From Planctomyces sp. SH-PL62 (GTDB lineage Bacteria; Planctomycetota; Planctomycetia; Isosphaerales; Isosphaeraceae), in assembly GCF_001610895.1 (NCBI RefSeq), contig NZ_CP011273.1, forward strand, positions 806,001-870,000: a stretch of DNA of 64,000 bases, read 5' to 3'. The position numbers and the translations under genes were made by a program. Position 1 is the stretch's first letter. The number at the start of each line of letters is the position of its first letter. The notes beneath the pieces were generated by a model. The model worked only from the letters and a program-made list of their open reading frames with translations, was not told the DNA's origin and did not search any database. Of the stretch, positions 1 through 64,000 are shown in pieces.

Positions 1-18
1 CGATCCCCTGCTGAGTCG

Positions 19-36
19 CCCGCGGTCCCCCGCGGG
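19..36 (+). terminator. Hairpin upstream of rpoB
   Basis: A perfect 7-bp inverted repeat (CCCGCGG / CCGCGGG) with a 4-base loop lies about 135 bases before rpoB. No T-tract follows. In most bacteria rplL precedes rpoB, so this could be a partial terminator or attenuator behind that gene, but the upstream gene is outside the window. Confidence 0.3.
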
Positions 37-170
37 CCGTCGCCGTTTGGGGTGGTCGCCGCCCGCCGCATCCGGCCGGCTCGAATGGACTCGGGCGCGT
101 CTCCGGCGAGACCGACGACGACCGCGACCCCGGCCCGTGCCCCTTTCTCTTCTCGAGGAGCGCGACCTTA

Positions 171-3890
<3,720 letters not shown>

Positions 3891-3921
3891 CGCGGCGTCC
3901 GCGTTCGTCACCCCCGACGAT

Positions 3922-3964
3922 CGCCCCTCCTCCGAGTCCCCTGCGGGCTCTCGGAGGAGGGGCG
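3922..3964 (+). terminator. Strong hairpin after rpoB
   Basis: A perfect 15-bp inverted repeat (3922-3936 with 3950-3964) starts 32 bases after the rpoB stop, and its loop can extend the stem further through CCC/GGG pairing. There is no T-run directly after it. It may act as an RNA 3'-end or processing element for the rpoB message; termination itself is inferred from position and stem strength. Confidence 0.5.
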
Positions 3965-4021
3965 GCGACGAACTCCAACCCGAGTCCGGTTGGCGGCTTC
4001 AGTCTTTTTTCGAGATTCCGC

Positions 4022-4050
4022 TTGGAATTGGCCCTGGGATTGCTTAGGAT
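4022..4050 (+). promoter_or_regulatory. Sigma-70-like promoter in the rpoB-rpoC spacer
   Basis: TTGGAA (4022-4027) and TAGGAT (4045-4050) are separated by exactly 17 bases, each matching 4 of 6 consensus positions. A start near 4057 would give a leader of about 215 bases ending at the T8 terminator at 4272, or a read-through message into rpoC with a 400-base leader. Confidence 0.45.
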
Positions 4051-4221
4051 CAGAGGATGCGACATTGTCGCGAAACGATCTTCCACGCCTTGCGAACGCC
4101 GTCGCGCGTGGGCAGCGAGGGCGGGCGGAAGCATCGCGGAACCGCCGGCACTCGGCGGGTCCCGGTCAGGGAGGAGCCGAACTTGGCGATCCGGGTCCCA
4201 GGACGACCACAATAAGAAGAA

Positions 4222-4272
4222 CCGCGGGGCCGCCCCGACGCCATCGGGGGGGTGCGTCCGCGGGTTTTTTTT
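4222..4272 (+). terminator. Intrinsic terminator 190 bases upstream of rpoC
   Basis: Two nested pairings are visible: CCGCGG at 4222-4227 with CCGCGG at 4258-4263, and CCCCGA at 4233-4238 with TCGGGG at 4244-4249. They are followed by eight T residues at 4265-4272. This is a classical factor-independent terminator in the sense direction. Because rpoC has to be transcribed, it probably works as an attenuator, or ends a short RNA begun at the promoter at 4022-4050. An additional hairpin (CCGCCG/CGGCGG) lies upstream at about 4142-4158. Confidence 0.7.
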
Positions 4273-4462
4273 GGTGAGGAGCGATGAGAGACGGGTCGAA
4301 GCGCCACGCCCCCGTCCCGATCGCACTCCCTGACGTGAACATGGGCTTGGATTGAACTCGTCCGGGAGGCCGTCCCGGTGAGGAGACGACGAAGGCGACC
4401 GTCGCTCCCTCCCCTCGGCCACCCCGCCCCGGACTCGCCGGAACCGCGGAGGAGAGTGTCTC

Positions 4463-8722
<4,260 letters not shown>

Positions 8723-8754
8723 CTCCGGCCTCGACCGGAACTTCGACACCCCCG

Positions 8755-8788
8755 ACGGCCCGCCCCGATCCAATTCGGGGCGGGCCGT
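8755..8788 (+). terminator. Hairpin terminator after rpoC
   Basis: A perfect 14-bp inverted repeat (8755-8768 with 8775-8788) and a six-base loop lie 32 bases after the rpoC stop. The following sequence is only weakly T-rich. It probably ends the rpoC transcript before the Uma2 gene. Confidence 0.6.
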
Positions 8789-8863
8789 TCGCATTCCCGG
8801 AACCTCCGATCCCGCGATACAATATCCTGGAGACGATCCCGTTCCGTCCCGAGGAGGGCCGTC

Positions 8864-9559
8864 ATGTCGACCTCGACGAAACCGATCGCCGCGCCCGCGA
8901 TCCCCATACTGGAGAACGGTGACCGCCTCTCCCGCGCCGAGTTCGAGCGCCGCTACGCCGCCATGCCGGCCGCCAGGGCCGAGCTGATCGAAGGAATCGT
9001 GTACATGGCATCGCCCGTACGCTTCGCCCAGCACGGTGAGCCTCACGCCGAGTTCATCATCTGGCTGGGGAACTACAAGGTGGCCACGCCCGGCTTGAGG
9101 ATCGGCGACAACGCCAGTGTGCGGCTCGACCTGGACAACGAGCCCCAGCCCGACATCTGCCTGTTCCTCGATCCGGAGCGCGGCGGCCAGGCCGGGATCT
9201 CCGAGGACGGCTACATCGAAGGTGCCCCGGAACTGGTCGCCGAGGTCGCCTCCAGCAGCGTCAGCATCGACCTCGGCCCCAAGCTGGACGCCTACCGGCG
9301 CAACGGCGTCCGCGAGTATCTCGTCTGGCGCGTCCTCGATGGCGCGTTCGACTGGTTCGTGCTCCGAGAAGAGCGCTTCGAGCCGCTCTCGCCGGATTCC
9401 GAGGGGATCTTGAAGAGCCTGGTCTTCCCCGGCCTCTGGCTCGACCCGACGGCCCTCCTGGCAGCCGACATGCCCCGCGTGCTGGCCGTGCTCAATCAGG
9501 GCGTCGCCTCGCCGGAGCACGCCGCGTTCGTCGAGCGGCTGAGGGGGGCGTCGGCATGA
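8864..9559 (+). CDS. Uma2 family endonuclease-like protein (DUF820)
   Basis: The 231-residue protein belongs to the Uma2/DUF820 family, a PD-(D/E)XK-nuclease-fold family greatly expanded in cyanobacteria and planctomycetes. Its biochemical function is mostly unproven. Visible family features are the early substrate block RAELIEGIVYMASP (residues 38-51), the acidic pair D97 in QPDICLFL and E127 in LVAEVAS, the lysine K140 in the LGPKLDAYRRNGV segment, and the terminal EYLVWRV strand. These are the expected active-site D, E and K positions, so the nuclease core seems intact. The gene has its own ribosome-binding site (GAGGAGG just before the ATG). Its stop overlaps the start of the downstream glycosylase gene by an ATGA, so the two are probably translationally coupled, hinting at a shared role in DNA metabolism. 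Confidence 0.88.
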   Translation: MSTSTKPIAAPAIPILENGDRLSRAEFERRYAAMPAARAELIEGIVYMASPVRFAQHGEPHAEFIIWLGNYKVATPGLRIGDNASVRLDLDNEPQPDICLFLDPERGGQAGISEDGYIEGAPELVAEVASSSVSIDLGPKLDAYRRNGVREYLVWRVLDGAFDWFVLREERFEPLSPDSEGILKSLVFPGLWLDPTALLAADMPRVLAVLNQGVASPEHAAFVERLRGASA

Positions 9560-10212
9560 AGACGGACGCCGCCGTCCGGGCGTCGGAAAGATCCCGACGT
9601 CGACTCGTGACGCTCAACGCCGAGATCCGCGACTGCCGGCGCTGCCATGCGGCCGGGTTCCTGGACGAGGCCGAATCCGTACCGATCGCGCGAGACCCCG
9701 AGGCCGACGCCCCGCCGCCGCAAATCCTGCTGGTCGGGCAGGCGCCGGGACTTCGGGCGACGATCACCGACCGGCCGTTCGCCGGCGTCGCGGGGAACAA
9801 GCTCCGTGACTGGTTCGAGCAAGGGGGCATCCCTCGCGAGGACTTCTGGCGGAAGATCCACTTCTCGGCCGTCACGCGTTGCTACCCCGGCCGCCTCCCG
9901 GGCGCGAAGGGTGACCGCGTCCCATCCCCGCCGGAGCAGGTGCTCTGTCGGCCCTGGCTCGACGGCGTCGTCGAAGCCGTCCGACCCCGCGTCGTCCTGC
10001 TCGTCGGCCTGCTCGCCGTGCGGACGTTCCTCGGTCCCGTCAAGTCCCTGTCCGCCGTCGTCGGCACGTCCACTCTCCGCGACGGGGTGCTCTACATCCC
10101 GCTCCCCCACCCCTCCGGCGTCAGCCGATGGCTCAACGAGCCCGCGAACGTCCAGGCCGTCGCCCGCGCAATGAGCCTCCTCCGCGAGGTCGTCGACGTC
10201 CACCAACTCTGA
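9556..10212 (+). CDS. Uracil-DNA glycosylase family protein (family-4-like, Fe-S)
   Basis: The 218-residue protein resembles the UDG superfamily that excises uracil from DNA in base-excision repair. The glycosylase motifs are GQAPG at residues 61-65 and HPSG at 185-188. Four cysteines (C27, C30, C109, C131) are spaced as in family-4 enzymes that bind a [4Fe-4S] cluster. The first motif has the GQAPG form rather than the GEAPG commonly seen in family 4, so substrate preference is uncertain. The ATG overlaps the Uma2 stop by four bases. The end of this gene is included in a tandem duplication that runs into the next promoter. Its last codons are repeated 106 bases downstream. Confidence 0.85.
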   Translation: MKTDAAVRASERSRRRLVTLNAEIRDCRRCHAAGFLDEAESVPIARDPEADAPPPQILLVGQAPGLRATITDRPFAGVAGNKLRDWFEQGGIPREDFWRKIHFSAVTRCYPGRLPGAKGDRVPSPPEQVLCRPWLDGVVEAVRPRVVLLVGLLAVRTFLGPVKSLSAVVGTSTLRDGVLYIPLPHPSGVSRWLNEPANVQAVARAMSLLREVVDVHQL

Positions 10213-10247
10213 ACCGTCGACCGCGGCGAAAATTCCAGTCCGCGCCA

Positions 10248-10276
10248 TTGACAGTTGTAAGAGGCTCGTCGACACT
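10248..10276 (+). promoter_or_regulatory. Upstream promoter copy of the GntR/ABC operon
   Basis: TTGACA at 10248-10253 is followed after 17 bases by GACACT at 10271-10276. This is the first copy of the duplicated promoter. It lacks the palindromic operator found at the second copy, so if active it might give unregulated transcription. Confidence 0.45.
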
Positions 10277-10357
10277 GAATCCGACGGTGTCGAATCCGTC
10301 GACGGCCACCAACGCTGAACCGCCGACCGGCGGAATCGGGATTTCGGCGCTCGCTCA

Positions 10358-10386
10358 TTGACATCTGTCTGAACCAGGCCAACACT
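10358..10386 (+). promoter_or_regulatory. Main promoter of the GntR/ABC operon
   Basis: A perfect -35 TTGACA (10358-10363) is followed after 17 bases by AACACT (10381-10386). The -10 is weak, matching 3 of 6 positions. The putative operator begins at the last base of the -10, the classical position for a repressor that blocks polymerase. Confidence 0.6.
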
Positions 10387-10405
10387 GTACTAGTTAGCTA
10401 CTACA
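10386..10405 (+). promoter_or_regulatory. Putative GntR operator palindrome
   Basis: TGTACTAG-TTAG-CTACTACA is an inverted repeat of two 8-base arms with a single mismatched pair. It overlaps the -10 and the expected transcription start and lies 17 bases before the gntR ATG. YtrA-subfamily GntR regulators usually control their own ABC operon through a palindrome of this kind, so autoregulation is the simplest reading. Confidence 0.6.
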
Positions 10406-10422
10406 CAGGGGAGGCCCGGACT

Positions 10423-10833
10423 ATGCTGATCGATCTGAGCGAGTCGGACGGCCGGCCGATCTATGGGCGGATCGCCGACGGGATCAAGTTCGCGATCGCG
10501 GGGGAGGTCTTGCGGCCGGGGGAGCTGGCTCCGTCGGTGCGCGAGCTGTCGAAGCAGTTGGTGGTGAATCCGAACACGGTCGCGCGGGCGTATCGAGACC
10601 TTCAGGCGGAAGGTTTGCTGGAGTCGGTGCGGGGGACGGGTTTGCAGGTCGCCCTGGGGGCCACCGACCGCTGTCGCCTGGCGAGGGTGGAGCACGTTCG
10701 CGGGAGGCTCCGCGCGGCGATCGAGGAGGCCCGTGAGACGGGGCTGGCGGCGGGGGAGATCGAGGCGATCCTCCGCGAGGAGTGGGAGCGGGGCCAGGGG
10801 ACAGGGGATCACGCGAACGGGAAGGGGGCTTGA
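10423..10833 (+). CDS. GntR family transcriptional regulator (YtrA type)
   Basis: The 136-residue protein has an N-terminal GntR winged helix-turn-helix (residues 10-75, with the typical IYGRIADGIKFAI start and NPNTVARAYRDLQAEGLL recognition helix and wing). A short C-terminal helical tail follows instead of a large ligand-binding domain. This is the YtrA arrangement, in which the regulator is encoded first in an operon with an ABC exporter and represses it. A GGGGAGG ribosome-binding site lies 8 bases before the ATG, and a palindromic operator sits just upstream. The ABC ATPase gene starts three bases after the stop. Confidence 0.93.
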   Translation: MLIDLSESDGRPIYGRIADGIKFAIAGEVLRPGELAPSVRELSKQLVVNPNTVARAYRDLQAEGLLESVRGTGLQVALGATDRCRLARVEHVRGRLRAAIEEARETGLAAGEIEAILREEWERGQGTGDHANGKGA

Positions 10834-10836
10834 GCC

Positions 10837-11808
10837 ATGGCCGATGTAGCGAACGTCGCGATTGCGACCGAGGGCGTGAGCAAGTTCTATCGCGATCAGG
10901 TCGCGCTCGACGGGCTCGACCTGCGGGTCCCCGAGGGCTCGGTCTTCGGCCTGCTCGGCGAGAACGGGGCGGGGAAGACGACGACGATCCAGATCCTCCT
11001 CGGGATGATCCAGCCCGACGTCGGCCGGGCGCGGGTGCTCGGGCTCGACCCGGTGCGAGACGGCCTGGAGGTGCGCCGTCGCGTGGGGTACGTCCCGGAG
11101 GTCCCGGCGCTCTACGACTGGATGACCGTCGCCGAGATCGGCTGGTTCGCCGCCGGCTTCCATCCCGAGCCGGTCATCGGGGCCGCCGGGTATCTCGCCC
11201 GCTACGGCGAATCGACCAGGGGCTTCGGCCTCCCTCCCGATCGCAAGATCAAGGCGCTCTCCAAGGGGATGCGGGCCAAGGTGTCGCTGGCGCTGGCGAT
11301 GGCCTCGGACCCTGCGCTCCTGATCCTCGACGAGCCGACCTCGGGCCTGGACGCGATGGTCCGTCGCGAGTTCCTGGAGAGCATGGTGGACCTGGCGGCG
11401 AACGGCCGGACGGTCTTCCTGTCGAGCCATCAACTCGGCGAGGTGGAGCGGGTGGCGAGCCACGTCGCGCTGCTGCACCAGGGGAAGCTGATCCTGGCCG
11501 AGCCGCTCGACGAGCTTCGGGCGAGGACGTTCCTGCTCGCCGTGAACTTCCAGAGCCGCGACCACGACGAGGCCCCGCCGGCGTCGCTGCCGATCGAGCT
11601 GATCGACGCGGCCGACGCTCCCCGGCAGGCCCACTGGCTCGTCCGCGCCCGCGACCGCGCGGCGTGCGAGGCGGTCCGCAACCTGCCGGGCGTGGAGTCG
11701 CTCAAGATCGAAACTCCGTCGCTGGAAGACGTCTACATCGGTTACATGCGAGGCCGGCGTCCCAGCCCGACGCAGACGTCGACCTCCGATGCGATCCACG
11801 TCGCTTGA
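10837..11808 (+). CDS. ABC transporter ATP-binding protein
   Basis: This is the ATPase subunit of an ABC-2-type exporter (323 residues). The P-loop GENGAGKTT is at residues 41-49, the Walker B LLILDEPTSGLD at 161-172 and the H-loop SSHQ at 196-199. The signature motif reads LSKGM (141-145) rather than LSGGQ, a variant common in this YtrA/bacitracin-export-like branch. Residues 210-323 form a C-terminal extension rich in hydrophobic strands. It is tightly coupled to gntR upstream, and the permease begins 37 bases downstream. The substrate cannot be read from the sequence; peptide or antibiotic export and envelope-stress functions are common for the family. Confidence 0.95.
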   Translation: MADVANVAIATEGVSKFYRDQVALDGLDLRVPEGSVFGLLGENGAGKTTTIQILLGMIQPDVGRARVLGLDPVRDGLEVRRRVGYVPEVPALYDWMTVAEIGWFAAGFHPEPVIGAAGYLARYGESTRGFGLPPDRKIKALSKGMRAKVSLALAMASDPALLILDEPTSGLDAMVRREFLESMVDLAANGRTVFLSSHQLGEVERVASHVALLHQGKLILAEPLDELRARTFLLAVNFQSRDHDEAPPASLPIELIDAADAPRQAHWLVRARDRAACEAVRNLPGVESLKIETPSLEDVYIGYMRGRRPSPTQTSTSDAIHVA

Positions 11809-11845
11809 CTCGTCTCTTCGTCCTTCGATCCGAAAGGAGGATCGC

Positions 11846-14680
11846 ATGATCGCGCGATTGTGGTGGAAGGAGACGCGGCAGGCCTGGCCGATCTGGGCGT
11901 TCCTGACCGCGGGAGGGCTGGCGTTGCAAGCGTCGGTCGGTTGGTACTGGGGCGACGAGGCCGGGCCGGGCGGATACGTCGCCATCGCCCTCGTGGTCAC
12001 GCTGATGTACCTGTTCCTGATCGCCGCGGCGATCTTCGCCGGCGAGCGTGAGAACGGGACGCTGTCGATGCTTGACGCGATCCCGATCGAGCGTTGGCGG
12101 GTCTGGGCCGCCAAATCGACGTTCGCGCTCGCCACGACGGCCGCGCTGGGGCTGGTGCTCTGGCTCGGGGCGCGTGTCTTCGGGGGGTGGTCGTCGGAGT
12201 GGTCGAAAGGGGGGGCCGTGACGGTCGTCTGGGGGCTGAACGGCCTGGGGTGGGGGCTCTTCTGGTCCTCGATCCTGGGCAACGCCCTGGTCGCCGCGAT
12301 CCTGGCGATGGCCTTCCTGAGCATCAGCCTGCTTTCGCTCGTGGACCTGAACCCGGGGCCGGCCAACTTGGAATCCGCGCCATCGCTCCTGATCGTGGCG
12401 GGGCTCGCCACGGCGGCCTCGGCGGTGATCTTCCAGCGGGGCGGGCCGCCCCGGCGCGCGTCGTCCCGCGCCAGGCCGTCGAGGCTCGCGACGGTCGCGG
12501 CGACGGCGACGGCGGTCGTCGCCAGAGAGCCTCGGCCGCCTCGAATCTGGCGAAGCGTCGCGCCGAGGCTCGCCTGGCAGACGCTGGGCGGGGTGCGGGC
12601 GGAACTCTGGACGCTCTTCGTGCTCGGCGTGGTCGGCCCCATGCTGCTCGCCATGAACACGACCCAGTCCGATCTGAACTTGATCGTGGGCATCTGCCTG
12701 GGCGTGGTGGCGATCCTGACCGGCGTGGCCGTTTTCAACGGTGAGAATCGGGGATGCACGCATCGGTTCCTGCTCCAGCACGGGGCGAGGCCCGGCGTCG
12801 TGTGGGGAGTCAAGGTGCTGATCTGGTGGGGAGTCGCGGTCGGGCTCTGGATGGCCGGCAGCCTCCCCATCTGGCTGTCGATCCGGGCCCAGCCCATCGC
12901 GTTCAACGCCGGGGTCCCCGCGGTGATGTCCTGGGCGACGAGCGGCTTGACGATCGGGTTCGCGGCGGCGGTCCTCTGCGGGATGGTCTTCCGTCGCGGG
13001 ATCATGGCGGGGATGATCGCGCTGGTCGTCTGCCTCCTGATCTATATCCCCCTCGGCGCTCTCTTCGCCGCTCAGGTCTTCTTTCCCTGGCATCTCCCGT
13101 ACCTCGCGGCGGCGCTGCTGGCCGTGAGCTGGGCCTGGAGCGGAGACTGGCTGCTCGATCGGCCGGGCGTGGGCCGGTGGGTTCGGCTCGCACTCTATTC
13201 GATCGCCGTCCCCGCCGTGCTGATCCCGTTCTACATCGCGAGTCGGACGTGGACCGTGCCGACGCTCCCGTCGGGTACCGCGGAGTCCCTGTTCCAGACT
13301 TCCAGGATCGCCGCGCCGGTCCCCGACGACCAGAACGCGGCCCCGCTGTATCACGAGGCCCAACTCCAGCTCGGTGGGGATTCGCAACCCATTCTCGAAG
13401 ACGGGAAGGCTCCGGAATGGTGGAGCGGGTCCTGGTCGTTCGTGTCGGGGGATTTGGACGCGCATGACCCGGCCCTGGCCGCCTGGCTGGGCCGGATCGA
13501 GCCGGCGCTGGCGACGTTGCGGAAGGCGTCGCGAATGCCGTCCTGCCGGTTCGGCGAGTTGAGCAAGGCGACGGAGTTCCGACCGTCTCCCGAACCGGCG
13601 CCGTACTCGCTGATGACGCCCGTGGTCGTTTCGGCGCGCGTCCGCCAGGCCCGGGGCGACCTGGAGGGCGCCTGGACCGAGGTCGAGACGCTGCTTCGCA
13701 TGGCTCGACAATTCTCGTTCACCCCGTCATGGTCGTACTCCTTGTTCGAGCCGGCGGGGCTCGGGCTTGCGATGCGATGGGCGGGCGACCCTCGCCAGAC
13801 GGCCGACTCCCTTGAAAGGGGACTCCGGGCGTGGCGGGACCTCCCCCCCGCCGCGAAGAAGGCCGATCGGGTCCGGATCGACGCCGTGGTCTTCCGCAAC
13901 ACGCTGGCGACGCCCCGGGCCGATCTGGTCGACGGCCTCTTCTTCGGGTGGGCCGCCGGAGGCCGCAAGAAGGTCCAACCGCTCGAGCGGTTGAGGTACG
14001 ACCTCCAGACGACTCCCTGGGAGATTGAACGCGCCCGCAAGGTGTTCGCCCTCCTGGCGGCGGCCCGGATCCAGGAGATCGAGACCAGGCCGAGCGAGCT
14101 GGCGACGTCCCCCCAACCCTGGACTCCACGCCTCGCGTTCAACTGGGACGAAGGAGCCGGCCGGGTCCGGTCGATCTCTGCCGACGAGCTCGAGTTCCTC
14201 TCCCAGACCACGAGCCTCGCCCGTTACTCCAGACTCTGGCAGGGCCTCTCGTCGTTCGATCGGGACGAGACGGCGCGACGAGCCCTGAACCAGATCTTCC
14301 TCCTTCGGATCTGGCAGGCCCGGCACGAAGGGAAGTTGCCCCAGTCGCTCCTGGAATTGAGAAGCTCCCGGCCCGACCTCGACGGCGAGCCCTTCCGCGG
14401 GGACGGCGTCGCCGAGCTGGACCTCTACACCTCGAAGCCCTTCGGCTACATCCCGTCGCAGGGGCAGCACCTGCTGCCGCTCGGGTCCTACGAACCGATC
14501 GGCCCCGATCGCGTGAGCTTTGAGAGACTCCGCTCGACGGCCGATTGCTGGCTGCTCTACAGCGTCGGCCCGGATGCCATCGACGACCGGGCCATGCGAA
14601 ACCTCGACTACAGCGGACAAGGCGACATCATCTTCCCGCTCAAGGACGGCGTGAAGCCGCCCGAACCCGCCGCCCCCTGA
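11846..14680 (+). CDS. ABC-2 type permease fused to a large soluble C-terminal domain
   Basis: The 944-residue partner permease of the preceding ATPase. The first ~465 residues contain about 12 hydrophobic segments in two groups, separated by a basic, alanine-rich linker near residues 195-230, as if two six-helix permease halves were fused. From about residue 470 the protein is soluble-looking to its end, with helical stretches such as the LYHEAQLQLGG and DLEGAWTEVETLLRMARQF segments and a C-terminal part mentioning DLYTSKPFGYIPS and YSVGPDAIDD. I do not recognise this domain by name; proteins with a similar C-terminus occur as free planctomycete secreted proteins. The start was placed at the ATG at 11846 because AAAGGAGG lies 5 bases upstream. 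Earlier in-frame starts would overlap the ATPase. Confidence 0.85.
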   Translation: MIARLWWKETRQAWPIWAFLTAGGLALQASVGWYWGDEAGPGGYVAIALVVTLMYLFLIAAAIFAGERENGTLSMLDAIPIERWRVWAAKSTFALATTAALGLVLWLGARVFGGWSSEWSKGGAVTVVWGLNGLGWGLFWSSILGNALVAAILAMAFLSISLLSLVDLNPGPANLESAPSLLIVAGLATAASAVIFQRGGPPRRASSRARPSRLATVAATATAVVAREPRPPRIWRSVAPRLAWQTLGGVRAELWTLFVLGVVGPMLLAMNTTQSDLNLIVGICLGVVAILTGVAVFNGENRGCTHRFLLQHGARPGVVWGVKVLIWWGVAVGLWMAGSLPIWLSIRAQPIAFNAGVPAVMSWATSGLTIGFAAAVLCGMVFRRGIMAGMIALVVCLLIYIPLGALFAAQVFFPWHLPYLAAALLAVSWAWSGDWLLDRPGVGRWVRLALYSIAVPAVLIPFYIASRTWTVPTLPSGTAESLFQTSRIAAPVPDDQNAAPLYHEAQLQLGGDSQPILEDGKAPEWWSGSWSFVSGDLDAHDPALAAWLGRIEPALATLRKASRMPSCRFGELSKATEFRPSPEPAPYSLMTPVVVSARVRQARGDLEGAWTEVETLLRMARQFSFTPSWSYSLFEPAGLGLAMRWAGDPRQTADSLERGLRAWRDLPPAAKKADRVRIDAVVFRNTLATPRADLVDGLFFGWAAGGRKKVQPLERLRYDLQTTPWEIERARKVFALLAAARIQEIETRPSELATSPQPWTPRLAFNWDEGAGRVRSISADELEFLSQTTSLARYSRLWQGLSSFDRDETARRALNQIFLLRIWQARHEGKLPQSLLELRSSRPDLDGEPFRGDGVAELDLYTSKPFGYIPSQGQHLLPLGSYEPIGPDRVSFERLRSTADCWLLYSVGPDAIDDRAMRNLDYSGQGDIIFPLKDGVKPPEPAAP

Positions 14681-14689
14681 CGACGCGGG

Positions 14690-14715
14690 GGGGGGCCCGA
14701 TCACTCGGGCCTCCC
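14690..14715 (+). terminator. Hairpin after the ABC operon
   Basis: A GC-rich stem of about 11 bp with a TCAC loop, centred on GGCCCGA (14694-14700) and TCGGGCC (14705-14711), begins 9 bases after the permease stop. No T-tract follows. The remaining 220 bases before the next gene contain a second small hairpin (CCTCGT/ACGAGG near 14797-14814) and nothing else I can name. Confidence 0.45.
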
Positions 14716-14933
14716 TCACGCCGTCGATCCGAAGGAGGCGGTGACTGCGGCGTTGTTCAACGCCCCATCACTTCTCGATCCCGATCGGCTCCCAATCCTC
14801 GTCCCGAGACGAGGTCGGGGGGGCGTGCGCGCAACGGGCGCCATTCGAACATGAGAATTAGCACGTGAAAACCTAATCAGATCTTCAGGATATCGGTCGT
14901 CCTGATTCGTGGGGATCCGCGAGAGGGGGAACC

Positions 14934-15497
14934 ATGGCTCGACACGGAGCGCATCGCATCGCTTCCATCGCAGGCCGCCTGGGCCTGGGGACGCTCGGGT
15001 TCGGCTGCCTGACGGCGTCGCTGTTCATGGTGCCGACGTATGTTTCCCGGCGGTATCGATCGGCCGTAGACGAGATGTTCTCGGACTCGTCGGCCGTGCA
15101 CTCGGCGATCATCGGGGAGAGGATCGCCGAGGCGCGGTTCTCGGACAGCTTCCGGGAGGTCGTGGACATCGTGGCCGGGTTGCCGGAGCCGCCGAGCTGG
15201 GAAGCCCTGCGCCGGATCCTGGAGGAGCGGGGGAAGACCGACCTCTGGTACTCCCTGCGGCTCCGCCTGATCAGGAGCACGGGCGACGATGTGGAGATCA
15301 CCTACGTCCGTCGGCCCTATCACAATCCGGCGCATTACCACGAGTTCTTGAGAATCGCGAATACCGGTCGACTGGAGTCCGTGTCTGGCTGGGTCGAAGA
15401 GCCCGGCGACCTCCGAGATTTAGCACGGAGAAATCAGGATCCCGCCCCGGCTTTCCCCCTCGATCCCCTCTCGGCGCCGGGGCGCCCGAGCAACTGA
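14934..15497 (+). CDS. Hypothetical protein, first of two tandem paralogues
   Basis: This 187-residue protein is not recognised. An N-terminal hydrophobic segment (residues 12-34, LGLGTLGFGCLTASLFM) could be a signal anchor. The rest looks soluble, with a conserved core containing PEPPSWEALRRILEERG and TDLWYSLRLR, then a VRRPYHNPAHYHEFL segment. The gene at 15826 encodes a clear paralogue with the same blocks. The ribosome-binding region GCGAGAGGGGGA is also shared upstream of both genes, so the duplication included regulatory DNA. A small extracytoplasmic or membrane-anchored protein is the most I can infer. Confidence 0.7.
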   Translation: MARHGAHRIASIAGRLGLGTLGFGCLTASLFMVPTYVSRRYRSAVDEMFSDSSAVHSAIIGERIAEARFSDSFREVVDIVAGLPEPPSWEALRRILEERGKTDLWYSLRLRLIRSTGDDVEITYVRRPYHNPAHYHEFLRIANTGRLESVSGWVEEPGDLRDLARRNQDPAPAFPLDPLSAPGRPSN

Positions 15498-15825
15498 TCG
15501 GTCGGGGCGTCCAGCGAGCAATAGCCTTTTCGGTCGGGCCGAAGGCCTAGTTTCACGAGCTTTGACACTCCGGCCACCCATCCCTGGGGGGCGATCTGAT
15601 GAAATTTCACGAAACACTCCCCATGCCCGCGCCGCGCGTGTAGAATCCAGCCGCCAAGTCGTAAGTCGACATCTTGACCTATGGATTTAAGGGTTCCCTC
15701 GATACGACGAACGAGGGGAGCGTGCGGGGAGATCGGCCTTCTCAATTCTGGGCCGCTTCACCGCGGGTGTCGACTCGATCCCATCGTCTGACCTGATTCG
15801 CAAGGCTTTTGCGAGAGGGGGAGCT
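15498..15825. other. Spacer between the tandem paralogues
   Basis: This 328-base stretch has no convincing coding potential. It contains a TTGACA at 15562-15567 and a TAGAAT at 15641-15646, too far apart to form one promoter, and a TTGACC near 15674. The last 35 bases (CCTGATTCG, then GCGAGAGGGGGA) resemble the leader of the upstream paralogue. Confidence 0.4.
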
Positions 15826-16395
15826 ATGGATCGGCGTGGAATGGATCGCTTCAAATCCGGCGCGGCCCGGCTGGGCCTGGGGCTGGGGACGCTGGGGTTC
15901 GGCTGCCTGACGGTTTCCCTGTTCCTGGGGCCGACCTACGTCGGGCAATGGCGATCCGGGATGGGCGGGGATCTCTTCCTGGAACCGCCGGCTCCGAGCC
16001 GGATGACCGTCGGGGCGGAGTTGCTGGAGGCGCAGTTCGCGGACGGCTTCTGGGAGATCGCCGAGGTTGCGGCCGCGGCGCCGGAGCCGCCGAACTGGGA
16101 AGCCCTGCGCCGGATCCTTGAGGAGCGGGGCAAGACCGACCTCTGGTTCTCCGTACGGCTCCGATGGCTGATGGATGATGGGGACGGCGTGGTGATCACG
16201 TACATTCGTCGGCCCTATCAAAGCCGGATGCACTTCAACGAGTTCCTGAAACTGGCGAACGCAGCCCGATCGGAGGCGGGCCGCGTCGGGGCCGAGGAAC
16301 ACGGCTTCGACCGCGAGGCGGGGGCGGGGACCGACGCGCGCCTCCCGAGCTGGCTCATCGAGAACCTGATGCGCACCGGGCGGTTGGAGGGCTGA
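15826..16395 (+). CDS. Hypothetical protein, second of two tandem paralogues
   Basis: A 189-residue paralogue of the product at 14934-15497. Shared features are the N-terminal hydrophobic anchor (LGLGTLGFGCLTVSLFLGPTYV, about residues 17-38), the PEPPNWEALRRILEERGKTDLWFS core, and the IRRPYQSRMHFNEFL block. The C-terminus is longer and ends in LPSWLIENLMRTGRLEG. The ATG at 15826 was preferred over the in-frame ATG at 15841 because the GAGAGGGGGA ribosome-binding site is correctly spaced from it. Function is unknown; the product probably sits in the membrane or periplasm. Confidence 0.72.
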   Translation: MDRRGMDRFKSGAARLGLGLGTLGFGCLTVSLFLGPTYVGQWRSGMGGDLFLEPPAPSRMTVGAELLEAQFADGFWEIAEVAAAAPEPPNWEALRRILEERGKTDLWFSVRLRWLMDDGDGVVITYIRRPYQSRMHFNEFLKLANAARSEAGRVGAEEHGFDREAGAGTDARLPSWLIENLMRTGRLEG

Positions 16396-16413
16396 CCGGA
16401 GCGGTCGAGGCGG

Positions 16414-18129
16414 TCAGCGAGCGGCCGTCTCGGTCGTCGCGGCGTGGCGGCGGAGGATGCGGTCGACCTCGACCAGGGTGTACTCGCTGGAGTTGATGGT
16501 CGTGTGGATCTCGGGGACGAGGGTCTGACTCTCGGCGCCGCCGTGGAGGGCGCTCGGGATCGGCACGACGCCGTCGCCGCGGGCGATCACCAGGGGGAGG
16601 CCCGCGGTGCCGGCGAGGGTGTGGATCGTCAGGTCGGGACTCGTCGCGCGGCTTCGAAGCGTCCGAAGGGTCGGGTCGCGGCGCCTGAGCATCGCGATGC
16701 TGCTGGGCAGGTCGTGCATGTAACGCCGCACCGCTCCCGGGTTGTCGCGTTCGAGCTGCGCGATGAGCGGCCGCAGGTCTTCGGGTTGCTGGATCAGGCT
16801 GTCGCCGATCCGACCGACCGGCTGCGTCACCAGCGCGGAGCCGTCGTGGGGGGTGGCGACGAAGATCGCCCGACGGACGAACGGCACGGGGTCGAAGTAG
16901 AACAGGTTCGCCAGGAACGCGCGCGAGGCCTCGCTGGTGACCAGGGAGGCCAACGGCCGCGACAGGGCCAGATCGTAGAAGGCTTCGCCGCTGGAGACGA
17001 CCTGGAATTTGGAGAGCAGCCCCCCCATGCTGTGGCCGATCAGGACCGTGTTCTGCACCCCCGGATCGGATTGCGACGGGTCGAGCGTCGCCTCGAAACG
17101 ATGGAGCGCGCCCCGGAAGAGGGCCGCCGAGTGGAGGAAGGTGATCCCGGTGGGATATCGGAATCCCAGGATCTGATAGCGGTCCAGGAACCCCGGCTTC
17201 GCCCGCAGGCCGTTCATGAGGTCGGTGAAGGTGTACGGGGTGTCGTACAGGCCGTGGACGAAGACGATCGGGATCTTGCCCGGCTGAAACGGCTCGAGCA
17301 TCCCGAGGAAGGCCCGGTGGATCTCCTGGCTGGGGTTCACCAGACCGGCCCATCCCGATTCGCGACCGCCGGTGGACTCTTCCAGGAAGGAGATCGGCGA
17401 ATCGATGTCGCCGGCCAACCTCCGACGCACGCCGGCCAGCGGGACGGACCGGACCCGGAGCGGATCGTGGAACTCCAGCACGTCTCCCGGCCCCCCGTCG
17501 ACCCCGCCGAGCCAGGCGTCGAGGTCGGGCCGCAGCACGGCCGTCGCCGGGAAGTAGGACACGTCCGGGAGGAAGGCGTCGTCGATCCTCGCGTGCGGAT
17601 TCTTCCGCTCCACGACCTGGGTCGCCCCCACGCCCGCCCGCGTGTGGTCGCGGGAGTTGGATGGGTTCCGGGGCGCGTCGTCCGGGTCGACCAGCCGTTG
17701 GAAATCCTCGGGCGACCAGACGAATCCGTGGTGGACGATCGGGACGTGCCGCGCCCCGCTGGGCGTCTGGACGATCAGCCGCGAGCGGGGGTCGATCGCC
17801 CCATGCCGCATCGCCGCGCGCAGGCAGTCGCCAAGGCTGTCGTTGTAGAGGCTTTGCGCCTTCGCCGCGTCTCGGCTGGAAGGATCGGGGCACGCCGCCA
17901 TCGCGGCGAACGCGAACACGGCGCTCTCGTAGTAGAGATCGACGCATTCCGGCGCGCGGGCCTTGCGGGCGAGGACCGCCCGTCGCCAGGCCGAGGCCGC
18001 CCGATGCAAGGCGTGATCGGGATCGACGGCGCCCGCCCTGAGGAGGCTCGGCGCCGACATCGCCATCGCCGCGCCGAACAGGAAGCGTCGACGCGCATAC
18101 GGAACCCCGGCTGGCCGAGTCTCACCCAT
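16414..18129 (-). CDS. Secreted alpha/beta hydrolase, lipase-like
   Basis: The 571-residue protein starts with a twin-arginine-like signal (RRRFLFGAAMAMSAPSLLRAGA, residues 13-34). The hydrolase core has the oxyanion-type strand IVFVHGLYDTP (residues 288-298), the nucleophile elbow GHSMGG with S367 (365-370), an ATPHDGSA segment and a late RGDGVVP acidic motif that could supply the catalytic aspartate. Lipases and palmitoyl-thioesterase-like enzymes use this pattern. The substrate is unknown. The gene lies 147 bases downstream of htpG on the same strand, but the gap argues for separate expression. It ends 18 bases from the convergent hypothetical gene. Confidence 0.82.
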   Translation of the reverse strand: MGETRPAGVPYARRRFLFGAAMAMSAPSLLRAGAVDPDHALHRAASAWRRAVLARKARAPECVDLYYESAVFAFAAMAACPDPSSRDAAKAQSLYNDSLGDCLRAAMRHGAIDPRSRLIVQTPSGARHVPIVHHGFVWSPEDFQRLVDPDDAPRNPSNSRDHTRAGVGATQVVERKNPHARIDDAFLPDVSYFPATAVLRPDLDAWLGGVDGGPGDVLEFHDPLRVRSVPLAGVRRRLAGDIDSPISFLEESTGGRESGWAGLVNPSQEIHRAFLGMLEPFQPGKIPIVFVHGLYDTPYTFTDLMNGLRAKPGFLDRYQILGFRYPTGITFLHSAALFRGALHRFEATLDPSQSDPGVQNTVLIGHSMGGLLSKFQVVSSGEAFYDLALSRPLASLVTSEASRAFLANLFYFDPVPFVRRAIFVATPHDGSALVTQPVGRIGDSLIQQPEDLRPLIAQLERDNPGAVRRYMHDLPSSIAMLRRRDPTLRTLRSRATSPDLTIHTLAGTAGLPLVIARGDGVVPIPSALHGGAESQTLVPEIHTTINSSEYTLVEVDRILRRHAATTETAAR

Positions 18130-18276
18130 TAACGCCTCGCCGAATGTTCCAAACCCTTGCGACGCCGGGCGACGTCGACAGTCCTTTTCAGGAAATCGGT
18201 CGCCCGGATCATACGGCTTCAGCGGGATTTCGCGAAGGCCATGATTTTCCCGTCGCTGAAAAGGGGCCGTCGGCCG

Positions 18277-20196
18277 TTACGGGACGATCAAGGGCGAGCG
18301 CTTCTCGGCGGCCTCGTCCATGAACGTCTGGATCCGCGAGACCAGCTCCCGGGCGTCGGGGGTGACGCCTTCGAGGATCAGGGCGTTGGACCAGAGCTGG
18401 AGGCCGCATTGCTTGATGAAGGCGTCGTGCTCGGCGTTGGCGCCCAGGCGGCCGAGACGCCGGATCAGGGGGGACTTCGGGTTGATCTCCAGGATCCGCG
18501 ACATCTCCGGGACGTCCTTGTTGGCCATCTTGAGGATGCGCTGCATCTGCGTGGAGAGGCTGCCGTCGGCGTTGACGAGGCAGCAGGGGCTGTCGGTCAG
18601 TCGCTTGGATTCGCGGACCTCGCGGACCCGGTCGCCGACGGCCTCTCGGAACAGCTCCAGGACGCGGGCGAAGCCAGGTTCCGCCTGGGACTCGTCGGGG
18701 GTCTCGACCTTGGACTCGGCGTCTTCGGGGCCTTCGGGGAGGTCCAGATCGTCCGTGTCGATCGAGGTCAGGAGCTTGCCGTCGTAAGAGCCGAGGGCGT
18801 TCATCACGAACTCGTCGATCGGCTCGGTGAGGTAGAGCACCTCGACCTTGCGCCTGCGGAAGATTTCCAGGTTCGGATTCTTCTCGATCGCGGCGAGGTC
18901 GGGACCGCCGAGGAAGTAGATCCGCTTCTGGTTTTCGGGCGCGCGGGCGAGGTACTCGTCGAACGAGACGGAGAGCTTGCCGTCGGCCTGATGGGACGAG
19001 GCGAAGCGGAGCAGCCTGGAGAGCCGTTCGCGCTGGGGGATGTCGACGATGGCGCCTTCCTTGAGCAGGATGCCGAACTGCTCGGTGAAGGTCTGGAAGG
19101 CCTCGGGCTGGTCCTTGGCGAGCTGCTCAAGCCGATCGAACACCGCCTTCAACAGCGATCCCCGGATGCGTCGGATCACCGAGTTGTCCTGGAGCGTCTC
19201 GCGCGAGACGTTCAGCGGGAGGTCTTCGGAGTCGACCAGCCCGAACAGGAACCGCAGGTAATCCGGCAGCAGTTCGCGGCAGTCGGACTGGACCAGCACC
19301 CGCTTGGCGCAGAGGCTGACGCCGTGCTCCAGCCGGGGGAACCCGAAGCGCTCCAGGTTCGAGGGGGGGCAGTACAGGATGGCGTGGAACTGGATCGGCG
19401 AGTCGACCGAGACGTGGAGGTGCCAGAGCGGCTTCTCGTCGGTGTGATGGCTCAGGTGCTGATAGAAGCGATCGTACTGCTCCTCGGCGACCTGCCGCTT
19501 GGGCTCGACCCAGATGGGCTTCTGGTCGTTGATCACCTCGCCGTCGGGGCCGAGCCTGATCGGGTGGGGGACGAAGGTCGAATAGCGCCGGACCACGTCC
19601 TTGATATGGTACGGCGAGGCGAAATCCTTGGCGTCTTCCTTCAGGTGGAGGATGATCTCGGTGCCGCGGGGCAGGGGGTCGTCGACGGTCTCGATGGAGA
19701 ACCGGCCGGTGCCGTCCGACTCCCACTCCCAGCCTTGCTCCTCGTGGTAGCTTCGCGTGCGGACGCGGACCTGGTCGGCGACCATGAAGGCCGAGTAGAA
19801 GCCGACGCCGAACTGGCCGATCAGCGAGAGGTCGGCCTTGGACTTCGCCTCGCTGGACAGGTTCTTGAGGAACTCGCCCGAGCCGCTGTGGGCGATCGTC
19901 CCCAGGTTCGTCACCAGTTCGTCGCGGGTCATCCCGACGCCCGTGTCGCGGATGACCAGCCGGCGGCCTTCCTCGTCGGGTTCGATCCTGATCTCCAGGG
20001 GCCCGCACTCGCGCTGGGCGTCGTCGGTGAGCGAGACGAAGCGCATCTTGTCGAGCGCGTCGGAGGCGTTCGAGATCAGTTCCCGGAGGGCGATGTCCCG
20101 GCTCTGGTAGAGCGAATGCGAGAGCAGGTGGAGGAGCTGCTTGATCTCCGCCTGGAACGTGAATTCCTGCCGCTCGTGGGCGTTTCCGGCTGTCAT
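18277..20196 (-). CDS. htpG: Molecular chaperone HtpG (Hsp90)
   Basis: A 639-residue bacterial Hsp90 that uses ATP-driven dimer clamping to fold or protect client proteins in the cytoplasm. The N-terminal GHKL ATPase domain shows ELISNASDALDKMRF (catalytic Glu and Mg-binding Asn), DTGVGM and GQFGVGFYSAFM. The middle-domain arginine region includes SRETLQDNSVIRRIR, and the C-terminal dimerisation domain is complete. Length matches E. coli HtpG closely. The gene is read from its own upstream region; I see no CIRCE element. Confidence 0.98.
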   Translation of the reverse strand: MTAGNAHERQEFTFQAEIKQLLHLLSHSLYQSRDIALRELISNASDALDKMRFVSLTDDAQRECGPLEIRIEPDEEGRRLVIRDTGVGMTRDELVTNLGTIAHSGSGEFLKNLSSEAKSKADLSLIGQFGVGFYSAFMVADQVRVRTRSYHEEQGWEWESDGTGRFSIETVDDPLPRGTEIILHLKEDAKDFASPYHIKDVVRRYSTFVPHPIRLGPDGEVINDQKPIWVEPKRQVAEEQYDRFYQHLSHHTDEKPLWHLHVSVDSPIQFHAILYCPPSNLERFGFPRLEHGVSLCAKRVLVQSDCRELLPDYLRFLFGLVDSEDLPLNVSRETLQDNSVIRRIRGSLLKAVFDRLEQLAKDQPEAFQTFTEQFGILLKEGAIVDIPQRERLSRLLRFASSHQADGKLSVSFDEYLARAPENQKRIYFLGGPDLAAIEKNPNLEIFRRRKVEVLYLTEPIDEFVMNALGSYDGKLLTSIDTDDLDLPEGPEDAESKVETPDESQAEPGFARVLELFREAVGDRVREVRESKRLTDSPCCLVNADGSLSTQMQRILKMANKDVPEMSRILEINPKSPLIRRLGRLGANAEHDAFIKQCGLQLWSNALILEGVTPDARELVSRIQTFMDEAAEKRSPLIVP

Positions 20197-20542
20197 GTCG
20201 GCGATGACCTCTGGGCGTGATCGGACGTGGCCGCGGGGCCCTACCCGTCGGCCCGACGTATCAATATTCGGATTCTGCGTGACGCAATCGGCGCGCCGCT
20301 CCGCACGACCGCGTGCAAGTCATGCCGCTGGAACGACTTTAGGAATCAATCGCCGCCGCCTGCGTCCGCTCCCGCCTGTCATGACGGAAGGAGACCGCCG
20401 GAATGGCAGTTCACGGCGAACGGTGATCGTGGCGAGAGGCACCGCCATCAGATGGCAGGGACGATCCAGGCGCGGCGGGGAGCCGCGACCGAAGGAGGGG
20501 ACGCCGCGGGGTGGGGGCGTCGGGCGGGAGCAATTTTCAAAG
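20197..20542. other. Upstream region of htpG
   Basis: This 346-base non-coding stretch lies between htpG and tRNA-His. It should contain the htpG promoter, but I see no strong -35/-10 pair, no heat-shock inverted repeat of the CIRCE type and no clear sigma-32 site. The part next to the tRNA (20480-20540) is purine-rich and GC-rich without evident structure. Confidence 0.4.
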
Positions 20543-20616
20543 GGTGGCTGACGGGATTCGAACCCGCGATTTCCAGATCCACAATCTGGTGCCTTAACCG
20601 CTAGGCCACAGCCACC
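20543..20616 (-). tRNA. tRNA-His (anticodon GTG)
   Basis: The minus strand folds as a full tRNA: acceptor stem GTGGCTG with CAGCCAC, TG at positions 8-9, a D-arm with TAGCGGTTAA, an anticodon stem CCAGA/TCTGG around TTGTGGA giving anticodon GTG, and a T-arm with GGTTCGAATCC. An extra G at the 5' end faces C73, the identity element typical of tRNA-His, so the coordinates include G-1. The 3' CCA is not encoded. Confidence 0.97.
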
Positions 20617-20634
20617 ATCGATGACGATAGAGAC

Positions 20635-20664
20635 ACCATAATCTGGGCCGTGGGTTCGCGTCAA
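20635..20664 (-). promoter_or_regulatory. Promoter of tRNA-His
   Basis: On the minus strand TTGACG (20664-20659) and TATGGT (20640-20635) are separated by 18 bases and lie about 20 bases upstream of the tRNA 5' end, which is the expected distance for a stable RNA gene. Confidence 0.6.
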
Positions 20665-20880
20665 GCCGGGCCGGAGCAAAAACCGTCGGGACGGGGGATT
20701 GAGAAGTGGTTTGCGCAACGGTCGGGGCGGGCGACGAGAAAATCGCTACAAGAGCTTGACTCACACCGATAAACTCATGACGCTGGCCGATCGGAATGAC
20801 GGCGTTCGAGGCGGAGTTTTCGCCCGGGCGGTCGACGGCCGAGAGTCTTCCTCCTGGGGCGTTTCGGGGCGACGAGAGAC

Positions 20881-21885
20881 ATGGCAGATTCCTTGCTGCG
20901 GATCGGGATCGCCGGGTGCGGTCAGGCCGCGCGGATCCATGTGGAACGACTGCTGAAGGCGGCCGACGTGCAGATCGTCGGCTGCGTGGACGCCCTTCGC
21001 GAGTCGGCGGACGCCCTCGCCGGCACGATCGCCGGCAAGGGGGGGGCCAGGCCCGCGGTGTTCGACGATTTTCGGAGCTTGTTGGACCTGCGTCCCGACG
21101 CGGTGGCGATCTTCACGCCGCACCTCGGCCACTACCGGCAGGCGATGGACGCCCTCCAGGCCGACATCCACGTCTTCATCGAGAAGCCGCTCTCCACCAA
21201 CACGCAAGAGGCCGCCGACGTCGTGAACCTGGCGCGGGGGCGGAAGCTCAAGGTCGGCGTCGGGCATCAGTACCGGCTGCGGCCGAGCCTGGTCGAGGCC
21301 CGCAAGCGGCTGGCGGCCGACGCCGTGGGCCCGCTCCGACTGGTCACGGCGGCCCTGGCCGAGCCCTGGCTGGCCCGCCAGCAGGAGCGCGGGGGCGAGA
21401 GCTCCTGGCGGTTCGACCCCAAGCTGGCCGGCGGCGGACTGCTCGCCGACGCCGGCGACCACCTGATCGACGCCTTGCTCTGGACCACCGGAAGGACCCC
21501 TCTGGAGGTTTTCGCCGTGCAGAGCCGGCTCCCCTCGGGCCTCGACGTCGTGACCGCCGCGACGATCCGTCTGCAAGACGACGTGCCGGCCACCGTGGCC
21601 CTCTCGGGGGTCTCGCGAGGCAGCCTCTTCGAGCTCAACTTCTTCGGCGAGCGGGGCCGGATCCACGCGACCGACTCCCTCCTGGAGATCGACCAGGGGG
21701 ACGGCTCGCCCGCCCGCCGCGTCGAGCTGCCGGAGCCCTCCGAGTCGATCGACGCCAACTTTCTCGCCGCCCTCCGCGGGCTGGGGCCGCTCTGCTGCTC
21801 GGCCGAGGACGCGCTGGAGACGGTCCGGTTGAGCGAGGCCGTCGCCCGCTCGGCGGCGACCGGCCAGGTGGTCCAGCTGGTCTGA
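20881..21885 (+). CDS. Gfo/Idh/MocA family oxidoreductase
   Basis: A 334-residue NAD(P)-dependent dehydrogenase of the Gfo/Idh/MocA family, which typically oxidises or isomerises sugars and inositols. The Rossmann motif GIAGCGQAARIH is at residues 9-20, the family's EKPLSTNTQEA motif is at about 101-111, and a GGGLLADAGDHLIDALLW stretch supplies the expected catalytic Asp/His region (about residues 180-200). There is no signal peptide, so it is probably cytoplasmic, unlike many planctomycete members of this family that carry a Tat signal. The specific substrate cannot be assigned. Nothing adjacent forms an obvious sugar pathway. Confidence 0.93.
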   Translation: MADSLLRIGIAGCGQAARIHVERLLKAADVQIVGCVDALRESADALAGTIAGKGGARPAVFDDFRSLLDLRPDAVAIFTPHLGHYRQAMDALQADIHVFIEKPLSTNTQEAADVVNLARGRKLKVGVGHQYRLRPSLVEARKRLAADAVGPLRLVTAALAEPWLARQQERGGESSWRFDPKLAGGGLLADAGDHLIDALLWTTGRTPLEVFAVQSRLPSGLDVVTAATIRLQDDVPATVALSGVSRGSLFELNFFGERGRIHATDSLLEIDQGDGSPARRVELPEPSESIDANFLAALRGLGPLCCSAEDALETVRLSEAVARSAATGQVVQLV

Positions 21886-22283
21886 GCCGAGCCCCCTCGG
21901 CGATCCCCCGAACGTCGCCGTCCCCCTCGGCCGGGGAGGGACGCGGCGGTTCTCGGCGAAACAATTCGAAGTCGCCGCCGTTTCCTCGGACGACTCCCTT
22001 CAAGGCGTCCACGAGGTCCTGCCGAACAATCGGAGAGAACGCTCCGGTGCGGCGGCCTCGGCCACTCGGCCGATCCCCGGGCGAGGACCGCCCGGGAGCC
22101 GCGAACGGTCGGCCGCCCAGCCGTTCAGCCAAGCCAAAGCCCCATGACGACCCGATGACCAGCGTGAAGACTCGACCCCGAATTTCATCCCCTAATCGAA
22201 CTGCGGAACGGGATGACGCCCCGAGACTTCGCGTCTCGCAGACGCAACCCTTCCTGGCATCCCCTGGCCCGAGGACCGGATCC
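21886..22283 (+). other. Spacer with a hairpin after the oxidoreductase gene
   Basis: This 398-base stretch is mostly non-coding. A perfect 6-bp hairpin GCCGAG-CCCC-CTCGGC (21886-21901) overlaps the oxidoreductase stop region, and a second palindrome-like TCCCC-GGGGA element is near 21921-21940. An in-frame ATG at 22155 could extend the next gene upstream, but its ribosome-binding site is poor. Confidence 0.4.
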
Positions 22284-22634
22284 ATGCTCGACCTTGCGAC
22301 GACGTCCCTGATTCTGGAGCCTCTCGCCTCCCCGGACGATATCCGGGAAGGCTGGAACGCCCGAACCTCCTTCCTGGACGCCCGCCACCCCGGCGAGGAG
22401 GAGGAGTTCGACGAAACCTTCGACGACGAGGAAGACGACGAGGAGGAGTTCGACGAACTCGACGATGAGGAAGACATCGACGAGGACTTCGACGACGACG
22501 AGGAAGACATCGACGAAGAGCTCGACGACGAGATCGAGGACATCGACGTCGACGAGGATGAAGACGACTTCGACGACGATGACGACGACGAGTTCGACGA
22601 CATCGACGAGGAAGACGAAGAAGACATCGACTGA
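22284..22634 (+). CDS. Extremely acidic Asp/Glu-rich protein
   Basis: The predicted 117-residue product has an ordinary N-terminal third (residues 1-35) and then an uninterrupted low-complexity tail made almost only of Asp and Glu, punctuated by Phe, Ile and Leu (DDEEDIDEDFDDDEED-like units). The tail is built from degenerate repeats of a GACGACGAGGAAGACATC-like unit. Codon choice keeps the high GC3 of real genes here, and a terminator follows 40 bases later, both supporting expression. Possible roles are charge-based binding to basic proteins or metal, but this is speculation. The start is uncertain; 22155 is an in-frame alternative that would add 43 residues. Confidence 0.6.
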   Translation: MLDLATTSLILEPLASPDDIREGWNARTSFLDARHPGEEEEFDETFDDEEDDEEEFDELDDEEDIDEDFDDDEEDIDEELDDEIEDIDVDEDEDDFDDDDDDEFDDIDEEDEEDID

Positions 22635-22674
22635 GCCCCGACGGACCCCGCCGGGGACCCGACGAGCAATCCCG

Positions 22675-22704
22675 GAAGAGGCAGGCCCCACGGCCTGCCT
22701 CTTC
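22675..22704 (+). terminator. Intrinsic terminator after the acidic protein gene
   Basis: A perfect 13-bp stem (GAAGAGGCAGGCC at 22675-22687 with its complement at 22692-22704) and a four-base loop are followed by TCCGTTTA. The stem is ideal; the T-tract is short. Confidence 0.65.
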
Positions 22705-22878
22705 TCCGTTTACGCGGGCGTGCGCGGGGGATTTCCGGGAGGAGAAGCGAGAATGCACCTTGCCGCACGTCATGACTTCGGGATATTCTAAGAGAGATCG
22801 CCGTATCGGCCACCCTCCCTCGGCGCTTCGCCGGGCGATGGGACGATGTCGGTGGCAGGTACGAAGGGAGACGAAGCG

Positions 22879-23319
22879 ATGGGTGGATCGAACGACTGGA
22901 TGGGGGATTCCACCGGAGATCGGCCGACTCCTGAGACCTCGACGCGAAGGGTGCGCGAGCAATCCCAGCGCGATTTTGAAATCGAGTTCCTCGGCGGCAT
23001 CCTGGAACGCGACCCGTACCTCGTCGAAGTCCTCCGCGTGCACGCCAACAACCTCGCGGCCAAGGGGTTGTACACTCGCGCGTTGCAGCTCGACCGCAGG
23101 CTCGTCCGGCTCCTCCCCGAAGATGCAATCGCCTGGTACAACCTGGCGTGCAGCTACGCGATGATGGGCATGATCGATCCCGCCTTCGCTGGCCTGCAAC
23201 GGTCCCTGGAGCTGGGCTACCAGTGCCAGGAGCGGCTGCGGCACGACCCCGACCTGAAGACGCTCCGCCGCGATCCTCGCTTCCAGCGGTTGATCCGCCG
23301 CTTCGAGTTCATCCTCTGA
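22879..23319 (+). CDS. Small TPR-like protein
   Basis: The 146-residue product contains tetratricopeptide-like helices: LEVLRVHANNLAAKGLYTRALQLDRRL-type and DAIAWYNLACSYAMMGMIDPAFAGLQRS-type units (the latter with the canonical W/YNLA and A/L spacing), followed by a PDLKTLRRDPRFQRLI tail found at the end of many TPR proteins. TPRs mediate protein-protein contacts; the partner is unknown. I chose the ATG at 22879 because a GGGAG lies just upstream; an in-frame ATG at 22846 has no ribosome-binding site. There is no signal peptide. A strong terminator follows the gene. Confidence 0.8.
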   Translation: MGGSNDWMGDSTGDRPTPETSTRRVREQSQRDFEIEFLGGILERDPYLVEVLRVHANNLAAKGLYTRALQLDRRLVRLLPEDAIAWYNLACSYAMMGMIDPAFAGLQRSLELGYQCQERLRHDPDLKTLRRDPRFQRLIRRFEFIL

Positions 23320-23383
23320 TCGGCCCCGCCGCCGATTCGTTCCGGAACGCCCCGGCCGCGCCGGCCCAAACCCGCTGAAGAGG

Positions 23384-23438
23384 GCGGGCGCCGCCCACCG
23401 ATCCCCGGACGGTGAGCGGCGCCCGCCTTTTTTTTTTG
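23384..23438 (+). terminator. Strong intrinsic terminator
   Basis: A perfect 12-bp GC stem (23384-23395 with 23417-23428) is followed immediately by ten T residues (23429-23438). This is the best factor-independent terminator in the window, ending the TPR transcript 35 bases before the phosphorylase gene. Confidence 0.92.
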
Positions 23439-23472
23439 CCCTCGTCCCTCGACACGAGCCACGGGAAGTTCG

Positions 23473-24303
23473 ATGACCCATCACGATTGGGAGCACGTCC
23501 AGGAGGCCGCGAAGGCCGTCCGGGCGTCCTGGCAAGGAAGCCCGCGAATCGGCCTGGTGCTGGGCACCGGCCTGGGAGCCCTGGCCCGCGAGATCGAGTC
23601 GCCGGTCGCGATCCCATACCCCAAGATCCCCCACTTCCCGCGCTCCACGGTCGAGGGCCACGCCGGCCAGCTCGTCTGCGGGACCCTCGCCGGCCATCCC
23701 GTGATGGCGATGGAAGGGCGGTTCCACCTGTACGAGGGCTACTCCGCCGCCCAGGTGACGTTCCCGATCCGCGTGATGAAGGAGATGGGCTGCGAGTTGC
23801 TCGTGGTCTCCAACGCCTGCGGCGGCCTGAACCCCCAGTTCCGCAAGGGGGACCTCATGGTCATCGAAGACCACATCAACCTGCTGGGCCTCAACCCACT
23901 CATCGGCCCCAACGACGACCGCCTCGGCCCCCGCTTCCCGGATATGAGCGGGCCCTACGACGAGGGGCTGCAGGATCTGGCCCTCCGCGTGGCCCTTGAA
24001 GCGAACGTCGTCGCCCATCGGGGCGTCTACGTGGCGGTGACGGGCCCGAACCTGGAGACCCGGGCCGAGTACCGATTCCTCCGCGCCATCGGGGCCGACG
24101 TCGTCGGCATGTCCACGATCCCCGAGGTCCTGGTCGCCGTCCACGCCGGGATCAAGGTCCTGGGCTTCTCGATCGTCACCGACATGTGCCTGCCCGACGC
24201 GCTGGAGCCGGCGCGGATCGAGGACATCATCGCCGTCGCCAACCAGGCCGAAGCCAAGCTCCGCACCATCGTCCGGGGCGTCCTCGAACGCTGGCCGGGC
24301 TGA
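23473..24303 (+). CDS. punA: Purine-nucleoside phosphorylase (trimeric class I)
   Basis: A 276-residue enzyme that cleaves (deoxy)inosine and guanosine with phosphate to free base and ribose-1-phosphate in purine salvage. Family motifs are the phosphate-binding GTGLG (residues 31-35), the EGHAGQLV histidine, RFHLYEGYS, the purine-binding [20 protein letters not shown] and VGMSTIPE. Length matches trimeric PNPs (about 275). It lies between a strong terminator upstream and ileS 58 bases downstream, and could be co-transcribed with ileS and purN. The shared purine theme with purN is suggestive. Confidence 0.95.
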
Positions 24304-24361
24304 GCCGGAACGAGGCCAAGAGTCGAGCCCCCTCGCACCGATCCAGGGATCCCGAAGCGTC

Positions 24362-27217
24362 ATGTCCACGAACGCCAAGCCGTATAAAGAGACCTTGAAC
24401 CTGCCCGCCACCGGGTTCGAGATGAAGGCCAACCTGCCCGCCCGCGAGCCGAAGATGCAGGAGAGCTGGCGCGAGCAGGACCTCTACGGCCAGCTCCGCC
24501 GCGCCCGCAAGGAGGCCCCCCGCCGCGTGCTCCACGACGGCCCGCCGTACGCCAACGGCGACATCCACATGGGGACGGCCCTCAACAAGATGCTCAAGGA
24601 CTTCGTCGTCCGCTCGCTCTCGATGCGCGGCTTCGACAGCCCTTACGTCCCCGGCTGGGACACCCACGGCCTGCCGATCGAGCACAAGGTCATGAAGGAC
24701 CTGGGCTCGAAGGCCGCGTCCCTCAGCCGCGCCGAGATCCGCGAGCTCTGCCGCGTCGAGGCCATGAAGTGGGTCGACGTCCAGCGCGCGCAGTTCCGCC
24801 GCCTGGGAGTGCTCGGCGACTGGGACGATCCCTACCTGACCCTCGACCACCGCTACGAGGCCGGGATCGTCGACGTCCTGGCCGACCTCCTCGACGGCGG
24901 CTACGTCTTCCGCCAGCTCAAGCCGATCCACTGGTGCACCTCCGACCAGACCGCGCTGGCCGAGGCCGAGCTGGAGTACCGCGACTCGACCTCGCCCAGC
25001 ATCTACGTCAACTTCCCGATGGTCGCCGGCGTCCCCGACGCCTGGCTCCAGGCCGACGGCTCGAAGGCCGAGGACTGGCGGGCGATGATCTGGACGACGA
25101 CCCCCTGGACCCTCCCGGCCAACGTCGCCATCGCCGTCCACCCCGACCTGACCTACGCCGGCGTCCGCTACACCGACCCCGAGTCCGGCCGGACCGTCCG
25201 CACGATCCTGGGGGCGGACCTCGTCGCCAGGGTCATGGAGCTGAAGAGGGTCGCCGACTTCGTCGAGGTCGGCCGCTGCAAGGGTCGCGAGCTGGAGCAC
25301 GCGGAGTACCGCCACCCGTTCGTGCAGCGGGTCTCGCCGATCGTGCTGGCGACCTACGTCAGCGTCGACGACGGCACCGGGCTGGTCCACACCGCCCCCG
25401 GCCACGGCGGCGAGGACTACCTGACCGGGCGCGCCTATCAACTCCCGGTCCTGAGCCCGGTCGACCCGGCGGGCAAGTTCACCGACGAGGCCCCCGAATG
25501 GCTCGTCGGCCTCCACGTCCTGGCGGGCAATCCCAAGGTCGTCGCTCATCTCAAGGAGTCGGGCGACCTCTACGTCGAGACGCCGCTGACGCACAGCTAC
25601 CCCCATTGCTGGCGCTGCAAGAAGCCGGTCATCTTCCGGGCGACCGAGCAGTGGTTCGTCGGCGTGGACCGCAACGACCTTCGCGGGCGGACGTTGGAGG
25701 AGATCAAGAACGTCAAGTGGTATCCCGAGTGGGGCCAGTCGCGGATCGAGGCGATGGTGTCGCTCCGGCCGGACTGGTGCATCAGCCGCCAGCGGTCGTG
25801 GGGCGTGCCGATCCCGGCCCTGGGCTGCACCGCCTGCAACGCCCAGCTCCTCACCGCCGAGACCGCCCGCCATTTCCGCGACCTCTTCCGCAAGGAAGGG
25901 GCCGACGCCTGGTTCGGCAAGCCCGTCGAGGAGATCCTCCCCCCCGGCGCGAAGTGCCCCCAATGCGGCGGGACCAGCTTCCGCAAGGAAGGGGACATCC
26001 TGGACGTCTGGTTCGAATCCGGATCCAGCCACCGGGCCGTGCTGGCCGGGGGCGGGGGCTTCGAACTGGGCTTCCCCGCGCACATGTACCTGGAGGGCTC
26101 CGACCAGCATCGCGGCTGGTTCCAGTCGTCGATCCTGACGGCGGTCGGGACCACGGGGAAGGCCCCGTTCGAGAGCATCCTGACCCACGGGTTCGTCGTC
26201 GACGACAAGGGCCGGAAGATGGCCAAGTCCGAGGGCAACGCCATCCCCGCCGTCAAGGCGACCGAGCAGCACGGCGCCGACGTCCTCCGGCTCATGGTCT
26301 CCAGCATGGACTACGCCGACGACATCCGGATCAGCGAACGCTCGATCAAGGAAGCGTCCGAGGCGTATCGCAAGATCCGCAACACGTTCCGCTACCTCCT
26401 GGGGAACCTGGAGGACTACGCCGGGTTCGACCCGACGACCGTCGACCTGGCGACCCTCCACGAGATCGACCACTGGGCCCTCGGCCAGCTCAACCAGGTG
26501 ATCCGCGACGCCCTCGCCGCCTATGAGCGGTTCGAGTTCTACCGGGTCTATTCGCGGATCTACCAGTTCTTCTCGGTGGAGCTGTCGAGCTTCTACCTCG
26601 ACGTGCTGAAGGACCGGCTCTACGCCGAGGAGCCCCTGGGCCCCGACCGCCGCGCCGCGCAGTTCGTCCTGTCCAAGCTGCACGACGTCCTGACCCGGCT
26701 GCTGGCGCCGATCCTCCCGCACACGGCCGAGGAATCCTGGGGCTACCTGCCGCACGGCCAGGGCTTCCCGGCGAGCGTCCACCTGGCGACGTTCCCCGAG
26801 CCCGACCCCCGCTGGGACGACCACGAGCGCGACGCGCGCTGGGACGTCCTCAGCGAGGCCCGCGACGCCATCCTCCGGGCGCTCGAAGGGCTTCGCAAGG
26901 ACAAGACGATCGGCAGCGCCCAGGAGGCGTCCGTGGTGATCACGGTCCCGACGGCCGACCTGCCGCTCCTCCAGGCCGACCGCGACCTGCTGGCGACCAT
27001 CTGCCTGGTCTCGGAAGTCGAGGTCCGCGAGGCGGAAGGGGCCCCGGCGGCCGGCGCCGATCGGTTCGCGGTGTCGGCCTCGCGCTCGTCGTACGGCAAG
27101 TGCGAGCGTTGCTGGAACTACCGGCCGAGCGTCGGCCGGGCCGCCGAACACCCGACGCTCTGCGAGCGCTGCGTCCGCGTCGTGACGGCCCAGGCCGAGA
27201 AGGGCCCGGCCCGATGA
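24362..27217 (+). CDS. ileS: Isoleucyl-tRNA synthetase
   Basis: A 951-residue class I synthetase that charges tRNA-Ile. The HIGH-type motif is PPYANGDIHMGT (61-72) and the KMSKS-type motif is KMAKS (619-623). The editing domain (CP1) includes the TTTPWTLPANVAI stretch, and the C-terminal zinc finger has C914, C917, C934 and C937 as in eubacterial-type IleRS. Its size and zinc finger resemble the E. coli type rather than the larger eukaryote-like mupirocin-resistant type. The last codon overlaps the purN ATG by four bases. Confidence 0.98.
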   Translation: MSTNAKPYKETLNLPATGFEMKANLPAREPKMQESWREQDLYGQLRRARKEAPRRVLHDGPPYANGDIHMGTALNKMLKDFVVRSLSMRGFDSPYVPGWDTHGLPIEHKVMKDLGSKAASLSRAEIRELCRVEAMKWVDVQRAQFRRLGVLGDWDDPYLTLDHRYEAGIVDVLADLLDGGYVFRQLKPIHWCTSDQTALAEAELEYRDSTSPSIYVNFPMVAGVPDAWLQADGSKAEDWRAMIWTTTPWTLPANVAIAVHPDLTYAGVRYTDPESGRTVRTILGADLVARVMELKRVADFVEVGRCKGRELEHAEYRHPFVQRVSPIVLATYVSVDDGTGLVHTAPGHGGEDYLTGRAYQLPVLSPVDPAGKFTDEAPEWLVGLHVLAGNPKVVAHLKESGDLYVETPLTHSYPHCWRCKKPVIFRATEQWFVGVDRNDLRGRTLEEIKNVKWYPEWGQSRIEAMVSLRPDWCISRQRSWGVPIPALGCTACNAQLLTAETARHFRDLFRKEGADAWFGKPVEEILPPGAKCPQCGGTSFRKEGDILDVWFESGSSHRAVLAGGGGFELGFPAHMYLEGSDQHRGWFQSSILTAVGTTGKAPFESILTHGFVVDDKGRKMAKSEGNAIPAVKATEQHGADVLRLMVSSMDYADDIRISERSIKEASEAYRKIRNTFRYLLGNLEDYAGFDPTTVDLATLHEIDHWALGQLNQVIRDALAAYERFEFYRVYSRIYQFFSVELSSFYLDVLKDRLYAEEPLGPDRRAAQFVLSKLHDVLTRLLAPILPHTAEESWGYLPHGQGFPASVHLATFPEPDPRWDDHERDARWDVLSEARDAILRALEGLRKDKTIGSAQEASVVITVPTADLPLLQADRDLLATICLVSEVEVREAEGAPAAGADRFAVSASRSSYGKCERCWNYRPSVGRAAEHPTLCERCVRVVTAQAEKGPAR

Positions 27218-27894
27218 CCTCGACGCCGAGCGGCCCCCCGCGCCGGCCGATCTCGCCGATCCGGCTGGGGGTCTGCGTCTCCGGGGGCGGCACCACGCTC
27301 CAGAACCTGCTCGACCGGATCGAAGCCGGGACGCTCGACGCCCGGGTCGTCCAGGTCGTCGCCAGCCGCGGCGGGATCGCCGCGATCGCCAGGGCCGAGA
27401 AGGTCGGGCTCCCCGTCGCCGTCGCCGACTCGGCCAGGCAACGGACCGACCTCGAAGCCTTCAGCGCGTCGGTCTTCGATCCGATCCGGGAGAGCGGGGC
27501 GGACCTCGTCCTGCTCGCCGGATTCCTCGCCCTGGTCAAGATCCCCGACGACTTCAAGGGGAGGGTCGTCAACATCCACCCCGGCCTGATCCCGTCGTTC
27601 TGCGGCAAGGGCTACTATGGCGATCGCGTCCACCAGGCCGCTCTCGACTACGGCGTGAAGATCAGCGGCTGCACCGTCCACTTCGCCAGCGACGAGTACG
27701 ACGAAGGCCCGATCATCCTCCAGAAGACCGTCCCCGTGCTGGAAGGCGACGACGCCCGCGCCCTGGCCGCCCGCGTCTTCGAGGCCGAACGCGAGGCCCT
27801 CCCCGAAGCCGTCGCCCTCTATGCCTCCGGCCGCCTTCGCATCGAAGGCCGTCGGGTGCGGATCGTCTCGCCGGGAGACGAGCCGGACGTCTGA
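27214..27894 (+). CDS. purN: Phosphoribosylglycinamide formyltransferase
   Basis: A 226-residue GAR transformylase that transfers the formyl group of 10-formyltetrahydrofolate to GAR in de novo purine synthesis. The phosphate-binding loop VSGGGTTLQNLL is at residues 22-33. The catalytic triad residues are N120 and H122 in NIHPGLIPSF, and D160 in HFASDEYDEGP, matching E. coli N106, H108 and D144. I placed the start at the ATG overlapping the ileS stop; the open frame extends further into ileS but the N-terminus fits here. The first ~15 residues are a proline-rich extension. Coupled translation with ileS is likely. Confidence 0.95.
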   Translation: MTSTPSGPPRRPISPIRLGVCVSGGGTTLQNLLDRIEAGTLDARVVQVVASRGGIAAIARAEKVGLPVAVADSARQRTDLEAFSASVFDPIRESGADLVLLAGFLALVKIPDDFKGRVVNIHPGLIPSFCGKGYYGDRVHQAALDYGVKISGCTVHFASDEYDEGPIILQKTVPVLEGDDARALAARVFEAEREALPEAVALYASGRLRIEGRRVRIVSPGDEPDV

Positions 27895-27925
27895 TCTCGT
27901 CTCCTCCCTCCCCGATCCTCTTGGC

Positions 27926-28420
27926 TCACCGGACGTCCGGGATGCCGGGATGATCCGCCGGGCGGGGACCGGGCGCGGGCCAGTGGAACGTGCGCTCGTC
28001 CTCGCGGATCGAGACGTCGTTGATGCTGGCCTCGCGACGGCGCATCAGGCCCTTCTCGTCGAACTCCCACAGCTCGTTGCCGTAGCTGCGATACCAGCGG
28101 CCCGAATCGTCGCGCCACTCGTAGCGGAATCGGACGGCGATGTGGGCGTCGGTGAAGGCCCACAAGGCCTTGACCAGCCGGTAGTCAAGCTCCTTCGCCC
28201 ACTTGCGGGCGAGGAAGGCCCGGATCTCGTCGCGACCGACGAGGAATTCCGAGCGGTTGCGCCACGCGGAGTCCTCGGTGTAGGCGAGGGCCACGCGGTC
28301 GGGATCGCGCGAGTTCCAGGCGTCCTCGGCCGCCCGGACTTTCCGAGCGGCCGACTCCGCCGTGAAGGGGGGCGCGTTCGCCGAAGGGCCCTGGGACGCG
28401 GCCGGCGTTTGCGAGTTCAT
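27926..28420 (-). CDS. NTF2-like (DUF1348/SnoaL-like) protein
   Basis: A 164-residue protein whose core (residues 20-155) has the nuclear-transport-factor-2-like fold pattern: an initial helix [27 protein letters not shown], then a [22 protein letters not shown] segment and the strand [26 protein letters not shown]. This closely matches the DUF1348 family, whose function is not established. A consensus AGGAGAG precedes the ATG. It is the last gene of a minus-strand group, 33 bases after the GH127-type gene, and converges with purN 31 bases away. Confidence 0.88.
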
Positions 28421-28453
28421 CGGACTCTCCTGCGAGCGTAAAAGGCGAAGGGC

Positions 28454-30781
28454 TTACTCCGAGAACGCCTCCAGCTCCGCGCAGGAGGAGAAGGCCTGAT
28501 CGGGGGCGTCGCCCGAGGCGGGGACGCCGACGACGCGAACGCCTCGCGCGGCGACGGGCTCCTTGAGCTTCAGTTCGAACGGCTGGCCGGGCTTGAGGTC
28601 GGCGGCCTGGGTCGCGGTCGCGGCGGGGTAGTCGGCCAGCTCGCCGATGGTCTCCCAGGGGCCCTCGGCGTCGCGTCGGATCTGCACGCGCGGCTTCCCC
28701 TTCGTCGCGTCGAACCAGCCGCCGTCGTGGAAGGTTCGGCCGTGCCGGAAGACGACGCGACGGACCGGGGTCGGCTCGGTGAGGGCGACGGCGTACCAAT
28801 CTTCGCCGTCCTTCGGCTTGCGGGCGTCGAAGGTCACGACGTAGGTCTCCGGATCGCCGTCGTTGATCGAGCCGCCGACGTTCCCCTCGCGCGAGCGGGA
28901 CTCCTCGGCGTAGGCGAGGATCGAGTCGCGCACGGCGAGCGGGACGCCCGGCGCGCGGAGCCAGACGCGATACGCGCCGCCGGTCGAGCCGGCGTCGGCG
29001 AACGGCACGAGGACGGCGGGGGACGGGGCGGCGTTGGGATCGCGGCCGACGACCGGCAGGCGGAACGCCAGGTCCTGGCCCGGGACCGCCTCGACCTTCT
29101 CGAAGGCCGTCAGGCCGACGGCCCTCGCGGGGGGGCCGCCGGGGTTTCGGGCCTCGTCGTACGCCAGGACGAACGGGCCCCAGGTCAGCGCCGCGCAGTC
29201 GGGGTTGGAAACGCCGCCGGGGACCGCCCTCGGCTCCAAATCGACGTTGACCTGGATCGTCGTGCCGTCGCGCCAATCATTGGACGAGAGCACGATCGAG
29301 CCGTCCGGCAGGACCTTCAACTCGGAGGACGAGCCCTTCGTCGAGACCCGAAGCGTGCGGCTCCAGGCCGGCTTCGGGATCACGATCGAGAGGGCGAACG
29401 GCCCGAAGGCGCGAAGCGTCATCGTCGAGGTCCCCGATCGCGGGAACTCGCTCGACTGGTCGATCACGACGTCGCGGCCGGCGACCGGGAACGTCGCCTC
29501 CGAGGTCTCCCGCGTCTCGACGATCACCGCGTCGCGGCCCTCCCACTCGGTCGTCAGGTAGGCCGCCTGCACGACCAGGGCCATGCCGCGAGGCCCGCTG
29601 GAGTGGCAGCAGGTGATATGGGCGTCGTACTGCTTCCGGCCTTCCAGGGCCGTGTAATAGCACCAGTCGTCGCCCGCCGGATGCTGAGCCGCGGCCAGGT
29701 GGTTGTACGCGGCCAGTTCGATCGCCTCGGCGTACTTCCGCTCGCCGGTGAACCGCAGCAGTTGCAGCGAGAGCTGGATCCAGGTGGTCGTCACGCAGAC
29801 CTCGCCGATGTGGGCGCCGACCGAATTCGGCAGGACGTGGGCCTCGTGGAAGTGCTCTCCCGCGCTGGCCGAGCCGGTGACGTACAGCCGGTTGGCGACG
29901 ACGTCGTCCCAGGCGTGGATCACGGGGTCGAGGTACGCCCGGTCGCCCGTCGCGCGGGCCAGCTCGCAGAGGCCGACGAGGTTCGAGAGCATCTCATACG
30001 CCTTGCCGTTGCCGACCTCGTCCACCCCCTTGCCGGCCGTGAGGCGCGACAGGATCTCCGGCCCGCCGGCCTCGTCCCACGACTTCACGAGGTAGCGGGC
30101 GAAGTCCAGATATCGCGCGTCGCCGGTGGAGCGGTACAGCAGGACGATCGGCTCCAGGACGCTGGTCGCCGCCATGCCGACGTGGGTGCCGGCTTCCAGG
30201 ATGCTCCGCTTCGCCGGGAAGGTCGCGATCAGCAGGTCGCCCATGCGCCGGCAGGCGTCGAGCGCGGCGGGATCGCCGGTGTACTGGTGATAGGTCAGCA
30301 GCCCGATCAAATTGTACTTGTGCGACCAGACGTCCCAGTCGGCGCCGGGAAAGAGGCCGAACCGCTTCTCCGGGACGTAGGTGCCGAGATAGCCGTCGGG
30401 CTCCTGGCAGGCGACCAAATCGGCGACGACCTTGTCGAGCTTCGCCTTGAGGGCGGGATCGCCGGTGTTCGCCCAGGCGAGGGTCGCCGCGTGCAGCCAC
30501 TTGCCGACGTGCTCGCCGATCCAGGGGTGGCTCCCCGGCCGCTTCCGATAGCCCGCGAGCAGCGGCTCGACGTCCACGTTCAGGAGCCGGACCTTCTCAT
30601 TCAGCGCGACCCGATTCCCCAGCCAGCCCCCCAGCTTGATGCGGGACGGAGAGAGCAGGCGGGCCGCGTCCGGCAGCCTGTCGGGCGTCTTGTAGGCGAG
30701 GGGCTCGATCCGGTCGGCCGACGCCGTCGACGGGGCCGTCAGCCCGACCAAAAGTGAGAGGAGCAGGGTCGTCCGCTTCAT
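28454..30781 (-). CDS. Secreted GH127-type glycoside hydrolase (beta-L-arabinofuranosidase-like)
   Basis: The 775-residue protein has a signal peptide (residues 1-22, cleavage after ASA) followed by an (alpha/alpha)6-barrel of the GH127/DUF1680 family. In the characterised enzyme HypBA1 a zinc ion is bound by a Glu, a Cys two residues later, and a Cys-Cys pair. Here E327 and C329 (GEVC) and C391-C392 (ITCCHSSGPRG) fit that pattern, so activity on arabinofuranosides or related sugars is likely. Residues about 600-775 resemble a galactose-binding-like tail (YAVALTEPTPVRRVVFRHG). The gene is downstream of a PIG-L deacetylase gene by 35 bases and upstream of the NTF2-like gene by 33 bases, an apparent operon. 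Confidence 0.9.
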   Translation of the reverse strand: MKRTTLLLSLLVGLTAPSTASADRIEPLAYKTPDRLPDAARLLSPSRIKLGGWLGNRVALNEKVRLLNVDVEPLLAGYRKRPGSHPWIGEHVGKWLHAATLAWANTGDPALKAKLDKVVADLVACQEPDGYLGTYVPEKRFGLFPGADWDVWSHKYNLIGLLTYHQYTGDPAALDACRRMGDLLIATFPAKRSILEAGTHVGMAATSVLEPIVLLYRSTGDARYLDFARYLVKSWDEAGGPEILSRLTAGKGVDEVGNGKAYEMLSNLVGLCELARATGDRAYLDPVIHAWDDVVANRLYVTGSASAGEHFHEAHVLPNSVGAHIGEVCVTTTWIQLSLQLLRFTGERKYAEAIELAAYNHLAAAQHPAGDDWCYYTALEGRKQYDAHITCCHSSGPRGMALVVQAAYLTTEWEGRDAVIVETRETSEATFPVAGRDVVIDQSSEFPRSGTSTMTLRAFGPFALSIVIPKPAWSRTLRVSTKGSSSELKVLPDGSIVLSSNDWRDGTTIQVNVDLEPRAVPGGVSNPDCAALTWGPFVLAYDEARNPGGPPARAVGLTAFEKVEAVPGQDLAFRLPVVGRDPNAAPSPAVLVPFADAGSTGGAYRVWLRAPGVPLAVRDSILAYAEESRSREGNVGGSINDGDPETYVVTFDARKPKDGEDWYAVALTEPTPVRRVVFRHGRTFHDGGWFDATKGKPRVQIRRDAEGPWETIGELADYPAATATQAADLKPGQPFELKLKEPVAARGVRVVGVPASGDAPDQAFSSCAELEAFSE

Positions 30782-30816
30782 GGCGATGGTCCTGGATGTC
30801 GAGGTGCGTCGCGAGG

Positions 30817-31509
30817 TCAGAGCAGCAGGGAGTCGAGCCGCGCCAGGCCGACGGGCTCGCGGCTGGCGAACGGCTCGGCGTGCCCGACGCCGACCATGTG
30901 GCCCCAGTATCGGGTGCGGTCGCAGACCGATTCGATCACGCCCGGTCGCCCCGCCGGCTGGTTGTCGACGAGCTGCGAGCGATAGCAGTTCAGCGCGGCG
31001 ACCTTGGCGTCGAGTTCCTCGGAGATGTCGAGCACCAGGCTGGGCCGCTCGGTGATTCGCAGGTGGACGCTGAAGTAGTAGAGGATGCGCGCGGGGTGGA
31101 ACGGCTCTCCGGGGATGTCGGACTTGGAAAGCTTGCTCCAGAATCGGGCGTCCTCGACGAGCTTGGTGGCCGCGGTGTGGTCCGGGTGGGCGTCTTCCCA
31201 GTAGGGGGCGAAGATCAGGCGGGGGCGGACTCGTCGGAAGACCGCCGCGAGCGCCCGGCGGCTGGCCAGGTCGGGCTGGAGGCTCCGGTTCGGGAGGCCC
31301 AGGTTCTCACGCCAGGGGTTTCCCAGCTTCGCGTTCGCGGCGGCCGTCTCGGCCTTCCGGATTTCCAGGCTGCCGAGCGGGGTGGGCTCGCCGCTGGTGA
31401 GGTCGAGGACGCCGACCTTCCAGCCTTGCTTCCGGAGTCGGAGGATCGTCCCGCCGACCCCGAGTTCCGCGTCGTCGGGATGGGGAGACACGACCAGGGC
31501 GTCGAGCAT
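30817..31509 (-). CDS. PIG-L family deacetylase (BshB1-like)
   Basis: A 230-residue member of the PIG-L/LmbE zinc-dependent deacetylase family, which removes acetyl groups from N-acetylglucosamine-containing compounds. The metal site begins with SPHPDDAELGVGG (residues 8-20), a form typical of BshB1, the malate-glucosamine deacetylase of bacillithiol synthesis. A second metal-binding His lies in WEDAHPDHTAA. The start was set at the ATG at 31509 because the upstream extension lacks family residues. I do not name it bshB1 since bshA and bshC are not visible and planctomycete members may act on other glycoconjugates. It heads an operon with the GH127-type gene, which suggests sugar processing. 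Confidence 0.85.
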   Translation of the reverse strand: MLDALVVSPHPDDAELGVGGTILRLRKQGWKVGVLDLTSGEPTPLGSLEIRKAETAAANAKLGNPWRENLGLPNRSLQPDLASRRALAAVFRRVRPRLIFAPYWEDAHPDHTAATKLVEDARFWSKLSKSDIPGEPFHPARILYYFSVHLRITERPSLVLDISEELDAKVAALNCYRSQLVDNQPAGRPGVIESVCDRTRYWGHMVGVGHAEPFASREPVGLARLDSLLL

Positions 31510-31681
31510 GAGAACGTCCCGCCTGGGGGTTCGAGGCGTCTGCCGCCGAGCCCCGCGACCCGCGCCGGCCCGTCGAACCGTCTCGATCAGATTACCCTGC
31601 TCAGGGCCGAAGCGACAGGGGAGCGATCGACGGCCCCGTCGCCGGCCGGGACGACTGGCGAGAGACACCCCAGGGAGAAGG
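31510..31681. other. Spacer upstream of the deacetylase
   Basis: This 172-base region should hold the promoter of the minus-strand operon and precedes the plus-strand coding remnant. I see no clear promoter hexamers. The deacetylase frame stays open through it, but without recognisable protein features. Confidence 0.3.
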
Positions 31682-31900
31682 ACTCCGGACGCTTACGCCG
31701 CCCGCGCCGTCCTGGCGGGACGGCGGAACCAAGGGGAGGCCGAGGAGCGGGACCGACGCCTGGACGACCTGGCCCGTCGCGACCTGGCCGCGCGATCGGT
31801 CCGGACGGCGGAGTTCCGGACCCGGATCGACGAGACTCGCCGGGGCCATCGCGGCAAGTCCGCCCTCACCGCGAGGCTCGATCGCATGTTCGGGAAGTGA
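31682..31900 (+). pseudogene. Possible coding remnant or unannotated small gene
   Basis: From 31682 to a TGA at 31898-31900 a plus-strand frame encodes about 72 residues with natural composition and high GC3: a Glu/Arg/Asp-rich helix (RNQGEAEERDRRLDDL) and a C-terminal ALTARLDRMFGK. No ATG, GTG or TTG with a ribosome-binding site is found upstream in frame. It may be the 3' end of a decayed gene, or a small protein beginning at an unusual codon. I do not recognise a family. Confidence 0.3.
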
Positions 31901-31916
31901 GCCCGAGCCGCGGCGC

Positions 31917-31953
31917 ATAAAAGAGGCGAGCCGGGGCGTCGACCCGCTCGCCT
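31917..31953 (-). terminator. Terminator of the histone-like gene
   Basis: On the minus strand the stem AGGCGAGC (31953-31946) with GCTCGCCT (31931-31924) is followed by CTTTTATG. It lies 24 bases after the stop of the minus-strand gene at 31977-32468, and may also halt plus-strand transcription. Confidence 0.6.
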
Positions 31954-31976
31954 GCGTGGGAATTCCGGGAGGCTCG

Positions 31977-32468
31977 TCACGCCGGGGGGGACGTCTTCTT
32001 GGCGGACGACCTGGCCTTGGCGGCGGGCTTCGCCTTGGCGGCGGGCTTGGCCTTCGCCTTGGAGGCGGTCTTGGCTTCGGGGGCGGCCGATTTCGCGGCG
32101 GCGGCCTTCTTCGGCGCGGGCTTGGTCTTGGCCTCGGCCTTGGGGGCGTCCGCCTTGACGGTGGTCTTGACCTTGGTCTGCGTCTTGGCCTTGGGGGCGG
32201 CGGCCTTCGCCTTGGGCTTGGCCTTGGCTTTCTTGGGCACCGCGTCGGTACCGGGGAGCGAGGCCGCGACGGCCTCGACGACCTCCGCCCCCTTGTCGCG
32301 GACGGCCTCGGCGCCCGAGGCGATCGATTCACCGGCGGCCTTGGCCGCGGCGGCGACCTGGCCCGGAAGCTTCTTGGCCGCCTTCTTCGTGGCGACGGCG
32401 GCCTCGACGACCGTCTCCTTCACGCTCTCCGCGACCGTCTTCGATTTCGTCTTCTTCGTCGGGCTCAT
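31977..32468 (-). CDS. Histone H1-like Lys/Ala/Pro-rich protein
   Basis: A 163-residue highly basic protein. Residues 1-75 form Ala-rich helices (VKETVVEAAVATKKAAKK, then GESIASGAEAVRDKGAEVV). Residues 78-163 are low complexity, with repeated KAKAKPAAK, APKAK and KKAAA units typical of bacterial histone-H1-like or AlgP-like DNA-binding proteins. Such tails bind nucleic acid electrostatically, so nucleoid condensation is a reasonable inference for a planctomycete. Repeats encoding the tail make its length prone to variation. The gene is monocistronic with its own terminator. Confidence 0.78.
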   Translation of the reverse strand: MSPTKKTKSKTVAESVKETVVEAAVATKKAAKKLPGQVAAAAKAAGESIASGAEAVRDKGAEVVEAVAASLPGTDAVPKKAKAKPKAKAAAPKAKTQTKVKTTVKADAPKAEAKTKPAPKKAAAAKSAAPEAKTASKAKAKPAAKAKPAAKARSSAKKTSPPA

Positions 32469-32837
32469 GTCGACCTCTCGTGGGGGGCTGGGGCTGGAGC
32501 GACCTGATCCTCGCTGCGCCGCGACGCCCGCCGGGCCGCGCCCCGCGGGGTCGAATCGAGGGTGATCGGGATGCCGACCGTGCGAGGCGACTTCGACGCG
32601 CGATCGCGGAAGTCCCTCCGGGAATTCTAACCCACGAACGAAGTCCGTGAGATCGTGTTTTGTTGATTCGAACCCGTTTGGAAACGTGCTTGCGACCCGT
32701 CGCCGCCGAACGAGGGCAAGCCGTGACGGGTGCGGCGAGATTGCCGCGCCGCCCTGGCACGGACCAGACCCGTCCGGCCATGATGAGGACGGGAGTGCGA
32801 GCCGTCGCGGCCGCGCGAGTCAATTGGAGACGCCGTG
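32469..32837. other. Divergent intergenic region
   Basis: This region of about 370 bases lies between the histone-like gene and the membrane-protein gene. Apart from an AT-richer patch at 32640-32700, which may carry promoters for either side, I see no named element and no coding potential that outcompetes noise. Confidence 0.35.
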
Positions 32838-33416
32838 ATGAACGTCGATTCGAGGGTCCGAGCATCTCGGGAGCTGGATGAGAGCCGCCCCGGCGCGATC
32901 ATCGCGCTGGCGGCCTGGGGCGTGGCGATGGGGGCCGCGCTCGGCGGCCTTACGAACGCGATCAACGGCCGGGTGAGTCCCGAGTACTTTCGCGCCGTCA
33001 TGCACTGGGAGCGGGTGCTCGACGTGGCGCGGGCGAGCGTCGCGCAGGGGATCTTCGAGGGGCTCCTGTTCGGGCTCGGCCTCTCGATGATCTTCACGTC
33101 GACGGTCGGCATGGTGAGCCACGCGCGGTGCCCGCTACGGGTCTCGGGGAAGTACCTGCTGGCGATCGGCGGGGCGGCGTTGGCGTGCTGGGTGATCGGC
33201 GGGCTGCTGGCGACGGGGCTCGCGACGCTCAGCCCGGAGTTCTACCGTGAGGCCTTCCGCGCCGCCCCCGAGGAGCCCGGCGCGCTGATCCGCTTCGCCT
33301 GGGTCGGGGGCTCGATCTGGGGATTGCAGTTCGGCGGATTGGCCGCAGTGATCGTGGCGTCAGTCCTGTTCCGGGCGTGGTGGCGGTCGAACCTCGCATA
33401 CCCGACGCCCGCGTGA
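32838..33416 (+). CDS. Hypothetical membrane protein
   Basis: The 192-residue product has about four hydrophobic helices: residues 19-40 (AIIALAAWGVAMGAALGG), 72-92 (GIFEGLLFGLGLSMIFTS), 107-131 (YLLAIGGAALACWVIGGLLATG) and 165-185 (LQFGGLAAVIVASVLF). No family is recognised. The loop between the first two helices contains SPEYFRAVMHWERVLDVARA. I chose the ATG at 32838 because GGAG at 32826-32829 has good spacing; a GTG immediately before it is possible. No operon partner. Confidence 0.72.
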   Translation: MNVDSRVRASRELDESRPGAIIALAAWGVAMGAALGGLTNAINGRVSPEYFRAVMHWERVLDVARASVAQGIFEGLLFGLGLSMIFTSTVGMVSHARCPLRVSGKYLLAIGGAALACWVIGGLLATGLATLSPEFYREAFRAAPEEPGALIRFAWVGGSIWGLQFGGLAAVIVASVLFRAWWRSNLAYPTPA

Positions 33417-33709
33417 CGGAGTCAATCCTCCGCCCCTCGGCCTGTCCCGATGGCCGGTTTCGATAGGGATCATCACGTCCTTCCCCCGCGAGGGGGGAAG
33501 ACCGTGATCGAGCACGAAGGCCGATGGAGTTTCAAGCGATCGGCCTGCAAATTCCGTCGGCGCTCATGCTCGTCCTCCCCGCGAGGGGGGAAGACCGTCG
33601 TGAGGGGGCTGCGGACTTCGAGGCCCACGCCGGACCGGGGATGCGACGGCGGTCGTCCCCCTGGTCCGGCTTTCGACGGTTTTCTCCCGCCGGGGGATGG
33701 GGCGTGGGC
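33417..33709. repeat. Cluster of palindromic repeats
   Basis: Two near-identical copies of CGTCC-TTCCCCCGCG-AGGGGGGAAG-ACCGT (33476-33505 and 33571-33600) each form a CTTCCCCC/GGGGGGAAG hairpin with a GCGA loop. A third, degenerate copy is at 33674-33702 (CGACGGTTTTCTCCCGCC, GGGGGATGG). The copies are about 95-100 bases apart. They sit between the membrane-protein gene and the convergent aroF gene, so bidirectional termination is a plausible role. They resemble REP-type intergenic palindromes. Confidence 0.65.
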
Positions 33710-34723
33710 TCACATGGTCCGGTCGACGGCCTCGGCGACGCGTCGGCACTGGTCCATGAGCTGGCCGAAGGCCGCGGGGGTGATGGTCTGGGAGCCGTCG
33801 CTGGCGGCCCGCTTGGGGTCCTCGTGCACCTCGATGATGAGGCCGTCGGCGCCCGCCGCGATGGACGCCCTGGACATCGACGCGACCAGGCTCGCCTTGC
33901 CGGTGCCGTGCGACGGGTCGACGACGACGGGGAGGTGGGACTTCTCGTTGAGGTAGGCGACGGTAGCCAGCGGCAGGGTGAATCGGGTGTGGTCCTCGAA
34001 CGTCCTGATCCCGCGCTCGCAGAGGACGACGTTGGGGTTGCCGCGATCGAGGATGTACTCGGCTGCCAGCAGGAATTCCTCGATGGTCGCGCTCATGCCC
34101 CGCTTGAGCAGGGTCGGCTTGCCGGAGTCTCCCACGGCCTGGAGGAGCTGGTAGTTCTGCATGTTGCGGGCGCCGATCTGGAGGACGTCGGCGTACTCGG
34201 CGACCATCGCCACATGCTCGGGCGCCATGACCTCGGTGACGATCGCCAGGCCGCTCTCCGCCCGCGCGGCGGCGAGCATTTGCAGACCCTTCTCTTTGTG
34301 GCCCTGGAAGCTGTAGGGGCTCGTCCGGGGCTTGAACGCGCCCCCCCGGAGGCCCGTCGCGCCCAGGTCGCGGAGCTTGCGGGCGATGGCGACGATCTGC
34401 TCCTCGCTCTCGACGGAGCAGGGGCCGGCGATGGCCGCGATCTTCGTTCCGCCGATCTCCAGGCCCAGGGCCTTGACCACCGTCCGGTCCTTCTTGATCT
34501 CGGACGAGGCTCGCTTGTAGGGGGCCATGATCGGCAGGACCTTCTCGACCCCCTCGCCGGTCTCAAGCGCCTCGGCGAGCCCCGGCCGCTCCTGGCCGAG
34601 CGCGGCGACGATCGATTGGTGCTCTCCCTTGATGACCTGCGGGGTCAGCCCCAGCGACGAAATCTGCTGCGCCATGGTCTCGATCTGCGTCCCGGTCGCG
34701 TCCGGCTTCATCACCACGATCAC
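33710..34723 (-). CDS. aroF: DAHP synthase, AroF-type (type I-beta)
   Basis: A 337-residue 3-deoxy-7-phosphoheptulonate synthase that condenses phosphoenolpyruvate with erythrose-4-phosphate at the entry to the shikimate pathway. Residues 1-70 are a ferredoxin-like regulatory domain (GTG-initiated [11 protein letters not shown], then [21 protein letters not shown]). The barrel follows with [41 protein letters not shown] and [15 protein letters not shown], the metal- and PEP-binding blocks of this class. The GTG at 34723 was chosen from GAGGGAGG 9 bases upstream; the frame continues upstream without family residues. It is the only recognised aromatic-biosynthesis gene here. Feedback control through the N-terminal domain is known in the family but not shown here. 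Confidence 0.96.
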
Positions 34724-34858
34724 GGTTGACGCCCTCCCTCTGATTGTTGAGCCTCGGGGCCCGCCCGATCCTGCCCCGGCGCACGCGGCCGGGAGGTCGA
34801 GGTGACGTCGCCGACGCCCTCTTGCTGGGAAACTCGGAATGGGCAAAGCGGAAAACGA
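34724..34858. other. Spacer between aroF and the RNA unit
   Basis: Gap of about 135 bases on the minus strand after the terminator at 34859-34895. It should carry the aroF promoter and ribosome-binding site (GAGGGAGG). No strong promoter pair is visible. Confidence 0.3.
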
Positions 34859-35343
34859 AAAGGCCCCGGTCCTGATGCCAGGTCCCGGGGCCTTTGGGTT
34901 TTGACTTTGTATGGGGGTGGGGTTCTAAACGACACCTCCGCACACTGCCCGGCGACCTGACGTGACCCTGGTAAACCAGAACCACCAGCCCTGATAGGAG
35001 CCGTTATAGGTCGCAAACAAGCCGTGAGCCACGCGAGGGAACCCCAATCGTCGCTGTCGTATCGATCAAGAAAGGCGAATCCGACCGGGCTCGGGGCGAA
35101 TCCCCGAGCCCGATCGAACCAAACCTCGGTAGGTTCGGAATATGCGGCTTGCCCGACGGGCAACCCGTCGGCTGCCGTTAGGCGAGCCGCCCCTGGTTGT
35201 CACTACACACGCGATCACCTCCTTTACGTTCTAGCCTCCCCGGGCCCGCGTGAGTCCAGCCTCATCGCGAGTGCGGGCTCTAGTCCGTCACGCCACGGTA
35301 GCGCGATCCGAGTGCCGTTCAGACGCGTGTCGCCCGAATCGAC
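34850..35343 (-). ncRNA. Putative structured non-coding transcription unit
   Basis: Between a promoter-like site (35350-35378) and a strong terminator (34859-34895) about 490 bases on the minus strand form a self-contained unit without a credible protein. Visible stems include GGGCTCGGGG/CCCCGAGCCC (around 35087-35111), AACCT/AGGTT (about 35119-35133), TTGCCC/GGGCAA (about 35149-35163) inside an outer GCGGCT/AGCCGC pair (about 35144-35191), and CTGGT/ACCAG (34964-34975). Near its 5' part lies AAAGGAGGTGATC (35226-35214), a 13-base perfect complement of the usual bacterial 16S rRNA 3' end. A GTG follows 7 bases later but only 10 codons are open. It does not match RNase P RNA, tmRNA, SRP RNA or a riboswitch family that I know. 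Confidence 0.5.
34859..34895 (-). terminator. Intrinsic terminator of the structured RNA unit
   Basis: An 11-bp stem AAAGGCCCCGG / CCGGGGCCTTT (34895-34885 with 34869-34859) encloses a nested CCTG/CAGG hairpin. On the minus strand TTCGTTTTCC follows, fitting factor-independent termination. The element is nearly symmetric and might also stop plus-strand transcription. Confidence 0.75.
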
Positions 35344-35349
35344 ACAATC

Positions 35350-35378
35350 ACTGTATCCCCGAGGGGGGGCGGGATCAA
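35350..35378 (-). promoter_or_regulatory. Promoter of the structured RNA unit
   Basis: On the minus strand TTGATC (35378-35373) and TACAGT (35355-35350) are 17 bases apart, each matching 4 of 6 consensus positions. The predicted start is near 35343, about 115 bases before the anti-16S motif. The site begins 17 bases after the stop of the upstream HD-hydrolase gene. Confidence 0.5.
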
Positions 35379-35394
35379 CCGTTGGCGTCGAAAA

Positions 35395-35970
35395 TCAATC
35401 CAGACTTTCCAGGACCGCCCGGCAGGCCAGGGCCAATCGCTCCAGCCGCGGATCGCCTTCGCCGCAGACGCGGAGGGAGGCTTCGTAATACCAGAGGACC
35501 TGCTCCCGGTCGGCGTGGAAGGCGGCCCAGACGTCGACGCCCCGGGCGAGGTCGTGGGCGATGGCGGCCAGGTTGTGGAGCTTGTCGGCCAGGATCACGG
35601 CGCGGGCCTCGACCGGGGCGTCGGCCAGGGCGGCGAGGTGGTCGGTCTTGCGGTCGATCCAGGGACGTTTGCGGCCCGACGCGTCGAGCTTGACCTCGGA
35701 ACAGAAGCCGACGAGCCGGGCGACCTCCGGGCCGAACGACCGCGACACCTCGTCGAGGGTCGTCGGCGTGTCCTCGACGACGTCGTGGAGCAGCCCGGCG
35801 ATCACGACGTCTTCCGCGAAGCCGGCGCGTTCCAGGATCCCGGCCACCGCGGCGACGTGCTGGAAGTAGGGCGTCTCGCTCGACCGCCTCACCTGGCCCT
35901 GATGGGCGACGGCCGCGAACCGCGAGGCGGACTCCAGGCGATCCGAGTACAAGGGGGGCGCATCCGACAT
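35395..35970 (-). CDS. HD-domain phosphohydrolase, RelA/SpoT-type small alarmone hydrolase candidate
   Basis: A 191-residue stand-alone HD domain. It has the sequence markers of the RelA/SpoT hydrolase domain: AHQGQVRR (22-29), YFQH (H38), LLHDVVEDTPTT with the HD at 62-63 and ED at 66-67, and the ADKLHN block with D129. These ligate manganese and position (p)ppGpp in SpoT and Mesh1. The synthetase and regulatory domains of full RSH proteins are absent. Hydrolysis of (p)ppGpp is therefore a good hypothesis, but related HD domains cleave other nucleotides. It is divergently oriented to the secreted-protein gene, with a 129-base shared promoter region. Confidence 0.85.
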   Translation of the reverse strand: MSDAPPLYSDRLESASRFAAVAHQGQVRRSSETPYFQHVAAVAGILERAGFAEDVVIAGLLHDVVEDTPTTLDEVSRSFGPEVARLVGFCSEVKLDASGRKRPWIDRKTDHLAALADAPVEARAVILADKLHNLAAIAHDLARGVDVWAAFHADREQVLWYYEASLRVCGEGDPRLERLALACRAVLESLD

Positions 35971-36099
35971 CGATTCCAGGCTCCTGCACGTCCGCGACGA
36001 TCGACCGCACGCCCTCGCAGCTTGCCCCGCCGGGCCCGTGAGGGCAAGATGGCGGTTGATCCGAGTCCCGCTTTCAAGCCCGCCGGATGAGACCACGCC

Positions 36100-37245
36100 A
36101 TGACGAGCCATCGGACGCATTCCCGGATCGCGACTTTCCTCGGAGCCTGCCTGTTCGGCTTCGGAGCGGCCGTCGCGGAGCCCCGAGCGGAGGCCGAGCC
36201 CCCCGCGGAACCCCGGCCCAGGGTCGTGGTGCGGGGCGTCTACGGCGGCGTCCCGTCGCAGATTTTCGAGCGGGGCGAGACGCTCGACGACTACGGAATC
36301 AACGCCGTCTGGATCGGGTCGGAAGGGGCGACGGCAGGGGTGGTCGCCGACCTGAAGGCGAAGGCCCCCGGCGTCCGGGTCTTCGCCGAGTTCAACACCA
36401 TGCACCACGCCGGCTACCTGGCCGACCACCCCGACGCCGCGCCCGTCGGCCCGGACGGCCTGCGCTCCCCCGCGCCCGACGGCTGGCAGGGGGTCTGCCC
36501 GACCCATCCCGAATACCGTCGCGAGCGGATGGCCGCCTTCCGGAAGACGCTCGCCGAGGCCCCGGTCGACGGGATCTGGCTCGACTACCACCACGCCCAC
36601 GCGAGCTGGGAGCAGGCCGAGCCCAACCTGCCCGACACCTGCTTCTGCAAGCGGTGCCTGGAGACCTTCGCCCGCGACGCCGGCGCGACGATCGGCGACC
36701 GGCCCACGCCCGAGATCGCCCGCCGGCTGCTGGGAGAGGACCGCGAGAAGTGGGTGGCCTGGCGCTGCGGCGTCTTCACCGACTGGGTCCGCGAGTTCCG
36801 GTCGATCGTGGACGAGGTCCGGCCCAGTGCCCTGCTGGGGACATTCCACTGCCCCTGGACCGACAAGGAACGCGGCGGCGCCCTGCGCGACAAGCTGGCG
36901 ATCGACCTCAAGGCCCAGGCTCCCTACCTGGACGTCTTCAGCATCATGCCCTACCACGCCCGGTTCGGCCACGCCGACGACCCCGCCTGGATCTCGCGCC
37001 AGACGGCCTGGCTCGGCGAGTTCCTGGGCGTCCGGGGCGAGCCCGGCGAACGCCACAAGATCTGGCCCATCGTCCAGGTCGCCGACTGGGGCGAGACCGT
37101 CCGTCCGGAAGACGTCGCCGCGATCCTGGACCACGGCACGAGGCCCCCATCGACCGGCGCGACCGTCTTCCACTGGTCGGGCATCGGCCCCGACTGGGAC
37201 AAAGTGCAGGCGATGGGACGCTTCTACCGCGCCATCCGACCCTGA
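36100..37245 (+). CDS. Secreted putative TIM-barrel hydrolase-like protein
   Basis: The 381-residue protein has an N-terminal signal (residues 9-27, IATFLGACLFGFGAAVA) and then a region that alternates strands and helices as in TIM-barrel glycoside hydrolases: VVVRGVYGG, INAVWIG, VRVFAEFNTMHHAG, VDGIWLDYHHAHAS, LLGTFHCPWTD, DVFSIMPYHARFG, IVQVADW and GATVFHWSGIG. The DGIWLDYHH motif resembles the catalytic-Asp region of uncharacterised glycosyl-hydrolase-like families. A cysteine pair in TCFCKRCLETFA might bind metal or form a disulfide. I cannot assign a family or substrate with certainty. Confidence 0.7.
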   Translation: MTSHRTHSRIATFLGACLFGFGAAVAEPRAEAEPPAEPRPRVVVRGVYGGVPSQIFERGETLDDYGINAVWIGSEGATAGVVADLKAKAPGVRVFAEFNTMHHAGYLADHPDAAPVGPDGLRSPAPDGWQGVCPTHPEYRRERMAAFRKTLAEAPVDGIWLDYHHAHASWEQAEPNLPDTCFCKRCLETFARDAGATIGDRPTPEIARRLLGEDREKWVAWRCGVFTDWVREFRSIVDEVRPSALLGTFHCPWTDKERGGALRDKLAIDLKAQAPYLDVFSIMPYHARFGHADDPAWISRQTAWLGEFLGVRGEPGERHKIWPIVQVADWGETVRPEDVAAILDHGTRPPSTGATVFHWSGIGPDWDKVQAMGRFYRAIRP

Positions 37246-37749
37246 CAGAAGCCGGCGCATCGAGGGTCGCGGAAATTGGCTTCGTTCGGCCTCCCCGCGA
37301 ATGAACCCAATTCGCCGCATCTCGAAATTCTGAAATAAGTTGCAATCTCTGCCCGGATTCCGAGATTGGCTTTGTTCGGCCATTTTCGGCCTCGGATGCG
37401 ATGCCTGGCGATTGGCTTCGATCGGGACGCCGACGAACGGAGCCAATCTGTCGCAAGTCTCTGCTAGCCTGGGGTTTCGATCCATAAAGCCGGTTCCCGA
37501 ATTGGCTTTGTTCGGCGAGTTTCGACCATGTCGCGATTCTCTCCGTCGGAACGGGGGACGGAGGCGCGGGGCGCACCGCTCCTACCCTCATCATGAGGCC
37601 GGTTTGCGCTCGAGTGAACCTGGGCCGGTCGAGCTTACGTCTCTGGGAGGGGCGATGTCGCGCAGGCCGGGATCGGGTAGGATGGGGAGGTCGGCCGGGG
37701 TTCGTGGCGTCTCGTCCGCGACGGGCCGACGCAACTTCTAGGGGAATCG
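37246..37749. repeat. Dispersed repeat array ATTGGCTTYGTTCGGC
   Basis: In this 504-base non-coding stretch six copies of a 16-base motif occur: direct at 37275-37290, 37365-37380, 37411-37426 (degenerate) and 37501-37516; inverted at 37298-37312 (degenerate) and 37433-37447. The motif resembles intergenic repeats of planctomycetes that, when read as protein, give spurious RTKPIS-like peptides. No terminator or CRISPR-like spacing is present. The last ~100 bases before 37750 probably hold the promoter of the ankyrin gene. Confidence 0.65.
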
Positions 37750-38244
37750 ATGATGTTCAGCGGCCTCACCAAGCTCGCCGCCGAAGGGGATGAGGCGGGC
37801 GTCCGGCGCATGCTGGACGAGGGGGCGCCCGTGGACGTCGTCACCGACGGACCGTCCAACATGACGCCGCTCCAGGTCGCCGCGAAGGAGGGGCATCTGG
37901 AGGTCGTCAAGCTACTCCTGGAGCGGGGCGCCGACGTCAATCACGTCGACGAGAAAGGGTTCACGCCGGTCACCACGGCCGCCCGCGCCTCCGAGTGGCA
38001 GGTCTTGAAGGTCCTGGCCGAGCACGGCGGCGATTTCCGGACGCCGGACAAGACCCGCCGCAACGGCCACGACTACCTGCGACGCTGCCGGGGCCAGCGC
38101 ACCCGAGCCAGGATCCAGACGATCCTCGAGACGCGCGGTTCGAAGCCGAAGGGGGATGAGGCGGAAGCCGCCGCCGCCGACCCTCTAGAAGCAAGAAGCT
38201 CCCACCCCGCCGGGGCCGAATCCGGCGAGGGGGAGACTTCCTGA
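37750..38244 (+). CDS. Ankyrin-repeat protein
   Basis: The 164-residue product contains three ankyrin repeats, about residues 1-32, 36-66 (MTPLQVAAKEGHLEVVKLLLERGADVN) and 69-100 (KGFTPVTTAARASEWQVLKVLAEHGG). Each has the TPLxxAAxxGHxxVVxLLLxxGAD signature or a degenerate form. A charged C-terminal region (residues 110-164) follows. There is no signal peptide, so it is probably cytoplasmic and works as a protein-binding scaffold; the partner is unknown. AGGGGAA lies 7 bases upstream; the second ATG at 37753 is an equally possible start. Confidence 0.88.
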   Translation: MMFSGLTKLAAEGDEAGVRRMLDEGAPVDVVTDGPSNMTPLQVAAKEGHLEVVKLLLERGADVNHVDEKGFTPVTTAARASEWQVLKVLAEHGGDFRTPDKTRRNGHDYLRRCRGQRTRARIQTILETRGSKPKGDEAEAAAADPLEARSSHPAGAESGEGETS

Positions 38245-38259
38245 GGATGATCGGGTTAA

Positions 38260-38288
38260 GCGACGGGCCGGGCCGACCGGCCCGTCGC
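38260..38288. terminator. Bidirectional hairpin between convergent genes
   Basis: A perfect 12-bp stem (GCGACGGGCCGG with its complement, 38260-38271 and 38277-38288) with a 5-base loop lies between the ankyrin gene and the convergent hydrolase. It has no T-tract, but its position between two stops suggests a shared 3' end. Confidence 0.55.
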
Positions 38289-38305
38289 GAGGCGGTCGGC
38301 CTCGA

Positions 38306-39184
38306 TTAGACGGACGCCTTGACGCGCTGGAAGTGGGCCTGGACCTGGCGGGCCATCGAGTCGGCGTGGGTGACGAACCCGATATGGCCGGCACCTTCGA
38401 TGGCTTCGAAGCGGGCACCTGAGACGTCCTGGGCCAGCCGCTTCTGTCGCGAGACCGGGATGATCGCGTCCTTCGAGCCGGCGAGGACCAGCGTGGGCGC
38501 GTCGATCCGCCACAGGCGATCCGTCACGTCGAAGTGCTCGAGCTGCGCCAGGCGATGGGCCATGACGGACTGGGGGGTCTCCCAGATCCGCTCGATCACG
38601 AAATCGGTCTGCGGGCCGGGCTCGGGCTTCTTGGCGTACAGCAGGTTGAGGAACTGGTTGAGGAACGGGCTGTTGGGGAGCAGGGGATACCGCTCCAGGA
38701 CGCGGCGGACGATGGCCGAGGCCGCCGTCGCGTGGAACCGCGACTCGATCCCCTGGACGATCAGCGAATCCAGCAGTCGGGGCTGCTCGACGGCCAGTTC
38801 CAGGGCGACGGCCCCGCCGAACGAGACGCCGAGGACCGAAGGCCGCTCCAGCCCGAGATGCTCGAGCAGGGCGGCCAGGTCGGCGGCGTGCTGGCCGATC
38901 TCGACATAGGGCGTCCGCGTATGTCCCAGCGGGCCCGCACCGTGGGTGAGGTCGCCGCGAAGGCTATACGTAATGACCTGATGCTGCTTCGCGAGCTTCC
39001 GGAGCAGGGGGGCGGTCAACCGCCACCCGCCGGCCATCCCGGGCACGACTACGAGCGGGTCGCCCCAGCCCATCCGGACGACGTCGAAGTCCGCACCATT
39101 GACCGTCACGCGATGGCTGCGGCGCGAGCCCGCTTCGGGCACGATCGTCGACCAGGAGTCTCGCCATTTCGTTGATAGCCGCAT
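38306..39184 (-). CDS. Alpha/beta-fold hydrolase
   Basis: A 292-residue single-domain hydrolase. Motifs are VVVPGMAGGW (oxyanion loop, residues 45-54), the nucleophile elbow GVSFGG with S121 (119-124), LAGSKDAIIP carrying the likely acid Asp, and GAGHIGF with H267. The fold is complete and there is no signal peptide, so it is probably a cytoplasmic esterase or related enzyme of undefined specificity. The start at 39184 is supported by a GAGGGGG shortly upstream; the frame stays open further out with no family sequence. Confidence 0.9.
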   Translation of the reverse strand: MRLSTKWRDSWSTIVPEAGSRRSHRVTVNGADFDVVRMGWGDPLVVVPGMAGGWRLTAPLLRKLAKQHQVITYSLRGDLTHGAGPLGHTRTPYVEIGQHAADLAALLEHLGLERPSVLGVSFGGAVALELAVEQPRLLDSLIVQGIESRFHATAASAIVRRVLERYPLLPNSPFLNQFLNLLYAKKPEPGPQTDFVIERIWETPQSVMAHRLAQLEHFDVTDRLWRIDAPTLVLAGSKDAIIPVSRQKRLAQDVSGARFEAIEGAGHIGFVTHADSMARQVQAHFQRVKASV

Positions 39185-39804
39185 GCCGTCCCCCTCGCCC
39201 CACCTCGGGTCGATACGACCCGTCCGTTGCTGCCGGATCATCGCTGAAGTGTCAGTCGGAATTCCTCGCCACCTGACGAGCCTGGTGTTCCAGCCCGCCG
39301 CATGAGCCGCGAATTCGGTAGGACTCTATCGCACTTCGCGTGCCCAGGGTGAAACGTGTCGATTTTCTTGGTGTTCCAAATTTCGTCATATCGACAGTTC
39401 GGCTGCCGAGTGTCGAGATTTCGGCGCTTTGATCGCCGTGTCGGATGGAGGATCGCGTTGGCAAGGCTCGCTAGTCTTCCCAGTCGTCTCATTTTAGCTC
39501 AGAGAGGTGGTTGAGTCGGCGGTTCTGGTCGTCTCAGTGTCGGGCTCGATCGCGTGGAAAGACGAGATGCTCGCGCTGTCGAAAAAGGGGTCGTTGGTGG
39601 CGAAATTTCGGCGACGACGAAAACTCGCGGATCTTCGTTAGCGAAAACCTGGGGTTCCAGCGCCGAAATAGGGTAGACTGGCGGGGCGATGGTCAGGCTT
39701 GCGGGTCGCTCTTGCAGGGGCGGGTCGTGGCGATTGGATGGGCTGAGGCTTCTCCTGGATCGGGGGGACGCCGGGGGGCGAGCGATGCCGAACTGGATCC
39801 CATC
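39185..39804. other. Divergent upstream region of hydrolase and sigma-54 activator
   Basis: This 620-base region has no convincing gene. It is AT-richer than the surroundings (39300-39680) and contains a TAGACT at about 39674, which could be a -10 for the activator. An ATG at 39785 opens a short frame ([14 protein letters not shown]) that would join the activator if a G7 run at 39836-39842 had one more G; it may be the true start. Confidence 0.4.
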
Positions 39805-42800
39805 TTGGTTAGGCGGGCCTCGTCGAGGGCCGGGAGGGGGGGCCGTCGCGACGGGCGAGCCAGTGCGGCGACCTCGTGGCTCGGCGAGCGCTGGGTCGGT
39901 CTGCGCCTGTTCTACATGGCCTGTACGATCGCGGTGCTGGCGTATTCGGCGATGGTCCTCGGCCAGGTGGCCTGGATGGGGACCATCGGCGTGCGTTGCA
40001 TGTTCGGGACGGAGATCGAGGAGAACGTCTCGCCGAGTTTCCGGTGGGTCGACGCGGCGGGGAAGGATGATCGTCCGTTGCGAGGGGATGAACTGATCTC
40101 GATCGGGGACGTCCATCTGGCCCAGGGGGGCTACTCCGCCTACATCATGGCGATCCGCGAGTTGAGCGGACATGTGGGCGAGTCGGTCGAGGTGCGATGG
40201 AGGAATCCGGACTCGGGACGGATCCACGAGGCGCAAGCCCAGGTCCGGTACGCGCCGACTCGTTCGTGGGTCTGGTCGCTGGTCTGGTTCATCCAGGAGA
40301 TGCTGATCTTCGGGGTGGGGGCGAGGGTCTTCTGGCGGCGGCCGAACGACGATTCGGCGCGGCTTTTCTACATGCTCTGCATCGTGACGGTCGGGGCGTT
40401 CATGGGGGGGTATCACTGGACGGAGATCGTGGGGAGGCCCGCGCTCATCTACCCGTTCGTGCTGTTCGCCCTCCTGGTGCCGACGGTGAACCTGCACTTC
40501 TATCTGGTCTTCCCACGGCCGAATCCGCTGATGCTGTTACATCGCCGATGGGTCCTCGGGGTTCTGTACGGCGTGCCCGGGGCTTTTTTAGGGGCCTTGT
40601 GGGGGAGCATGTACGCCTCGCGGCTCCTTCGGCTGCGGGACGTGACCCAGAGTACGACGGCCCTGGAGCTGATCCGGCTGCTGGCGCTCAGCTACGTCTG
40701 GGTGGCGGTCTTCTTCTTCGGGCTCTGCTTCCTCTGCCTGGTTTTCAGCTATCGCCGATCGCGACATCGCGGCGAGCGCAATCAGGTGAAGTGGATCCTG
40801 CTGGCGACCGTCGCGTCGTCGGTCCTGATCGGCTACCTGATGATCCAGACGCTGATCGACCCCTCGAACCTCGGCCGCGACAGTGCGGCGTGGCCGATGT
40901 TCACGGTCTCGCTCCTTTACACGATCGCCCACGCGTTCAGCATCACGCGATACAAGTTGTTGCAGGTCGAGGAGATCGTCAATCGGAGCGTGGCCTACTT
41001 CGCGTTCAGCGTGACGGCGGGCCTGATCTACTCGCTGTTGTTGCTGGTGAGCGGCAAGCTGATCGGCGACCGCCTTTCGGCGTTGGGGCCCTCGTGGGGG
41101 GCGGTGGTGGCGACGGTCTCGGTGATCGTGGTCTTGTTCATCTCGGAGGTGGCGAGGGGGCGATTTCAGCGGATCCTCGACCGTCGCTTCTTCCGGGAGA
41201 AGTACAAATTCGACCAGGCGATGCAGAAGATGCGGCTGGCGGTGGGGAGCCTGGTGGATCGCGAGACGCTGGGCAAGCGACTGCTGGAGGGGACGGCCGA
41301 GGTGCTGCGGCTGGAGTGGGGGGCGCTTTATCTGGCCGACGGCGCCAGTGGGCGGTTCGAGCTGGCCGCGAGCCACGGGCCGGCTCCCGACGAGGCGGTG
41401 CTGGAGCCGGACGACCCACTGGTGTCGCGGCTCCGCCAGGCGTCTTCGATCCGGCAATCGCACGTGATGGGCTCGGCGGCGGCGTTCGACCCGGCGACCG
41501 ACGCGATGATCGCGCTGGGGGGGGAGGCCGCGTGCGGCGTCGGCGGCGACGGCGAACTGGCCGGTGTGCTGGTGCTGGGGCCGAAGCGTAGCGGCATGCC
41601 GTATGAGGACGAGGAGATGGCGTTCCTGGGGGCGCTCAGCTCGGTCTCGGCGATGGCCCTGCACTCGGCCGACATCCAGGAGACGCTGGAGACGCTCAAC
41701 CATGAGCTGCGGGACAAGGTGGAGAAGATCTCCGAACAGCAGCGGCGGATCCTGATCCTCCAGGACCAACTCCGCGACCGCGCCGAGCGAGAGAGCGTCG
41801 CGCCGCCGGGATCGGGGGCAGACGCCGGGGGGCGGAAGGAGCCCTCGGGCCTCGTGGAAGCGTTCGAGCGGATCAAGGGTTCGAGCCCCTCGGCGCGGCG
41901 GATGATGGACATGGCGCGGAAGGTGGCGGCCAGCACGTCGGCGGTCCTGATCCGGGGCGAGAGCGGCACGGGCAAGGAGCTTCTGGCGGCGGCCGTCCAC
42001 GCGGCGAGCCCGCGCGCGCAGCGGCCCTTCGTCAAGGTGCACTGCGCGGCCCTGTCGCAGAACCTGCTGGAGAGCGAACTGTTCGGCCATGTGAAGGGGG
42101 CGTTCACGGGTGCCGATCGCGACCGCGTCGGCCGGTTCGAGCAGGCCGACGGCGGGACGTTGTTCCTGGACGAGATCGGCGACATCAACCTGGAGGTCCA
42201 GACGAAGCTCCTGCGGGTGCTCCAGGAGATGTCGTTCGAGCGGGTGGGAAGCTCGCAGTCGATCCAGGTCGACGTGCGGGTCGTGGCGGCCACGCACCAG
42301 AACCTGGAGGCCCTGATCCAGTCCGGTCGGTTCCGGGAGGACCTGTACTACCGCCTGAACGTGATCTGCCTGTCGACCCCAGCGCTTCGGGAGCGTCGCG
42401 AGGACGTGCTGGAGCTGGCGATGCACTTCCTGGACGTCCACGCGGCGAGGATGGGGAAGTTGCTCACGTACATCGAGCCCGAGGCGGTCGAGGCGCTCAT
42501 GGCGCACGACTGGCCGGGGAACATCCGCGAGCTGGAGAACACGATCGAGCGGGCGGTGGTCCTGGCCGACGGCCCGACCTTGACGGCGGACGATTTGCCG
42601 CCGGAGGTCCGCCAGCCGATCCGACGCCGATACCGGACGAGGGCGGCCGCGGCGGTCGTCGCGCCCCGGGCGTCGACGCCGCGTGGGGCCAGTCCCGTCG
42701 CGACGCCGCCGGCGGCGACGGGTGCGGAGCTACTGGACGGCGAGGAGTGGGGCGCCGAGTTCGCCTCGTTCGAGCGGCAGCGACTGGTCGAGGCGCTGGA

Positions 42801-42894
42801 GGAGGCGGACGGCAACAAGAGCGTCGCCGCCCGCATCCTGGGCATGCCGCGGAGCACCTTTTTCAGCAAGCTGAAGAAGCACGGTTTGGCCTGA
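39805..42894 (+). CDS. Membrane-bound sigma-54-dependent regulator (PDZ, multi-TM, GAF, AAA+, Fis HTH)
   Basis: The product (1029 residues from the TTG at 39805) couples a membrane sensor to a sigma-54 activator. In order: TM1 (about 38-58), a PDZ-like segment (60-145, with [12 protein letters not shown]), a block of six or seven TM helices (150-460, including [11 protein letters not shown] near 388), a GAF domain (482-625), a coiled coil, the AAA+ domain (687-925) with Walker A GESGTGKE at 718-725, GAFTGA at 765-770 and LFLDEIGD, and a Fis-type helix-turn-helix (985-1029). The GAFTGA loop is the sigma-54 contact. Most such activators are soluble; full membrane integration is unusual. The start is uncertain; a one-base insertion at 39836-39842 would give an ATG start at 39785. 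Confidence 0.85.
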
Positions 42895-42939
42895 TCAGGC
42901 CGGGCCGGGCGGGAGCCGCCCGAGCGTTCGCGTTCGCGG

Positions 42940-43899
42940 TCACTTGGCGGCCGGCTCGGGGCTCAGGGTCATCTCCATGGTGTTGTTCATGGTCTGCTCG
43001 AGCTTGTTGGCCCCGGCGGTGATGAGCTGGACCATCTTGACCTCGACGTGGGAGCTGGCGATCCGCCCCTTCTCGGCGTCGAACAGGAAGCGGCCGACGT
43101 TCTTCTGCTCCTTGATCTCGAACGAGATCTGGGGATTGTCGGCGGCGTCGACCGTCATCTTGGCGTCCAGGGTGATGACGACCTTGCTCGGGTCCTCGGC
43201 GGCCGGGCCCTCGACGGTGTAGGTCTTGTCGGTCTTGATCGTGCCGAGCTGCTGGACGGGGAGGGTGGACTCGTCGGTCCAGCCCTTGCCCTTCTCGACG
43301 GCCGCTTCCGGGAGGATCAGCCCGGACTGGGTGATCATGTTCTTCATCGACTCTTCGGAGAAGAGGTTGCCCATCGCCCCGGAGAGGCTTTCGCGGAGGG
43401 CGTCGAGGGTCTTCTGGGGGATCTTGACGGATTCGATCCGGCCCCGGGGGTCCATCGTCAGCGAGCATTCGAAGCCGGCGAGGGCCTTGAACATGGGGAC
43501 GATCTGGGCGGCGATGGGGCCTTCCTGGGGCTTGTCCTTGTCCTCGGAGTCGAACTCGAAGGGGGGCTGGCCGGCGGATTCCAGCTTCACGCGGACGCGG
43601 TCGATGATCTGGGTCATCGTGGCGACGCCTTCGGGCGTGACCTCGTCGACGATCCAGCGGAGGTCGCTGGTCTGCTGGACGGTGGAGCCGCGCTCGATCT
43701 CGCCGGCCTTCATCTTGCTCTCGGTCTTCTGGACCAGGGCGTAGCGGATGGTCTCGCCCTTCTGGAACTTCCAGCGCAGGGGGGCGTCGGCCCGGGCCGA
43801 CGCGCCGACGCCCAGGCCGACCGCCAGCGCGAGGGAAAGGGCGGCGACGGCGAGGCGGCGAGGGCGGGGAGTCGGGGTTTCCGGGATCGGATGCGGCAT
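42940..43899 (-). CDS. DUF6263-like secreted protein (paralogue 1)
   Basis: A 319-residue protein with a signal peptide (residues 9-33, RRLAVAALSLALAVGLGVGASA) and a mature part that matches the planctomycete family I know as DUF6263: PLRWKFQKGETIRYALVQKTES, then DLRWIVDEVTPEGVATMTQIIDRV, MDPRGRIESVKIP and WTDESTLPVQQLGTIKTDKTYT. Such proteins are periplasmic or lipoprotein-like and of unknown function. The ATG at 43899 was chosen because it begins the signal peptide and GGAG is about 9 bases upstream. The next gene upstream is a clear paralogue, 92 bases away. Confidence 0.85.
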   Translation of the reverse strand: MPHPIPETPTPRPRRLAVAALSLALAVGLGVGASARADAPLRWKFQKGETIRYALVQKTESKMKAGEIERGSTVQQTSDLRWIVDEVTPEGVATMTQIIDRVRVKLESAGQPPFEFDSEDKDKPQEGPIAAQIVPMFKALAGFECSLTMDPRGRIESVKIPQKTLDALRESLSGAMGNLFSEESMKNMITQSGLILPEAAVEKGKGWTDESTLPVQQLGTIKTDKTYTVEGPAAEDPSKVVITLDAKMTVDAADNPQISFEIKEQKNVGRFLFDAEKGRIASSHVEVKMVQLITAGANKLEQTMNNTMEMTLSPEPAAK

Positions 43900-43991
43900 G
43901 GGTCGGAACTCCAAAAGGGGAGGGAGCGGAGGGCGGGCCGGGCCCGCGTCGTCCCGCGACGCGCGGGGGACGGGGACGGGCGATCCACGTC

Positions 43992-44996
43992 TCATCGAGG
44001 TGAGGAAGGTGGGTGGGAAGCGTCGGCCGGGGGGACGAGCGTCACGTCGATCCGGCTGGCGATGGCTTGTTCGATCCGCTGACCCTGGGCCGAGAAGGCC
44101 ATGGTCAGATCGTCTTCCAGGTGGTAAGAGGCGACGACGCCGAGGTCGGCGTCGAAGCTGAACCGGCCCGAGGCCGATTGCTTCAGGATCTTCGCCTCCA
44201 TGGGGGCCTCGGGAGCCGGCCGGAGGGTGATGCGGGTGTCGACGACGACCTCGTGCCGGGCGGGGCGATCGGCCTGGGGGCCGCGGTAGGTGTAGGTTTT
44301 GTCGAGGACCAGGGCGCCGAACATCGGCATGGCCGCGGTCGCCTGGCGGGTCCAGGTCGCCCCCGGCTCGACCGGGCCTTCGGGGAGGAGCGGGTGGGCC
44401 TGGACGATCAGGTTGCGGACGCCTTCCTCGGAGATTGCGGCGGCGGCGGCGGTCTGCCCGGCCTGGTGGATCAGGGAGCGCGCCGGCTCGGGGATCTTGA
44501 CGTCGAGGATCTCCCCGCGCGCGTCCATGCGGAAGTCGATCTTCGCGCCGACAAGCCCGCGCAGGAGGGCGGCGAGACGTGCGGCGAACGGCCCTTCCTT
44601 GCGAGCCGGGTCGGACGCGGTGTCGAACTCGAACTCCGTCGGCGAGCCCTCGCCCCCGATCCTGATGCGGATCCGGTCGACGATCAGGGTCATGTCGGCG
44701 ATGGAACCGTCGACCTTGTCGACGATCCAGCGGAAATCGACGTGCTGGCGGCGTTCGACCCGAGCGGCCCGGCCGCCGTCGGGCGTCCAGACGTGGGACG
44801 ACTCCTGGACCATGACGTAGTGGAGCACGCGACCGGGCTCCAGCCCCCAGCGGAGCGCGACGGGGTCGCCCACGGTCGCGGCCAGGCCCCCCTCGCCCGT
44901 CCCGACCGCCAGCAGCGGCGGCAGGAGCAGCAACAGCGCGACGCCCGCGCTGCGGTCTCGCCGCGGGCCGGTCGCTCTCAAGGCCGGGTGCTTCAT
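43992..44996 (-). CDS. DUF6263-like secreted protein (paralogue 2)
   Basis: A 334-residue paralogue of the product at 42940-43899, with a signal-like hydrophobic segment (residues 18-40, VALLLLLPPLLAVGTGEGG) and the same order of blocks: LRWGLEPGRVLHYVMVQESS, DFRWIVDKVDGSIADMTLIVDRI, MDARGEILDVKIP, WTRQATAAMPMFGALVLDKTYTY and FDADLGVVASYHLEDDL. Identity with the neighbour is moderate, so the duplication is old. A CPBP-protease gene lies 109 bases upstream on the same strand, and the three might be co-transcribed. Function unknown. Confidence 0.85.
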   Translation of the reverse strand: MKHPALRATGPRRDRSAGVALLLLLPPLLAVGTGEGGLAATVGDPVALRWGLEPGRVLHYVMVQESSHVWTPDGGRAARVERRQHVDFRWIVDKVDGSIADMTLIVDRIRIRIGGEGSPTEFEFDTASDPARKEGPFAARLAALLRGLVGAKIDFRMDARGEILDVKIPEPARSLIHQAGQTAAAAAISEEGVRNLIVQAHPLLPEGPVEPGATWTRQATAAMPMFGALVLDKTYTYRGPQADRPARHEVVVDTRITLRPAPEAPMEAKILKQSASGRFSFDADLGVVASYHLEDDLTMAFSAQGQRIEQAIASRIDVTLVPPADASHPPSSPR

Positions 44997-45105
44997 GGGG
45001 TCCAGACCTTTCCGGCTGTCGGACGATCGCGCCCGGCCCCCCAGGCGACTCGGTCGGGGGCGGCGGGCGTCTCCAGCATAATACTCGGCGAGGCCGACGA
45101 AAGCA

Positions 45106-45795
45106 TCAGGGGGCGTCATGCTCGTCGATATGCCGATCGGCGTCGATCGCGTCGATCGGGTTTCGAATCGGTCGATTCGGGTCGCCGGGACGCAGGAGGT
45201 AGGCCATCAGGACGAAGTCGTACACCCCGTGGCAGACGATCGCCGCCAGCAGGTTGCCCGTCGAGAGGAAGATCAGCGCCAGGTAGACTCCCATCGAGAA
45301 GCTGACGATCGAGTAGGGGATCGAGATCGGGTGCAGGGCGCCGAACAGCAGGCTGGAGAGGATCACGCCCCAGGTCTCGTTCGTGGCGCTGGCGATCGAG
45401 GTCTGGAAGACGCCCCGGAAGAGCATCTCCTCGCCGACCCCGGCCGAGATGGCGATCAGGACCAGGTCGGCCCAGGAGCTGTTCCCCAGGAGGGGGACGA
45501 ATTCGTCTTCGCAGAATCGCTTGATCCGCACCAGGGGGCCGATCGGCCAGCGAAGCATCGCCAGGAAGCAGGCCGCCGGGGCCGCCGCCGCCGCCGCGCC
45601 CAGCATCACGGCCTGGAAGTTCCAGTCGAAGTGGCGCAGGGGGGGGTGGGCGAACCACCAGCCCAGGAGCAGCGAGAACGGGGCGAGGCCCCCTTCGAAA
45701 AAGACCGCGAAGGTCACGATCGCGTCATGACCGGGCGCATCGATCTCCGGATGCGGAGATTCCTCCGGGGCGTCCAAGTCGTGGCGATCCTGCAT
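45106..45795 (-). CDS. CPBP family intramembrane metalloprotease
   Basis: A 229-residue membrane protein with the CPBP (CAAX-processing/bacteriocin-immunity) signature. Motif 1 is GEEMLFRG with E122, E123 and R127. Motif 2 is FGALHPIS with H155, and motif 3 is CHGVYD with H189 and D193. These residues form the glutamate/histidine active site. About five or six TM helices are visible. Members process prenylated proteins in eukaryotes, and in bacteria have proposed roles in self-immunity or membrane stress. A charged N-terminal tail (residues 1-24) faces the cytoplasm. The ATG at 45795 has no strong ribosome-binding site, but earlier starts lack hydrophobic sequence. Confidence 0.88.
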   Translation of the reverse strand: MQDRHDLDAPEESPHPEIDAPGHDAIVTFAVFFEGGLAPFSLLLGWWFAHPPLRHFDWNFQAVMLGAAAAAAPAACFLAMLRWPIGPLVRIKRFCEDEFVPLLGNSSWADLVLIAISAGVGEEMLFRGVFQTSIASATNETWGVILSSLLFGALHPISIPYSIVSFSMGVYLALIFLSTGNLLAAIVCHGVYDFVLMAYLLRPGDPNRPIRNPIDAIDADRHIDEHDAP

Positions 45796-46049
45796 CCGAA
45801 ATTTCCGAGGGATGGAATCGGGGCTCGACCGACGCCGGTCGGGAGGGCTGTTTCCAGGCTGTTTTCTACCATAACGGACCCGGCCTTCGGTGTCGATCCT
45901 CGGTCGCCTTCGATTGCAGGGCTGCGTGCGACTATTGCATCGGCGGCGACGATTCACGCACGAACGACGTCTTTTCGAAACGCGACGGCCCCGGCCTCGC
46001 GTCGGGGACGGAGGCGCGGGGCCGGGGACGGGGTTTTCGAGCCACAGGA

Positions 46050-47570
46050 CTACTGGGCGATGATGTTCTTGACGCGGGGGTCGGCCAGGCTGATCCGGCG
46101 CGATTGGAGTCCGTTGCGGCGGATGACGTAGAGCAGGGCGCTGTCGGTCTGGACGGCCTCGGGCTGGCGGAGGACGTACATGATGTTGTCGGGCCGGATG
46201 GTCTCCCAGTTCCGGTCGCCGACGTTCATCCCCACCAGGATGTCGCCGCGCTGGAGGGCGGCGGCGGCGGCGGGGCTGCCGGGCGAGACGGCCTGGATGA
46301 ACAGGCCGCCCCGGAGCTTGGGGTTGACCGAGGAGACGTCCTGGCCGGAGGCCGGCGAGGTCTTCAGGCCCAGCGTCTCCCAGATTGGGTCGGTCGGCTC
46401 GTAGGCGGCGAGGGTCGTCCCCTCGGCCAACGGTCGGACGTCGACGGCGAGGGTCGTCTCGGCCCCGTCGCGGCGGACCAGGACCGTCGTCGGCGTCCCC
46501 GGCCGGGAGTCGAGGAACGCCCGTTCCACGTCCAGGGCGTTGGCGACCGGCATCGAGCCGATCTGGACCAGCTCGTCGCCCGGCTGGACGCCGGCGGCCT
46601 CGCCCGGGCTGCCGCGCTGGACGTCGGCCGCCACCAGGACCCGTCGGGAGCCCTGCGTCGTCTCGGCCGCGACCACGCCGTGCCAGGTGGCGGCCAGTCG
46701 GCGGGTGCTGAGCATCTCGGCGGCGACCCGCTTCACCTCGTCCATCGGCAGGGCGAAGCCGATCCCCTGGGCGCCGGCCCGCACCGCCACGTTGATCCCG
46801 ATCAGCTCCCCTTCAATGTTGATCAGCGGCCCGCCCGAGTTCCCCGGGTTGATCGCCGCGTCGGTCTGGATCAGGTTCCGGTAGACCTGCTCGTCAGAGA
46901 GCGTCACGTCCCGGTGCAGGGCGCTGATGATGCCGACGGAGACCGTGTTCTCGTAGCCGAAGGCGTTGCCGATGGTGATGACGGGCTCGCCCACCATCAG
47001 GTCGGCCGAGGTCCCGATCCTGATCGCCGGCAGGGGGGAGGTCGGCTCCACCTTGATCAACGCCAGGTCCATGACCGGGTCGAAGTGGAGCACCCGCGCG
47101 GGGTAGCTCGTCCCGTCCAGCAACTGGACCTGCACGCCCTGCACCCGGTCCACGACGTGGTGGTTGGTCAGGATGTAGCCCCGGCCGTCGACGATGACGC
47201 CGCTCCCCATGCCGTTGACTCGCGGGCGCTGATTCTCCTCGGGCGAGAACGGCCAGCGACTGCTCGACGCCGCCTTCTTCTCGCTGGAGATGTTCACCAC
47301 GCAGGCCTGGGCCTTGCCCACCGCCTCCACCACCGCCGTCCGGCGCACTCCCACCGCCGTCGGGTCCGAGCCCCACGCCGGCGCGACCGGCGCCCCGATC
47401 GACAAGACGCCCAGGACCAGCCCGACGCCCAGCCATCGGCCCGGCGGACTGGGACGGCGTTCCCCCTCTGTACGGCGACTCCAGGGTCTTGGCACGATGT
47501 CGTCCCCAATGCGTAGGCCGATCCGGATCGTCGGCTTCCATCCGTGTCCCCCGGCTCCGGCGACGTCCAT
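46050..47570 (-). CDS. HtrA/DegP-type serine protease with two PDZ domains
   Basis: The 506-residue protein has a membrane-spanning signal (residues 45-67, GRWLGVGLVLGVLSIGAP, cleavage likely after AWG) and a trypsin-like S1C protease domain. The catalytic triad is H138 (TNHHVV), D168 (VMDLALIK) and S245 (NPGNSGGP). Two PDZ domains follow, about residues 275-370 and 400-495. This is the domain order of DegP/DegQ-like periplasmic quality-control proteases. The ATG at 47570 gives a 44-residue basic leader before the hydrophobic segment, so a later start is possible. The upstream region (47571-47908) includes an AT-rich patch that may be its promoter. Confidence 0.95.
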   Translation of the reverse strand: MDVAGAGGHGWKPTIRIGLRIGDDIVPRPWSRRTEGERRPSPPGRWLGVGLVLGVLSIGAPVAPAWGSDPTAVGVRRTAVVEAVGKAQACVVNISSEKKAASSSRWPFSPEENQRPRVNGMGSGVIVDGRGYILTNHHVVDRVQGVQVQLLDGTSYPARVLHFDPVMDLALIKVEPTSPLPAIRIGTSADLMVGEPVITIGNAFGYENTVSVGIISALHRDVTLSDEQVYRNLIQTDAAINPGNSGGPLINIEGELIGINVAVRAGAQGIGFALPMDEVKRVAAEMLSTRRLAATWHGVVAAETTQGSRRVLVAADVQRGSPGEAAGVQPGDELVQIGSMPVANALDVERAFLDSRPGTPTTVLVRRDGAETTLAVDVRPLAEGTTLAAYEPTDPIWETLGLKTSPASGQDVSSVNPKLRGGLFIQAVSPGSPAAAAALQRGDILVGMNVGDRNWETIRPDNIMYVLRQPEAVQTDSALLYVIRRNGLQSRRISLADPRVKNIIAQ

Positions 47571-47908
47571 TCCGCCGCGCTCCGGGTCCCTCCGACCTGC
47601 TTTTGGATCGGTTACCCTGCTTACCAGCTTGAGCTAAGTCGCCCTGATACCTCCTAGCTTCCCTGGGTTCCGCAAGTATCCATATAATAGGTCTAAATTG
47701 CCTGTCTTCTCGGCCGCAAGCCAGGCACAAACGTTCGGGTCGCCGGCCTGTTTGCACGGTTTTCCTGCACCCCAACGCACCCCGCTGAAGTCCTGAGAGG
47801 TCGCTCCAGGGAGGCGGTCGGCCAATTAAGGAGAAAGGGCCCTACGAAAAGAGCGTCGAGAGAGTAAAACTAGATGAGGGATCAAGACGACCACCGGAGT
47901 CGGGATGA
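47571..47908. other. Divergent intergenic region with AT-rich patch
   Basis: This 338-base region lies upstream of both the HtrA gene (minus) and the TPR gene (plus). It has an AT-rich stretch TATCCATATAATAG at 47677-47690 that could hold -10 elements in either direction. The minus strand at 47584-47645 resembles the 5' half of a tRNA (TTAGCTCAAGCTGGTAAGC), but the rest does not fold. Confidence 0.4.
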
Positions 47909-48232
47909 ATGGCCGCGAAATCGCAACGACGCCTCAAGCTGGAGGAAAGCCTCCGCGACGACCCTTCGGATACGTTCCTGCGTTATGGGCTGGCGCTGCA
48001 GTGCCTGCGCGACGGGGACGTGGAGGAGGGCCGCGATCGGCTGAAGGCCCTGATCGCCGACCATCCCGAGGATGAGGTGGCGGCGTACCAGCAGCTCGGG
48101 CAGTCGTACGCCGAGTCCGAGGAATTCGAGGCCGCCGCCCAGATCCTCCGGACGGGGGTGGCGAAGGCTCGCGCCCGGGGGGACGACCACGCCGCGGCCG
48201 AGATGGAGGGGCTCCTTGATTCGCTCGACTGA
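47909..48232 (+). CDS. Small TPR-like protein
   Basis: A 107-residue helical protein with two or three tetratricopeptide-like units: SDTFLRYGLALQCLRDGDVEEG, DEVAAYQQLGQSYAESEEFE and a short C-terminal helix (AAEMEGLLDSLD). It has no signal peptide and is probably cytoplasmic. The C-terminal LLDSL segment may be an interaction helix. The partner is unknown. The following dehydrogenase gene starts 42 bases downstream, so the two may be co-transcribed. Confidence 0.75.
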   Translation: MAAKSQRRLKLEESLRDDPSDTFLRYGLALQCLRDGDVEEGRDRLKALIADHPEDEVAAYQQLGQSYAESEEFEAAAQILRTGVAKARARGDDHAAAEMEGLLDSLD

Positions 48233-48274
48233 CGCCGACCGCTGCGAGGGCGATCGGGCGGGGGGGGGCCTGCC

Positions 48275-49396
48275 GTGATCGGCCCCATGCTCTCCTCCGG
48301 CTCGGGCTCTCCGATCCCGGCTGGAACGTCCCTGTTCGACTTCCCCATCCCGATCCACTTCGGGGTGGGCGCCGTCCGCGATTTGCCGGCGGCGCTCTCG
48401 TCCCTGGGGGTCGCCCGTCCCCTGCTCGTCGCCTCGCCCGGGCGGGTGGTCGGCGGGGTCGTCGATCAGGTCGCGGGCGCGCTCGGCGCGTCCGTCGTCT
48501 TCGCGGATCTCTCGCCCGACCCGATCGACGAGGAGATCGACCGTGGCGCGGATCGTTACCGGGAGTCGAAGTGCGACGGCCTGGTGGGCCTGGGGGGCGG
48601 AGCCGCGATCGAGGCGGCCAAGGCGATGAGACTGCGGCTGGGCCTGCCCCCTCTGGCGGCGGTCCCCACCACGGCCGGATCGGGCGCCGAGGTCCTCGCG
48701 TCCTGCCGCATCCGATCGGCCGAGACGGGCTGCAAGCGGGAAGCGGGGCCGGACCCTCGATTCCCCTCGCTGGCGATCTGCGACCCCGGCCTGACGCTGA
48801 CCACGCCGCCGGCCGTCACCGCCGCCACCGGCCTGGACGCGCTGGCGCATTGCCTGGAGAGCTATCTGGCGACCAGCTTCCAGCCGCTCTGCGACGCCGC
48901 GGCGGTCGAGGGCCTGCGGTACATCTTCCGGGGCCTGGAGGCGGCGGTGCAGGACGGCTCCAACCTGGAGGCGAGGTCCGCCATGATGATCGGCTCGCTG
49001 CTGGGCGGGACGTCGTCCCACAAGGGTCTGGGGGTGGCGCACGCCCTGGCCTTCGCCGTCGAGATCGACGCGCCGGGCCGACACGCCCCCCTCGTGGCGA
49101 TCCTCCTGCCCCACGCTTTGCGGTTCGTCCGCGAGGCCGTCGAGCCTCGGATGGCCGAACTCGCCACCCGCCTCGGCCTGGGCCGCGCCGGCGACGGCCC
49201 CGGCCACCTCATCACGCTCGTCGGACTCCTCCGCGCCAACGCGCCGCTTCCTCGCCGACTCCGCGACGTCGAGGGCGCGGCCCACGACCGCATTCCCGAG
49301 TACGCCCGCCTCGCCCTGCTCGATCCGGCCCTCGCCTCCTGCCCCCGACCCTGCAACCAGCCGTTGCTGGAGGAACTGCTCGACCGGGCCTGGTGA
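48275..49396 (+). CDS. Iron-containing alcohol dehydrogenase-like protein
   Basis: A 373-residue member of the Fe-dependent (type III) alcohol dehydrogenase superfamily. The nucleotide-binding part has LVGLGGGAAIEAAK and VPTTAGSGAEV. The metal ligands of FucO-type enzymes (Asp and three His) fit GLDALAH, KGLGVAHALAF and GRHAPLVA, so the iron or zinc site is intact. The chain is shorter than most family members (about 385). GTG at 48275 follows a G-rich ribosome-binding site; an in-frame ATG at 48287 is an alternative. Substrate and physiological role are unclear. Confidence 0.88.
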   Translation: MIGPMLSSGSGSPIPAGTSLFDFPIPIHFGVGAVRDLPAALSSLGVARPLLVASPGRVVGGVVDQVAGALGASVVFADLSPDPIDEEIDRGADRYRESKCDGLVGLGGGAAIEAAKAMRLRLGLPPLAAVPTTAGSGAEVLASCRIRSAETGCKREAGPDPRFPSLAICDPGLTLTTPPAVTAATGLDALAHCLESYLATSFQPLCDAAAVEGLRYIFRGLEAAVQDGSNLEARSAMMIGSLLGGTSSHKGLGVAHALAFAVEIDAPGRHAPLVAILLPHALRFVREAVEPRMAELATRLGLGRAGDGPGHLITLVGLLRANAPLPRRLRDVEGAAHDRIPEYARLALLDPALASCPRPCNQPLLEELLDRAW

Positions 49397-49518
49397 GGCC
49401 TGCGAAACGCCGCGATCCGTCCTCGAAACCTTGCGGACGCAAGATCAGCGCGTCGGGGCCGCCTCTCGTGTAACATGGTCATCTATTGGATGACCGAATG
49501 TGAAGCACGAGTGGTTTC

Positions 49519-51306
49519 ATGAGATCGCTCGCCACGATTGATGGCAAGTCCTCGACGGCCGGAGCGAGCTCCCGACGGCCTTCGCCGCCGCGCATCTCCT
49601 CCCAGGTCGGTGCGGCGGTTTTCGTCTGGTCGACCTGGGTCGTCTCGCTGCTGGTCGCGCTCGGGTATGTCGGCCGGTTCGGAGCGGACGCCCCGCGTTA
49701 TGACGACTACGCGGTGGTTCCGCAGCTCTGCGGGGAGGAGCCGATCACCATCGGCTGGCTCTGGTCGCAGCACAGCGAGCATCGGATCCCGTTGCCACGG
49801 CTGGTGCTGCTCGGCGTGTTCGGCCTCGACGGGGCGGACCCCCGGCCGGTGATGGGGCTGATCGTGCTGCTGCTCGCGGCGGGCGCCGCCGCCCTCTTGA
49901 TCGCCGTCGCCCGCGACCCGCGAGGTCGAAGGTACGCCGACGCCTTCCTGCCGCTGGCGCTGCTGAATCTCGGTCATCATCACAACCTGCTCTGGGCGAT
50001 CCAGGTCGCCTACGTCCTGCCGGTCGTCCTCTTCTGCGCGGCGACGGGTCTGGTCGCGGCCCGCTCGGATCGGCCGGACCTCCCCCGTGCGGCGGCCTTC
50101 GGCGCGTGCCTGGCCCTGATGCCGCTGTGCAATGCGGGGGGGCTGCTGCTGCTCCCCGCGCCGATCCTGTGGCTCGTCGCGACAGGCTGGGCCGAGGCGA
50201 GGTCGGGGCGGCCGGGGAGTCGCCGGCGCGGGGCCTGGCTCGCCCTGTGCGCGGCACCGTCGGCGGTCCTGGCGATCGTCTATCTTCGCGGCTATGCGGC
50301 CCCCAGCCATCACGCACCGCCGGGCGGCCTCGGGGCGGTCTGGCGGTCGACGTTGCAGTTCCTGGCGACGGGCTTCGGGCCGGCGGGGGTCGCCCTCTGG
50401 CCCTGTTCGGGCGTCGCCGCGGCCGTCGTCGCGATCGGGGCGGCGGCGACGTTGCTGGTCGCCTGGTTCCGGCGACCGGAGAAACGGCCGCGGATCGGGG
50501 GCTTGCTGGCGATGCTCGCGTCGGTCGGGGGGCTCGCCCTGGGGACGGGTTGGGGGCGATCCGGCGAGGGCGTCGAGGCCGGGTTGCAGCTTCGGTACGC
50601 CACGCTCGCCGCCCCGACGTTGGTCGTCGCGTACCTGGCCTTCGCCTTCCACGGAGGCCGGGTGCTCCGCTCGATCGCGCCGACGGCCCTGTTCGCGGCC
50701 TCCTGCATGCTGCTCTGGCCCAACACGCGGGACGCCCTCGAAGCCGGCCACGCGGCCGGAACGCAAGCCGCGAGGTTCGCCCGCGAGCGCGAGGCGGGCG
50801 TCCCGATCTTCCGGCTCGTGCGCCGATACGTCCCGTTCCTGCATCCCTCGCAGCAGACGCTCCACGACTATCTGGAGATGCTTCGAGAAGCGAGGATGGG
50901 CCGATTCGGACGCCTGCGGCCCGATCCGACGTTCCGCGAAGACTCGCTCGACCCGCGCCCGTCCGACGTCCGCATGGGAAGGTGGAAGTCGGGCGAGTTC
51001 ATCGCCGAGGGCCCCGACCCCTGGGTCCGGTTCGATCTCCCCGAGACCGTCCGCGTCGCCGGGGTGCGGATCCGCTACGACCATCGCAACGACGACGGCG
51101 CACCCGCCCGGTTCCGCCTCGCCTGGTGTCCCTCCAGCCGGTACGACGCCCCCGAGACCCAGTACGGCGACTGGTTCCTCCCGACCGGAGAGGACCGGAC
51201 GACGACCGTCTGGATCGACGAGCCCGTCGCCCGAATCCGAATCCAGCCCGACAACCGCCCCTGTCGGATCCGAATCCGCGAACTCACCCTCCTGATCGAG
51301 CCCTGA
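49519..51306 (+). CDS. Polytopic membrane protein with discoidin-like tail
   Basis: The 595-residue product has about ten hydrophobic helices (residues 30-415), with large soluble loops early on, including ADAPRYDDYAVVPQL near residue 60 as seen in some lipid-linked glycosyltransferases of the GT-C type. The C-terminal part (about 470-595) is soluble and carries a beta-rich block (WVRFDLPETVRVAGVRIRY and VARIRIQPDNRPCRIRIREL) that resembles F5/8-type or other galactose-binding-like domains. A glycan-related envelope role is inferred only from this layout. I do not recognise a specific family. Confidence 0.7.
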   Translation: MRSLATIDGKSSTAGASSRRPSPPRISSQVGAAVFVWSTWVVSLLVALGYVGRFGADAPRYDDYAVVPQLCGEEPITIGWLWSQHSEHRIPLPRLVLLGVFGLDGADPRPVMGLIVLLLAAGAAALLIAVARDPRGRRYADAFLPLALLNLGHHHNLLWAIQVAYVLPVVLFCAATGLVAARSDRPDLPRAAAFGACLALMPLCNAGGLLLLPAPILWLVATGWAEARSGRPGSRRRGAWLALCAAPSAVLAIVYLRGYAAPSHHAPPGGLGAVWRSTLQFLATGFGPAGVALWPCSGVAAAVVAIGAAATLLVAWFRRPEKRPRIGGLLAMLASVGGLALGTGWGRSGEGVEAGLQLRYATLAAPTLVVAYLAFAFHGGRVLRSIAPTALFAASCMLLWPNTRDALEAGHAAGTQAARFAREREAGVPIFRLVRRYVPFLHPSQQTLHDYLEMLREARMGRFGRLRPDPTFREDSLDPRPSDVRMGRWKSGEFIAEGPDPWVRFDLPETVRVAGVRIRYDHRNDDGAPARFRLAWCPSSRYDAPETQYGDWFLPTGEDRTTTVWIDEPVARIRIQPDNRPCRIRIRELTLLIEP

Positions 51307-51340
51307 GCCGTATCGCCGACCCTGAATCCCAGGACCCGGG

Positions 51341-52729
51341 TCAGCCCGGCCCGAAAGGCGGGCCGCCGGGACCGCCCGGTCCGAACGGAGGACCGCCCGG
51401 TCCGAACGGAGGGGCGCCGGGTCCGCCAGGCTCGAAGGAAGGACCACCCGGCCCAAAGGAGGGACCGCCGGGGCCGCCGTTCATGGGGGCCCGGCTCCGT
51501 TCCTCGGCCTCGCGGATCTGCCGAAGAACGTGCTCGGGGGGTTGGCCCGGCACCGGTGCGGCTCCAGCCCCCTCGCCGGCCCTGGGCGTCGTCGCGTAGA
51601 GATACCACTTCGTCACGTCCCCCACGAAGAACTTGTCGAGCGTGTCGACCATCGTTTTGGTGGAGTCCGCCCATTTCAGCGATGCGTCGACGGAAGTCCG
51701 CTGTTCGGGGGTCGTCGCGAGGGGGCCGATTTTGTTCGCCATCACCCGCATCGAATCGGCCGCGCTCCGAAGCGCCTGGACCAGCGGGAGGTGGTAGCGC
51801 GTTCGGAGGAATTCCGCCTGATCGCGAGTGGGGAGGGGGGTGGAGATGTACTGGGCGGCGTTGTTCTGGGCCTGGGCCATGAGCCCGACGAACGCCTGGA
51901 AGTGGGCGTCGTATTCCGGCGTCCCCGGCTCGGGCGCGGTCATGATGAGCCGACTCATCTCGTCCAGCGTGCCGATCGACGATTCGAACAGGCGATCGTA
52001 GGTCTCCAGGTTCTCACGAGGCGTGGTGGAGAGCCTTTTCCCCATCGTCGCCAGGCCGAAAGCCCCGCCGTACTGGTACGTGACGCCGAAGGCGGCGAGC
52101 ACCAGCGCCGACTGGAAGATCGCCCAGCCCCACGCGAGCTGACCCCCGAGGCTTTCGCCGGAGAAGGCTCGCCGGTTCCCGCCGAAGAAGCTGATCGCGG
52201 CGCCGACGACCGACGCCACGGTCAGCGCCATCGCCAGGACCGCAAGCCCGACGTTGATCCAGGTGATGGTCGAGACGAAAGACGACGCCCCCATCGCGCT
52301 CGCCAGGCCGGTCCGAATGAAGCTGCCGAGCAGGGAGAGCACGATCAGGTTGACCGCCAGTCCCCGCAAGGGCAGGTTCCAGGGCCCGTCCCCCGCCCGT
52401 TTCCGCTTCGACTTCGACTTGCCCGACTTCGTCTTGATCCTGCCGGGGAGGACGCCCCCTTCGTCCTCCGTCGAGGCGGAAAGGCCGCCCCGAGGGGGGA
52501 GGGGACCGGCCGCAGCGGGGCTCGGCTCGTCGTCGAAGCCGAAAGGGTCGACGGGGTCGGCGACGGGGGCCGGTCGCGAGGCGGGCGAACCCGACGCGGC
52601 GACGGCGCGGGGCGCTCCCGGGATTCGCATCACCGTCCCGCATTGCTGGCATCGCCCCTTCTTACCGGCCAGCGAGCCATCGACGCTGTGAGGCTTGCCG
52701 CAGTTCGGGCAGGCGAACTTGACCTTCAT
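51341..52729 (-). CDS. Zinc-ribbon membrane protein with Gly/Pro-rich tail
   Basis: The 462-residue protein begins with a zinc ribbon (C7, C10, C27, C30 in ACPNC and RCQQC), typical of many planctomycete proteins. A disordered acidic/proline-rich stretch (38-110), then four or five TM helices (about 120-235), follow. After a helical soluble region (250-410) the last ~45 residues are built from GGPxxPxFGPGGP-like repeats, reminiscent of collagen-like sequences. No enzymatic motif is visible. The product probably lies in the membrane with its ribbon in the cytoplasm. It converges with the plus-strand membrane-protein gene 35 bases away. Confidence 0.8.
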   Translation of the reverse strand: MKVKFACPNCGKPHSVDGSLAGKKGRCQQCGTVMRIPGAPRAVAASGSPASRPAPVADPVDPFGFDDEPSPAAAGPLPPRGGLSASTEDEGGVLPGRIKTKSGKSKSKRKRAGDGPWNLPLRGLAVNLIVLSLLGSFIRTGLASAMGASSFVSTITWINVGLAVLAMALTVASVVGAAISFFGGNRRAFSGESLGGQLAWGWAIFQSALVLAAFGVTYQYGGAFGLATMGKRLSTTPRENLETYDRLFESSIGTLDEMSRLIMTAPEPGTPEYDAHFQAFVGLMAQAQNNAAQYISTPLPTRDQAEFLRTRYHLPLVQALRSAADSMRVMANKIGPLATTPEQRTSVDASLKWADSTKTMVDTLDKFFVGDVTKWYLYATTPRAGEGAGAAPVPGQPPEHVLRQIREAEERSRAPMNGGPGGPSFGPGGPSFEPGGPGAPPFGPGGPPFGPGGPGGPPFGPG

Positions 52730-52863
52730 GGAGCGTCCCGATGGAAGACGACGGGGCCTCGCTCCCCGCGCGGGGGAGGCGAGGTGAGTGCAAGCAACCG
52801 GCGATGGCCGGACGTCGGATCCTTATATCCGTGGGAGCATGGTGTGTCAAGATTCCGAGGACT

Positions 52864-53703
52864 TCAGCGTCCCCGCCAGCGGAAATGGAACTGGTCGAGG
52901 TGGATTTTGCCCTTCCAGATTCTGCGGAAGATGTCGCCCCAACGTCGGAGCCGGCCGATGTTCCCGGCGTGCGCATCGAGGAGCCGGACGACCTCGGCGT
53001 GGCGGCCTTCGCGGGCGAGGCGGTCGGCGCTCTCGCGGTAGCTCTCGGCCGCGTCGTAGCTTTCGAGCCTCGCCCTGAGCGACTCTCGGGCCTCGCCCTC
53101 GAGGCCCGCGCGATCGAGGATCGCGTCGGGATCGAGCTGGATCGGCTGCCGCTTGAGCATCTCGAAGACGCCGGGGTCGCAGCCTCGGCCGGCGTCCTCG
53201 GCGATCTCGCGGGCGTTGCGGTTCAGCATGACGTCGCGGAGCGAGGCGTCGGCGCCGCGTTCGAGCAGGAGGCGGGCGGTCTCGGGCCGGCCCGCGCGGG
53301 CCGCTTCCATCAACGGGGTCTCCTCGCCGTCGATCGTCGCGCGGCGGTCGACCTCCGCGCCGGCGTCGAGGAGCATCCGGGCCTTGTCGACGAGCCCCCG
53401 AGCCGCCGCCAGGTGCAAGGGCGTCCAGCCGTTCATGCCGACGCCGTGCAGATCGGCCCCCGCCGCGATCAGCTTCGCCAGGATAGCGGGCGCGACGGGG
53501 GATTCGGACTCGACGGCCCAGAGCAGCGCGGAGTAGCCGTCCCCCGACAGGGCGCTCGGGTCGGCCCCGCGCGCCAGCAGCGACTCGACCCGCTCCCGAT
53601 CACCGGCGCAGGCCGCCGTGATCAGCGGGGTGTAACCGAACTCGTCGCGCGCGTCGGGCGGCGGTTCGCCGTCTCCCTCATCCGGTCGATCGGCGTTCTC
53701 CAT
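52864..53703 (-). CDS. Ankyrin-repeat protein
   Basis: A 279-residue cytoplasmic protein with four or five ankyrin repeats between residues 20 and 165, for example FGYTPLITAACAGDRERVES, NGWTPLHLAAARGLVDKARM and ETPLMEAARAGRPETARLL. The remaining C-terminal helical region (170-279) is rich in Arg and Glu and ends with FHFRWRGR. It probably acts as a scaffold or inhibitor by protein binding. The partner is unknown; the neighbouring genes give no functional hint. Confidence 0.88.
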   Translation of the reverse strand: MENADRPDEGDGEPPPDARDEFGYTPLITAACAGDRERVESLLARGADPSALSGDGYSALLWAVESESPVAPAILAKLIAAGADLHGVGMNGWTPLHLAAARGLVDKARMLLDAGAEVDRRATIDGEETPLMEAARAGRPETARLLLERGADASLRDVMLNRNAREIAEDAGRGCDPGVFEMLKRQPIQLDPDAILDRAGLEGEARESLRARLESYDAAESYRESADRLAREGRHAEVVRLLDAHAGNIGRLRRWGDIFRRIWKGKIHLDQFHFRWRGR

Positions 53704-53815
53704 GTCGTTCTCCCGGCGCGAGGGGACGAGACCTACCGGCTTTTATACTTCGACGGACCCGAACCCGGCAATGACGCGCGGCGTGGAGGCGGCGCGGCCT
53801 GAGCATTCCTTCACC

Positions 53816-53842
53816 TTGCCGAGCCATACGGCGACCTATAAT
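53816..53842 (+). promoter_or_regulatory. Candidate promoter of the ferrochelatase gene
   Basis: TTGCCG (53816-53821) and a perfect TATAAT (53837-53842) are separated by 15 bases, slightly short for sigma-70. It lies 225 bases before the hemH ATG in a 363-base non-coding region (53704-54066) that otherwise contains no recognisable element. A stronger -35 would strengthen the case. Confidence 0.4.
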
Positions 53843-54066
53843 TCAGGCGATCTCCTTTCGCCGACAGAATTCGGTCCGCCCTTTTCGAATCGTTGCGTCC
53901 CCAAAGATCAATTCCTCCGTTATGACCTGCGTGGGGGCGATCCTTCGCGGTTGCAGGTCGCCCCTTGGTCCGGCCCGCCGCGATGAGTGGCCTTGAGATT
54001 CCGGCCGAAGACCGCTAAAGATGCTTCGATCCGCATGACCTTCTTGCACCTGGTGGTACATCAAGC

Positions 54067-55152
54067 ATGGCCGAAAGCAATCTCGCCGAGGGGAACGGGC
54101 TGACGCCCGAGTACGACGCGATCCTGATCGTCGGCTTCGGCGGCCCGGAGAAGCCCGAGGACGTCATGCCCTTCCTCGAGAACGTGACCCGAGGCCGCAA
54201 CATCCCCCGGGAGCGGCTCGAGGAGGTCGCCGAGCATTACCACCACTTCGGCGGGGTGAGCCCGATCAACGCCCAGACCCGAGCGTTGATCGACGACCTC
54301 GGCCCCGAGATGCGTCGGCATGGGGTGACGATCCCGATCTACTGGGGCAACCGCAACTGGACGCCGATGCTGGCGGACACGATGCGGGAGATGGCCGGGG
54401 CCGGCGTGGAGCGGGTCCTGGCGGTCGTCCTGGCGGCGTACAGCTCCTATTCGAGCTGTCGACAGTATCGTGAGGATATCGGCCGCGCCCGTGAGGAGGT
54501 CGGCCCGACGGCCCCGACGGTCGACAAGGTGCGGGTCTTCTACAACCACCCCGAATTCATCGCCGCCAATGCGGACCGGGTCCGCGAGGCGCTCGCCGGC
54601 CTCCCCGCCGAGGCGAGGGGACGGGTCCCCATCGCCTTCACCGCACACAGCCTCCCGACGTCGATGGCCGCGTCGTCCGCCTATGTGCGACAACTCGAGG
54701 AGACCTGCCGACTGGTCGCCGAGGAGTTGAAGATCGAGGACGATCGCTGGTCGCTCGTCTACCAGAGCCGAAGCGGCCGTCCCAGCGACCCCTGGCTCGG
54801 GCCCGACATCCTGGAACACCTCCAGGCCCTGCGCGACGGCGGCGCGGAGGAGGTCGTCGTCCACCCGATCGGCTTCCTCTCCGACCACATGGAAGTCCTC
54901 TACGACCTCGACGAGGAGGCGCGGCTGCTTTGCGAGCGGATCGGCCTGACCCTGGCGCGTTCGCGGACCGTGGGGACCCACCGGGGCTTCGTCCGCATGA
55001 TTCGCGAGCTGATCTGCGAGCGGCTCCAGCATGCGGAGGCCGAGGAGCGGCGGGCGGTCGGCCGGTTCGGCCCCTCGCACGACGTCTGCCCGGTCGACTG
55101 CTGCCTCCCCCCCGCGCGGCCGGCGGCGGCCTACGCGAAGGCCGGGGCCTGA
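54067..55152 (+). CDS. Ferrochelatase, coproporphyrin-type
   Basis: A 361-residue ferrochelatase that inserts ferrous iron into a porphyrin. The catalytic His region is FTAHSLPTSM (H194), and the GFLSDHMEVLYDLD block holds the acidic residues. The internal motif YSSYSSCRQYRED with C131 and a C-terminal CPVDCC cluster (C341, C345, C346) resemble the coproporphyrin ferrochelatases of actinobacteria, some of which bind [2Fe-2S] clusters with four cysteines. I infer the coproheme pathway from this resemblance but note that the C-terminal spacing differs from the actinobacterial pattern I recall. The symbol hemH or cpfC is left open. The gene precedes the signalling cluster but is separated from it by 172 bases. 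Confidence 0.88.
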   Translation: MAESNLAEGNGLTPEYDAILIVGFGGPEKPEDVMPFLENVTRGRNIPRERLEEVAEHYHHFGGVSPINAQTRALIDDLGPEMRRHGVTIPIYWGNRNWTPMLADTMREMAGAGVERVLAVVLAAYSSYSSCRQYREDIGRAREEVGPTAPTVDKVRVFYNHPEFIAANADRVREALAGLPAEARGRVPIAFTAHSLPTSMAASSAYVRQLEETCRLVAEELKIEDDRWSLVYQSRSGRPSDPWLGPDILEHLQALRDGGAEEVVVHPIGFLSDHMEVLYDLDEEARLLCERIGLTLARSRTVGTHRGFVRMIRELICERLQHAEAEERRAVGRFGPSHDVCPVDCCLPPARPAAAYAKAGA

Positions 55153-55324
55153 GGGACGAGGTTCGGGCTGGACTAGCCATCGCCGCGTCCGGTCCCCTAT
55201 CATGAGGCTTCCCGCCTTCGACCCGACTCGTCCGGTCGCAGGCGGATGGGTGATCCGTTTTCCGACACCCCGCGCCGACGGATTCGACGTGCGGGGAGCG
55301 AGCCGGGCCGGGGAGAGAACGTTG

Positions 55325-56494
55325 ATGTCGTCGCGTCGGATTTTGCTGGTTGAAGACAGTTCCACGATGCGCCGCATGCTCGGCACGCTGCTCAAGGAGG
55401 AGGGCTTTGAGGTCCGTACGGCCAACGACGGGGCCGAGGGACTGATCCAGGCCAAGGAGGATCCCCGACCGGACCTGATCCTCACCGATTATGAGATGCC
55501 CGAGCTGGACGGCCCCGGCTTCTGCAAGGCCGCCAAGGCCGACGTCGACATCCGGTCGATCCCGGTCCTGATGCTCACCACCCTGGGCGAGACCCACAAC
55601 AAGATCGCCGGCCTGGAATCCGGGGCCGACGACTACATCCAGAAGCCCAAGAGCCCGGACGATATCCAGGAGATGTTCGCGAGGATCCGCGCCCACCTGC
55701 GGATCGCCGACCTCCGCTCCGAGCTGGCCGATCGCAACCGGCTGCTGGAAAGCGCGCACAAGAAGCTGACTTTCGAGCTGGAGCTGGCGCGCAAGGTCCA
55801 GTTCGCGATGATGCCCCGGCCCCCCAAGCCCCGGGGCGTGCTGCAAGTGGCCGTGCGCTACACCCCGGCCAACCAGCTCGGCGGCGACGTCTACGATTTC
55901 TACCGGCTGGATAACAACCGGCTGGGCGTGCTCGTCGCCGACGTCTCGGGCCACGGGGTCAACGCGGCGATGCTCTCGGGCATGGTCAAGACCCTGGCGG
56001 CCGGGCTGTCGATCGCCGTGCTGGAGCCGGGCGAGCTGCTCGCCGGCCTGGACGTCTCGGGCGAGCAGTATTTCCCCGAAGGCTACTTCTGCACCGGCTT
56101 CTACCTGATCGCCGACGAGGAGACCGGGCTGATCCGCTACGCCGGCGTCGGCCACCCGTCGGGAATCGTCATCGGCCCCAACGGTCCGCGCATGCTGGAA
56201 TCGAATCCGGGGATGCTCGGCATCGGCATGGTCGACGGCACCGCCGGCGGCGCCGACCGCCTGGAGCCGGGCGAAACCCTGATCCTCTACACCGACGGCC
56301 TCCCCGACGCCATGGACCCGTCCGACGTGATCTTCGGCGAGGAGCGGCTCAAGACCCTGCTCCAGGGCCACTACGGCAGCGACCCGACCGAGATCATCGA
56401 CCAAGTCGACGACGCCGTCCAGGCCTACACCGCCCCCGGCCGACCGGCCGACGACATCAACATCATCGTCATCCAGCACCCCGCCCCAAAGTGA
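55325..56494 (+). CDS. Response regulator with PP2C-type (SpoIIE/RsbU) phosphatase output
   Basis: A 389-residue two-domain protein. Residues 1-122 form a receiver with phospho-acceptor D55 (LILTDYEMPELDG), the acidic pair E10-D11, and a conserved Lys in YIQKPKS. A short coiled coil (130-160) connects to a PP2C-like serine phosphatase (about 165-385) with GGDVYDFY, VADVSGHG and DDINIIVI motifs. In the RsbU/SpoIIE family such phosphatases dephosphorylate STAS-domain anti-anti-sigma proteins. The STAS-domain gene downstream is an attractive but unproved partner. The ATG at 55325 has a GGGGAGAG upstream. Confidence 0.93.
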   Translation: MSSRRILLVEDSSTMRRMLGTLLKEEGFEVRTANDGAEGLIQAKEDPRPDLILTDYEMPELDGPGFCKAAKADVDIRSIPVLMLTTLGETHNKIAGLESGADDYIQKPKSPDDIQEMFARIRAHLRIADLRSELADRNRLLESAHKKLTFELELARKVQFAMMPRPPKPRGVLQVAVRYTPANQLGGDVYDFYRLDNNRLGVLVADVSGHGVNAAMLSGMVKTLAAGLSIAVLEPGELLAGLDVSGEQYFPEGYFCTGFYLIADEETGLIRYAGVGHPSGIVIGPNGPRMLESNPGMLGIGMVDGTAGGADRLEPGETLILYTDGLPDAMDPSDVIFGEERLKTLLQGHYGSDPTEIIDQVDDAVQAYTAPGRPADDINIIVIQHPAPK

Positions 56495-56625
56495 GGACGT
56501 GAGGTCGATCCGCAAACGCGGGCCCGCGCCGTCTCACCCTTGGCCGGGCCGATGGACCGCGTCGCCGGAAACGTGCTAGAATACCCAGAACGGTGATTCG
56601 TGCGCATCGTGCGGAGCCCACCGTC

Positions 56626-56654
56626 TCGACGCGCGGTCTGGATCATCTTATAAT
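56626..56654 (+). promoter_or_regulatory. Promoter of the STAS gene
   Basis: TCGACG (56626-56631) and a perfect TATAAT (56649-56654) are separated by 17 bases. The predicted start is near 56661, giving a 39-base leader before the GTG of the STAS gene. It suggests that STAS and the following response regulator are not simply read through from the PP2C gene. Confidence 0.6.
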
Positions 56655-56699
56655 TTCAGAAGAAGTCGTGGGCGCGGCCGTCAGGGTCGCGATCTGGTC

Positions 56700-56996
56700 G
56701 TGAACCCAGGCGGACCGAAAACGGTGGCGCTCGACGGCCCGGTGACGATCTACGAGGTCGCCGGCCTGCGCGAGGCGTTCCGAGAGGCCCTGGCCGAGGG
56801 CGTGGATCTCCAGGTCGAACTCGACGAGTCGACGAAATGGGACCTGGCGGGGCTCCAGTTGTTGATCTCGTGCGTCCAGACGGCGAAGGCCGACGGCCGC
56901 AGCCTGGTCCTCGCCAAGATCCCCCGGTCGTGCGTCGAGGTGGCCGAGCGCGCGGGGCTCTCCGATTGGCTCGAATCGGCATCGCAAAAGGACTGA
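56700..56996 (+). CDS. STAS-domain protein (anti-sigma antagonist-like)
   Basis: A 98-residue single STAS domain. The strand/helix pattern is typical: KTVALDGPVTIYEVAGLREAF, VDLQVELDESTKWDLAGLQLLI, DGRSLVLAKIP and CVEVAERAGLSDWL. At the usual phosphorylation site of SpoIIAA-like proteins (D-S/T-S/A-G) this protein reads DLAG, so the phosphorylatable Ser/Thr is missing. It is therefore more likely a structural or chemotaxis-associated STAS protein than a classical partner-switch antagonist. The gene sits between two response-regulator genes and upstream of cheA. The GTG start is used because no ATG fits the domain start. Confidence 0.88.
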   Translation: MNPGGPKTVALDGPVTIYEVAGLREAFREALAEGVDLQVELDESTKWDLAGLQLLISCVQTAKADGRSLVLAKIPRSCVEVAERAGLSDWLESASQKD

Positions 56997-57206
56997 CCCC
57001 GGCGGGAGGCCGTGCAGCCTCCAGCCGGCGGGACTCGAAGACGACGTCGCGTCCTGATCCCCGGCGGCCACCGCCGAGGATCAGGGCGGACCAGCCTGGA
57101 GGCGGCGATTATGAACTGGGCCTCCCCCCAGACGCTCCCCGCGCCCGCGGCCAGACGCTCCCGTCTGAATGATCCGCATGATCTGTCGCACGCCGGCGCC
57201 AAGACC

Positions 57207-57578
57207 ATGACCAAGACCAAGACCGTCCTCCATGCCGACGATAGCGGATCGGTCCGTCGATGGGTCGCCGAACAGCTCGGCGGGATGGGCCTGAAGGTCG
57301 TCTCCGTCGCCGACGGCGACGCCGCCCTCCAATACCTTCAGGATTCGACCTGCGACCTGCTGCTGACCGACCTGGAGATGCCCAATCTCGACGGCCTGGC
57401 GCTGCTCGCGGCCGTGCGGGAACTCCCCGCCCATCGGTTCCTCCCCGTCCTCGTCCTCTCCAGCAAGCAGCCCGGCGAGTTCGACCCCCGGCGCCGACAG
57501 GGGGTCACCGGCTGGTTGGTCAAGCCGGTCGACGGCGAGCATCTCCGACGTTGGGTCCGCCGCGTCCTTCCGGAGTAG
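57207..57578 (+). CDS. Single-domain response regulator (CheY-like)
   Basis: A 123-residue receiver with D11-D12 (HADDSG), phospho-acceptor D55 (LLTDLEMPNLDG), a late Ser in VLSSK and the conserved Lys in WLVKPVDG. There is no output domain. Given cheA 318 bases downstream, it could be the CheY of this pathway or a phosphate sink; this is inferred from position. The ATG at 57207 was preferred because it starts the receiver directly, although the frame is open further upstream with an in-frame ATG at 57111. Confidence 0.88.
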   Translation: MTKTKTVLHADDSGSVRRWVAEQLGGMGLKVVSVADGDAALQYLQDSTCDLLLTDLEMPNLDGLALLAAVRELPAHRFLPVLVLSSKQPGEFDPRRRQGVTGWLVKPVDGEHLRRWVRRVLPE

Positions 57579-57896
57579 CCGCCTGCGCGGGGTCGGCCGG
57601 TTGGGCGGAGCGGCTTTCCCGGCCGTCTCCAGTCCCCCCGCCTCGTCGTCGTGTAAAGTTCAAGGCGATGGCCCCCCTCCCGGATCGAAATGGCCCCACA
57701 TCCGGGAGGCGGCGCACGTGTTGCGCGCATACAATAGGACCGAAGTTGGAAAGCGGGTGGGATGGGCGAACATGGCGGGCCGCCGGCGAGAAGCCCACGG
57801 CCTGATCGATCCCCCCCGATCGAGGTGCAAGACATGAGTTCCGGGCGGTCCGCGTCGACGCGCCGTCCTCCTTCGTAGTCAGGAAGTCATCCGGCC
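57579..57896. other. Spacer upstream of cheA
   Basis: This 318-base non-coding region carries a TACAAT at 57730-57735 that could be a -10, but I see no matching -35 at 16-18 bases. An AGGAAG at 57881-57886 is the probable ribosome-binding site of cheA. Otherwise nothing recognised. Confidence 0.4.
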
Positions 57897-60359
57897 TTGG
57901 GAAGTGCGGACGATCGATTTCGCGAGATGTTCTACGAGGAGGCGCGTGAGCTTCTGATCAGCCTCGAAGAAGGGCTGATGGAGCTGGAACGCCGCCAGGG
58001 CGACCGCGCGCACCTCGACAAGACCTTCCGCGCCGCGCACAGCGTCAAGGGCGCCGCGGCGATGGTCGGCCTGGGGGCGATCGCGGAGTTCACCCACGGC
58101 ATCGAGGCCGTCCTCGAACGCATCCGGACCGGCAGCCTGGCCGTCGACTCCGACATCATCACCACGCTGCTGGAATCGCGCGACCACCTCGCGGCCATGG
58201 TCGAAGGGGAGGCCGGAGGCTCGCCGATCCCCGGCTCGAGTCACCTCAGCCAGCGCCTCACGGACCTGCTGACCTCGACCAGGCCCCCCGAGCCGCCCGA
58301 CGAGCCGCCCCCCGCCGCGCCGCCGACTCATCCGTCGCCCTCGCCGGCCCCGGTCCCCGCGCCTTCGTCCGCCGGGCCTCCCCCGCCGTCGAAGTCGCCC
58401 GAGCCCAGGCCCGAGGCACCCCAGCCGCCCCCGGCCACCGGCCCACCGACGAAGCCCGACGAGCCCGAGCCGCCGGCGGCCGAAAGCAGCCCCGAGTCGA
58501 AGCCCGCCGCGAAGCCGAAACGCTCGCGACGCAAGACCGAGAAGCCCGCCGAGGCCGGTGGGGAGACGAAAGCCGAGGCCAAACCCAAGGCCCCCCCCCG
58601 AGGGAAGGCCGCCGAGCGCAGGTCCATGCCCTCGGCGTCGCCCGCCGCCCCGAAGGCCGCCGAGCCGGAGGGGGAACCCAAGCCCCTCTACCGCATCCGA
58701 TTCGCCCCCGGCCCCGACGTCCTCAAGCGAGGCGTCAACCTGCTGGGGGTTTTCGATGAACTGCGCGAGCTGGGTGAGCTGGAGGTCCTGGCGGACGCCG
58801 AGGCCGTGCCGACCCTCGACGACTTCGACGCCGAGCGCTGCTACCTGAGCTGGACCTGTACGCTCCGGACCGACGTGGAGCCCGAGCGGCTGGACGACGT
58901 CTTCCTGTTCGTGGCCGAAGACGGCGCGATCGGGGTCGAGCGACGGCTCGACGACGGGTCGTTCGAGCCGGTGGAGACCCCGCTCCTGAAGCTGCCGAGG
59001 GGCACGCCGGTGTCGTCGCCGCCGACGCCCGTCGCCAGGTCCCAGCCCGTCCCCGCCCCGGCCCCGATCGAGACGCCCGCCGCGCCCGCGTCGGCCGCCG
59101 CCGCCGACGGCGCGAAGCGTCCCGTGGTCGCGACGAACGTCCCGGCGGCCCGCGCGCACGGCCGGATCCGGGTGGACGCCCAGCAACTCGACGACCTCGT
59201 CGGCCTGGCCGGCGAACTGGCGGTCATCTCCGACAACCTGCAGGGGCTTCGCGAAGTCCGCAGCGCGGCCCCCTGGGGTGCCACCCTGGAATCGCTGCTG
59301 CGGGTCAGCCGTGAGATCCGGGACACCACGCTCGACCTCCGGATGGTCCCGGTCGACGAGCTCTTCTCGCGGTTCCCCCGGTTCGTCCGCGACCAGGCCG
59401 ACCGCTCGGGCAAGGAGATCGAGCTTCGGATCTTCGGGCAGGAGACCAAACTCGACCGGACGATCATCGAGCGTCTCGGCGACCCGATGATCCACCTGAT
59501 CCGCAACGCCGTCGACCACGCCCTCGAACTCCCGGAGGAGCGGCTCGCCGCGGGGAAGCCCCGGGTCGGGCGGATCACGCTCACGGCGGGTCATGAGGGA
59601 GATCGGGTGGCGCTCAAGGTGGAGGACGACGGACGCGGCCTCGACCGCGAGCGGATCGTCCGCAAGGGGATCGACCGGGGCCTGATCCCGCCCGGCACCT
59701 CCCCCGACGACCCCCGGGTGGTGGGCCTGATCTTCGAGGCCGGGTTCTCGACACGCGATCAGGTGAGCGACATGTCCGGCCGGGGCGTGGGCCTGGACGT
59801 CGTCCGCGATTCGGTTCGGGCCCTCCGGGGGAGCCTGGGGGTCGAGAGTACGCCGGGCAAGGGGACCTCGTTCACCTTCCGCCTGCCGCTGACCCTGGCC
59901 CTGATCGACGGGCTCCTGATCGAGACCGGCGGAGGACGCTACGTCGTCCCCCTGGCCCAGGTCGAGGAGTGCGTGGCGCTGGGGGGCGTCCAGACGGCCC
60001 TCTCCGAGGATCGGTCCTGCGTGACGGTGCGCGGGGAGCTGGTGCCGACCATCTCGCTGCGGCGGCTCTTCGGGATCGAGGGCCCCCCCCCGGTTCGTCA
60101 GGAACTGCTCCTCACCCGGTACGCCGGCCGGCGCGTGGGAGTGGCCGTGGATCGCCTCAGCGGGCGGGTCCAGGCCGTCATCCAGTCGCTCGGCGAGGGG
60201 CTGCACGGCCTGGGACGGTTCTCCGGCGCGACCATCCTGGGGGACGGCTCGGTCTCCCTGATCCTGGACCTGGCGGCGCTCGTTTCGGAATCGCGGATCG
60301 CCGAGAACACCTTACGAAGCACGCCGATGGCAGGCGTGAGGGCGGAGACCGTCCGATGA
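57897..60359 (+). CDS. cheA: Chemotaxis histidine kinase CheA
   Basis: An 820-residue CheA. The Hpt domain (residues 1-110) carries the phosphorylated H48 in [12 protein letters not shown] long, disordered Pro/Ala/Glu-rich linker (about 125-260) leads to a P2-like domain (265-360) for regulator binding. The dimerisation and ATPase domains follow, with [12 protein letters not shown] (N box), VEDDGRGLD (G1) and GRGVGLDVV (G2), and the last ~130 residues are the CheW-like regulatory domain. The TTG at 57897 is the first start after an in-frame TAG at 57876 and has AGGAAG 10 bases upstream. The stop overlaps the MCP start by ATGA. No receiver domain is attached. Confidence 0.97.
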
Positions 60360-62262
60360 GACTGACCCTGCGGAAGAAAGTCACCCTGGCGCTGGTGGCC
60401 TTCGGCCTGATCCCGGCGGGCATCGTCGCGGCGACCGCCTACATCGCCGACGACCAGTTCAAGCGCAAGCAAGACTTGATCATCCAGACCGCCGCGTCCG
60501 CGATCAGCGACAAGATCCACACCATCGCCCTGACCAACCAGAAGACCAGGCCGGCCACGGCCCCGGCGACGGCGGACGCCCCCGAACAGGAGGGGCTGGC
60601 GCTGCCGGAGTGGAACCTGGACGACGCCACCCGGCGGATGACCCAGAACGCGATCTCCGAGGTCGTCTCGCGGTTCGAGCTGGCCAACACCCAGGTGATG
60701 GTCGTCGACCCGCGGAACAGCGTCGTGATCCGCCACCGGGGACCGGCCGGCTCGTTCGACGACAAGGCCGACACGCTCGAATCCCGATACCGGGCGACCG
60801 TCAACCGGGCCCAGAACGCGATCGGCCACGATCACGTGGAGCCGGTCTCGGGCGAGACCTACCTGGAGCCCGAGGTCGTCGGCTTCGCCTCGATCCGGCT
60901 GGCGACGACCCTCGCGCCCGGCGACGAGCACGGCTACGCGGTCCTCGTCGCCGTGCCCCGCAAGAACGCCTACGAGACGATCTACGGCTCGCAGAGCAAG
61001 ATCCTGATGCTCCTGGGCGCCATCATCCCGCTCACCATCCTCCTGGGCTTCCTGTTCGGCCGCTGGTTCATCCGCCCCTTGCTCCAGATCATCCGCGTCA
61101 CCGAGGACCTGCACGAAGGGCACCTCTACAACCGCACCGGGATCGTCCGCTCGGACGAAATGGGCGAGCTGGCCGGGCTGACCGACTCGGTGGTGGGCAA
61201 GCTCTCGGAGGTCGTGGGCCAGATCCGCAACATGACCGCGTCGGTCTCGACGGCGAGCAACGAGCTGAACTCCTCGGCCCAGCAGCTCGCCCAGGGGGCC
61301 CACCAGCAGGCGGCGACCCTCCAGGAGATCGGCAGCAGCCTCCAGTCGGTCGACGGCTCGGTGGCCCGCAACGCCCAGCACGCCCGCGACACCGCCCGGA
61401 CCGCCAACGAGGCCAGCGCCCAGGCCGGCCGGGGAGGGGAGGCGGTCCACGAGACCGTCGCCGCGATGCGTGAGATCACCCAGAAGATCCTGATCGTCGA
61501 GGACATCGCCTACCAGACGAACCTGCTGTCGCTCAACGCGGCCATCGAGGCCGCCCGCGCCGGCCCGCACGGCCGGGGGTTCGCCGTGGTCGCCGGCGAG
61601 GTCAAGAAGCTGGCCGAGCGGAGCCAGGCGGCGGCCCAGCAGATCAGCGATCTGGCCAAGAAAAGCGTGGCGGTCGCCGAGAACGCCGGCCAACTTTTGG
61701 AGCGGACGGTGCCGATGATCCGCGACACGTCCGAGCTGATCTCGGAGATCGCCGCCGCCAGCCAGGAGCAGATGAACGCGATCCGCGAGATCAACATCGG
61801 CGTGAAGCAGCTGGAAGACGTGGTCTCGCAGAACGCCGCGGCCAGCCACGAGCTCGCGGCCACCTCGACCGACCTGGCGCTGCAGTCGTCCAGCCTCCAG
61901 CGCGAGGTCGACTTTTTCCGGCTGGACGCCGGAGCCTACAAGCCCCCGCTCGCCCCCTCGCCGGGTCGGGGGCTGGAACACGGGTCGCGGGGGAGCGCCC
62001 ACCACCCGGTCCATCGGGCCCCCGCCGCCCTCGCGAGCGACGGCCGCCACGGCGTCGACCACCCGGTCGCGACGGGGCATGGGCATGGGACCGGGCCGGG
62101 GCATCCCTCGGCCCAGGGCCACGGCCATCATGCCGGGGGGCCGCTGCCGGGCCCCCCCCGTCGGCCGCCGGGGCCGGGGCCTCGTCGGCCGGCATGGTCC
62201 CCCCGCCGAGGGGCGGGGTGGTGGTCAACCTTGACGACGACGACAATTTCGAGCGATTCTGA
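60356..62262 (+). CDS. Methyl-accepting chemotaxis protein, frame disrupted near C-terminus
   Basis: A membrane chemoreceptor of about 635 residues if read through the frame change. TM1 (8-30), an extracytoplasmic sensor (31-215), TM2 (218-240), HAMP (240-293) and a cytoplasmic signalling domain are visible. The hairpin tip is [20 protein letters not shown]. After a His-rich tail ([19 protein letters not shown]) the chain meets a run of eight C (62152-62159). In the annotated frame it continues with unlikely sequence to 62359, while the -1 frame gives [14 protein letters not shown] and stops at 62262. That tail is much more natural: NFERF resembles the NWETF pentapeptide that binds CheR. The start ATG overlaps cheA. 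Confidence 0.85.
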
Positions 62263-62355
62263 TGGGGGCGAGACGCCCGCCGCGTCGATCCGAACTCGAT
62301 CCGACCTCCACGCCTCGCCTCTCGGCCGAGGCGATCCCCTGAAGGACCGCCGCGG

Positions 62356-62862
62356 ATGATCGACATGACCACCGACGACGTCATCGAACGGGAACGGGAC
62401 CGCGCCCAATCGTACGTCGTCTTCCGCCTGGGGGGGGAGGGCTACGCGCTGGAGGTCATGCGCGTCCAGGAGGTGCTGGACGTGCTGGCGATCACCGAGG
62501 TCCCGGGGGCCTCGCGATGCCTGCTGGGGGTGATCAACCTACGCGGGCATGTCGTGCCGGTGTATGATTTGAGGATCCCGTTCGGACTGCCGGTCGACCC
62601 CAAGCCCGCTCGCGCGCCCAGCGTGTTGATCGTGGAGACCGAGGCGGGGAACGATTCGGAGGTGACGGGACTCCTGGTCGATCGGGTCTCCGACGTCCTG
62701 GAGTTCGCGCCCGACGAGGTGCAGCCGTCGCCGCAGTTGGGGTTGGGGAAGACCACGCCGTTCGTCCGGGGGCTGATCCGACACCAGGACGCCTTCCTGC
62801 TGGTGCTTGACGTGGACCGTGTGTTCTCGGTTCTGGCCTCGATCAATGGCGGGGGAGTTTAA
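62356..62862 (+). CDS. cheW: Chemotaxis coupling protein CheW
   Basis: A 168-residue CheW that links the receptor to CheA. It shows the usual start [24 protein letters not shown], the [13 protein letters not shown] core, and [16 protein letters not shown]. No CheA- or CheV-type extra domain is present. The ATG at 62356 is preceded by AAGGA at about 62342-62346. Its stop is 1 base before the start of cheR, so the two are almost certainly co-transcribed. Confidence 0.96.
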
Positions 62863-62863
62863 C

Positions 62864-63730
62864 GTGGCGACGTCGGGCCTGCTGCCACCCTCGCCCTCGG
62901 GTGAACCCGATGCGTGGTCCGAAAAAGATTTCGGCTGCGTCATTGTGTTCCTCCGCAGCCAGATCGGCATCAGCCTGGAGACGCACCGGCTGGGGCTGCT
63001 CCAGGCGCGACTGCGCTCTCGCCTGCAGGCGCGGGGGATCGCCAGCTTCTCGCAGTTCTACGACCAGGCGCTGCGGCCCGACCCCACGGGCTGGGGGGCG
63101 CAGCTGCTGATCGACCTGAGCACGGTCAACCACACCTCGTTCTTCCGCGAGCCGGCCCACTTCACCTTCCTGATCGAGAAGGTCTCCCAGTGGCTCCGGG
63201 AGTCGCCGACGAGTTCGGTGCGGATCTGGTCGGCCGGCTGCTCGTCCGGGCAGGAGCCCTACAGCATGGCGATGGCCCTGGCCGAGGCCCTGCCGCCCCA
63301 CAGCCTCTCGCGGATCGACATCTGGGGGAGCGACCTGTCGCTGGAGATGCTCAAGGTGGCCGCCGGGGCGATCTACACCACGCGGGACGTCCAGGGGGTC
63401 TCGCAGGCGCGGCTCCGGCGATTCTTCCTGCTGGGCCGCGGCCCCCGCGAGGGCTCGTTCCGGATCGTCCCCGAGATCCGCGACCTGGTGAAGTTCCGGC
63501 ACATCGACCTGCGAACGGCCCACTGGGCGATCCCGACCGACTTCCACGTGGTCTTCTGCCGCAACGTCTCGATCTACTTCTCCGACGAGGAGCGGCAGGT
63601 TCTGCTCAATCGGCTCGCCCAGCACATCCGGCCCGCCGGTTGGCTGGTGATGGGCAACGGCGAGATCCTGCCGTCGGTCCCGGCGGTGTTCCACAAGCAG
63701 TCGCCGTCGATTTTCCAGAAAGAGGCTTGA
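62864..63730 (+). CDS. cheR: Chemotaxis methyltransferase CheR
   Basis: A 288-residue SAM-dependent methyltransferase that methylates glutamates of MCPs. The SAM motif is IWSAGCSSGQEPYS; the NHTSFFREP block and DVVFCRN-like HVVFCRNVSIYF are also typical. I chose the GTG at 62864 over the ATG at 62846 because GGGGGAG at 62851-62857 has ideal spacing to it and it follows the cheW stop directly. The presence of a receptor tail that looks like the CheR docking peptide supports this pairing. Confidence 0.95.
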   Translation: MATSGLLPPSPSGEPDAWSEKDFGCVIVFLRSQIGISLETHRLGLLQARLRSRLQARGIASFSQFYDQALRPDPTGWGAQLLIDLSTVNHTSFFREPAHFTFLIEKVSQWLRESPTSSVRIWSAGCSSGQEPYSMAMALAEALPPHSLSRIDIWGSDLSLEMLKVAAGAIYTTRDVQGVSQARLRRFFLLGRGPREGSFRIVPEIRDLVKFRHIDLRTAHWAIPTDFHVVFCRNVSIYFSDEERQVLLNRLAQHIRPAGWLVMGNGEILPSVPAVFHKQSPSIFQKEA

Positions 63731-63736
63731 GCCGCC

Positions 63737-64000
63737 ATGGCCCTGCGCGATCGCTCCCAACCGCCGGTCCCGCCCGCGCATCACTCGGCGATCGAGGTGA
63801 TGGTGGTGGACGACAGCGCCGTGATCCGTCAGCGGCTGAAGTCGATCATCGAGTCGGACCATCGGTTCCGCGTCACCCTCGCGGCCGACCCGTACGAGGC
63901 GGTCGCCATGCTCAGCCGGTCGGTCCCCGGCGTCATCGTGCTCGACGTCGAGATGCCCCGGATGGACGGGCTGACGTTCCTGCGCAAGCTGATGAAGCAG
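63737..64000 (+). CDS. cheB: Chemotaxis response regulator CheB (partial)
   Basis: The first 88 residues of a receiver-containing protein run off the window end. The receiver shows VMVVDDSAVIRQRL and VLDVEMPRMDGLTFLRKLM, with the phospho-acceptor Asp in LDVEMP. In this position after cheR it is very probably the methylesterase CheB, whose catalytic domain would lie beyond 64000. The ATG follows the cheR stop by six bases. Confidence 0.85.
   Translation, partial: MALRDRSQPPVPPAHHSAIEVMVVDDSAVIRQRLKSIIESDHRFRVTLAADPYEAVAMLSRSVPGVIVLDVEMPRMDGLTFLRKLMKQ

Follow-up and report, generated by a model that had tools for sequence, protein, structure and literature searches.

A class 34H chemoreceptor of Planctomyces sp. 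SH-PL62 with a predicted CheR-tethering pentapeptide behind a frame break in the assembled gene

The window analysed here is a stretch of 64,000 nucleotides from the 6.78 Mb genome of Planctomyces sp. SH-PL62. The 16S gene of this genome contains an exact match to the target of Pla46, a probe specific for planctomycetes. It carries a chemosensory gene cluster with the following features, given in window positions:

57897-60359, + strand: cheA, with Hpt, HATPase_c and CheW domains; the 3' end overlaps the start of the MCP gene
60356-62159, + strand: MCP gene from its ATG at 60356 up to the frame break; 28 orthologues
61400-61858, + strand: MCP signalling domain, amino acids 349-501 (Pfam MCPsignal, 3.9e-34; HMMER alignment to Tsr)
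62120-62175, + strand: bracket around the frame break, from frame comparison with the relative L008 and the switch in G+C by codon position
62152-62159, + strand: C8 homopolymer, the likeliest break point
62160-62359, + strand: 0-frame tail as assembled, matched in no relative
62212-62259, + strand: conserved C-terminal module of 16 residues in the -1 frame, the in-frame end of 28/28 orthologues
62245-62259, + strand: predicted CheR-tethering pentapeptide NFERF, fitting the xF/YxxF/Y of class 34H MCPs (PMC2577667)
62260-62262, + strand: stop codon after NFERF, -1 frame
62356-62862, + strand: cheW (Pfam CheW, 1.3e-33)
62864-63730, + strand: cheR, GTG start (Pfam CheR, 3.5e-52; CheR_N, 3.7e-8; best solved relative 1BC5)
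63428-63463, + strand: long beta-loop of CheR, LLGRGPREGSFR, pentapeptide-binding subdomain; no gap relative to Salmonella CheR
63737-64000, + strand: probable cheB, of which only the response-regulator start (Response_reg, 4.5e-16) precedes the window end

From N- to C-terminus, the MCP comprises a TM/sensor region, a degenerate HAMP (its score lay under the cut-off in the Pfam search), a class 34H-like signalling domain and a linker rich in Pro, His and Gly. The assignment of the last, truncated gene as a probable CheB follows from gene order. A receiver-SpoIIE phosphatase, a STAS-domain protein and a lone receiver are encoded 5' of cheA (55031-57578), and because of these neighbors the cluster may feed a partner-switching regulator instead of a flagellum.

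Where does the receptor end? In the assembled sequence, the 0-frame runs open from the ATG at 60356 to a TGA at 62357-62359, which overlaps the cheW ATG at 62356, and encodes 667 amino acids. Re-reading one base at the C8 run yields instead a 635-amino-acid protein that ends in NFERF at 62262. The preliminary description had placed a frame break at this run with a pentapeptide in the -1 frame, and both its coordinates and the re-read translation agree with ours. Upstream of C8, G+C by codon position (0.90/0.67/0.88) fits the 0-frame. Downstream, the -1 frame has coding-like values (0.71/0.56/0.88) and the 0-frame does not (0.55/0.91/0.73), in line with the earlier remark that the 0-frame tail is compositionally unlikely. 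Given this non-coding composition and the lack of any homologue, we rejected the 0-frame tail as the native C-terminus. C8 is the longest run in the MCP gene and sits at the break; since a join at a G6 run (62135-62140), the alternative break point, is equally sensible, the break is bracketed only to about 62120-62175.

Comparison with homologues, which the same description had named as a check, bears directly on this question. Of the 45 genomes examined in this family, 28 besides the present one encode a full-length orthologue of the MCP (40-87% identity). All 28 end in frame in a GG[VI]xVNLDDDxxFERF-like tail, and the 0-frame tail of the window, whose presence in homologues the description had set as its refuting outcome, was seen in 0/28. 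Nor does any relative, including the closest at 87% identity, have a homopolymer run at the C8 site. The NFERF-type tail thus lies outside the translated frame in the assembled window and inside it in all relatives. We conclude that it is genuine and that the break probably reflects a sequencing slip or a mutation of recent date. By these comparisons, the break is a property of this assembly, not of the gene family. The linker upstream of the tail is unconserved among the orthologues while the tail is kept, which indicates separate selection on the tail. The conserved stretch spans about 15 residues, and within it the final aromatic varies more than the FER core. Fourteen of the 28 tails carry one extra residue past the final F, three end in FERM and one ends in FERQP; therefore neither the fifth aromatic nor the exact C-terminal position is absolute. 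A paralogous MCP in a relative's genome (L194 / L224, G006:C564) ends in GVSIQLDEDKHFERIP, a variant with two residues past FER and the fifth aromatic absent. A class-level protein search returned matches within the same family only (29/249 genomes), and a plasmid search for relatives returned distant MCPs only.

Could the resemblance to a pentapeptide be due to chance? Over 400 kb of this genome, a terminal xZxxZ (Z = F, W or Y) occurs at 0/300 coding-like ORF ends and 3/1710 other ORF ends; on these counts and the 28 orthologues, chance resemblance was rejected.

In the HMMER alignment to Tsr, a class 36H receptor, the signalling domain shows a 7-residue gap on each arm. Since each arm is one heptad short of the Tsr length, the MCP is assigned to class 34H. 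Tethering pentapeptides have been defined by a terminal xZxxZ, with Z = F, W or Y (PMC7390727), and those of 34H receptors follow xF/YxxF/Y, with the Geobacter consensus EFEKF (PMC2577667). NFERF in the -1 frame fits both patterns. The nearest MCPs outside the planctomycetes, from Pseudomonas, Desulfuromonadaceae, Sulfuritalea, Spirochaetia and others, end in EFTRF, DFVKF, EFEKY, DFERF, DFEQY and KFERF, and NFERF is therefore an ordinary 34H-type pentapeptide and not an NWETF variant. The earlier statement that it closely resembles NWETF holds as far as the presence of a pentapeptide is concerned, and is better rephrased as an xFxxF type of class 34H. A second motif, G[VI]x[VIL]x[LM] (62212-62232), lies several to about 15 residues ahead of the pentapeptide. 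The same motif is found in some other 34H-type MCPs (L049, L057 and L071), as GVHLQLG..EFEKY, GIQLDLG..EFERS and GVEIYLG..DFEKF, and it is possibly an extended docking element.

As already described, cheR lies two genes downstream of the MCP, and its product has the long beta-loop. The best solved relative of this CheR is that of Salmonella (1BC5), whose structure was solved with NWETF, and the beta-subdomains align without a gap: LLGRGPREGSFR here and MRGTGPHEGLVR in Salmonella. The beta-loop is long in pentapeptide-dependent CheRs and short in independent ones (PMC3062574). The segment LLGRGPREG is of the long form, while CheR1 of P. aeruginosa, with a 3-residue gap, is of the short form. 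All 27 cognate CheRs retrieved from the relatives have the long beta-loop. Of the six residues that contact the pentapeptide in Salmonella CheR, namely Q182, R187, G188, G190, G194 and R197 (PMC2577667), four are kept (G188, G190, G194 and R197), Q182 is replaced by R, and R187 by L (R in several genera); the two replacements speak against the proposed docking. An AlphaFold model of the CheR built from 28 sequences had too low a confidence for use (mean pLDDT 57.9, under 50 in the beta-loop).

The genome encodes three MCPs and four CheRs. The other two MCPs end in FKV and ARPS, without a pentapeptide, and the other three CheRs have short beta-loops; the pentapeptide tail and the long-loop CheR therefore co-occur once in the genome. 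We consider it very probable that this class 34H MCP natively ends in a CheR tether on which its cognate long-loop CheR docks, and that the break plays no part in the mechanism. The receptor class, the conserved in-frame tail, the long-loop CheR and their exclusivity within the genome are read from the sequence; physical binding, its consequence for methylation and how the break arose are what we infer. As proposed, the MCP would be a class 34H transmembrane chemoreceptor whose native C-terminus consists of a flexible linker of about 110 residues followed by the conserved module. Its last five residues, NFERF, would dock on the long beta-loop of the CheR encoded two genes downstream. Tethering would raise the local CheR concentration around the MCP's methylation sites, leading to more methylation of this receptor, and would insulate its pathway from the two others in the cell. 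The break at about 62152 would lie outside this mechanism, either as a base that the assembly lacks or as a very recent slippage in a run-rich linker. Might the module bind another partner, CheB or one yet to be named, its likeness to a pentapeptide being incidental? The conserved stretch exceeds a pentapeptide, and the greater constancy of the FER core relative to the final aromatic also favors such a partner. Against these stand the strict pairing of the tail with long-loop CheRs and the sharing of this pentapeptide type with related MCPs in other phyla, and we regard another partner as unlikely.

The bases at 62227-62259 stand out at the DNA level. In contrast to the remainder of the gene, which has diverged, these 33 bases are identical across all six congeners and nearly identical in three genomes that belong to two further genera; within them the rare codons CTT, AAT and CGA (4.7, 12 and 12% usage) are kept. 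Such identity points to a constraint acting on the nucleotides themselves; possible candidates are an internal promoter (TTGACG) driving cheW-cheR and an mRNA element.

How did the break arise? The preliminary description offered an assembly error or programmed frameshifting at the C8 run, and of these the former, or else a recent mutation, is supported. We lean slightly toward one C missing through an assembly or base-calling error, with the organism making an intact, tethered receptor. All other genomes of the family are in frame, the tail is perfectly kept, and the break coincides with the longest run of the gene; set against this, 20 comparable runs in the examined stretch are intact. These are C or G runs of at least 8 inside conserved, unbroken coding matches in the 400 kb around the locus, and they indicate that the assembly has no general difficulty with runs, which weakens any blanket claim of homopolymer error; the test is, by its requirement for a 60-bit match on each side, blind to short tails like that of the MCP. 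In this organism, C/G runs of at least 8 are usually stable. A comparison of the 400 kb with a congener gave 10 candidate shifts against 6, in 102 ORFs each, many of them alignment noise. The intactness of the 20 runs in conserved genes of the assembly speaks for a real, recent one-base slippage in C8 (or G6), after which the receptor would be untethered and its 0-frame tail meaningless, as does the abundance of C/G runs in the linker DNA of many relatives. This reading is tenable although less probable than an assembly error: the 33 tail bases, identical among the congeners, have not drifted, and a single artefact accounts for that equally well. Because the tail DNA has not drifted, any real loss must be very recent. 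Taken together, real and recent changes of any kind, phase variation included, fall somewhat short of an even chance.

Two further readings would give the run a function. C8 might be a contingency tract in which replication slippage switches the CheR tether off and on, producing a mixture of cells with tethered and untethered receptors; this we think quite improbable. Least probable of all is programmed -1 frameshifting or transcriptional slippage at C_CCC_CCC, by which a mix of tethered and untethered receptors would be made. The 0-frame does read GGC CCC CCC CGT, formally a slippery heptamer. The relatives, however, need no shift, all their tails are in frame, and the run is absent from the site in each of them. 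The RNA downstream of the run folds no better than shuffled sequence (z 0.05, 200 shuffles), and the 0-frame product that a shift would leave beside the tethered form carries the tail of non-coding composition, for which there is no homologue.

What does this system resemble? In receptor length class, pentapeptide type, the presence of cheR in the cluster and the long beta-loop, it is like the class 34H MCPs and group B CheR described previously (PMC2577667). Unlike the Geobacter-type 34H receptors, it is planctomycete, its acidic lead-in VVNLDDDD is longer and more conserved, the tail often extends one residue past the motif, and the gene is frame-broken as assembled. With Tar and Tsr of E. 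coli and Salmonella, which end in NWETF, it shares a C-terminal aromatic-x-x-Phe on a flexible linker, but those receptors belong to class 36H, have Trp at position 2 and carry a linker of about 35 residues versus about 110 here. On the enzyme side, the likeness to Salmonella CheR (1BC5) lies in the gap-free beta-loop and the four shared contact residues. The Che2 pathway of P. aeruginosa (PMC3062574, PMC7698151) likewise pairs a tethered receptor with a dedicated long-loop CheR (CheR2) as one among several pathways, and differs in receptor architecture and phylum.

Among the papers searched, none describes a pentapeptide-tethered class 34H chemosensory pathway in Planctomycetes. Within one planctomycete family, the present comparison documents such a pathway together with a long-loop CheR of its own. 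The system type is a known one, here extended by a planctomycete branch, and the mechanism itself is not new. Automatic annotation of this genome would assign the MCP a false C-terminus. One tethered receptor and a sole long-loop CheR among three receptors and four CheRs constitute a clean natural case of likely pathway insulation. The genome has two further chemosensory clusters, at about 2.69 Mb (L044, G000:C1) and about 4.22 Mb (L039/L043); one includes a CheR-TPR-like fusion and one a long multi-sensor receptor, and the CheRs of both are short-looped.
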